Shown piece by piece: positions 1 through 32,428 of a DNA stretch of 32,428 bases; the stretch's first letter is position 1; every line of letters starts with the position of its first letter. Under the pieces are notes generated by a model. It did not search any database, was not told the DNA's origin, and saw only the letters and a program-made list of their open reading frames with translations. Source of the stretch: a virus; the IMG/VR virus record IMGVR_UViG_3300025012_001072, positions 1-32,428 of that record. One strand, 5' to 3'. The position numbers and the translations under genes were made by a program.

Positions 1-155
1 ACAAGTCAGAGTTTGACCAGCGGGAGATAGTTCTTCTCGCTCTATTTATTCAACTTGACCTGACCGATCGGAAGATCGCCGAGATCATGCGGTGCTCTTC
101 GGAGACGGTCCGCACCTGGCGCAGCAAGTTTAAGGTCCTGACTGGAGGCATCTAA
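1..155 (+). CDS. C-terminal fragment of a helix-turn-helix DNA-binding protein
   Basis: An open frame enters from the left edge (first full codon at base 3) and stops at TAA 153-155, giving about 50 residues. The end reads LTDRKIAEIMRCSSETVRTW, which looks like a recognition-helix HTH of the sigma-region-4/LuxR/resolvase type: a 'D-x-x-IA-x-x-x' first helix, a turn, then an 'S-x-x-TV-x-x-W' helix. The missing N-terminus prevents a family call. It lies just upstream of dnaN, whose GGAGG ribosome site (144-148) falls inside its last codons, so the two are probably co-transcribed and translationally coupled. It could be a late-gene regulator or a terminase-type HTH protein; this is inference. 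Confidence 0.6.
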   Translation, partial: KSEFDQREIVLLALFIQLDLTDRKIAEIMRCSSETVRTWRSKFKVLTGGI

Positions 156-1292
156 ATGAAACTTACCATCCCCAAAACCACCCTCGCTTCTACCTTGTCC
201 CGCGTCCAGGGCATCTGTTCAGGCCGCAACACCATGGCCATTCTCTCCAACGTCCTTCTGCATGCGTGGCCCAAGGCGCTGCACCTGTCCGCCACCGACC
301 TGGAGGTCGGCTACACCACCATGGTCGAAGGCGCCGTGATCGAAAAAGCGGGCAAGATCACCCTGCCCGCCAAAAAATTGCACGAGATCATAGCCCACAT
401 CCCCACCGACAACGTCACCCTCGAACTGTGCGAAGACAACTGCCGCGTCAACATAACCGGCGGCACCTACTTTTCCACCCTGGCCGGGATCGCCGCCGAT
501 GAATTCCCCGCCATGCCCCCGGTTAACGGCGACACCTTCGACCTCGACGCCTCCGCGATCCTCCGGCTGCTTGGCCACGTCGATTACTGTATGTCCAAGG
601 ACGAAAAGATGTACCACCTCTGCGGCGTCCTCCTCCAGGTACAGACCCGCGAAGAAGAAAACCTTTCACCCCGGCTCATCGCCGCCGCCACCGACGGTCA
701 CCGCCTTGCCTGTGACAGCAGTGCCCTGCCGGGCGAGCCCCGGCCGGTACCGAAAGACCTGCTGCGCGGTTGCATTGTCTCCCGCAAAGGAGTCGGCGAA
801 CTGAAAAAACTACGCACCGAAGGCATCCTTGTTATCACCATCGCCGGCAACAATCTGTCCATCACCACCGAATATGAAACCTTATTTTTGCGCCTTGTTG
901 ACGGTGAATTCCCAAACTGGCGGGCCATCGTCCCTGCCAACATCGCCGGCACCATTGAAACCAAGCGCAGCCCGCTTATAGACGCCCTCGACCGCGTCAG
1001 CCTCCTGTCCGCGGACAATCACCGCGGCACAACCTGGGACATAGCCGAAGGTGGCATCAACTTCCGGGCCACCAACCCCGAACTCGGCGAAGCTTCAGAT
1101 CGGGTAACCGCCGTAGTCGGCGTCGATCCCCGCGAATTCAGGCTCAACGCCAACTACATCAACCAAGCGCTTACCTCCATGGATTGCGGCATCGTTCAGA
1201 TCCACCTGCCAAAAGACGAACTGAGCCCGATCAAGATCACCCCCACCTGCGAAGAAGAGCCCTTCGCCGTTATCATGCCAATGAGGCTTTAG
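156..1292 (+). CDS. dnaN: DNA polymerase III beta subunit (sliding clamp), phage-encoded
   Basis: A 378-residue protein that aligns along its length with bacterial DnaN (about 366-380 aa), the ring-shaped clamp that tethers DNA polymerase III to its template. The N-terminus (MKLTIPKTTLASTLSRVQ), the early 'ILSNVLL' and 'LSATDLEVG' segments, 'ATDGHRLA' in the middle, 'FRATNPELGEA' late and the exact DnaN ending 'MPMRL' are all family hallmarks. The start is supported by GGAGG 7 nt upstream. The next gene's GGAGAG site overlaps its stop, so the two form one operon. A clamp is a host housekeeping protein and is uncommon as a phage gene. Here it probably redirects the host replisome to the phage genome, or replaces a host clamp the phage polymerase cannot use. 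The family is clear; its role in the phage is inference. Confidence 0.93.
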   Translation: MKLTIPKTTLASTLSRVQGICSGRNTMAILSNVLLHAWPKALHLSATDLEVGYTTMVEGAVIEKAGKITLPAKKLHEIIAHIPTDNVTLELCEDNCRVNITGGTYFSTLAGIAADEFPAMPPVNGDTFDLDASAILRLLGHVDYCMSKDEKMYHLCGVLLQVQTREEENLSPRLIAAATDGHRLACDSSALPGEPRPVPKDLLRGCIVSRKGVGELKKLRTEGILVITIAGNNLSITTEYETLFLRLVDGEFPNWRAIVPANIAGTIETKRSPLIDALDRVSLLSADNHRGTTWDIAEGGINFRATNPELGEASDRVTAVVGVDPREFRLNANYINQALTSMDCGIVQIHLPKDELSPIKITPTCEEEPFAVIMPMRL

Positions 1293-1301
1293 GAGAGTTC
1301 G

Positions 1302-2186
1302 ATGGCAAACACATCAATAGATTGGACCGACAAGGTCTGGAACCCGACGACCGGCTGCACCAAAGGTTGCTCCTACTGTTATGCAAGAAAAATGGCGCAC
1401 CGGCTTAAAAGAATAGGACAAGCGAAGTACTCCGGAGGGTTTGCCCCCGCGTGCCACCCGGCAGAGCTATCCAAGCCGCTTCACTGGCGGAAACCGTGCC
1501 GCGTTTTCGTCAACAGCATGGGCGATCTGTTCGATCCTGCCATCCCGGACGACTTTATCCGCCAGGTGATAGAGGTTATCGCTTCCACACCTCACCTGAC
1601 ATACCAGATCCTTACAAAATTCTCCGCCAGGATGGAGAATTTCTTTCAGGAAGTGACCCCTGCCCATGAAATAGATAATCTGTGGGTCGGTGTCACCATT
1701 GAAAACCAGTTCACCTTCAAGCGCTGGTGGGACCTCTACTACGCTAACGTAGCCCACCGCTTCATCAGTTTTGAGCCACTCACCGGCCCGATTCGCTTCG
1801 ATTGCATCCACTGTCACGGCAAAGGCCATTACGACGACAATTTCAACACCCCCTGCCCGGTCTGTAAAGAAGCCGGCACCACGATGGACCGGATAGACTG
1901 GGTCATTTGCGGCGGAGGTACCGGCTCTAAGGCATCAGCAATGTCTGTCAGCTGGGTTCGTCACCTTCGCGACGAGTGCGTTTCGAACAATATTCCTTTT
2001 TTCTTTAAACAGTGGGGAGAGTGGGCGCCAAGCATACTGGAAGTCGTTGAAGGCAGCGTAAACCATACCAACGGGCGTTACTGGCCCGTGTTTGACCGCA
2101 CTTGTCAAGGTGTTATGAGAAAAATCAAGGCAACATCCATGATCGACTCCGCATGGTGGCGGCAGTTCCCGGAGACAGCGCGATAA
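1302..2186 (+). CDS. DUF5131 / phage Gp37-Gp68 family protein, radical-SAM-like
   Basis: A 294-residue protein beginning MANTSIDWTDKVWNPTTGC, the signature of the phage Gp37/Gp68 (DUF5131) family. C19, C23 and C26 form a CX3CX2C motif like the [4Fe-4S] ligand set of radical SAM enzymes, followed by YARKMAHRL. A second cluster (C168, C171, C185, C188, with HGKGH between) resembles a zinc knuckle. 'VNSMGDLFDP', 'VGVTIEN' and 'FEPLTGP' are further family blocks. The substrate is unknown. Such proteins are often found with a 'three-Cys-motif partner' gene (TcmP), which is absent here unless it lies left of the window. The gene sits between dnaN and the terminase and shares their operon. The family call is confident; enzymatic activity is inference. 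Confidence 0.85.
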   Translation: MANTSIDWTDKVWNPTTGCTKGCSYCYARKMAHRLKRIGQAKYSGGFAPACHPAELSKPLHWRKPCRVFVNSMGDLFDPAIPDDFIRQVIEVIASTPHLTYQILTKFSARMENFFQEVTPAHEIDNLWVGVTIENQFTFKRWWDLYYANVAHRFISFEPLTGPIRFDCIHCHGKGHYDDNFNTPCPVCKEAGTTMDRIDWVICGGGTGSKASAMSVSWVRHLRDECVSNNIPFFFKQWGEWAPSILEVVEGSVNHTNGRYWPVFDRTCQGVMRKIKATSMIDSAWWRQFPETAR

Positions 2187-2187
2187 C

Positions 2188-2964
2188 ATGCCCACCCCCG
2201 CCCGCGACATAGCTCTGGACACTGAGCAGATCCTTACCGACGCCAGAGCCAAGGCCCTGCGAGCCGTGAAGAAAAGTGCCACTGCCGCCAACCTCAAAAA
2301 CCTTGAGGCTGCAGAGAAAGCTGTGCGCGACTTCCAGGCGGCCAAATCGGCGGAGGCGCATCCGGGCGAGCGGCGGTTGAAGAATATCCCGGACGTTCAC
2401 GCCTACCTCACCGAAGAAAAGAAGTACAAAGTCAGCGAACGGAAGCTCTATGAAGACAAACGCCTCATCATCAAACAGCCGGACGGCTCATACCTTGCCA
2501 AAGATGCTGAAGACTACGCCAACCGGTTTCTGCCGAAGCTGGACGGTTCCGACGATACCGAAGGCGGACTTGCCAAGATAAAGCAGCAGAAGGAAAACGA
2601 GCTTCTCGACGAAAAGATTCAGCGCGAACGGCGCCGCAACAAGGTAGAGACCGGCAAACTCATCCTTCGCAGCAGGGTAGACCAGCAGCTGGCCGCCCGT
2701 GCCGCCTTCATTTGTTCCGATCTGGACCTGTTCGGGCATAGCCAACTACCCGAGGTAGTAGAACAAGTTTTAGATGCCAAAGCCGCCCCACCGGAAGTCG
2801 CCGATTACATCATCGAACTCAAGACACGGCTGGTACCGGAAATGATTGCGGCCTTCCTGAAAGAAAAAAAGAAATGGATGGACCGCTACTCCCAGCCCCT
2901 GCAGTTTCAAGCGCCGCTGGCGTCGATCCTGGAAGAGATGGAAGAGGACCTTGAGGAAGAATAA
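2188..2964 (+). CDS. Probable terminase small subunit
   Basis: A 258-residue, highly charged, mostly helical protein immediately before the large terminase, which it overlaps by one base (TAATG). Position and composition support a DNA-packaging small subunit that would recognise the packaging site and hand DNA to the large subunit. It is longer than lambda Nu1 (181 aa). Residues about 66-100 (IPDVHAYL...KYKVSERKLYEDKRL) resemble an HTH/MerR-like segment, followed by a charged, probably coiled-coil region around 'KQQKENELLDEKIQRERRR'. The acidic tail ends EEMEEDLEEE. No strong family motif can be assigned by eye, so the name rests mainly on synteny. Confidence 0.65.
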   Translation: MPTPARDIALDTEQILTDARAKALRAVKKSATAANLKNLEAAEKAVRDFQAAKSAEAHPGERRLKNIPDVHAYLTEEKKYKVSERKLYEDKRLIIKQPDGSYLAKDAEDYANRFLPKLDGSDDTEGGLAKIKQQKENELLDEKIQRERRRNKVETGKLILRSRVDQQLAARAAFICSDLDLFGHSQLPEVVEQVLDAKAAPPEVADYIIELKTRLVPEMIAAFLKEKKKWMDRYSQPLQFQAPLASILEEMEEDLEEE

Positions 2965-4892
2965 TGCAAGCCCCCGCCGCCAACATAACGCAGCCATCCA
3001 TGTTCTTCCCCTTCCGCTTTTCAGCGGCCGAGCGCGACGTCTTCCGCGCCGAGGAAGACCTGAAGATCTCCGAATGGGCGGAAAACAACATCCACGTCCC
3101 CAGGGGTGCGCATGTGGGCCGGTACCGGAATGAGCTGAACCCCTACGGCGTCGACGTCATGGACTCCTGGCAACTGCCCCACGTGCGCGAAATCAACGTC
3201 TGCGCCCCACCCCAGGCCATGAAAACCATCACCGCTCACACCTGCGCCGGCTGGGCCTGGAAGAACGCCCCCGCCGAGATGATGATGATCATGCCGGACC
3301 GTGGCGAAGTCAAAGAAGTCATGGAAGACCGGCTCATTCCCATGCTGCAGAACTCTCCCGAGCTGGCCCGGCACCTGTCAGACAACCCTGACGACACCAG
3401 CAAATTTCACGTCAAGGGCAACCACGGCGCCGTCATTTACACCGCCTGGCCCCGCAGCGCCGCCAAGCTCGCCGGGAAGCCGGTCAAATACCTTTTTTTC
3501 GACGAAACCGACAAATACCCGGATTTCGTCGGCAAGGAGACCGACCCTTTCAACCTCGGCGAGAAACGCAAGCGTACCTTCCGCCACACCTACAAGATAT
3601 ATCGCAGTTCCACACCCACCGTCGAAACCGGACCGATCTGGCGTTTCCTCAACGGCTCCGCCGTCATCAAGCACTGGCAGGTTTACTGTCCCGACTGTGG
3701 CGTCGGCCACGTCATGCACCGCAAAAACCTGCGCTACCCCAAGGACAAGACCCCGGCCGAGATCATCCAGGGGAAGCTTGCCCGCTACGAATGCCCCAAC
3801 TGTGAAAGCAAGTGGACCGACACCAAGCGCAACTTCGCCACCCGCTGTGGCGAATGGATCATTGTCAAAGGACACGACGTCCCCTACTCCGTCAGCATAG
3901 GCTATCACCTGTCCGGTTGCGCCGTTATGGACATATCCCTGTCGGAAATCGCCAAAAAGGAAATAGAAGCCAAGACCGACACCGCCGCCGCCATCGACCT
4001 GGCAAACGACTACGACGCCGAACCCTATGTGCCGGACAAAAAACAGCGCAAAGAAGACAGCATTCTCCGGCTGATAGACATGTCCATGCCGCGCCACATA
4101 GTGCCGCGCAACGCCAACAGCCTAATAATTTGTGCCGACGCCCAGAAGATCGGCGCCCATTACGAAGTCCTCGCCTTCGGCTGGGGTCGCGAGCTTACAT
4201 GCTCGATCATCGATCACGGCTATGTCGAGGACGAAGACCACCTGAAGCGGATCGCCTCCCGCGACTGGTACGATGCCGACGGCAGACTGTACAAATGCCG
4301 CGCCGGCTTCATCGATTCCGGCGGCGGCACGTCCCCCAAGAACCCGAAGCATAGCCGAACCGACGAGATATACAGCTTCTGTATAGAAGACAGCTTCTGG
4401 CACCCGCTGAAGGGCAAACAGCGCCAAACCACCCCCGTCAACTGGACCCGACTCGACTACTTCCCCGGCCGTGAGGGGCAGAAGGTAGCCATTCCCGGCG
4501 GCCTCGTGCTCTATACCCTTGACACGACCTATTACAAGAACAAACTCGCCCGCAAGCTGCAGATAGACCCCGGCAACCCCGGCGCGATCCACCTGCACAA
4601 CGGCTTCACCGTCGAAGAAATGGAAGCCTGGACCGGCCCCCATTCCCTGCAGGAAGAGAGCTACAACCGCTGGAACGACTACGCAAAGCAGATGTGCGCC
4701 GAAGTCCAGGACGAACGCGGCCTCTGGGACAACCCGAAGCGGCTGCCAAACCATCACTGGGACATCGGCGTGTACCGCTATGCCGTTGCCGACCTGCTTT
4801 TCATCGGCGACGAGAAACCGGAACACGAAGTTACAGAAGATAGAGAGACGAAAAGACCTGAACCAAGACAACAGAAATCGCGGAGGTGGTAG
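2964..4892 (+). CDS. Terminase large subunit, lambda gpA family (ATPase-nuclease)
   Basis: A 642-residue protein with the architecture of lambda gpA, the motor that cuts concatemeric phage DNA and pumps it into the prohead. The 'FRAEEDLKISEWAENNI' opening is typical of the family. A Walker A-like segment APPQAMKT lies at 81-88, and Walker B is YLFFDETD at 176-183. Two CX2C pairs (CPDCG near 240 and CPNCE near 277) form the zinc-knuckle region usual in gpA proteins. The nuclease half begins near 'IICADAQ' and carries the 'VLAFGWGRE' strand. The residue before the Walker A lysine is Met rather than the usual Gly. Reading starts directly on the small subunit's stop. A cohesive-end (cos) strategy is expected from the family, but I cannot locate cos. 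Confidence 0.9.
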   Translation: MQAPAANITQPSMFFPFRFSAAERDVFRAEEDLKISEWAENNIHVPRGAHVGRYRNELNPYGVDVMDSWQLPHVREINVCAPPQAMKTITAHTCAGWAWKNAPAEMMMIMPDRGEVKEVMEDRLIPMLQNSPELARHLSDNPDDTSKFHVKGNHGAVIYTAWPRSAAKLAGKPVKYLFFDETDKYPDFVGKETDPFNLGEKRKRTFRHTYKIYRSSTPTVETGPIWRFLNGSAVIKHWQVYCPDCGVGHVMHRKNLRYPKDKTPAEIIQGKLARYECPNCESKWTDTKRNFATRCGEWIIVKGHDVPYSVSIGYHLSGCAVMDISLSEIAKKEIEAKTDTAAAIDLANDYDAEPYVPDKKQRKEDSILRLIDMSMPRHIVPRNANSLIICADAQKIGAHYEVLAFGWGRELTCSIIDHGYVEDEDHLKRIASRDWYDADGRLYKCRAGFIDSGGGTSPKNPKHSRTDEIYSFCIEDSFWHPLKGKQRQTTPVNWTRLDYFPGREGQKVAIPGGLVLYTLDTTYYKNKLARKLQIDPGNPGAIHLHNGFTVEEMEAWTGPHSLQEESYNRWNDYAKQMCAEVQDERGLWDNPKRLPNHHWDIGVYRYAVADLLFIGDEKPEHEVTEDRETKRPEPRQQKSRRW

Positions 4893-5084
4893 ATGGCTGA
4901 AAAGTTGAACAATTTATTGATCGGAATGAAGGCGATCTGCCAGTTTCTGAATGGGATCAGCGAAGCCACCGCCCTGAAATGGCACCGCGAACTGGGGCTT
5001 CCGATCAAGAAAACCAGCCAGTCGGGCTACTGGGTGGGGTCACGTACAAAAATAGAGGAATGGTCGCGTAATGTCACAGAGTAA
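4893..5084 (+). CDS. Small HTH protein, excisionase/MerR-like
   Basis: A 63-residue protein starting one base after the terminase stop, with GGAGGTGG overlapping the end of that gene. The sequence 'GMKAICQFLNGISEATALKW' followed by 'HRELGLPIKK' reads as a winged-helix or excisionase-type DNA-binding fold. 'GYWVGSRTKIEEW' resembles the wing and final helix. It may be a second DNA-recognition component for packaging, or a small regulator. It is the last gene before the apparent accessory island. Confidence 0.6.
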   Translation: MAEKLNNLLIGMKAICQFLNGISEATALKWHRELGLPIKKTSQSGYWVGSRTKIEEWSRNVTE

Positions 5085-5091
5085 CTTTTTC

Positions 5092-5121
5092 TTTACAACC
5101 CCTTATGAGTTTGGCTATAGT
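5092..5121 (+). promoter_or_regulatory. Sigma70-type promoter driving the putative small RNA
   Basis: TTTACA (5092-5097) and TATAGT (5116-5121) are separated by 18 bases. This is a good housekeeping-type -35/-10 pair in an otherwise gene-free stretch directly after a stop codon. The expected start is near 5127-5129, exactly at the beginning of the structured element. No operator is obvious nearby. Confidence 0.6.
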
Positions 5122-5127
5122 TGCTGC

Positions 5128-5302
5128 ATCCAAAGTCAGAAGGGGCGCCGCTCCCTACAAGCGGCACATTCGTTTCAAAGACACCGAACGCATAGTCTTT
5201 GAAACCGGCATTGCTTTCACCAAGCGTGCCCTGGATGCGCCCTAACCGTAAGGCGGGCGGCGGCTCTTTTGACCCGTGGATAGTCCAGGGCACGCTTTTT
5301 TT
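5128..5302 (+). ncRNA. Putative phage small RNA, about 175 nt
   Basis: The 250-base gap between coding regions contains, in order, a promoter, three inverted repeats and a U-tract terminator, with no credible reading frame. Hairpin 1 pairs GCCGC 5147-5151 with 5161-5165. Hairpin 2 pairs GTTTCAAAGAC 5172-5182 perfectly with 5195-5205 around a 12-nt loop. Hairpin 3 pairs AAGCGTGCCCTGGA 5222-5235 perfectly with 5284-5297 and encloses a GC-rich 48-nt insert, with a short CGCC/GGCG stem possible inside it; a run of T follows. The unit lies between the packaging genes and a set of micro-genes. No known RNA family is recognised. Alternatives are a long attenuator for the downstream genes, or a cos/pac structure. 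Confidence 0.55.
5222..5302 (+). terminator. Rho-independent terminator with a long closed insert
   Basis: A perfect 14-bp inverted repeat (5222-5235 with 5284-5297) merges directly into TTTTTTT (5296-5302). The 48-nt interior is unusually large for a terminator and is GC-rich, so the arms probably close a composite domain. Confidence 0.65.
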
Positions 5303-5335
5303 GTGCTCAAAATCCAAAGTCAAAGGAGGTGCATC

Positions 5336-5500
5336 ATGAAGAAAGGGAAAGCCAAGACAGCGGAAGAGAAAATCAAAAAGATGGAGCTGCTGATGACCAG
5401 CGGAATGGATGAGGCACTTATTTTTGCGGCCTTCTGTTTCATCCTTTTCCCGGCACAGTGGGGCAGGTACCACAGAAACACAGCGGGAGGTGGCGCATGA
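5336..5500 (+). CDS. Micro-protein with one membrane-like segment
   Basis: A 54-residue product, MKKGKAKTAEEKIKKMELLM and onward. The start is fixed by a consensus AAAGGAGGT (5322-5330) five bases before ATG. A strongly basic/charged N-terminus precedes a single hydrophobic stretch, EALIFAAFCFILF (residues about 26-38), then a short polar tail. A cytoplasmic N-terminus with one membrane span is likely. The stop overlaps the next start (ATGA). No family is recognised. Its place in a three-gene coupled cassette suggests an accessory function such as exclusion or membrane modulation, which is inference only. Confidence 0.6.
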   Translation: MKKGKAKTAEEKIKKMELLMTSGMDEALIFAAFCFILFPAQWGRYHRNTAGGGA

Positions 5501-5655
5501 AAGGCCGGAATATGGAAGCCAAATTGCAGACCGCCGAGCGGATCATGGGCTTAAACGTTGACACCGGGGCCAAGGTGCTGGCAATCTTCCTGTTGTTTGT
5601 ACCGAAATTGTCGAAGACCGTAACCCGCAGCTTGGTGTCCGGAGGTGTGGCATGA
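5497..5655 (+). CDS. Second micro-protein with a hydrophobic segment
   Basis: A 52-residue product starting at an ATG that overlaps the previous stop by ATGA, with GGAGGTGG just upstream (5488-5495). The hydrophobic core VLAIFLLFVP (about residues 27-36) is flanked by lysines and could be a short membrane span or an amphipathic helix. It ends by overlapping the next gene with ATGA. Unrecognised. Confidence 0.55.
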   Translation: MKGRNMEAKLQTAERIMGLNVDTGAKVLAIFLLFVPKLSKTVTRSLVSGGVA

Positions 5656-5954
5656 GCAGGCATGAAATGTTTGAAGAAGTTCAGGATTCGCCGGTAGGCT
5701 TTCCCTCACAGGATGAGTTTATGACGGCATTTCAGGACATGATAATGGCGAAGCTTGCGGGCGGTTTTCCCATGGCACGGCTGCGCGAGATGGACCATAC
5801 CGTGACGGTCCAAAAGGGAAGTACAACCTACTCGATGGTGGTCAATATTTCGGAGTTCGAATCTGATCCAGGTGCGCCGCTGTTGGTGATCATAAAACAG
5901 CCGAACATCGCTGAAAGGAAGGTCGGATATCAATTCAGCGGGCTTTTACACTAA
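5652..5954 (+). CDS. Hypothetical protein, 100 aa
   Basis: A soluble-looking protein translated by ATGA coupling from the previous gene, with GGAGGTG (5640-5646) before the start. The N-terminal part (MSRHEMFEEVQDSPVGFPSQ) is polar. The C-terminal part (HTVTVQKGSTTYSMVVNISE, then PLLVIIKQP) has an alternating pattern suggesting beta-strands. It is the last gene of a three-gene coupled cassette and is closed by a strong hairpin starting at the base after its stop. No family is recognised. Confidence 0.6.
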   Translation: MSRHEMFEEVQDSPVGFPSQDEFMTAFQDMIMAKLAGGFPMARLREMDHTVTVQKGSTTYSMVVNISEFESDPGAPLLVIIKQPNIAERKVGYQFSGLLH

Positions 5955-5990
5955 GGGGTCGGCGCAAAATTGCGCCGACCCCCCCTAGTT
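5955..5990 (+). terminator. Strong hairpin terminator after the micro-gene cassette
   Basis: A 28-base near-perfect palindrome (13-bp arms 5955-5967 and 5970-5982, AA centre) starts at the base after the stop codon and is followed by CCCCTAGTTTTCTT. Its centre contains the 16-mer GGCGCAAAATTGCGCC that recurs at 6002, so the element may be both terminator and protein-binding site. Confidence 0.6.
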
Positions 5991-6017
5991 TTCTTCTACT
6001 GGGCGCAAAATTGCGCC
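5961..6017. promoter_or_regulatory. Twin 16-bp palindromes upstream of rha: likely operators
   Basis: GGCGCAAAATTGCGCC occurs twice, at 5961-5976 and 6002-6017, 41 bases apart (about four helical turns, so on the same DNA face). The second copy ends about 13 bases before the AGGAGG of the rha-like gene. Identical dyads placed just before a regulatory gene suggest binding sites for a dimeric repressor, possibly autoregulation. The first copy is also the core of a terminator-like hairpin. Confidence 0.55.
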
Positions 6018-6041
6018 GAGTTAAAGACTAAGGAGGATAAA

Positions 6042-6839
6042 ATGGATCAACTTGTAACTTTTGAGAAAGGGGAAGCCCTAACAAATACGCTGATTATTGC
6101 CGAGGGCACCCAAAATGAACATGCTAGTGTTATAAATCTGGTCAGAAAATATACTTCAGATTTGGAAGAATTTGGCCCTTTGCGATTTGAAATCGCGAAG
6201 GGTAAGCCTCTTCCCCAGGGAGGGTTTGCAAAGTCAACCGAATACGCCCTTCTTAATGAACAACAAGCCACTTTACTTTTGACCTACATGAAAAACACTC
6301 CTATCATTCGAAAATTCAAAAAGTCTCTGGTGCGAGCTTTCTTTGAACTATCACGTGAACAGGTATTTTTCGAGAACAGCAGGAGCGTCAACGTCAACAT
6401 GGCCCACACCCGCGGCATTACCAATCCTCACGGCCTCGATATCCGCTACACTCTCGACCTTACCAAGATTGTTATGCACCCCACCCGCACCAGCATCACG
6501 ATTCTTGAGCGTCTCGCCGGAGTGCCGATGGATGATATCTTGGCGGAGATGCCCACGGTCGGCCTCGGCAACCCCCACGCTTCAGTTTTGGCCTTCAGCA
6601 AGGAACGCATCAAAGAATCTGCCGGCGCACGGGTGGAAACCGCCGCCGTATATGCAGCCTACCGGGAATATTGTGCGAAAGAAGGCATTCTTCCCATGCC
6701 CATGAACAACTTTGGCCGCAGTCTCAGGCTGCTTTTGCCGTTTATTGAGGATGCACGCGGCCCCTCCGCTGGTGGGCACCGTCCCCGCTGTTACGCAAAT
6801 ATTGCACTTGCAGAGGCGAAAGACCCTCTGCAGCACTGA
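6042..6839 (+). CDS. Rha-family phage regulatory protein / antirepressor-like
   Basis: A 265-residue protein. ATG 6042 is chosen because AGGAGG (6031-6036) sits five bases upstream; an in-frame TTG at 5970 lies inside a palindrome and is unlikely. Residues about 20-112 follow the Rha pattern: 'H.SVI.LVRKY..DLEEFG' for the N-terminal helix, then 'EYALLNEQQATLLLTYMKNT' and 'IRKFKKSLVRAFFELSREQ'. The last 70 residues (ETAAVYAAYREYCAKEGILP, then FGRSLRLLLP) resemble the winged-helix C-terminal domain of phage D5-like primases and antirepressors. Rha proteins are known to interfere with phage growth when host integration factor is missing. The first third is visibly more AT-rich than the rest, suggesting domain shuffling. 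Confidence 0.75.
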   Translation: MDQLVTFEKGEALTNTLIIAEGTQNEHASVINLVRKYTSDLEEFGPLRFEIAKGKPLPQGGFAKSTEYALLNEQQATLLLTYMKNTPIIRKFKKSLVRAFFELSREQVFFENSRSVNVNMAHTRGITNPHGLDIRYTLDLTKIVMHPTRTSITILERLAGVPMDDILAEMPTVGLGNPHASVLAFSKERIKESAGARVETAAVYAAYREYCAKEGILPMPMNNFGRSLRLLLPFIEDARGPSAGGHRPRCYANIALAEAKDPLQH

Positions 6840-6850
6840 AAAAACTGGTC

Positions 6851-6877
6851 AGGACGGTCCAAAATTGGGCCGTCCTT
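6851..6877 (+). terminator. Hairpin downstream of rha
   Basis: AGGACGG (6851-6857) pairs with CCGTCCT (6870-6876). An inner CCAA/TTGG extends the stem, so it is a long imperfect hairpin ending in TT and starting 12 bases after the rha stop. The U-tract is weak. Confidence 0.5.
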
Positions 6878-6903
6878 CCCGCCTTAAAAAACCCTGTCAA
6901 CCT

Positions 6904-6960
6904 AAAATGACCGCAAATAACCCCAAATGACCGCAAATAAGGCATAAATACCCGCAAATA
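6904..6960. repeat. Iteron-like direct repeats, 20-21 bp period
   Basis: AAATGACCGCAAATAA occurs at 6905-6920 and 6925-6940. The core CCGCAAATA recurs a third time at 6952-6960. The spacing of 20-21 bp is two helical turns, so a protein would bind on one face. The tract is AT-rich and non-coding, lying between rha and gpW. Iterons for replication initiation or a repressor array are both possible. Confidence 0.55.
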
Positions 6961-6980
6961 GCCTCAAATCCCAAAATCCC

Positions 6981-7030
6981 AAAAAACCGCCCTTATAATT
7001 TCGACATTATCGAAAAAAGGGCGGTTTTTT
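6981..7030. terminator. Bidirectional terminator-like hairpin abutting the gpW start
   Basis: AAAAAACCGCCC (6981-6992) is perfectly inverted at GGGCGGTTTTTT (7019-7030), and an inner ATAAT/ATTAT pairing continues the stem. A-tract on one side and T-tract on the other make it terminator-like in both directions. It ends one base before the ATG at 7032, so it also buries that gene's ribosome site (AAGGGCGG). Confidence 0.6.
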
Positions 7031-7031
7031 C

Positions 7032-7289
7032 ATGGCGACACCCGTAGTTTTCACAACATGGTCGGCACTCTATACAGCGTTGCTGAACGCCTACGCCGAC
7101 TTTGTCGCCAACCGCATTCAGACCGCACAATACCAAATCAACACCGGCACCACCGTCCGCAGTTTTACCTTCCAGGACCCCGACAAGATTCTTAAAGCCA
7201 TAAAAGAGGTCAAACCGCTGGCCGATATGGAAAGCGGCGCCGCCGTGGGCCGCACCTTTGCCAAAAACGGAGGTGGTCGATGGCAATAA
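7032..7289 (+). CDS. gpW-like head-tail connector (head completion) protein
   Basis: An 85-residue protein between terminase and portal, the position of W in lambda (A-W-B). 'WSALYTALLNAYADFVANRI' forms a helix, 'YQINTGTTVRSFTFQDPDKI' a beta hairpin, and 'LKAIKEVKPLAD' a final helix. This helix-hairpin-helix order matches gpW (68 aa), which seals the packaged head before tail attachment. It overlaps the portal gene by 10 bases. The start codon directly follows a strong hairpin, so its translation or transcription may be controlled. Synteny plus pattern; no catalytic motif applies. Confidence 0.7.
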   Translation: MATPVVFTTWSALYTALLNAYADFVANRIQTAQYQINTGTTVRSFTFQDPDKILKAIKEVKPLADMESGAAVGRTFAKNGGGRWQ

Positions 7290-9118
7290 CACGCCGCTCC
7301 GGTCTCTTTGCCCCGTCGAGCCTGCTTACCAGTGGCAGCCGCAAAGAGCGCCAGTATGCCGCCGCCAAGGTCACCCGCCTCACCGGCGACTGGATCCCCG
7401 CCAACCAGGATGTCAACACCATCATTCGCACCTCGGCGCCGATGCTTCGCGCCCGAATTCGCCAGCTAATCCGTGATTTTCCCTACTTCGACCGCGCCGC
7501 CGACATTCTGGTCGACCTTACCGTCGGCGACGGCATGCCGTTTCAGTCGCGGGTGCTGAATCCCGCCTGGAAACCGGGCAGCAAGGAAAAGAAATTTGAC
7601 CGCCAGGCCTGCCAGAGCATCGAAGACGCCATCTCCTGGTGGATGGAAGAAGCCGACGCATCGGGCCGGATGCACTACAACGAAATGGAACGGCTTGCCA
7701 AGCGGCAGGATGCGGAAAGCGGCGAGTTCCTGTTTGTCAAAACCATCCTCAAGGACAAGAAGCGCTTCATTCCCTACTCGCTGATGCCCTACGAAATCGA
7801 CTGGCTATCGTCCAGTTTTTCGCAACTTGCCGCCGGCAACGAAATCGACCAGGGCAAGGAATTCAACCCCCACACCGGCCGGATCGTCGCCTATCACTTC
7901 GCCGTTCCGACCGGGTACGGCGGCTATTCGCTCACCGCGTCCACCAGGACCATCCGCGTCCCTGCCGAATACGTTATCAACGGCTTCGAAACCCTGCGCC
8001 CCGGCCAACTGCATGGCGTCTCCGATTTCGTCACCGCCGTCATGATCGCCCACGACCTGGGGGACTACATCGATGCGACCATCGACACCGCCAAGCTGGC
8101 CGCCAAATACCTCGCCATTGTCGAAACCGTAGACGCCGCCGGCTTTCAAAACCTTCGCACCCAGGCAGGAACCGGGGCCGATACCGGCAAGAAGCTTGAA
8201 CACCTGGAAAACGCCATTATCGAGTACCTGCGCCCCGGTGAGAAAATCAATTTTGCCAAAAACGACAGTATCGCCCAGTCCTTCGACCCCTTTACCAAGT
8301 TCGTGCTGCACATGCTGTCCGTCGCCACCGGCGTTCCCTTCTCCATCCTGACCGGCAATTACGGCGAGTACAACTACACCACCCTGCGCGGCGAGCGTCT
8401 CGACACCCGCAGGATCTTCTTGCCGCAGCAGAACCGTCAGGTCCGCCAGTTCTCCAGCCCCGTTATCCGCGACGTCATTGACTGGTCCGTCATGGCAGGC
8501 CGGATTATCCTGCCCGGCTACTGGAAAAACCAGCGTGCCTTCTGGCGGGGCGTTTTTATAACCCCCGGCGGCGAGCCCATTGACCCATTGCGCGAAAGCA
8601 AGGCAAACCGCGACGACATGGCCGCCGGCCTCCAGTCACCCCAGGAGATAGTGGCCCGGCGCGGCCGCGACCTCGAAGACGTGTACGACGAGCTTGCCGA
8701 AGCTCAGGAAATGGCCCGCGAGCGTGGCCTTATCTTCGATATCAACACCGATACCGCCATGGCGAATAATCCGGCGGCGGTCGGCGCTTCCGAAACTGGA
8801 GACGAGGAAGGAACACCCGAACAGCCACGAACTGACAAAACAGCCCCCGCACCAGGGGCACAGACTATTGTTTCAATCAAGGAACAAACCGACGCTTACG
8901 GTGTTGCCGTTAGGGCCGGGGCACTTACACCACAAATAGAAGACGAAGAATTCTTCAGAAAGCAGTCAGGCCTTCCCACCTTATCGAACAAGGTTAAAGA
9001 AGCTTGGGTGCAGGATGGCGGAACCCGTAGACCTATAACATTGAAATCCGGAGAAGCCTTTGACGCTGAACAGGATCAAATAGCCGGCACAAGTACGGAA
9101 GAAACCTCGGAGGAGTAA
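7280..9118 (+). CDS. Portal protein, lambda gpB family
   Basis: A 612-residue protein, the dodecameric ring through which DNA enters and leaves the capsid. 'RLTGDWIPANQDVNTIIRTS' near residues 33-52, 'LRARIRQLIRDFPYFDRAAD' next, and 'LTVGDGMPFQSRV' are characteristic of the lambda-type portal. So are 'EIDWL', 'NPHTGRIVAYHF' (near 190-202), 'RVPAEYVINGFETLRPGQLHG' and 'SVATGVPFSILTGNYGEYNY' (near 344-363). The tail from about 495 is acidic and low in complexity. It overlaps gpW, and the capsid fusion gene follows after three bases. Confidence 0.92.
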   Translation: MAITRRSGLFAPSSLLTSGSRKERQYAAAKVTRLTGDWIPANQDVNTIIRTSAPMLRARIRQLIRDFPYFDRAADILVDLTVGDGMPFQSRVLNPAWKPGSKEKKFDRQACQSIEDAISWWMEEADASGRMHYNEMERLAKRQDAESGEFLFVKTILKDKKRFIPYSLMPYEIDWLSSSFSQLAAGNEIDQGKEFNPHTGRIVAYHFAVPTGYGGYSLTASTRTIRVPAEYVINGFETLRPGQLHGVSDFVTAVMIAHDLGDYIDATIDTAKLAAKYLAIVETVDAAGFQNLRTQAGTGADTGKKLEHLENAIIEYLRPGEKINFAKNDSIAQSFDPFTKFVLHMLSVATGVPFSILTGNYGEYNYTTLRGERLDTRRIFLPQQNRQVRQFSSPVIRDVIDWSVMAGRIILPGYWKNQRAFWRGVFITPGGEPIDPLRESKANRDDMAAGLQSPQEIVARRGRDLEDVYDELAEAQEMARERGLIFDINTDTAMANNPAAVGASETGDEEGTPEQPRTDKTAPAPGAQTIVSIKEQTDAYGVAVRAGALTPQIEDEEFFRKQSGLPTLSNKVKEAWVQDGGTRRPITLKSGEAFDAEQDQIAGTSTEETSEE

Positions 9119-9121
9119 ACA

Positions 9122-11164
9122 ATGCCCAAAAAACGCAACGCCGGGAAGGCAGCATCCGGCATGAATTACCGGGCAGTACCGCTGAAAAAAACCGAAACTG
9201 GTACCCCTGCCACCCTCGACGAAGCAACCCGCTCCGTTGAGATCGTGCTTGCCACCGAAATGCCGGTCACCGTGTTCGATTGGGAACGCTGGGAACCAGT
9301 CCTGGAAGTCCTACTCATGTCCGGCTGCCAGGTTCCACCCAACAGACAGGTACCGCTGCTCGATACCCATATGCGCTACGACACGTCCACCGTCATCGGT
9401 TCCTGCCGCGAACTGGTGGTGAATGGCTCGGAACTTCACTCTCGTGCTCATTACAGCACGGCGCCCGAGGCCGAAGGCCCCTATCTGAAAATGACTGAAG
9501 GCCACCTCACCGACTATTCCGTCGGCTACCGGTACGACAAGAAAGACGCCATCTATGTGCCGGAAGGAGAAAACGCCATCATTGACGGCCGCACCTTCAC
9601 CGGGCCGGTCAAGGTTGTGCGCAAATGGTTTGTCAAAGAAGGTTCCGCCTGCCCCATCGGAGCGGATGAAATGGCGAAAGCCCGGGCGGCCACGCCTCCC
9701 GTAACCCAACATGAAGAGGAGAATGAAATGGATCAGAAATTGAGAGCATTTCTGGAGAGTCGTGGCCTCTCGAAGGACGCGACAGAGGAGGAAGCCTGGC
9801 GTTTCCTTGAGAAACTTGAAGTGCGGGCGGCCACGCCGCAGCCTGCCAACCCTACCACCCCGGCAGCCAAAACCGAAGATCAGATCCGCGAAGAAGGAGC
9901 ACGCGCCGAACAGGAGCGTATCCAGGGCATTCGCGCCATCTGCCTCCGCGCCGGACTCGACGACAAGAAAGCCGAAGAGTTCATCACCGGGCGGAAAACC
10001 GTCGAGGACGTCCGCCAGATGGCCTTTGACCACTTGACCGCCACCGCACCCGAACCTACCGGCTTTCGTGGCCAAGTGGAACTGGGCGCCGATGCCCGCG
10101 ACAAGTTCCGTTCCGCAGCCGAGGGCGCGCTTATCCTGCGTTCCGGCCGCACTGTAAGCGAAGATCTGATCAAACTCGGTGCTCGCGATCTCGCAGGGTT
10201 TACACTTATCGAAATGGCCCGCGAGTCGCTGCGCATGGCGGGCCAGCCGGTTTATGGCAATGTGTTAGATGTTATTGGCCGTTCTTTCACCACCAGCGAC
10301 TTCCCCTTGCTGCTCGCCAATGTCGCCAACAAAAGCCTGCTCGAAGGGTGGGAAACCCAGGATGAGACTTGGCCGGCATGGGTTGCGGAAGGCTCGGTTT
10401 CCGATTTCAAGACGCACACCGCCGTTCGGCCCGGCGAGGTTGACAGCCTTGACGAAATTGGCGAAGACGACGAATACAAATACGGCGCCCGCTCCGAACA
10501 GCAGGAACAGTACAAAATAGCCACCTTCGGCAAACTGTTTAAGCTCAGCCGTCAGACCATAATCAACGACGACCTGGCCGCCCTCACCGACACCCCGCGC
10601 GAGCACGGGGAGGCGGCAACCCGCACCGTCGGTGACGTGGTTTATGCCGTACTGACCGCTAACGCCGCAATGGGTGACTCCGTTGCCCTTTTCCACACTG
10701 CCACCCACAAGAACCTGGCTGGCTCCGGTGCCGTAGTTTCCGTCGATACCCTTGGCGCTGCAGAAGTAGCCATGGGCCTGCAAAAAGATATCGGCGGCAA
10801 GCGCCGTCTCAACATCAAACCCGTATTCTTTATCTGCCCGCTCACCAAGAAGCCTGGCGCCGAGCAGTTCTTTACCACTCCGGTGATCGGCACCCAGGCA
10901 TCGCCCAATCTGCAGAACATTTACAGCGGTGCCTTTTTCACCCGAATTTACGAGCCGCGCCTCGACGACAGCTCCACCACCGCATGGTACTTGGCCGCTC
11001 GCAAAGGGAAAACCGTCAAGGTCTTTTTCTTGAACGGCAACAAGACCCCTTTCCTCGACACCAAGCAGGGATGGAACGTCGATGGCGTCGAATTCAAAGT
11101 CCGCATCGACTGCGGCGCCAAGGCCATGAGCTGGAAAGGGCTTTACAAGAATCCCGGCGCGTAA
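9122..11164 (+). CDS. Prohead protease - scaffold - major capsid protein fusion
   Basis: A single 680-residue frame carrying three head functions. Residues 1-190 resemble a U35-type prohead protease: H83 in LLDTHMRYDTS and S133 in DYSVGYRYD are the expected His and Ser. Residues about 200-310 are charged and helical (MDQKLRAFLESRGLSKDATE, then REEGARAEQERIQGIRAICL), as in scaffolding domains. From about 340 to the end is a major capsid protein ('LAGFTLIEMARESLRMAG', 'IGRSFTTSDFPLLLANVANK', 'SRQTIINDDLAAL', 'YEPRLDD'). Fused protease/capsid proteins are a known phage family. The protease would cut itself free and remove the scaffold during maturation. An internal ribosome site and ATG lie exactly at the protease/scaffold junction. 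Confidence 0.88.
   Translation: MPKKRNAGKAASGMNYRAVPLKKTETGTPATLDEATRSVEIVLATEMPVTVFDWERWEPVLEVLLMSGCQVPPNRQVPLLDTHMRYDTSTVIGSCRELVVNGSELHSRAHYSTAPEAEGPYLKMTEGHLTDYSVGYRYDKKDAIYVPEGENAIIDGRTFTGPVKVVRKWFVKEGSACPIGADEMAKARAATPPVTQHEEENEMDQKLRAFLESRGLSKDATEEEAWRFLEKLEVRAATPQPANPTTPAAKTEDQIREEGARAEQERIQGIRAICLRAGLDDKKAEEFITGRKTVEDVRQMAFDHLTATAPEPTGFRGQVELGADARDKFRSAAEGALILRSGRTVSEDLIKLGARDLAGFTLIEMARESLRMAGQPVYGNVLDVIGRSFTTSDFPLLLANVANKSLLEGWETQDETWPAWVAEGSVSDFKTHTAVRPGEVDSLDEIGEDDEYKYGARSEQQEQYKIATFGKLFKLSRQTIINDDLAALTDTPREHGEAATRTVGDVVYAVLTANAAMGDSVALFHTATHKNLAGSGAVVSVDTLGAAEVAMGLQKDIGGKRRLNIKPVFFICPLTKKPGAEQFFTTPVIGTQASPNLQNIYSGAFFTRIYEPRLDDSSTTAWYLAARKGKTVKVFFLNGNKTPFLDTKQGWNVDGVEFKVRIDCGAKAMSWKGLYKNPGA
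9715..9730 (+). promoter_or_regulatory. Internal ribosome-binding site and start inside the capsid fusion
   Basis: AGAGGAG (9715-9721) precedes an in-frame ATG (9728) by six bases, at residue 203 of the fusion, where the protease domain ends. It would yield a 478-residue scaffold-capsid protein without protease, letting capsid subunits outnumber protease. It could also be the relic of two formerly separate genes. Confidence 0.5.
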
Positions 11165-11175
11165 TGCACACAACG

Positions 11176-11197
11176 GAGGCGGCACGGCTGCCGCCTC
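11176..11197 (+). terminator. Intercistronic hairpin after the capsid gene
   Basis: GAGGCGGCA (11176-11184) pairs perfectly with TGCCGCCTC (11189-11197) around a four-base loop, 12 bases after the capsid stop. The following TTCCACCATTTTA is a weak U-tract. It may act as partial terminator or mRNA stabiliser that sets the ratio of capsid to the next protein. Confidence 0.5.
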
Positions 11198-11230
11198 TTC
11201 CACCATTTTACCATTTAGAGGAGACGAGTC

Positions 11231-12139
11231 ATGAAGAACTTTATTCAGGAAGGAACCCGGATGACCTGGACCAACGACACCGGCAGTCCCGTTGCCTCCG
11301 GCGATCCGGTTATCATCAACGGCCGCGTATTCGTGGCCTGTGTTGATATCGCAAACGGCTCCACAGGAGCGATTGCAGGCGGCTTTGGCGTTTACGAATT
11401 TGCCAAAGAAACAAGCAAAAGTTTTGCCCAGGTCGACAACGTCTTCTGGGATGCCACCGCCGCAAAGGTGACCAGCGATAAAGACGCCGCCGCAGCCGCA
11501 GCCGTAGCCATCGAAGGCAACACCGGCAACGGCACCGTGGGCAGCCTTACGGCCGGTGCCAACGCCATCAGTGAAACATGGACGCTCAAATGCATCGCGG
11601 CCGGGATACCCACGGCCGGGACAGCGGCCGGTGCAGCCGTGGCAAACAACACTGGAAATGGCACCATCACCGCCGCTCCGACGGTAGGCGCGGGCGCAAA
11701 AGTCGGTGTATACCGCCTCACATGCGTCGAGACCGGCGCCAACGTCGGCGGCTTTATAGTCGAAGATCCGGACGGCATCAACCTTGGCATCGCCACCGTT
11801 GCAGCGGAATACATCGGTGGCGGCCTCACCTTCACCATTGCCGACGGAAGCACCGACTTTGCTGCCGGCGATGCATTCACCGTCACCGTAGCGGCTGTTG
11901 CCGCAAATTCCGGAACCTTCTCCGTAGTCGGTTCCGTTACCGGCCGTCTTGCTGATGCCACCGTTGCTGTGGCCTACACCAACGGTTATCTCGGATTTAC
12001 GATTGCCGACGGTACCACTGATTTTGTAGCAGGCGACGGGTTCACCATCGCCGTCACCGGCGGCAACACAAAGATCGGCTACTCCCACGAAGCCGCAGGA
12101 TCAAGTGCCACCACCGCCCGCGTAGCTATCAACCGCTGA
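11231..12139 (+). CDS. DUF2190-type capsid decoration/fibre protein with inserted repeats
   Basis: A 302-residue protein preceded by AGAGGAGA. Residues 1-95 (MKNFIQEGTRMTWTNDTGSP, then VASGDPVIINGRVFVACVDI and KSFAQVDNVFWD) match the DUF2190 capsid-associated family. The last 22 residues (KIGYSHEAAGSSATTARVAI) are the usual end of that fold. Between them lies an insert of about 180 residues with internal repeats: NTGNGT occurs twice (near 97 and 140), and FTIADGSTDFAAGDAF (201-216) recurs as FTIADGTTDFVAGDGF (256-271). This gives Ala/Gly/Thr-rich beta modules. Its position after the capsid gene supports a head-surface protein. The family's normal length is near 110 aa, so the insert is notable. 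Confidence 0.75.
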   Translation: MKNFIQEGTRMTWTNDTGSPVASGDPVIINGRVFVACVDIANGSTGAIAGGFGVYEFAKETSKSFAQVDNVFWDATAAKVTSDKDAAAAAAVAIEGNTGNGTVGSLTAGANAISETWTLKCIAAGIPTAGTAAGAAVANNTGNGTITAAPTVGAGAKVGVYRLTCVETGANVGGFIVEDPDGINLGIATVAAEYIGGGLTFTIADGSTDFAAGDAFTVTVAAVAANSGTFSVVGSVTGRLADATVAVAYTNGYLGFTIADGTTDFVAGDGFTIAVTGGNTKIGYSHEAAGSSATTARVAINR

Positions 12140-12158
12140 CAAATCAGGCATTGCGATC

Positions 12159-12184
12159 AGTGGCAGGAACCTATTCCTGCCACT
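12159..12184 (+). terminator. Perfect 11-bp hairpin between head genes
   Basis: AGTGGCAGGAA (12159-12169) and TTCCTGCCACT (12174-12184) form a perfect stem with a four-base loop. There is no T-run, so it is more likely an mRNA-stability or partial termination element than a full terminator. Confidence 0.5.
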
Positions 12185-12210
12185 TCCGCAGCGCCTGAAA
12201 GGTGGACACC

Positions 12211-12489
12211 ATGTCCGATATCGACATCCTTTTTACCATAGACGGGGTTGCCGCCGTCATCAGCGAGACAGGCAAAACCAGTGTCGAAACGGTCATCCTC
12301 TTTGACCGGAACTCCGTTGACCAGACGGGGACCATTACCGACAAGCCGCAGATAACGCTGCCCACCGCCGACCTGGAAGGCTTCACCCGCAGCAAGGCGA
12401 CCATCAGCATTGCGGGCACCACGTACAGCTTTATGAAGCCCCTGGACGACGGCGCCGGCCTGACCGTCGCAGGCCTGAAAGAAGCTTGA
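12211..12489 (+). CDS. Head-tail joining protein, lambda FII-like
   Basis: A 92-residue protein starting at ATG 12211 after AAGGTGG (12199-12205). The ending 'TTYSFMKPLDDGAGLTVAGL' follows the FII-type pattern of a final strand, a 'pDGaGL' turn and a last strand. 'KPQITLPTADLEGFTRSKAT' fits the small beta-barrel. It lies between the capsid proteins and the tail terminator, where the neck proteins belong. FII forms the interface to which the finished tail binds. Assignment rests on synteny and a short motif. Confidence 0.55.
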   Translation: MSDIDILFTIDGVAAVISETGKTSVETVILFDRNSVDQTGTITDKPQITLPTADLEGFTRSKATISIAGTTYSFMKPLDDGAGLTVAGLKEA

Positions 12490-12496
12490 TTTTGCG

Positions 12497-12518
12497 GTTC
12501 CCGAGTCCCGAATCCCGG
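12497..12518. repeat. GAATCCC-type heptamer repeat
   Basis: GAGTCCC and GAATCCC units in tandem (period 7) fill most of the 36-base gap between two neck genes. The same family recurs at 13517 (reverse complement) and 14655. Confidence 0.6.
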
Positions 12519-12525
12519 AGTAAAA

Positions 12526-12969
12526 ATGGCCATAACCAGACGCAAAGACATCCTGGACGACATGCTGTACCGCCTCGGTCTTATCAAGACCGCCAACGGC
12601 TACAGCGTCACCATAGTCACTGTCGCCCGCCAGCGCGACACCGAAGTGGAACCGTTCCTGCCGGAAGAATGCCCCGCCCTCAACCTTCGCGACGGCAAAG
12701 CGCAGACCCTCCACAACATCAGCGACGACGAGCACCAGCTGCCGGTCAGCGTCGACATACACACCACGTCAGACGTCACCGCCGACGATGCCACCGAGAT
12801 CCTGGGCGACGTTGTCAAGTGCGTCAACCTGAACGACACCTGGAACGGCCACGCCGACGGCACCGCCATCGAAGGTCACGGCGTAGACATCAGCCAGACA
12901 GCCGACACCATCCAGGCCGGGGAGCTGGATATCACCGTCAACTACACCACTGACAAGGGGAAGATCTGA
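12526..12969 (+). CDS. Probable tail terminator/completion protein
   Basis: A 147-residue protein. 'ILDDMLYRLGLIKTANGYSV' at 9-28 matches the common 'i...l..rL..I...nGY' opening of phage tail terminator proteins. 'PFLPEECPALNLRDGKAQTL' and the regularly spaced beta segments that follow fit too. Such proteins cap the tail tube and join it to the neck. The upstream site CGGAG (12515-12519) falls in the heptamer repeat. The next gene's ATG starts one base after the stop. Confidence 0.6.
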   Translation: MAITRRKDILDDMLYRLGLIKTANGYSVTIVTVARQRDTEVEPFLPEECPALNLRDGKAQTLHNISDDEHQLPVSVDIHTTSDVTADDATEILGDVVKCVNLNDTWNGHADGTAIEGHGVDISQTADTIQAGELDITVNYTTDKGKI

Positions 12970-12970
12970 T

Positions 12971-13198
12971 ATGGCACTACCTACCGAGCCGTCCTGGTTT
13001 GAACATGTCGACTTCATGCAGGTCTGCCTCGTGGGCGCCCTGGGATACATTGTCTGGACCTTCCAGAGATATATCAACAGTTCGGACAATAGGTTCGAAG
13101 ACCTTTACCAGAAATTCAACGGACTCTCTAACGAACTGCACGAACTAAAAGGTGAACACAACGCACGCCGAACCACTGACCAAAAACCGCACTGCTGA
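12971..13198 (+). CDS. Small membrane protein with coiled coil
   Basis: A 75-residue protein. Residues about 16-32 (MQVCLVGALGYIVWTFQ) form one hydrophobic span. It is followed by a heptad-like stretch (SSDNRFEDLYQKFNGLSNEL) that could be a coiled coil, and a basic tail. Architecture and location at the head of the lysis cassette suggest an accessory holin/pinholin or spanin-like role. There is no lipobox and no recognisable family. It starts one base after the previous stop, so it is translationally coupled. Confidence 0.6.
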   Translation: MALPTEPSWFEHVDFMQVCLVGALGYIVWTFQRYINSSDNRFEDLYQKFNGLSNELHELKGEHNARRTTDQKPHC

Positions 13199-13271
13199 TA
13201 GCTGCCGCTGGTACTTCCGCCAGGGCTGGCACTGCTCGTGGTGGTGGGAGGAGAAATGTCACAGACCGTAG
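13152..13271 (+). CDS. Possible Cys/Trp-rich micro-ORF (doubtful)
   Basis: A 39-codon GTG-started frame bridging the gap between the neighbouring genes and overlapping both. The product is unusually rich in Cys and Trp (SCRWYFRQGWHCSWWWEEKC). An in-frame stop lies one codon before the GTG and no good ribosome site is visible. It is recorded because the composition is striking and it covers the only unclaimed bases (13199-13255) here. Confidence 0.22.
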   Translation: MNTTHAEPLTKNRTADSCRWYFRQGWHCSWWWEEKCHRP

Positions 13272-13462
13272 TCATCGCCGCAAGAGAAGTGATTGATCGC
13301 ATCATGCCGGCGCTGAACATCCTGCGGTCCCAACAGCTGGAAATACAAGGCCATCAATGCCGCTATCACGAAAAGCTTCCGCTGGCCGTGGACAGGCTTC
13401 TCGAACTGGTGGGCATGGTACAGGAGAACAAAAATGGCAAAGAAACGCTGCTACCTGACTAA
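13256..13462 (+). CDS. Hypothetical protein, 68 aa, lysis region
   Basis: Starts at ATG 13256 with GGGAGGAG (13243-13250) in good position; an in-frame GTG at 13238 is weaker. The protein is helical and amphipathic (AAREVIDRIMPALNILRSQQ, then PLAVDRLLELVGMVQENKNG) without a membrane span. It lies between the small membrane protein and the amidase. Unrecognised. Confidence 0.55.
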   Translation: MSQTVVIAAREVIDRIMPALNILRSQQLEIQGHQCRYHEKLPLAVDRLLELVGMVQENKNGKETLLPD

Positions 13463-13580
13463 AGAACCGGTTTGATGCTGCCCCTGCGGTCTGCCGTGCG
13501 CAGACAGTGACGAAGACCGGGATTCGGGACTTGGAAACCGGGACCCGGAAAAAGCGGAGAGAACAGATGAGAAAGATTGA
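13434..13580 (+). CDS. Cys-rich micro-ORF interrupted by one in-frame UGA (possible selenoprotein or broken gene)
   Basis: ATG 13434 has a strong GGAG (13423-13426) seven bases upstream. The frame reads MAKKRCYLTKEPV, meets UGA at 13473-13475, then continues CCPCGLPCADSDEDRDSG and onward to a stop at 13578-13580. Read through, the 48-residue product overlaps the previous gene by 29 bases and the amidase start by 14, filling the gap exactly. A 6-bp hairpin (GTCTGC 13489-13494 with GCAGAC 13500-13505, loop CGTGC) begins 13 bases after the UGA and places a loop G 21 bases after it, within the range reported for bacterial SECIS elements. Alternatives are a 13-residue peptide, a pseudogene or coincidence. 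Confidence 0.3.
13515..13548. repeat. GGGATTC-type repeat, reverse orientation
   Basis: A GACCGGGATTCGGGACTTGG segment followed by an AAACCGGGACCCGG segment belongs to the same dispersed repeat family as 12497 and 14655. It lies just before the amidase start, inside the read-through portion of the UGA-interrupted frame. Confidence 0.55.
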
Positions 13581-14037
13581 GCACATTGTAATCCACGAAT
13601 CGGACACCCCCACTGGCCGACCCACCACCGTCAAGGACATCGACCTGTGGCACCGGCAACGCGGCTTCCAGCGCAAGGAAGAAGCGCGGCTCCGGTTCAA
13701 TCAGGGCCTTACCTCCATTGGCTATCACTATGTCATCTACCTGGACGGCTCCGTCCATTCCGGCCGCGACGAAGAAGAGGTTCCCGCCGCCGTGGTTGGC
13801 TACAACAGCACCAGCATCAACATCTGTCTCGTGGGCAAGGGTGTCTATACCCATCCCCAGTGGGCAGCCCTGGGCGATCTGGTCACCGATCTGAAGAACC
13901 GTTTCCCCAGGGCAGCGATTAAGGGACACTGCGAATTCAACACCGCCGCCGGCAAGACCTGCCCGGACTTCGATGTTCAGGCATGGATCGCCGCCGGCAT
14001 GGTACCGCCCGCCGGACACATTACGGAGGTGCAGTAA
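13567..14037 (+). CDS. Endolysin, N-acetylmuramoyl-L-alanine amidase (Amidase_2)
   Basis: A 156-residue zinc amidase of the T7-lysozyme/PGRP type. It cleaves the bond between MurNAc and L-Ala in peptidoglycan to release progeny. The zinc ligands are visible: H10 in IVIHES, H121 in IKGHCEF and C132 in GKTCPDF. 'IGYHYVIYLDGSVHSGRDEE' (51-70) is the conserved core. ATG 13567 is preferred, with GGAGAG (13556-13561) five bases upstream; a GTG at 13507 would add 20 repeat-derived residues. No signal peptide is present, so export depends on the downstream holin, which overlaps the stop codon (TAATG). Confidence 0.92.
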   Translation: MRKIEHIVIHESDTPTGRPTTVKDIDLWHRQRGFQRKEEARLRFNQGLTSIGYHYVIYLDGSVHSGRDEEEVPAAVVGYNSTSINICLVGKGVYTHPQWAALGDLVTDLKNRFPRAAIKGHCEFNTAAGKTCPDFDVQAWIAAGMVPPAGHITEVQ

Positions 14038-14525
14038 TGGCATTCTGGGAAAACATACTGGCCGGCGGGGTCGGTGAAATGGCAAAAGGGGTCGGCGCCC
14101 TGGCAAAGGACATCCGCACCGCCATCACCGGAGAAGAACCGCTGAACGCGGAGCAACGCGCCCGCCTCCAGGAACAACTGACGGCCATGGAAGCCGCCGC
14201 CATGAAAGCCGCCGCCGACTTCGATACGGCACAGATGACCGGCCAGGTAGAGATCAACAAGATCGAAGCCGCCAGCAACAGCCCTTTCGCCCGCAACTGG
14301 CGCCCGGCCGTCGGCTGGGTTTGCGTCTGGGGCCTGTTCTACACCTTCGGACTGAAGCCGATGCTTCCCTGGTGCGCCGAAGTCGGCGCTATCATCGTCG
14401 GCCGGGTCAGCGTCATTCCCCCCCTGCCGGAGATACCCATGGGCGACCTCATCGTACTGCTCGGCGGTATGATCGGCCTTGGCACCATGCGCACCGTTGA
14501 AAAACTCAAAGGAGGATCGAGATGA
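14037..14525 (+). CDS. Holin, 3TM type
   Basis: A 162-residue protein matching the 3TM holins first described for gene-transfer agents. An N-terminal charged helical region (about 1-80, with LNAEQRARLQEQLTAMEAAA) precedes the family block 'NSPFARNWRPAVGWVCVWGL' (near 81-100). Membrane-like segments follow at about 90-108, 110-130 and 135-152 (GDLIVLLGGMIGLGTM), and the basic end is VEKLKGGSR. It starts by overlapping the amidase stop, after GGAGGTGC. It would form membrane holes that let the signal-less amidase reach the wall. Confidence 0.82.
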   Translation: MAFWENILAGGVGEMAKGVGALAKDIRTAITGEEPLNAEQRARLQEQLTAMEAAAMKAAADFDTAQMTGQVEINKIEAASNSPFARNWRPAVGWVCVWGLFYTFGLKPMLPWCAEVGAIIVGRVSVIPPLPEIPMGDLIVLLGGMIGLGTMRTVEKLKGGSR

Positions 14526-14755
14526 AGATAACGTTCACCCAATACCGCGAACTAAAAAGCGGCCGCACCGTCAAGCCCGCCGACACCATGGAATCGATCA
14601 ACCCCGACGAAATCGCCGACATGCAGGCATACGTCAATAATGGCATTGCCATTGAGAACCGGGACTCGGGAACCGGGACTCGCAAAGCCCCCACGAATCC
14701 CGAATCCCGAATCCCGAATCCCGAAACCAAGGAGGTGACTACCGATGGCCCGTAA
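14522..14755 (+). CDS. Small hypothetical protein ending in repeat-encoded residues
   Basis: A 77-residue frame coupled to the holin by ATGA, with AAAGGAGGA upstream. The first 45 residues (MKITFTQYRELKSGRTVKPA, then ESINPDEIADMQAYVNNGIA) look like a genuine protein. From about residue 46 the sequence (ENRDSGTGTRKAP, then NPESRIPNPE) is the translation of a heptamer nucleotide repeat. The repeat has a period not divisible by three, so changes in copy number would change the frame. It overlaps the tail tube start by 11 bases. Confidence 0.55.
   Translation: MKITFTQYRELKSGRTVKPADTMESINPDEIADMQAYVNNGIAIENRDSGTGTRKAPTNPESRIPNPETKEVTTDGP
14655..14722. repeat. Inverted cluster of GGGACTC and (GAATCCC)4 heptamers
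   Basis: One arm (14659-14681) holds GGGACTCGGG and GGGACTCG. The other is four exact tandem GAATCCC units at 14695-14701, 14702-14708, 14709-14715 and 14716-14722. The arms are roughly complementary and could fold into a hairpin. This is the largest member of the dispersed repeat family here and it lies in coding sequence. Confidence 0.7.
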
Positions 14756-15830
14756 ACAATTCCTTGCCCTGAGCAAGCAGATCCTGCGCCACACCCTGGA
14801 CGAGACGCCAGCGTTTATATTTTACCCGGTGCAGGGTTCCCTCGAACCGAAGCCCGATTACAAGGAAGAGCCGACCAAGGAATGGCGCGGCGCCGATACC
14901 GCCCAAGGTGATGTTACCGACGATCGCACCTCGACTTCCTGGTCTTATCCGCTGGAAGCTCGCATTTACCCCTGTGCCGAACTGGTGGAGCTGGTCACCT
15001 TTCTGATGGGTGTGGCGCCAACTCCGGCAGGCCTGTCGGCTCCCAACGCCGCCGCCAACCGCTATATATTCTCGACCATTACCGAGATCTACGGCGAAGG
15101 CGCATCTCTGGAAGATCAGGCGCTGGCCTTTATCCCGAACACCGCCAAAGGTTCCACGACGTACAGCCAGAGTTTCCTTGGCGGCCGCCCCTTCGACGCG
15201 GAGCTTGCGTTTAAAGGCGGCGAAGCGGCCATGCTGAAGATGAACTTCAAGGGCGGCCCCTGGATCGGCGCACCGGAGCAGACCGAAACCGCCGGCATGT
15301 CCTTCACCGCGCTGAAGGCATTCCGCTCTGTCCCGAAACTCTACATCGGCACCGGCGCCACCCTTACCGGCACCGCCCCCGACTATACCGACTTTGTCCC
15401 CGGCACCATGAAGGCAGCCAAGCCCGACGATCTTACCATCAAGATGGAGCAGGGCTCCGACGACGTCTTCAAAATGAACGGCTACGACGGCCCCAGCGAG
15501 ACCGAGCGTAACGGCCAGTGGAAGATCACCATCGAAGGCACCTTCGACTTTTCGGATCCGTCCACCGGCTGGTCATCCTACGACGCATGGGTCGCCCGCT
15601 TTACCGGCGCCCAGTACGCCCCGGTCATGATCACCCTCGACGGCCCGGAAGTGCTCCCCAGCTGCGAAAGCCAGAAAGGGCACCTTGCCCTTTACCTGCC
15701 GAAAATGAAGCTGATGAACGAGCCGGTCGACCGCAAAAACGACGGCAGCAAGGACAAGGTAAAGTTCACCCTGGAAAGCCGGGTCGACACCGCTGTCAAC
15801 GTCTGCGCGTTTCTGAAGCTGATTCTTTAA
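14745..15830 (+). CDS. Phage tail tube protein
   Basis: A 361-residue protein preceded by an excellent AAGGAGGTGA (14728-14737). 'YPVQGSLEPKPDYKEEPTKE' early, 'YPLEARIYPCAELVELVTFL' (near 69-88), 'FLGGRPFDAELAFKGGEAAM' and 'NFKGGPWIG' match the two-domain tube family (Phage_tube_2). Alternating beta segments and a 'LTIKMEQGS' strand follow in the second half. It precedes the G/GT chaperones and the tape measure as V does in lambda. It would polymerise around the tape measure to form the non-contractile tail. Confidence 0.83.
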   Translation: MARKQFLALSKQILRHTLDETPAFIFYPVQGSLEPKPDYKEEPTKEWRGADTAQGDVTDDRTSTSWSYPLEARIYPCAELVELVTFLMGVAPTPAGLSAPNAAANRYIFSTITEIYGEGASLEDQALAFIPNTAKGSTTYSQSFLGGRPFDAELAFKGGEAAMLKMNFKGGPWIGAPEQTETAGMSFTALKAFRSVPKLYIGTGATLTGTAPDYTDFVPGTMKAAKPDDLTIKMEQGSDDVFKMNGYDGPSETERNGQWKITIEGTFDFSDPSTGWSSYDAWVARFTGAQYAPVMITLDGPEVLPSCESQKGHLALYLPKMKLMNEPVDRKNDGSKDKVKFTLESRVDTAVNVCAFLKLIL

Positions 15831-15937
15831 AACGGTGACCGGGTACCGGTTGCCGGTGAACGGTCAAATACAGAACCGGTTTTCAGGGGTCGGTTGTCCC
15901 GGTCCCTGATCACCGGTCCCATTCTTACGGAGGTTAC
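15831..15937 (+). repeat. ACCGGT/CCGGT-rich intergenic repeat
   Basis: This 107-base gap between the tube and chaperone genes is crowded with CCGG words: GGGTACCGG, TTGCCGGTGA, AACCGG, GTCCCGGTCCC and CACCGGTCCC. Several are mutually complementary, so a folded RNA is possible. It resembles other dispersed repeats in this genome in being confined to a gene junction. ACGGAGG near the end is the next gene's ribosome site. Confidence 0.5.
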
Positions 15938-16447
15938 ATGCTGGTCCCCAATATCAATTCAATTCACGAAATCACCCCGCCGGGCCTGTTCGGCAAGCTG
16001 TACAACCGGCAACTCCCCCCGGAAGAGCAGATCTACTTCCGGACACGCGGCGTCTCCTTCCCGGAAAAACTGCAGCACGACCGCGAAAAGGAAGCGCTCA
16101 GCCTCACGTGTGACCCGAAGGAGTATCGGGAAAAATGCACCGAGCTTGATCATGATCTGGCCCGTAAAAAGTTCGTCTCCCTGCATAACTATTTTACCCT
16201 GGCTGAAGACGGCACCCCCCGGCAGATCACCGACTTTGACGACTTCCTGAAAAACGCTGCTCCCGAAATGGTGATCTGGTACCTGGACGTTATCACCTCC
16301 GGGGAAAAACTATCGGCAGCGGAGCGGCGAAATTTTTTGCAACGGTCCGTTTCTCCCTCTGGATCTCAGCAAGGGGAAACGGCGACGACTGGGATTGCAG
16401 AAAGTGCGACTCTGACACAAGATCAGCCCGCAATTGCCACAATGTAA
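15938..16447 (+). CDS. Tail assembly chaperone G-like (unshifted product)
   Basis: A 169-residue protein between tube and tape measure, the position of lambda G. The acidic helical sequence includes 'PPEEQIYFRTRGVSFPEKLQ', 'YREKCTELDHDLARKKFVSL' and 'FDDFLKNAAPEMVIWYLDVI'. After the shift site the unshifted frame becomes Ser/Thr/Gln-rich (RSVSPSGSQQGETATTGIAE) and stops. G-type chaperones coat the tape measure during tail assembly. Most ribosomes would make this form; a minority shift at 16330-16339. Confidence 0.72.
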   Translation: MLVPNINSIHEITPPGLFGKLYNRQLPPEEQIYFRTRGVSFPEKLQHDREKEALSLTCDPKEYREKCTELDHDLARKKFVSLHNYFTLAEDGTPRQITDFDDFLKNAAPEMVIWYLDVITSGEKLSAAERRNFLQRSVSPSGSQQGETATTGIAESATLTQDQPAIATM

Positions 16448-16785
16448 AACGGCTGCTTCACCCTATCCTGCACGGTGACGAAGAATGGAACCGGCTGGTA
16501 CCGGCTGACTATCATGACCACGAGGTCCTCAAGATAGACAACCTGAAGTTTTTTGTTTGTCCCCGCAGCTACTGCTCTGCACGTTCATGGCAGATCCTTG
16601 ACCTGGTGATAGAAACCACCAGCGGGGAAACCGGCGAAGCGACACACCGTCCTTATCCAGGCAGTTGGCTGGAGCAACCGGCCTGGTACCGGGATGCGAT
16701 AAAAATAAGACGCAACGAACGCCTCAGCCAGTGGTTTTCCGACCTGATGGAAAAAGTACGAAAGGAACGGCATGGCCAGGGATAA
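15938..16785 (+). CDS. Tail assembly chaperone GT-like fusion by -1 frameshift
   Basis: Reading 133 codons in the first frame to 16336, slipping back one base and continuing from base 16336 gives about 282 residues, close to lambda gpGT. The shifted part includes FATVRFSLWISARGNGDDWD, a CRKC pair, 'RLLHPILHGDEEWNRL', 'FFVCPRSYC' and 'PAWYRDAIKIRRNERLSQWF'. It ends 14 bases inside the tape measure gene. The strong protein character of 16340-16785, with no start codon and no other gene there, is the main evidence. Two Cys pairs (CX2C, CX4C) may bind metal. The T part recruits tube protein in lambda; the same role is inferred here. Confidence 0.7.
16330..16339 (+). promoter_or_regulatory. -1 ribosomal frameshift site of the G/GT pair
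   Basis: AAATTTTTTG in the frame A-AAT-TTT-TTG contains two overlapping slippery heptamers (A-AAT-TTT and T-TTT-TTG) that allow re-pairing after a one-base backward slip. The -1 frame is open from here to TAA 16783-16785 and has no credible start of its own. Confidence 0.65.
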
Positions 16786-19144
16786 CGAAGTTACATCGAG
16801 ACTGGTGCTTGAGGGGGACGATAGCGATCTTCAGCGTTCCCTGACCAATGCGAATAAAGGTTTGACCGGGCTCGATACGGGACTCGCTACAGCCCGGACT
16901 TCGGCCCTTTCCCTTACGACAGCTCTCGGCGCCATCGGTATCGGTATCGGTACCCTGACGCTGTTTGCTACCAAAGCCGTCTCCGAGTTCATCGAGTCCG
17001 AGAACGCCATGGCGCAACTCGAACAGCGCCTGAAGTCTACCGGAGGCGTCGTTGGACTTACTTCTCAGGAGCTGGACGAACTCGCCAAGGAATTACAGAA
17101 AGTCACGACCTTTGGCGACGATGCAACTATAGCCGCTGAAGCGCTTCTTCTCACCTTCACCAACATCCGCGGCCCCGTCTTCAAGGATGCGATCAAGTCC
17201 ATCCAGGACATGTCTATTGCCATGGACCAGGATCTCAAATCCTCAACGATCCAGGTCGGCAAGGCGCTAAACGACCCGATAAAGGGGCTTACCGCCCTGC
17301 AACGGGTCGGCGTCATGTTCACCGAGTCGCAAAAAGAGCAGATCAAATCGATGGTGGAATCGGGCCAGGTAGCCGAAGCCCAGGGCATGATTCTGAGAGA
17401 ACTGCAAGTCGAGTTTGGCGGGGCCGCCACGGCAGCAAAAGACACGCTCGGTGGGGCGTTGAAGTCGTTGGGTAATGCGTTCGGCGATGCGCTGGAGGCA
17501 CTTGTTGGGGCGGGAACTGCTGACGGCGGACTTGTAGGCGGCATCAATGCGCTGACAGAAAGGCTCGAACAGGTCCCGGCAGTGATGATCCCCTTTCATG
17601 CCGAACTGGTTAGAGTGGCCATGCTGGCAGACAAGGCCGGCGGCTCTTTAACCCGCCTTGGCCATGACGCGTTAAATGTTGCTTCCGCTCTCGCTCTTGG
17701 CGATCTTACGCTGCACGGCAAATGGATGCATGAAAGGGCAAAATGGCTTGCCGAACAGAACAACCTTTATCTGAAAAACTACAAGGAAAATGAAAAACTG
17801 CTTCAGGATCTTGCAGATAGGGAGGCAGGGCTTAATTCCGGGGGATCATCACCTCCCCGTCGCACCGGCACCGGAGGCAATAACAGCAACTTAGGTAATT
17901 TAGGTGCAAGTAAATCCAAAGAAACTGAAAAAGAAGGACTGACCCCCGCAAAGCTTACAGAATGGATGGGCAGGTACTGGCAGGAAGATGGTGAACGCGA
18001 GTTCCTTTCCACCCTTGCCGAAGGCTCGGCCCTGTCGTTTCTCAACAGCCGCATGTCCGAAACATTCCTTTCGTGGAAACCCAAAGACCAGGCTTTCAGT
18101 CTGTCTGGCTCGGCAGAGGGAGGGTTCTCTCAGTCACTGGCCGAATCGGACGCATACCGGCAGAAGGAGGAGAAAGCGGAATTCGACCTTCAGATGCGCA
18201 TGAGGGAAATGTACGCGGAAACGGCCACTCAAAGGCTGTCGTTTCTTGGTCAAAACGAACAAGCACTTACCATGCAGTATGAATTTGAAAAGAACCGTGC
18301 ACAGGAAAAGCTGCAGTGGACTCTGGAGCAAACCTATATTGAGGAATCAGAAAAGGACCGAATCCGCCGCGAATTCAACGTAAGCATGCTGCAGATGGAA
18401 GAAGAAAAAGCCCAGCGCCTTGCCGAACTCTGGTGGAACAACTCACAGACGTATATCAATTTTACTCAACAAATGACGACCATGGGCCTACAGATGCTTT
18501 TCTTTGAAGAAGAGCAGAAGAGCCAGATCGGCAGGCGCATGCTTGCTACCTCAGTTCGGTTCATTGCCCAGGGCCTTCAGCAGTATATGTTTGGCAAAGC
18601 TAAAGAGCATGTGCTTAATGCCGCTGCTGCAGCCGGGCGCACAACTATGGACACAACCGCTGCGGTTGCAAACCTGGGGATTCTTGAAGCGCAATCCATT
18701 GCCTGGGCGGCATTCTTTTCGGCAATGAGTCTCAACCCATATGGAGGGCAGGCTTTCATTCCCGCAGCCGCAGCAATGACTGCTGTTGCCGGTGGAGCGG
18801 TACCAACCGCCTTGGCCTCTGTTGCTGCTACCGGAGCAACGTCAATTGCCACCGAACTTGGACTGGCCGCAGCCTGGGGCGCAGGTGGAATTGCAGCCGG
18901 CGCCCTTGGCGAAGCCGGCGCCTCAGCCATCGAGGGCGGCACTTCCGGCAGCCGCACCCCTGCAGGATACGGTGGGGGAAGCCCCGGCAGCCCGATCATC
19001 ACCCAGCCGGTAGGCACCGCCGACCAGGCACCCATACAGTTGACGGTCGTTTTCAACGGCAACGTCATGAGCCAGCAGTATGTTGACGAGTACGTCGTTC
19101 CTGGAATCAAGGACGCCCTCAACCGCGGTTACAGACTGAACTGA
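16772..19144 (+). CDS. Tail length tape measure protein
   Basis: A 790-residue protein starting after AAGGAAC. The N-terminal part (VTSRLVLEGDDSDLQRSLTN) is followed by a hydrophobic stretch (SLTTALGAIGIGIGTLTLFA, about 48-67). Then comes the block typical of prophage tape measures: 'SENAMAQLEQRLKSTGG', 'LLLTFTNIRGPVFKDAIKSI', 'QVGKALNDPIKGLTALQRVG' and 'MFTESQKEQIKSMVESG'. Long charged helices (about 480-560) and a Gly/Ala-rich hydrophobic end follow. By the usual 0.15 nm per residue rule the tail would be about 120 nm, which is an estimate. The hydrophobic regions may help DNA passage through the inner membrane. Confidence 0.9.
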   Translation: MARDNEVTSRLVLEGDDSDLQRSLTNANKGLTGLDTGLATARTSALSLTTALGAIGIGIGTLTLFATKAVSEFIESENAMAQLEQRLKSTGGVVGLTSQELDELAKELQKVTTFGDDATIAAEALLLTFTNIRGPVFKDAIKSIQDMSIAMDQDLKSSTIQVGKALNDPIKGLTALQRVGVMFTESQKEQIKSMVESGQVAEAQGMILRELQVEFGGAATAAKDTLGGALKSLGNAFGDALEALVGAGTADGGLVGGINALTERLEQVPAVMIPFHAELVRVAMLADKAGGSLTRLGHDALNVASALALGDLTLHGKWMHERAKWLAEQNNLYLKNYKENEKLLQDLADREAGLNSGGSSPPRRTGTGGNNSNLGNLGASKSKETEKEGLTPAKLTEWMGRYWQEDGEREFLSTLAEGSALSFLNSRMSETFLSWKPKDQAFSLSGSAEGGFSQSLAESDAYRQKEEKAEFDLQMRMREMYAETATQRLSFLGQNEQALTMQYEFEKNRAQEKLQWTLEQTYIEESEKDRIRREFNVSMLQMEEEKAQRLAELWWNNSQTYINFTQQMTTMGLQMLFFEEEQKSQIGRRMLATSVRFIAQGLQQYMFGKAKEHVLNAAAAAGRTTMDTTAAVANLGILEAQSIAWAAFFSAMSLNPYGGQAFIPAAAAMTAVAGGAVPTALASVAATGATSIATELGLAAAWGAGGIAAGALGEAGASAIEGGTSGSRTPAGYGGGSPGSPIITQPVGTADQAPIQLTVVFNGNVMSQQYVDEYVVPGIKDALNRGYRLN

Positions 19145-19154
19145 CGAGGCAGAC

Positions 19155-19916
19155 ATGATTTACAAACCAGCCTTCATCTACGCCAACTATCTCCCGACCG
19201 CCGCAGTGACGGCAACCGACACCGCTACCGGTTTCGACCCCGCCGACGTGCTGGAGCCGGTAGAGGATACCGGCTGGAAACCGACGGACGTTTCCGAGCC
19301 CAAATCATTGACCATTGACCTGGGCGTTTCGGTTCCGTGGGGCTGCCTGGCGATCCTCGGTGAGTACCTTAACGGGGTCACCCTGCAGGTGCTCGCTTCG
19401 ACTGACGACTTTGTCGGTTCCAGCGTCGAAGTATCCGCAGCAGCCGTGATCAACACCGGCACCTTTGTTTCCACCTGGAGATCCTTTACCGAACGGAACG
19501 AGCGGTATTGCCGCCTCATTTTCAGCGACATGGGCGCGTCGTTCGAGATCCACCATGTTGCCATCTGCCGCTATGATCAACTTCCCTACCTGAACGACGG
19601 CCATGACCCCAGCGTCATCCAGGCCACCGGCACCCACATGATCAGCCAGGCCGGCTACTACCTGGGCAGCAACCATCAGCGGACCATGAAACCGCTGTCC
19701 CTCGACTTCGGCCAGACTACGGCGGCCCAGTTCGTCAAGTTGCAGCGCTGGGCCGATGTTTGTGTGAACAAGATGCAGCCGTTCTTTTACGTGCCCGACA
19801 CCGGTCTTCCCGAATGCTGGTTTGGTTGGCTCGATGAGAAGTACAAGTTCGCCGCACCGAGTAAGGAAGGCGCCCGCCGTATTGCACCAATCCCATTCAC
19901 GACGCGGGTGGCCTGA
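19155..19916 (+). CDS. Distal tail protein with discoidin-like fold
   Basis: A 253-residue protein between the tape measure and the hub. Residues about 35-140 ('GWKPTDVSEPKSLTIDLGVS', then 'YLNGVTLQVLASTDDF' and 'RYCRLIFSDMGASFEIHHVA') have the pattern of an F5/8-type C (discoidin) jelly roll. The second half (about 170-250, 'YYLGSNHQRTMKPLSLDFGQ') looks like a tail-tip structural domain. Lambda has M and L at this location. The sugar-binding potential is inference. The stop overlaps the next start (TGATG). Confidence 0.65.
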   Translation: MIYKPAFIYANYLPTAAVTATDTATGFDPADVLEPVEDTGWKPTDVSEPKSLTIDLGVSVPWGCLAILGEYLNGVTLQVLASTDDFVGSSVEVSAAAVINTGTFVSTWRSFTERNERYCRLIFSDMGASFEIHHVAICRYDQLPYLNDGHDPSVIQATGTHMISQAGYYLGSNHQRTMKPLSLDFGQTTAAQFVKLQRWADVCVNKMQPFFYVPDTGLPECWFGWLDEKYKFAAPSKEGARRIAPIPFTTRVA

Positions 19917-22900
19917 TGCCGACAGATGCCTTTATCCAAGCAGCCAAGAAAGCCGACCGAAAGCCCGTAGCATTGCTGGCAATCGAAAGCGTCGACGCCA
20001 TCAAGGTCGGCTCCGATACCTATACCGACTGGCAGGCATCGAAAAGCGCCAGCAACCTGAATATCGAATACGAGCGCAACACCGTCTTCCTCACCACGGA
20101 TGGTGATGAGCCGTACAGAGGAACCTATGCCGCGCCGCAGATCTCAATGGGCGGCGCATATATGAACACCGGGTATACGGATGTTACCGTCTCAACGCCT
20201 GCAACCAACGAGCATGCTACCGTATTCACTGTATCAGGAAGGGTCCGTAACCGAGTTGTAGACCCGCCCCCTTATGAGTGGTTTAACAGGCAATTTACCA
20301 TGTGGTTGCAGGTTTCCTCTGATAATGGGGTTACCTGGGACGATATAGGCAGTTATGTTGTGCCGAAGCATCCCGACAACCTGTGGCTGATCTATACCAT
20401 TACCGGCACCGCCCCCCGCGGTTCCTATATTGCCCGGATCAAAACCACATATGTCAATTTACGTGAAATCGACTCTGAATATGAATACAACTTCATCGAA
20501 GTGTGGTTTGACACCTATGACTACCAGTACACCACCATCTACGCCACCGCTGGTAGCCTCCGCACCAAAACCCTGACCCTGGGCGAAACACCCGAAATCG
20601 ACAGCCACCTGGAGATTGACGACACCGTGCCGTCCGGGTGTTCCCTTTCGTATACGGCTCGGGGTTCTGACAACGGCACGGACTGGGTCGAACTCGGCCC
20701 AGTTGCCGACGGCGACGCCCTCGCCCCCTACCGAGACTATGATTTCGACGTCACCTTCGGGTCCAACACCATCGAGACGCCGCGCCTTATGGCTATTCGC
20801 GTCGTCGGCGGCAATTCGCAGTTCGACTACTACTCGACACATAAAGATTACCCGGTACAGGGCGCCAAGCCCTATATCGTCCCCGACAGCATTTCTTCCC
20901 TCACATCAAAAGTTGACCTGCTCGATTCGTCCACGGTGGGAGAGCTGAGCTGTCGCCTGTTCTGGCGCAAAAAAACCAGCGACATGATCGCCGCCGGCTA
21001 CCTGAAGAACAAGACCGTCATCAGCAAGGTCGGATACCTCGGGCTGGCCGAAGAAGATTTCGAGCCATACTTTACCGGGGTTTTCCAGGACTGGTCAGCG
21101 GACACCCAGAAAAAAGAATTCACCATCAAGACCTGGGACGTGCTGAAGAAGTTCAACCGGAAAATACCCGCCGAATCATATTTTTTTGACGAGACCGGGA
21201 CTAGGGTCAGCAGTCTTACCTACCATCTAACAGGCACCAATCAAGATGGTACGGTTGCCTATAGCAACATAATGCAGGTCATGCTGGACATTGCTGACCT
21301 CCTCGGTATTCCCGACCGGCTGATCAATCGTAGTTCTTTCACCGAGCTGCGCGATGGCGTACGCTCGGGTGCCGTCTGGAAGGTGAAACGGGAACTGTAC
21401 GAGCAAGCCGACGCGATGGAACTGCTTAATGAGTTGAGAATTTCTGCCGGGGTCTTTTTGATTCCGATGCCTGACGGCCGCCTGACGGCAATTCTCTACG
21501 ACGACGCATTGAGCGGGGAAACAGCCGGGCATATTGACGCGGTGCACCACGTTTTCGAACCGATAGAGGGGGGGCAGAAGAATCTTGCGACCCAGGCGGT
21601 CATCTGGCACCAGTTGATCTCCGGGAAAAGCGGCAATAGCCAGGAAGACTACGGCAAGGTGTTCGTCAAGGTTTTTTCGCGGGACATTGGAGAGCCGGAG
21701 CCGGTTGCCGTCATGGATATCTGGGGGGAAGGTTCCCCGGTAACAAAAGAGTGGCTTGATAAATGGGGCATGTCGCCGACAGCCCTTGCACAACTTGCCG
21801 ACCGCTTCGATGCTTGGTTCGGAGAGCCGCGTGCCACGGTCAAGGTCAAGGGACTTCCTCCTCGTCTGTCCGGCATGGTTCCCGGCAGAATAGTCGAGGT
21901 AGACAACCTGCAGCTGCCCTGCCCCGTTGCAAACTGGGAAGGGTACACCACCGGCAAAAAGTTTCTGATTCTTTCCAAGACCCCGGAACCGCTCAAGGGG
22001 ACATTCTCCCTGGAACTGTACGAAGTAGGGCCGACGACGTATGTTGCTGAGCCGAATTTCCCTTCATACCAGGTGTTCGACTTCTTCCCCGCAGTTCAGA
22101 ACCTCCAGGCCCGCGAGTGCGTCGTCCAACGCGCCGCCGGTCCGGTCGATCACATCATCGTCCTCACCTTTGACCAGCCGACCGACTTCCGCTACGGCGG
22201 CGCCGAGATTTATGTCAGCACCAACAGCGGCCCCTTTACCCCACTGTCCCCCGTTCCGTTTACTGTTCCAGGCGCAAAACATTGGATAGAGATACCGGTC
22301 GTCGTCGGCAGCGCGTACGACATCCGCGTCATCACCGTCAACGCCGCCGGACTGAAACAGAACATCGACTCCGCGCCGGCCGTCACCAAGACGACGAAGG
22401 GCATCTCCGAAGTCACCTACGCGCCGCCGGTGCAGACCCCGCCGACCGGTACGACAACGCCGCCAGTTCAGGACCGCGACCTTCCAGGGGTCGTCGTGGT
22501 GCCAACCGTCACCATGCCGCCGGTTTCCGGCCTGCAACTCTTTGGGCAGGGGAACAACACCGTCCTCACCGGCCGCGATGCAAAGATAACCTGGAACCGC
22601 TATTCGGCCCGGTATCAGACCGGTGCAGCCAGCGGACCAGCCGGCGGCACCGTCGACCTCAACGTCTTCTACACCGTCATTGTCCGCAACACCGACGAGA
22701 CCGTTCGCCGCCGAATATCGCCGTTGACTGTCAACGAATACGTCTACGACTACGAGCGCAACTACAACGACGGCACCGGCACCCCGGCCCGACAGTTCAT
22801 CGTCGACGTGATCGCCGACGACGGCAGAGGAAACGTGTCCGAACCGTCCCGGATCATCGTTTCCAACCCCGCCCCGGCAAAAATACCCAGCATCACCCTG

Positions 22901-25216
22901 ACCGGCGGTCTCAACGCCTTCAGCGTCAGTTTCGACCCGCTCAACGAACCCGACGTCACGACCGGCGGTGGATACCTGATTCACCTGTCCACCACCCCCG
23001 GCTTTACGCCCACGGCAAACACCCTGCTCAACAAGGGGCCGGAAACCAGCAAGTATGTCGACCGGCTGCCGGGGTCCGACAACGAAGGCCTGCCGGGTGG
23101 CACCTACTACATTCGCGTTGCCGCACACGACACCTTCGGCACCGATGCCCTCAACTACAGCGACGAGTACTCCGTCACCGTCTCAGACATGGGGGTCCTC
23201 GACACCGTACCGCCCGACGTGCCGACCACGCTATCCGCCGCCTCCGGCATCGAGCAGCTTACCCAGACCCAGACCGCCTATGTAAACCTGTCCTGGTCCG
23301 CCCCGACCCCCGCCGACCTCGCTGCCGGCGACTTCAACCCGGCCAGTCAGAAGGGCGGCTACACCGTCCGGTACAAACCGGCCGCCGATACCTTCTGGAC
23401 AGAACAGCCGGCAAACACCAACGCGGCAAAAATCACCGGGCTGATCCCGAATTCCTCCTATCAGTTCCAGGTCATGGCCTTCGACCAGTGGGGCAACGCC
23501 ACCGCCTGGTCTTCGGTGCTGACCGCCACCTCGGCAAAAAAGACCACAGCGCCTAGCGGCATCAGCGACGCGTCTCTGAAAGTGTACGGCGGGATCAAGT
23601 CAATATGGGTCGAGTGGACTCCCGTCACCGACCGGGATGTCGCCTACTATGAAATATTGGTAGGGGAAAACGGCGCACCGGAGATCTACCGGGCATACTT
23701 CGAAAACCAGTCCGGTTACGGCGATACCGACCCGACAGTCTCTTTGTATTACCCACTGAGCGCCTGGGCTGCCGGCGCCTCTTTTTCAAAAGACCCGATC
23801 CTGCAACCAAGCCTGTGGGGCGTGTACAAAACCTTTGCCAGCATTACCGACCCCGAATACCTCGGCTATCCGGTTTATGCAATGAACACGTCTTACGTAA
23901 ACACCCGGCCCTTCCGCACCCTGAGCAACAAGTTTGTCTTTGACATCCTGGGAACCACCTACGTCACCCACCACGTCAAGGTCCGCGTGGTAGACACCTC
24001 CGGCAACGCCTCGGCCTGGTCCAGCGTCAAGACTTCCGACCCGAGCAAGGTTGTCTATTCCGACATCTACGTCGGCAACCTGGCGGCAATATCCGCCGAC
24101 CTCGGCACGATTACCGCCGGCACCATCAACGCCACTGCCAATGTCAACGCGGGGTCTTTGACCACCGGCACCATGAAGGCGGCCACCGCCATCCTCGTCG
24201 GCGGGGCTACCAACGGCGTCGAAATCAGCGGCGCCGGCAAGATCACCGTCCGCGAAGGTGGTGCAGACCGCATCATCCTTGGCCTGCAGTCCACCGGCTA
24301 CTATGGCCTGACCGTCCGCAACGCCGCCGGCCAGGACGTGTTCAAGCAATTCAAGGATGCCGGCGGCACCGATCAAACCATCATTCAGAATTTGACCGCC
24401 GCGACACTGGCCGCCGACTGGATTACCTCCGGCGGGATGAACATATCCTGGTCCGGAGGGCATATCCGCAGCGGCAAGGCAACCGCCACCGATACCACCG
24501 CCGGCTTCTGGATCGGGAACAACGGCGGGACCCCTTACCTGCACGTCGGCAACGCCACCAAATATATGCAATGGAACGGCACGGCTTTGACGGTGAGAGG
24601 CGAGTTCAATGCCGATGACATAACCTCCGGGACACTGACCGGCCGAACCATTCAGACGGCCGCTTCGGGCGAACGGTTCGTGGTGTCGGTAACGGACAAG
24701 CAAGCCCGGTTTTACGATAGCGGCGGCAACATAAAAGCAATCATCGGCACCGGAACCAGCGGCGGCGGCTCCCTTGCCTATGGCGTTTTTGGCGACAGCA
24801 CCGACACCGCCGCCACCCGGCATGGTGTGGTTGGTGAAGCCTATGACGCTTTTGGCGTCTATGGTTATGCCACCCGGTTTGGTGTCGGTGTTCGTGGCAC
24901 ATCGATAAGCGGCGAAGGGGTTTTCGGGCAGAGCGTCAACTCTTTTGGCGTGAAAGGGTACGGCAAAGCCGCAGGTGTCTACGGTGCCACACAACAGGAT
25001 ACATCGGCTCCGGGGTACGGCGTGCTATGCCAGGGCGCCGATTTCAATTCAGGTGGGGTCTGGTACCTGGACAAAGCTCCACTCCGCCTGATCCCCTCCG
25101 CATCAGCGACCGCCCCGACGCACAGCGCCGACGTCGGCGCCCTGTGGGTCACCTCTGCCGGCGTGCTGTACATCAACAAGGGAAGCACCACCTGGGAAAA
25201 GGTGGGAGCACAATAA
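19916..25216 (+). CDS. Tail hub / host-specificity protein, gpJ-type with FnIII domains
   Basis: A 1766-residue protein, larger than lambda J (1132 aa). The first about 800 residues carry baseplate-hub-like segments ('LSCRLFWRKKTSDMIAAGYL', then 'FTGVFQDWSADTQKKEFTIK' and 'DAMELLNELRISAGVFLIPM'). Next come beta domains, with a clear fibronectin-III near 1095-1210 ('YVNLSWSAP', 'YTVRYKPAADTFW', 'LIPNSSYQFQVMAFDQWGN') and a second from about 1220. The stretch 'ADLGTITAGTINATANVNAG' (near 1390) is the usual J C-terminal hinge. The end (about 1635-1710) has GV-x-G repeats ('RHGVVGEAYDAFGVYGYATR', 'FGVGVRGTSISGEGVFGQ'), probably a beta-helix-like receptor-contact stalk. It would plug the tail tip and bind the host. 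Confidence 0.85.
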   Translation: MPTDAFIQAAKKADRKPVALLAIESVDAIKVGSDTYTDWQASKSASNLNIEYERNTVFLTTDGDEPYRGTYAAPQISMGGAYMNTGYTDVTVSTPATNEHATVFTVSGRVRNRVVDPPPYEWFNRQFTMWLQVSSDNGVTWDDIGSYVVPKHPDNLWLIYTITGTAPRGSYIARIKTTYVNLREIDSEYEYNFIEVWFDTYDYQYTTIYATAGSLRTKTLTLGETPEIDSHLEIDDTVPSGCSLSYTARGSDNGTDWVELGPVADGDALAPYRDYDFDVTFGSNTIETPRLMAIRVVGGNSQFDYYSTHKDYPVQGAKPYIVPDSISSLTSKVDLLDSSTVGELSCRLFWRKKTSDMIAAGYLKNKTVISKVGYLGLAEEDFEPYFTGVFQDWSADTQKKEFTIKTWDVLKKFNRKIPAESYFFDETGTRVSSLTYHLTGTNQDGTVAYSNIMQVMLDIADLLGIPDRLINRSSFTELRDGVRSGAVWKVKRELYEQADAMELLNELRISAGVFLIPMPDGRLTAILYDDALSGETAGHIDAVHHVFEPIEGGQKNLATQAVIWHQLISGKSGNSQEDYGKVFVKVFSRDIGEPEPVAVMDIWGEGSPVTKEWLDKWGMSPTALAQLADRFDAWFGEPRATVKVKGLPPRLSGMVPGRIVEVDNLQLPCPVANWEGYTTGKKFLILSKTPEPLKGTFSLELYEVGPTTYVAEPNFPSYQVFDFFPAVQNLQARECVVQRAAGPVDHIIVLTFDQPTDFRYGGAEIYVSTNSGPFTPLSPVPFTVPGAKHWIEIPVVVGSAYDIRVITVNAAGLKQNIDSAPAVTKTTKGISEVTYAPPVQTPPTGTTTPPVQDRDLPGVVVVPTVTMPPVSGLQLFGQGNNTVLTGRDAKITWNRYSARYQTGAASGPAGGTVDLNVFYTVIVRNTDETVRRRISPLTVNEYVYDYERNYNDGTGTPARQFIVDVIADDGRGNVSEPSRIIVSNPAPAKIPSITLTGGLNAFSVSFDPLNEPDVTTGGGYLIHLSTTPGFTPTANTLLNKGPETSKYVDRLPGSDNEGLPGGTYYIRVAAHDTFGTDALNYSDEYSVTVSDMGVLDTVPPDVPTTLSAASGIEQLTQTQTAYVNLSWSAPTPADLAAGDFNPASQKGGYTVRYKPAADTFWTEQPANTNAAKITGLIPNSSYQFQVMAFDQWGNATAWSSVLTATSAKKTTAPSGISDASLKVYGGIKSIWVEWTPVTDRDVAYYEILVGENGAPEIYRAYFENQSGYGDTDPTVSLYYPLSAWAAGASFSKDPILQPSLWGVYKTFASITDPEYLGYPVYAMNTSYVNTRPFRTLSNKFVFDILGTTYVTHHVKVRVVDTSGNASAWSSVKTSDPSKVVYSDIYVGNLAAISADLGTITAGTINATANVNAGSLTTGTMKAATAILVGGATNGVEISGAGKITVREGGADRIILGLQSTGYYGLTVRNAAGQDVFKQFKDAGGTDQTIIQNLTAATLAADWITSGGMNISWSGGHIRSGKATATDTTAGFWIGNNGGTPYLHVGNATKYMQWNGTALTVRGEFNADDITSGTLTGRTIQTAASGERFVVSVTDKQARFYDSGGNIKAIIGTGTSGGGSLAYGVFGDSTDTAATRHGVVGEAYDAFGVYGYATRFGVGVRGTSISGEGVFGQSVNSFGVKGYGKAAGVYGATQQDTSAPGYGVLCQGADFNSGGVWYLDKAPLRLIPSASATAPTHSADVGALWVTSAGVLYINKGSTTWEKVGAQ

Positions 25217-25226
25217 AGGAGAGCAC

Positions 25227-25496
25227 ATGGAAATCAAGGAACTACAGAGACAGATCCACGCATCAGACACCGTAGCCGAATATGGCCGCGTGATCCTGGA
25301 ACTCAACCAGCAGATCACCCAGGCGCACCAGCAGCTGGCCGAGAAAGACCAGCAGATCGAGGCGATGATGCAGACCCAGAAGGAAGCCCAGCAGAAAGAC
25401 GCCAGAATCGCCGAACTGCAGGCGGAGAACGCCCGCCTACAGAAATTGGTACCGTACGTGGCCCCTGACAGTTTCGACGCCGCCAGAGGCGAATAA
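25227..25496 (+). CDS. Coiled-coil protein, 89 aa
   Basis: Starts after AAAGGAGAG (25216-25224). Residues about 20-74 are an uninterrupted heptad-rich coiled coil (VILELNQQITQAHQQLAEKD, then ARIAELQAENARLQKLVPYV). A short C-terminal tail follows. It sits between the hub and the fibre, where tail-fibre assembly chaperones or fibre-hub linkers are common. Unrecognised by family. Confidence 0.65.
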   Translation: MEIKELQRQIHASDTVAEYGRVILELNQQITQAHQQLAEKDQQIEAMMQTQKEAQQKDARIAELQAENARLQKLVPYVAPDSFDAARGE

Positions 25497-25513
25497 GCAA
25501 GCGAGGTAACACC

Positions 25514-28300
25514 ATGGCCCAGACCATCACCGGGAAATGCACATTCACCAGCGGCTCCGCAATCGTTCAGGGCAATGCCGACGTCGGCTGGAATGCTCTT
25601 AACTTCCCTGACCCGACCAGCCGCAAGGTCACGATCAAGCCCAGGGGCACCAATGCGGTCTATCAGGTGGCAGAGGTCAACTACGCAACCAGGCAATGCA
25701 CCCTGACCGCCCCCTACGCCGGGGCAACGCTGGCGGATGTGGATTATGAGGTGTCATGGGATTTCACCTCCAGGGGATATCGCCGGATCGGGCTGAACGA
25801 TCAGGATTTTGCCGTGTATGTTACCGAGGCGATTGATCAGATCAATGAAGAGGTTGAAACGTTCATTGCTCCATCGGTAGGGCCGGCCGGTGCGAAGGGC
25901 GACCGAGGTTTGCCGGGGAATGCCGTGGTTTACGCTGCCGAGGACACCTATGCAATAGATGCTCAAGTATATGACGGTGAGGATATCTATTATTCCCTTC
26001 AGAACGGCAACCAAGGCCACACTCCTTCTTCCAGCCCCACATGGTGGCAAAAAATTAAACTGCACCTTGATGTCGGGACCAGTTCCGGCACCATCGCTGC
26101 CGGTGACCATATTCATTTTGGCAATCCAGGAACCAGCACAGCCCCTGTAACTACTGGATTAAACACACACAACATAACCTTTAGTGACGGTATAGCCAGC
26201 AGTATCGGCGTGTATGTACCAGCTTCGTTTGTTCTAGGAAAGCCTCAGAAATGGTTGGTGCTTCTCCACGGGGCCGGCTTCGATTGGTCGCAATTTCTAT
26301 ACACAGACAGCCCGTATTATGCTGCAGCCGAAACATATAATTTAATTCTTGTGGGGATCAACGGCAAGGATACCCGTACCCCCCCTAATCGCCCAACCTG
26401 GATGGACCGTGACCTGTACCCGAATAAGCATCTTGAGGAGGCAGTTGATAGTATCCGCCAACTGTACAGGCTTTATGACTACCAGCCGGGATTATACGGA
26501 ATGAGCATGGGGGGGTGGAAAACTCTTTACGAGATGGTAAACAACTCGCAACGGTGGTCGGCCTTTGGGACATCAGCAGCCCCAGCCGATGTTATCCAGT
26601 GGGATATTGACAGGGTGACCGCCAACCCAACCGACACAGTGCTCAGAGATTTTCTTGGCGGCGCGTACCCTACCAATTCCACTGAGTGGGTGAAGAACAG
26701 TCCCAACCTCACCATTGCCGATACCTATCTGCACGGAAGAAAACTATGGATTGCCCATGGTGACGCTGATCCGACCATCGATTATACAAAGCACTACGAT
26801 GAAGTAATAGGATCGATACCCGCTTACAATCTGGCATTTTCACATCTTGTTGAAGCGGGGGCTCACGCCGATTTTGGTCCTGATTTTATTGATGAATTGA
26901 TGCAGTTTTTTGTGCAGTATTCGTATCAATCCCCGACGCTGGAGCCTGCAAAACTTTCTGGAAATCGCGGAGAATGGTTCTACTCGGCTCCGGTCCTGCG
27001 TGAGTTCTCTGGCCTGAACCTTGGCAGTGGGTCCAGCATTTTCAAGCGCATGAAATATGATGGCACGGTTGAATTCAGAAAAATCAAATCCGGGAGCAAT
27101 GTCACCGTTACCGAAAATGCCGACGATATAACCATAGCTGCTACCGGAGGATCAGGCGAATTCAAGTTTTCAGGGGCAATGACCCTTTCTAGCGATGTGA
27201 CATTAACTACCAGCGACTTTGGTAAATACGTAATGTCGGCGGAAGCAGACACATCACGCGCCGTAACCTTGCCGTCGATAACTCCAGATAGCGGCCACCA
27301 TGGAAAACTGCTCGGGTTTTCATGCGCAAACGGATCGGGAACTCTGACCATAAACAGGGGCGGAAGCAATGTGATCATGGGTCGAAAGCTTACAGGGCAG
27401 ACATCTTTACAACTTACGAACGGGCAGGCTCTAATTTTGGTATTGTATGACGACGGCACTACCGTCTACTGGACAATTGCAGGAGAGACAGGGTCAGTCG
27501 GCAGCGGTTCATCAAGTGGGACCTTGGGCTTAATTCAATTTTCAGACGGGTCAAGTGGGTTTTCTTCCGACTCCGATTTATATTGGGACGATACCAATAA
27601 TCGGCTATTGATAGGAGCAAACAATTACGCACTTAACAAAGTTGAAATTACAGGCGCGCAGACTGGGCTGCTCAGATGTACTAATACAGGGGTTCCTTCC
27701 TCTCTTGGGGGGGCAGGTATTGTTGGAGGAAGCATAAACGCCACGCTACCTACTACGGGAGACCGCTTAGGATTTTTTCTTACCGGAGCGGCAGATGACA
27801 GAACAGATATAAACCAAGGCAATACCTGGTCTGTAGCTGGCATTATCGGTTATGCGGGTGGGGCCTGGAGTCAGACTTCACATCCTGGTTATGCGGAAAT
27901 AGTGGTATGTCCGGTGAATTCTATAAGCCGGATTCCCGCAGTACGATTTAATACAACTGGGGAAACGGACCTGCGGCACAGCACAACCTATATCACCGCC
28001 GACATCGACTCCACCAACGGCTGTTTTGGGTCTTCGCGAAAAATAGGCATCAGCCATTTCTTTTGTAACTACTCGTCCCCTGGAAATCTTACCCTACCTG
28101 CTCCAGGTGCAGATTATACGGGATGTGAGATAAACGTACATTCTAAAGGGTCAACCGTAACACTAGCCACTGTTGGTGCAGTAAACAATGCATTCCGATC
28201 AAGTACGGCCGATGCAAATACATTACAGGTAAGCTCGGTATTTCTGAGGCTGGTCTGCTGTTACAACGGGACGGAGTATCAGTGGGTGCAGTTTACGTAA
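25514..28300 (+). CDS. Tail fibre with embedded alpha/beta-hydrolase (esterase) domain
   Basis: A 928-residue protein. Residues 1-118 resemble a phage fibre attachment domain ('DFTSRGYRRIGLNDQDFAVY', 'EAIDQINEEVETFIAPSVG'). A short collagen-like GXY run (123-135) follows. Residues about 215-470 are an alpha/beta hydrolase: HG oxyanion segment at 252-253 (KWLVLLHGAGFDW), nucleophile elbow GMSMGG with S331, acid D419 in HGDADPTID, and H451 in EAGAHADFG. Residues about 475-928 are low-complexity beta-rich fibre (SGAMTLSSDVTLTTSDFGKY). The domain likely hydrolyses ester groups, perhaps O-acetyls on a surface polysaccharide, but the substrate is unknown. From about 26,100 the DNA is more AT-rich than the upstream tail genes, suggesting recent acquisition. 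Confidence 0.8.
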   Translation: MAQTITGKCTFTSGSAIVQGNADVGWNALNFPDPTSRKVTIKPRGTNAVYQVAEVNYATRQCTLTAPYAGATLADVDYEVSWDFTSRGYRRIGLNDQDFAVYVTEAIDQINEEVETFIAPSVGPAGAKGDRGLPGNAVVYAAEDTYAIDAQVYDGEDIYYSLQNGNQGHTPSSSPTWWQKIKLHLDVGTSSGTIAAGDHIHFGNPGTSTAPVTTGLNTHNITFSDGIASSIGVYVPASFVLGKPQKWLVLLHGAGFDWSQFLYTDSPYYAAAETYNLILVGINGKDTRTPPNRPTWMDRDLYPNKHLEEAVDSIRQLYRLYDYQPGLYGMSMGGWKTLYEMVNNSQRWSAFGTSAAPADVIQWDIDRVTANPTDTVLRDFLGGAYPTNSTEWVKNSPNLTIADTYLHGRKLWIAHGDADPTIDYTKHYDEVIGSIPAYNLAFSHLVEAGAHADFGPDFIDELMQFFVQYSYQSPTLEPAKLSGNRGEWFYSAPVLREFSGLNLGSGSSIFKRMKYDGTVEFRKIKSGSNVTVTENADDITIAATGGSGEFKFSGAMTLSSDVTLTTSDFGKYVMSAEADTSRAVTLPSITPDSGHHGKLLGFSCANGSGTLTINRGGSNVIMGRKLTGQTSLQLTNGQALILVLYDDGTTVYWTIAGETGSVGSGSSSGTLGLIQFSDGSSGFSSDSDLYWDDTNNRLLIGANNYALNKVEITGAQTGLLRCTNTGVPSSLGGAGIVGGSINATLPTTGDRLGFFLTGAADDRTDINQGNTWSVAGIIGYAGGAWSQTSHPGYAEIVVCPVNSISRIPAVRFNTTGETDLRHSTTYITADIDSTNGCFGSSRKIGISHFFCNYSSPGNLTLPAPGADYTGCEINVHSKGSTVTLATVGAVNNAFRSSTADANTLQVSSVFLRLVCCYNGTEYQWVQFT

Positions 28301-28303
28301 AGG

Positions 28304-29044
28304 TTAATTGAAATTATACTCCAAGTCGATATTATCTAGTGCCTTTGTGGTTACTTTTATTAGATATTTTCCGAAGGCACTTGGGATATTTGTAAAAGCA
28401 ATGCCGTTTAGTGGTTCACCGCTCTCGCCTGTTCTGGAAAGGCCACGAAAGTCGGCCCCTGTTCTTTGGGGGGTGACAGTCATCATAATGATTGATGGCG
28501 ACTTTGCCGCAATATAAAGATTGGCAACCGGAAATATTGAGTCAATTTTCATCATGATTTCCGACAGGTACATATCTTTTTCTGGCACACCCATTTTGAT
28601 CTTTTCAAAAATCACTTCGGGCTCTGAATTGCCTTTAGGGAACTGGTAATTTTTTTGCCACTGGATGACGTGATCAGGAGTTGGGTTTGTAGTCAAAAAC
28701 CCATTGAACATATCCATATGTGCAGCTTGTTCCGGGGAGAATTTATCCCGATGTATCGTCTGGCAACGCATGAAGTCTCTGATTCTTGAATCAGTAACCG
28801 CTTTGCTAGCCAAGGTAACAACTTGAGGATTAGTTTTGATATCAACGCCTCCGAATACCAGGTCCTTGTAGGTTGATTTTGCAAACGAAAAATCAACGCC
28901 TGCCTGTGTAAAAACATCCGGTGGCGGAATTGGGCAGCCAAACTGGTCTTTTTCGAAGGAGACTTGGACTGGTGCAGGGTGACAACCTACATTCAAAAAA
29001 GTCGCAAGCAGTATTAGGAGGGGCAATAACTGACGACGGTTCAT
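28304..29044 (-). CDS. Putative lipoprotein, convergent accessory gene
   Basis: A 246-residue protein on the opposite strand, with AAGGAGC before its ATG. It begins MNRRQLLPLLILLATFLNVG and has Cys at 21: a basic start, a hydrophobic core and a plausible but non-canonical lipobox (NVGC), so export and lipid attachment are likely. The rest is polar ('VQVSFEKDQFGCPIPPPDVF', 'SRIRDFMRCQTIHRDKFSPE', 'VTPQRTGADFRGLSRTGESG') with no family recognised. It ends 3 bases from the fibre gene, with no terminator between them. Opposite orientation, AT-rich composition and position after the fibre are typical of lysogeny-expressed morons, such as exclusion or envelope-modifying lipoproteins. The function is not known. 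Confidence 0.65.
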   Translation of the reverse strand: MNRRQLLPLLILLATFLNVGCHPAPVQVSFEKDQFGCPIPPPDVFTQAGVDFSFAKSTYKDLVFGGVDIKTNPQVVTLASKAVTDSRIRDFMRCQTIHRDKFSPEQAAHMDMFNGFLTTNPTPDHVIQWQKNYQFPKGNSEPEVIFEKIKMGVPEKDMYLSEIMMKIDSIFPVANLYIAAKSPSIIMMTVTPQRTGADFRGLSRTGESGEPLNGIAFTNIPSAFGKYLIKVTTKALDNIDLEYNFN

Positions 29045-29224
29045 AAATGCTCCTTTTTATAACATGGTTAAGGGAACAAATTGAGGCGGCGGCCGGACCG
29101 TACTGGCATACGATCCGACCACCCAACCCACAGAGCAAGCCTGTGAGCCAAGCCAAGGCCGCCCGCCACGATCGCGGCGCGGTGAGCCTAGCACAAACCC
29201 GACAAAAATGAAAGGGCTCACACG
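29045..29224. other. GC-rich structured intergenic region between divergent genes
   Basis: This 180-base divergent spacer has no reading frame I trust. A GGCGGCGGCC segment near 29085 is nearly complementary to GGCCGCCCGCC at 29157-29167. A small hairpin CACAG/CTGTG lies inside. GTGAGCC occurs at 29143-29149 and 29182-29188, with its complement GGCTCAC at 29215-29221, just before the methylase start. The left end holds the lipoprotein ribosome site. I cannot identify confident promoters. Confidence 0.4.
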
Positions 29225-29995
29225 ATGAAGCATTATCCTTTGGTTGCATGGCCGGGCGGCAAGCGCCGTCTGGCAAAGGTTTTACTCCCCATGATCCATA
29301 GCCGACCGCATACCTGTTACGTGGAGGAATTTGCCGGCGGTGGAAGCATGTTCTTCCTCCGGCAGCCGGCCGAGGTGGAAGTTCTGAACGATGTCAATGT
29401 GGATTTAATCAACCTTTACAGGGTCGTTAAAAACCACTTGGAAGAATTCATTCGGCAGTTCAAATACGCACTGGCCAGCCGCCAGGTGTTCGAGTGGCAC
29501 AAAGGGACTCCCCCGGAGGTCCTGACGGACATCCAGCGGGCAGCACGTTTCCTGTACCTGCAAAAGCTGGCTTTCGGCAGCAAGGTAAGCAGCCGCACGT
29601 TCGGCATCTCCCCCAGCTCACCACCACGGTTCAACATACTCCGCATCGAGGAGGATCTGAGCCAGGCACACCTCCGGCTCGCCCGGGTGTGGATCGAGAA
29701 CCTCCCATGGGCGGAATGCCTGAAGCGTTACGACCGGGAATACACGCTCCACTTCCTGGATCCGCCGTACTACGAGACGGAAGGTTACGGGGTACCGTTC
29801 GAGCTGGAGGAATACGAGCGGATCGCCGAGGCGATGCGCAACATGAAGGGCAGCGCCATCCTCACTATCAACGACCACCCGGTGATGAGAAAGACGTTTG
29901 CCGGCTTCAAGATGGACACTGTCAAGATCGATTACACCATCGGCGGCGCCGGTACCGGCAAAGACAGGCAGGAATTGATCTACCGGAACTGGTGA
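29225..29995 (+). CDS. Orphan DNA adenine N6-methyltransferase, Dam/D12 class
   Basis: A 256-residue protein with the D12-class order. The AdoMet-binding N-terminus is 'VAWPGGKRRL' (7-16), followed by EEFAGGGS (34-41) and LNDVN (54-58). 'RAARFLYLQKLAFGSK' is near 105-120, the catalytic DPPY is at 179-182 (HFLDPPYYETEGYG), and the ending 'GKDRQELIYRNW' resembles the family's '.R.ELL..N'. It transfers a methyl group to adenine N6 in duplex DNA. No cognate restriction enzyme is adjacent on this strand. Such phage methylases commonly protect phage DNA or alter regulation. GAAAGGG upstream is a modest ribosome site and could be masked by the GTGAGCC/GGCTCAC pairing. Confidence 0.88.
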   Translation: MKHYPLVAWPGGKRRLAKVLLPMIHSRPHTCYVEEFAGGGSMFFLRQPAEVEVLNDVNVDLINLYRVVKNHLEEFIRQFKYALASRQVFEWHKGTPPEVLTDIQRAARFLYLQKLAFGSKVSSRTFGISPSSPPRFNILRIEEDLSQAHLRLARVWIENLPWAECLKRYDREYTLHFLDPPYYETEGYGVPFELEEYERIAEAMRNMKGSAILTINDHPVMRKTFAGFKMDTVKIDYTIGGAGTGKDRQELIYRNW

Positions 29996-30008
29996 CACAA
30001 AAACCAGA

Positions 30009-30028
30009 TGTAAGCATTTGTAAGCATC
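30009..30028. repeat. Tandem decamer next to att, possible integrase/Xis arm sites
   Basis: TGTAAGCATT (30009-30018) and TGTAAGCATC (30019-30028) are directly adjacent, one helical turn apart, about 50 bases from the att core on the side away from int. This suits arm-type recombinase or excisionase binding sites. Confidence 0.45.
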
Positions 30029-30039
30029 GAACAACTAAA

Positions 30040-30069
30040 AAGGGTTTACAGAATGATCTGTAAACCCTT
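30040..30069. terminator. Hairpin terminator between methylase and att core
   Basis: AAGGGTTTACAG (30040-30051) pairs perfectly with CTGTAAACCCTT (30058-30069) around a six-base loop. It has an A-run on the left, so it works best for leftward transcripts (from int), but could also stop methylase transcripts. Confidence 0.6.
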
Positions 30070-30075
30070 GATAAA

Positions 30076-30120
30076 TGGTCGGGGCGACTGGATTCGAACC
30101 AGCGACCACTAGACCCCCAG
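30076..30120 (-). other. att core: 3' half of tRNA-Pro(GGG)
   Basis: On the minus strand this 45-base segment reads as the 3' half of a tRNA. It has anticodon loop CTGGGGG (anticodon GGG), stem TCTAG, T-arm GCTGG-TTCGAAT-CCAGT, acceptor CGCCCCG, discriminator A and CCA. G72 implies the C1:G72 pair typical of proline tRNA. The 5' half is absent: bases right of 30120 do not pair with the anticodon stem. Such a core is where a tyrosine integrase inserts DNA into a host tRNA gene while regenerating its 3' end. Phage genes on both sides suggest attP rather than a chromosomal junction. Confidence 0.85.
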
Positions 30121-30142
30121 GACTCAGGCTATCTGCTGAAAG

Positions 30143-31276
30143 CTATTTGATTTCGGTGGGTTGCTCGGTTTTGTGTTGCTTGGTTGAACGAAGGTACTCC
30201 TCGAACTTTTTTGCCTCGCGGATGCGGTGTTCCAGTTTTGTGTGCAAATACAGCTGAGTGGTGGAAATGTCTTCGTGCCCCTGGTTGATCCGGACTACTT
30301 CCAGGTCTTCGCCGGCTTCGAGGGATCTGGTGGTGTGGGCGTGGCGGAAGAGGTGGTTGAAGATGTTCTTGCTGATGCCGGCGCGTTCGGCGGCTGCTTC
30401 GATTGCTTTCCGGAGGTCTTTGTATGGGGTCGGTACCGTTTTGCGGGGGTTTCGCATCAGGTAGCCGACCTTTATCTTTTCGACCCGTTCCGTCAGGGCG
30501 GCGTGCAGCCGGTTGCTTTTGATGATGACAAAGCGTTGTTTGTTCCCCTTCCCTATTATTGACATGACCCGGTCGTCCAGGAGCACGTCTTCCGCTTTCA
30601 GGTCAAGGCCTTCTCCCCGGCGCAGCCCCGCATCGTGGTACAGCATGACGGCCAGTTTGGCATCGGCGTGGCATTCAACCAGCAGTTTATCTACCTCGTC
30701 AAGGGACGGCAGGATCTTTTCTTTTTTCGGCAGCCGGCGGAATTTAGGAAGGTCGAATTGCAGAGGCAGCATGTGTCCTTTTTCCCGACAATATTTGAGA
30801 AACAAGCCAAAGTATTTCAGTTCGGTATTGATGCGGGACTTACTGACCGGTTTGCCGGGGGAGTAGGTTTTTTCCGGATTTGGGTTTTTGATCGGCGGCC
30901 GCCAGGTCTGCAGGCGGCGTTTGTCCATGTATTGCTCGAACAGGGGCAGCACCAGGCGGGACAGGTGCCACCGGCCGAAGTGTTCGAGCAGCTTGAGCGC
31001 GGCCCACTCGATGTCTTTCATGGTACTGGCGGCATACTCCCGGGCGCAGCTTTTCAGCCAGTCGGGCCAGACGTCGATGACCATGGGATCGTGGCGCATG
31101 GGCGCGTTGCTGTATTTGCGCCGCATGGTCAGCTCAAGGGTTTGGGCCTGAGCTTCGGTGACGTTGCTGACTATCTGCCTGACCTGCTTTCCCTTGCGTC
31201 CCAAGGGGTAGAAGTCAAGGATGTATTTGCCGGGGACGATCTGGCCGGTTTTGTCTTTATAGGGACGGATTGACAT
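30143..31276 (-). CDS. int: Tyrosine recombinase, phage integrase
   Basis: A 377-residue integrase that inserts and excises the phage at the tRNA-Pro site. The N-terminus (KTGQIVPGKYILDFYPLGRK) resembles an arm-binding domain. The core-binding domain spans about 68-175. The catalytic set is visible: R219 (DAGLRRGEG), K243 (IIGKGNKQRF), H308-X2-R311 (NHLFRHAHT), H334 (QGHEDIS) and Y343 (TQLYLHT). The stop lies 23 bases from the att core and the gene reads toward it, as in lambda. Only six bases separate its ATG from the upstream nuclease gene's stop and no good Shine-Dalgarno is seen, so translation may depend on that gene. Confidence 0.93.
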   Translation of the reverse strand: MSIRPYKDKTGQIVPGKYILDFYPLGRKGKQVRQIVSNVTEAQAQTLELTMRRKYSNAPMRHDPMVIDVWPDWLKSCAREYAASTMKDIEWAALKLLEHFGRWHLSRLVLPLFEQYMDKRRLQTWRPPIKNPNPEKTYSPGKPVSKSRINTELKYFGLFLKYCREKGHMLPLQFDLPKFRRLPKKEKILPSLDEVDKLLVECHADAKLAVMLYHDAGLRRGEGLDLKAEDVLLDDRVMSIIGKGNKQRFVIIKSNRLHAALTERVEKIKVGYLMRNPRKTVPTPYKDLRKAIEAAAERAGISKNIFNHLFRHAHTTRSLEAGEDLEVVRINQGHEDISTTQLYLHTKLEHRIREAKKFEEYLRSTKQHKTEQPTEIK

Positions 31277-31282
31277 TTCGTC

Positions 31283-32428
31283 TTACACCTGGGCGTATGT
31301 CCCCTGATCGGTTTGGTCCGATACCGTACCTTTTTTCTTGAAATTCTCATCATCTTTACAAAACTGTAGAGCCTTAAAAAGAAGCGATGAGAGTTTCATT
31401 ATTTGTTCAGGTTTTGTAAGGAGCACTGAATTACCGCTACCAATCTCTAAGCCCGACATCCTTACATACTCCTGGTCATGTTCGCTCAGATTAAAGATAA
31501 AGTTAACCCTGGGGTTTTGCCGGTCACCATGATATCGAAGTATCCATCTATTACTTTTTCCCTGGTACAGGACTGTATAGTACGATTCAGTGTCTTTCCC
31601 AATAATGTCGTCCTGGTCAACCAATCCGTTTAACATTTCTTTAGTCAAATAAAGAATCTTTCGCTCAGCACTAGTTGTAAGTATTTTAGGGTTGCTGGGA
31701 TCGACAAGATCTTCATCATCAGCCGACACTGCAGGGGCTGAAGGCATAACCGCGGGAGAAGGTGAACTCAAGCCAGACACCACCATTTTTCCCATAGTTT
31801 CAGCAACAGATTGTTTGACAAGGGGAGTGATAGATTCTAGAAATTTCGCGGTCAATTTTGGAGCAAGGTTGGCCCTCATGGCAACCAAACGGACAAACTC
31901 GGAGTCCACCTCGCGAAGCATTAACTCTATAACACTTTGGAAAATACCAAGGTACATTCTATCTTCCGCAAACGTGCGGAGCAATTCCGGATGGAATTGA
32001 TCATGCCTAAACCGGTAAAGCTTTTCGGCATCAGTATCTGACAAATTTAAAAAATCGACAATCAAGAATGGTTGGCTATCCATAACATTTTGCCGCTTTA
32101 GATCGGTAAAGAAATGCCATTCCCTTCCGTTTGATATTGCACCAATAGTCACACCAGGCGTGGCATTGAAATAGCGAGCAAGTTGGCTTGTATGATTTAT
32201 GGCCTTTTCAATGTAAGGCTTTGCCTCAATAAACATAACCGGTTGGCCGTTAGAGAAAAGAGCGTAATCAACACGCTCGCTGCACTTTACCCCCTGGAGA
32301 TCCGCGCCAAACTCGGCCTTTACCATAATAGGATCAAAAGGATTAAACCCGAGAATACTGAGAAGCGGGAGGATAAGAGCCTGCTTAGTCATCTCTTCTG
32401 TTGTGCAATGAGGTCCAACATTCTTAAC
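31283..32428 (-). CDS. Type I restriction HsdR N-terminal-domain nuclease, 5' end beyond window
   Basis: The frame has a Met at 32390-32392 (369 residues), but it stays open to the right edge. The extra residues (VKNVGPHCTTEE) match the usual start of this family, where 'TEE' precedes 'TKQALILPLLSILGFNPFDP', so the true start lies outside. Numbered from the Met, D42 (RVDYALF) and E56-A57-K58 (MFIEAKP) form the PD-(D/E)XK nuclease signature of HSDR_N proteins. There is no helicase motor. The C-terminal half (about 235-369) is unrecognised and may be a sensor or targeting domain. Its place directly upstream of int suggests co-expression in the lysogen, and a defence role is likely but inferred. 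Confidence 0.8.
   Translation of the reverse strand, partial: VKNVGPHCTTEEMTKQALILPLLSILGFNPFDPIMVKAEFGADLQGVKCSERVDYALFSNGQPVMFIEAKPYIEKAINHTSQLARYFNATPGVTIGAISNGREWHFFTDLKRQNVMDSQPFLIVDFLNLSDTDAEKLYRFRHDQFHPELLRTFAEDRMYLGIFQSVIELMLREVDSEFVRLVAMRANLAPKLTAKFLESITPLVKQSVAETMGKMVVSGLSSPSPAVMPSAPAVSADDEDLVDPSNPKILTTSAERKILYLTKEMLNGLVDQDDIIGKDTESYYTVLYQGKSNRWILRYHGDRQNPRVNFIFNLSEHDQEYVRMSGLEIGSGNSVLLTKPEQIMKLSSLLFKALQFCKDDENFKKKGTVSDQTDQGTYAQV

Follow-up and report, generated by a model that had tools for sequence, protein, structure and literature searches.

In the RCd22/abiF prophage locus of C. difficile, a single promoter gives rise both to a short structured RNA that ends at an intrinsic terminator and to a rarer read-through mRNA (PMC12373285). 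Type III toxin–antitoxin (TA) loci also place an RNA upstream of a gene, with an intrinsic terminator between the two (PMC5086642). The locus described here lies in a 32,428-nt stretch of DNA (the window) that comes from a virus record and belongs to a tailed phage of temperate type. Like the RCd22 leader (RF03085, PMC12373285), it presents a promoter-like site, a candidate structured RNA, an intrinsic terminator, a ribosome-binding site and a gene on one strand, with no promoter-like site past the terminator, and it occupies a phage accessory locus. It differs from RCd22/abiF in that the unit has no abiF motif (RF03085) by Rfam search, its downstream genes have no Abi domain, and three small genes of no known family follow, as against one gene there. 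With the type III systems ToxIN, CptIN and TenpIN (PMC5086642) it shares the order RNA, terminator, gene, and model folds would allow a pseudoknot; however, the phage unit has neither a tandem repeat array nor a ToxN-type protein. The likeness to RCd22/abiF and to type III TA is one of layout only, and membership in either fails.

We give just short of an even chance to the reading that the unit is a terminator-gated structured 5′ leader, or attenuator, of an accessory (moron-type) operon, o54-o52-o100. This is the simpler account because an operon that lacks a promoter-like site follows the unit directly and is oriented the same way. The operon's first gene, o54 (5336–5500, + strand), encodes 54 aa with one hydrophobic stretch and has no family match. 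The start of o52 (5497–5655, +; 52 aa, also with one hydrophobic stretch) overlaps the o54 stop, and the start of o100 (5652–5954, +; 100 aa, no family match) overlaps the o52 stop. A terminator-like hairpin at 5955–5982 (+) closes the operon. Only 34 nt separate the end of the upstream terminator at 5302 from the o54 ATG at 5336, and a strong Shine-Dalgarno sequence, AAAGGAGG, lies in between. The palindrome GGCGCAAAATTGCGCC occurs twice hereabouts, at 5961–5978 in the terminator after o100 and at 6002–6019 just 5′ of a Rha-family gene, and the pair is a possible operator. This terminator/palindrome pair (5955–6019) is the strongest-folding stretch of the window among 864 stretches on both strands.

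The unit had been taken, in an earlier sequence-only reading, for a promoter, two hairpins and a terminator making up a candidate new phage small RNA. Its terminator held up fully: a perfect 14-bp stem (5222–5235/5284–5297) encloses a 48-nt structured insert and runs into seven T residues (5296–5302), so that the intrinsic terminator covers 5222–5302 (+). In 2000 local dinucleotide shuffles, no perfect inverted repeat of 14 bp arose within 80 nt. The two local hairpins proposed upstream of it were also found on the + strand, one at 5147–5165 (6 bp, 7-nt loop) and one at 5172–5205 (11 bp, 12-nt loop), but the predicted minimum free energy (MFE) structure is not a row of hairpins. It is a single long-range fold spanning 5135–5275 (+), in which 5135–5159 pairs with 5253–5275. 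For 5128–5302 the MFE is −76.6 kcal/mol, with z about −5.3, and the stability ranks sixth among the 864 stretches. The three-hairpin fold with the terminator is predicted at −71.4 kcal/mol, pseudoknots not being scored. Forcing the terminator costs 5.2 kcal/mol, and the MFE fold is predicted to abolish the terminator hairpin; the second local hairpin is present in both folds. The long-range helix and the terminator hairpin exclude each other except in a pseudoknot, the one arrangement in which modelling suggests that the two could coexist. An inverted repeat not due to chance, the z-score of −5.3 and two predicted, mutually exclusive folds of similar energy argue for a leader.

Rfam 15 gave no family at the curated (gathering) threshold, and a permissive search was empty save for one chance match, which agrees with the original remark that the RNA resembles no known family. 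Integron attC sites, 6S RNA and phi29 pRNA were weighed as well and discarded; the formal test for them was the Rfam search.

The promoter is the weaker end of the unit. What had been called a good −35/−10 pair does exist as TTTACA-N18-TATAGT at 5092–5121 (+), with 10 of 12 matches and a start that would fall near 5128, but its quality is unremarkable: a scan for sigma-70-type sites found five in 4 kb, where shuffling leads one to expect 2.1. The 10/12 match is therefore weak evidence, not significant alone, and it counts against a leader. Between 5122 and 5336 the same scan, limited to sigma-70-type sites, found no promoter-like site. Thus expression of o54-o52-o100 must cross the terminator or use a promoter type outside the scan. 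A terminator lies between the promoter-like site and the first gene with no later sigma-70-type site, the arrangement of an attenuator. Against a leader, a promoter of unscanned type could lie just 5′ of o54. Terminators between phage operons can also be plain insulators, which we count on the same side.

If the unit is a leader, transcription from about 5128 would mostly end at 5302. The product would be ∼175 nt long, and o54-o52-o100 would be expressed only on read-through. Read-through might come, for example, from phage antitermination, from transcripts arriving from the terminase genes, or from a leader in which the long-range fold (5135–5159 with 5253–5275) replaces the terminator hairpin. 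The presence of a promoter-like site, a strongly folding RNA and a terminator makes a separate transcript of that length plausible.

A further layer of control may be hinted at by repeats. The 11-bp direct repeats said to bracket the unit are indeed there as exact copies of ATCCAAAGTCA, at 5128–5138 and 5312–5322 (both +), and the window has no others even with one mismatch allowed. Similarity extends from the first copy to 5148 (17/21 against the second copy), and the second continues into the o54 Shine-Dalgarno sequence (5322–5329). A repeat of 11 nt arises in 2.6% of 400-nt shuffles, so that the pair is only mildly unusual. Within the terminator insert lies an anti-repeat, CTCTTTTGAC (5264–5273, +), which is a 10-bp complement of 5135–5144 and of 5319–5328; its partner could be either the first repeat copy or the o54 Shine-Dalgarno region, which is part of the second. 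How significant this complementarity is depends on the test, P ranging from 0.0004 to 0.045. The energy of the anti-repeat/Shine-Dalgarno duplex was matched by 2–4 of 5000 shuffles, whereas a gapless helix was reached in 4.5% of them (P 0.045). Among 28 translation starts compared, o54 came first by z, not alone (P 0.02). Pairing of the anti-repeat with the o54 Shine-Dalgarno sequence is suggestive, not established: the 10-bp pairing with both repeat copies and the duplex energy speak for a leader, the values of 0.045 and 0.02 against it. More weakly than for termination, we infer that the anti-repeat would mask the o54 Shine-Dalgarno sequence in read-through RNA, with the first repeat copy as its competitor.

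The assertion that no reading frame fits the unit did not survive. An ORF of 46 codons runs from an ATG at 5105 to a TAA at 5245 (5105–5245, +), covers both local hairpins and is a possible gene remnant. The codon usage of its last 31 codons is typical of the phage, at the 41st percentile of in-frame segments. Stop-free off-frame segments reached the same score in 4.4% of cases, shuffled regions in 0.2%. This coding-like character tells against a leader and raises a possible, though clearly less probable, alternative: that there is no functional RNA here, only a short gene or 5′-truncated remnant at the edge of an insertion (see below), followed by an ordinary insulating terminator, the hairpins being incidental. 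The ORF does sit at an insertion boundary, and terminators overlapping gene ends are common, which we count in favor of this alternative. But no start codon of the ORF is preceded by a Shine-Dalgarno sequence, and no homologue was found, including in IMG/VR with the extended 46-codon frame and in 375 genomes of the Pseudodesulfovibrio phylum. The region also folds more stably than expected, and the following operon would be left without a visible promoter. A transcript from 5128 would miss the ATG of this ORF. One match of the 46-aa product, to CAT_RBD, had an E value of 0.13 and was not significant.

The small RNA originally proposed retains its promoter-like site, its strong folding and its terminator, but as a free-standing RNA it is no longer the leading reading, given its leader position, the ORF and the lack of a diverged homologue among the collections searched. 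We consider it unlikely that the unit encodes a separate small RNA that acts in trans on mRNAs of the phage or its host, and less likely than either a leader or a remnant with a terminator. The three elements do come in a fitting order and size. Phage regulatory RNAs are well documented (PMC12197685), and prophage transcriptomes hold many unassigned non-coding RNAs (PMC7067206). The unit resembles OOP, sar, PreS and VpdS (PMC12197685) in being phage-encoded, short and terminator-ended, and differs from them in having no target or sequence relation and in its leader position in an operon. That position, together with the lack of an Rfam family or a homologue, speaks against action in trans, as does its pairing with translation starts of the phage, which does not clearly exceed chance.

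Could the RNA instead be the antitoxin of an RNA–protein TA-like module, whether type III-like, AbiF-like or type I-like, with o54, o52 and o100 as the toxin side? We regard this as very improbable. The RNA–terminator–gene order is that of type III modules (PMC5086642) and of RCd22/abiF (PMC12373285), o54 and o52 encode short proteins, each with a single hydrophobic stretch, and over 10 bp the RNA is complementary to the o54 Shine-Dalgarno sequence. In type I TA systems with a trans-encoded antitoxin, such as tisB/IstR-1 and zorO/OrzO (PMC8309996), a short RNA lies near a small hydrophobic ORF and has complementarity near the ribosome-binding site, a pattern that the present locus may share; here, however, the layout is tandem on the same strand, no known toxin family is represented and the complementarity is statistically weak. 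Protein family searches with o54, o52 and o100 found neither a known toxin, Abi or defence domain nor a ToxN/CptN/TenpN-type endoribonuclease. Nor does the RNA contain tandem repeats or a matching RNA motif, and it is not antisense to the gene; the complementarity is only modestly significant. A bolder extension of the leader reading, which we hold to be improbable, is that this is a new kind of RNA-gated phage accessory module. Its leader would be pseudoknotted, its anti-repeat contested by an upstream decoy ribosome-binding region and the real one downstream, and it would control or neutralise an operon of small hydrophobic proteins in a variable locus between terminase and portal.

The genomic setting bears on these readings. 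Upstream of the terminase genes is a homologue of the DNA polymerase III beta clamp (sliding-clamp-like, 156–1292) that has all three domains; it is followed by a gene for a DUF5131 protein, and a 258-aa gene is directly 5′ of the terminase. After the GpA-type large terminase gene (TerL, 2964–4892) comes a 63-aa HTH-like gene and then the studied unit. A lambda-type portal gene lies at 7280–9118, and capsid, tape measure and tyrosine integrase genes lie beyond it. One contig (L001) is 100% identical to the window over the unit; apart from it, the closest relatives are two phages (L002 and L003) whose terminases are 72–73% identical to that of the window. Both lack the block from 5085 to ∼6885, which holds the RNA unit, o54, o52, o100 and the Rha-family gene, and which is flanked on one side by the TerL/HTH genes and on the other by the gpW-position gene adjoining the portal gene. 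In these two phages, no more than ∼200 nt lies between the HTH gene and the 85-aa gene that precedes the portal. The studied unit therefore lies at the left edge of an accessory insertion, outside the packaging module proper. The unit does adjoin packaging genes, as first noted, but any link to packaging is positional only, since neither of the two nearest phages has the insertion.

A more distant relative (L132) carries an unrelated gene set of ∼2.2 kb at the same place. Comparison of the window with L002, L003, L132, L138 and L143 identifies the interval between the HTH and pre-portal genes as a variable accessory locus of this phage group. The absence of the block from L002 and L003, the stop-to-start overlapping genes and a layout that experiments have demonstrated for RCd22/abiF favor a leader. 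By eye, the genes inserted in L132 are ParB-like, methylase-like and radical-SAM-like. The Rha-family regulator encoded at 6042–6839 in the window has a C-terminal part weakly resembling phage/plasmid primase C-terminal (Pox_D5-like) domains, making it a mixed-domain regulator within the accessory insertion.

We searched for diverged homologues of the unit in Rfam, among phages and plasmids, in IMG/VR and in 395 genomes from a single phylum, and found none. IMG/VR protein scans (with TerL, o54, o100, the 46-codon frame, the L002 TerL and the capsid protein) recovered the unit only in the identical contig; relatives were without it. A DNA pattern for the second local hairpin hit 29 stretches in IMG/VR, with convincing flanking similarity only in that same contig. 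DNA similarity searches of phages and plasmids gave nothing or chance fragments, and one 71% plasmid match falls in the Rha gene. Scanning genome contigs with TerL found no relative, and with DUF5131 only relatives at 31–43%, in many phyla. In ∼395 genomes from the phylum to which a Pseudodesulfovibrio genome belongs, TerL relatives reached up to 43%, and queries with TerL, the unit DNA and o100 found no convincing RNA or operon homologue. A 34-nt DNA match of 88% in one genome, G270 (L110), lies within a subtilisin-like peptidase gene and is due to chance; 81% matches in L108 and L109 are start-codon look-alikes before unrelated genes.

If the unit is a leader, an unrelated sequence would join the RNA- and terminator-gated accessory operons of phages, in the layout of type III and AbiF systems, and the interval between TerL and portal in this phage group would be a place to seek accessory genes. 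If it is only a remnant with a terminator, it would serve as a warning that a strong folding score beside a terminator does not amount to a small RNA.

Two other regions of the window drew attention. The sequence upstream of the 85-aa gene was compared among the window (6885–7031), L002 (7140–7285), L003 (905–1074) and L143 (5036–5190). These regions have in common a TGTCAACC block and short A-rich direct repeats whose sequences differ, and a TATAnT element in or near a hairpin abutting the start codon. The region is a candidate for a regulated head-gene promoter or for a terminase or regulator site. Farther on, at 14656–14715, several copies of the 7-nt unit TCCCGAA form a tandem repeat, within a strongly folding stretch, just 5′ of a gene at 14745.
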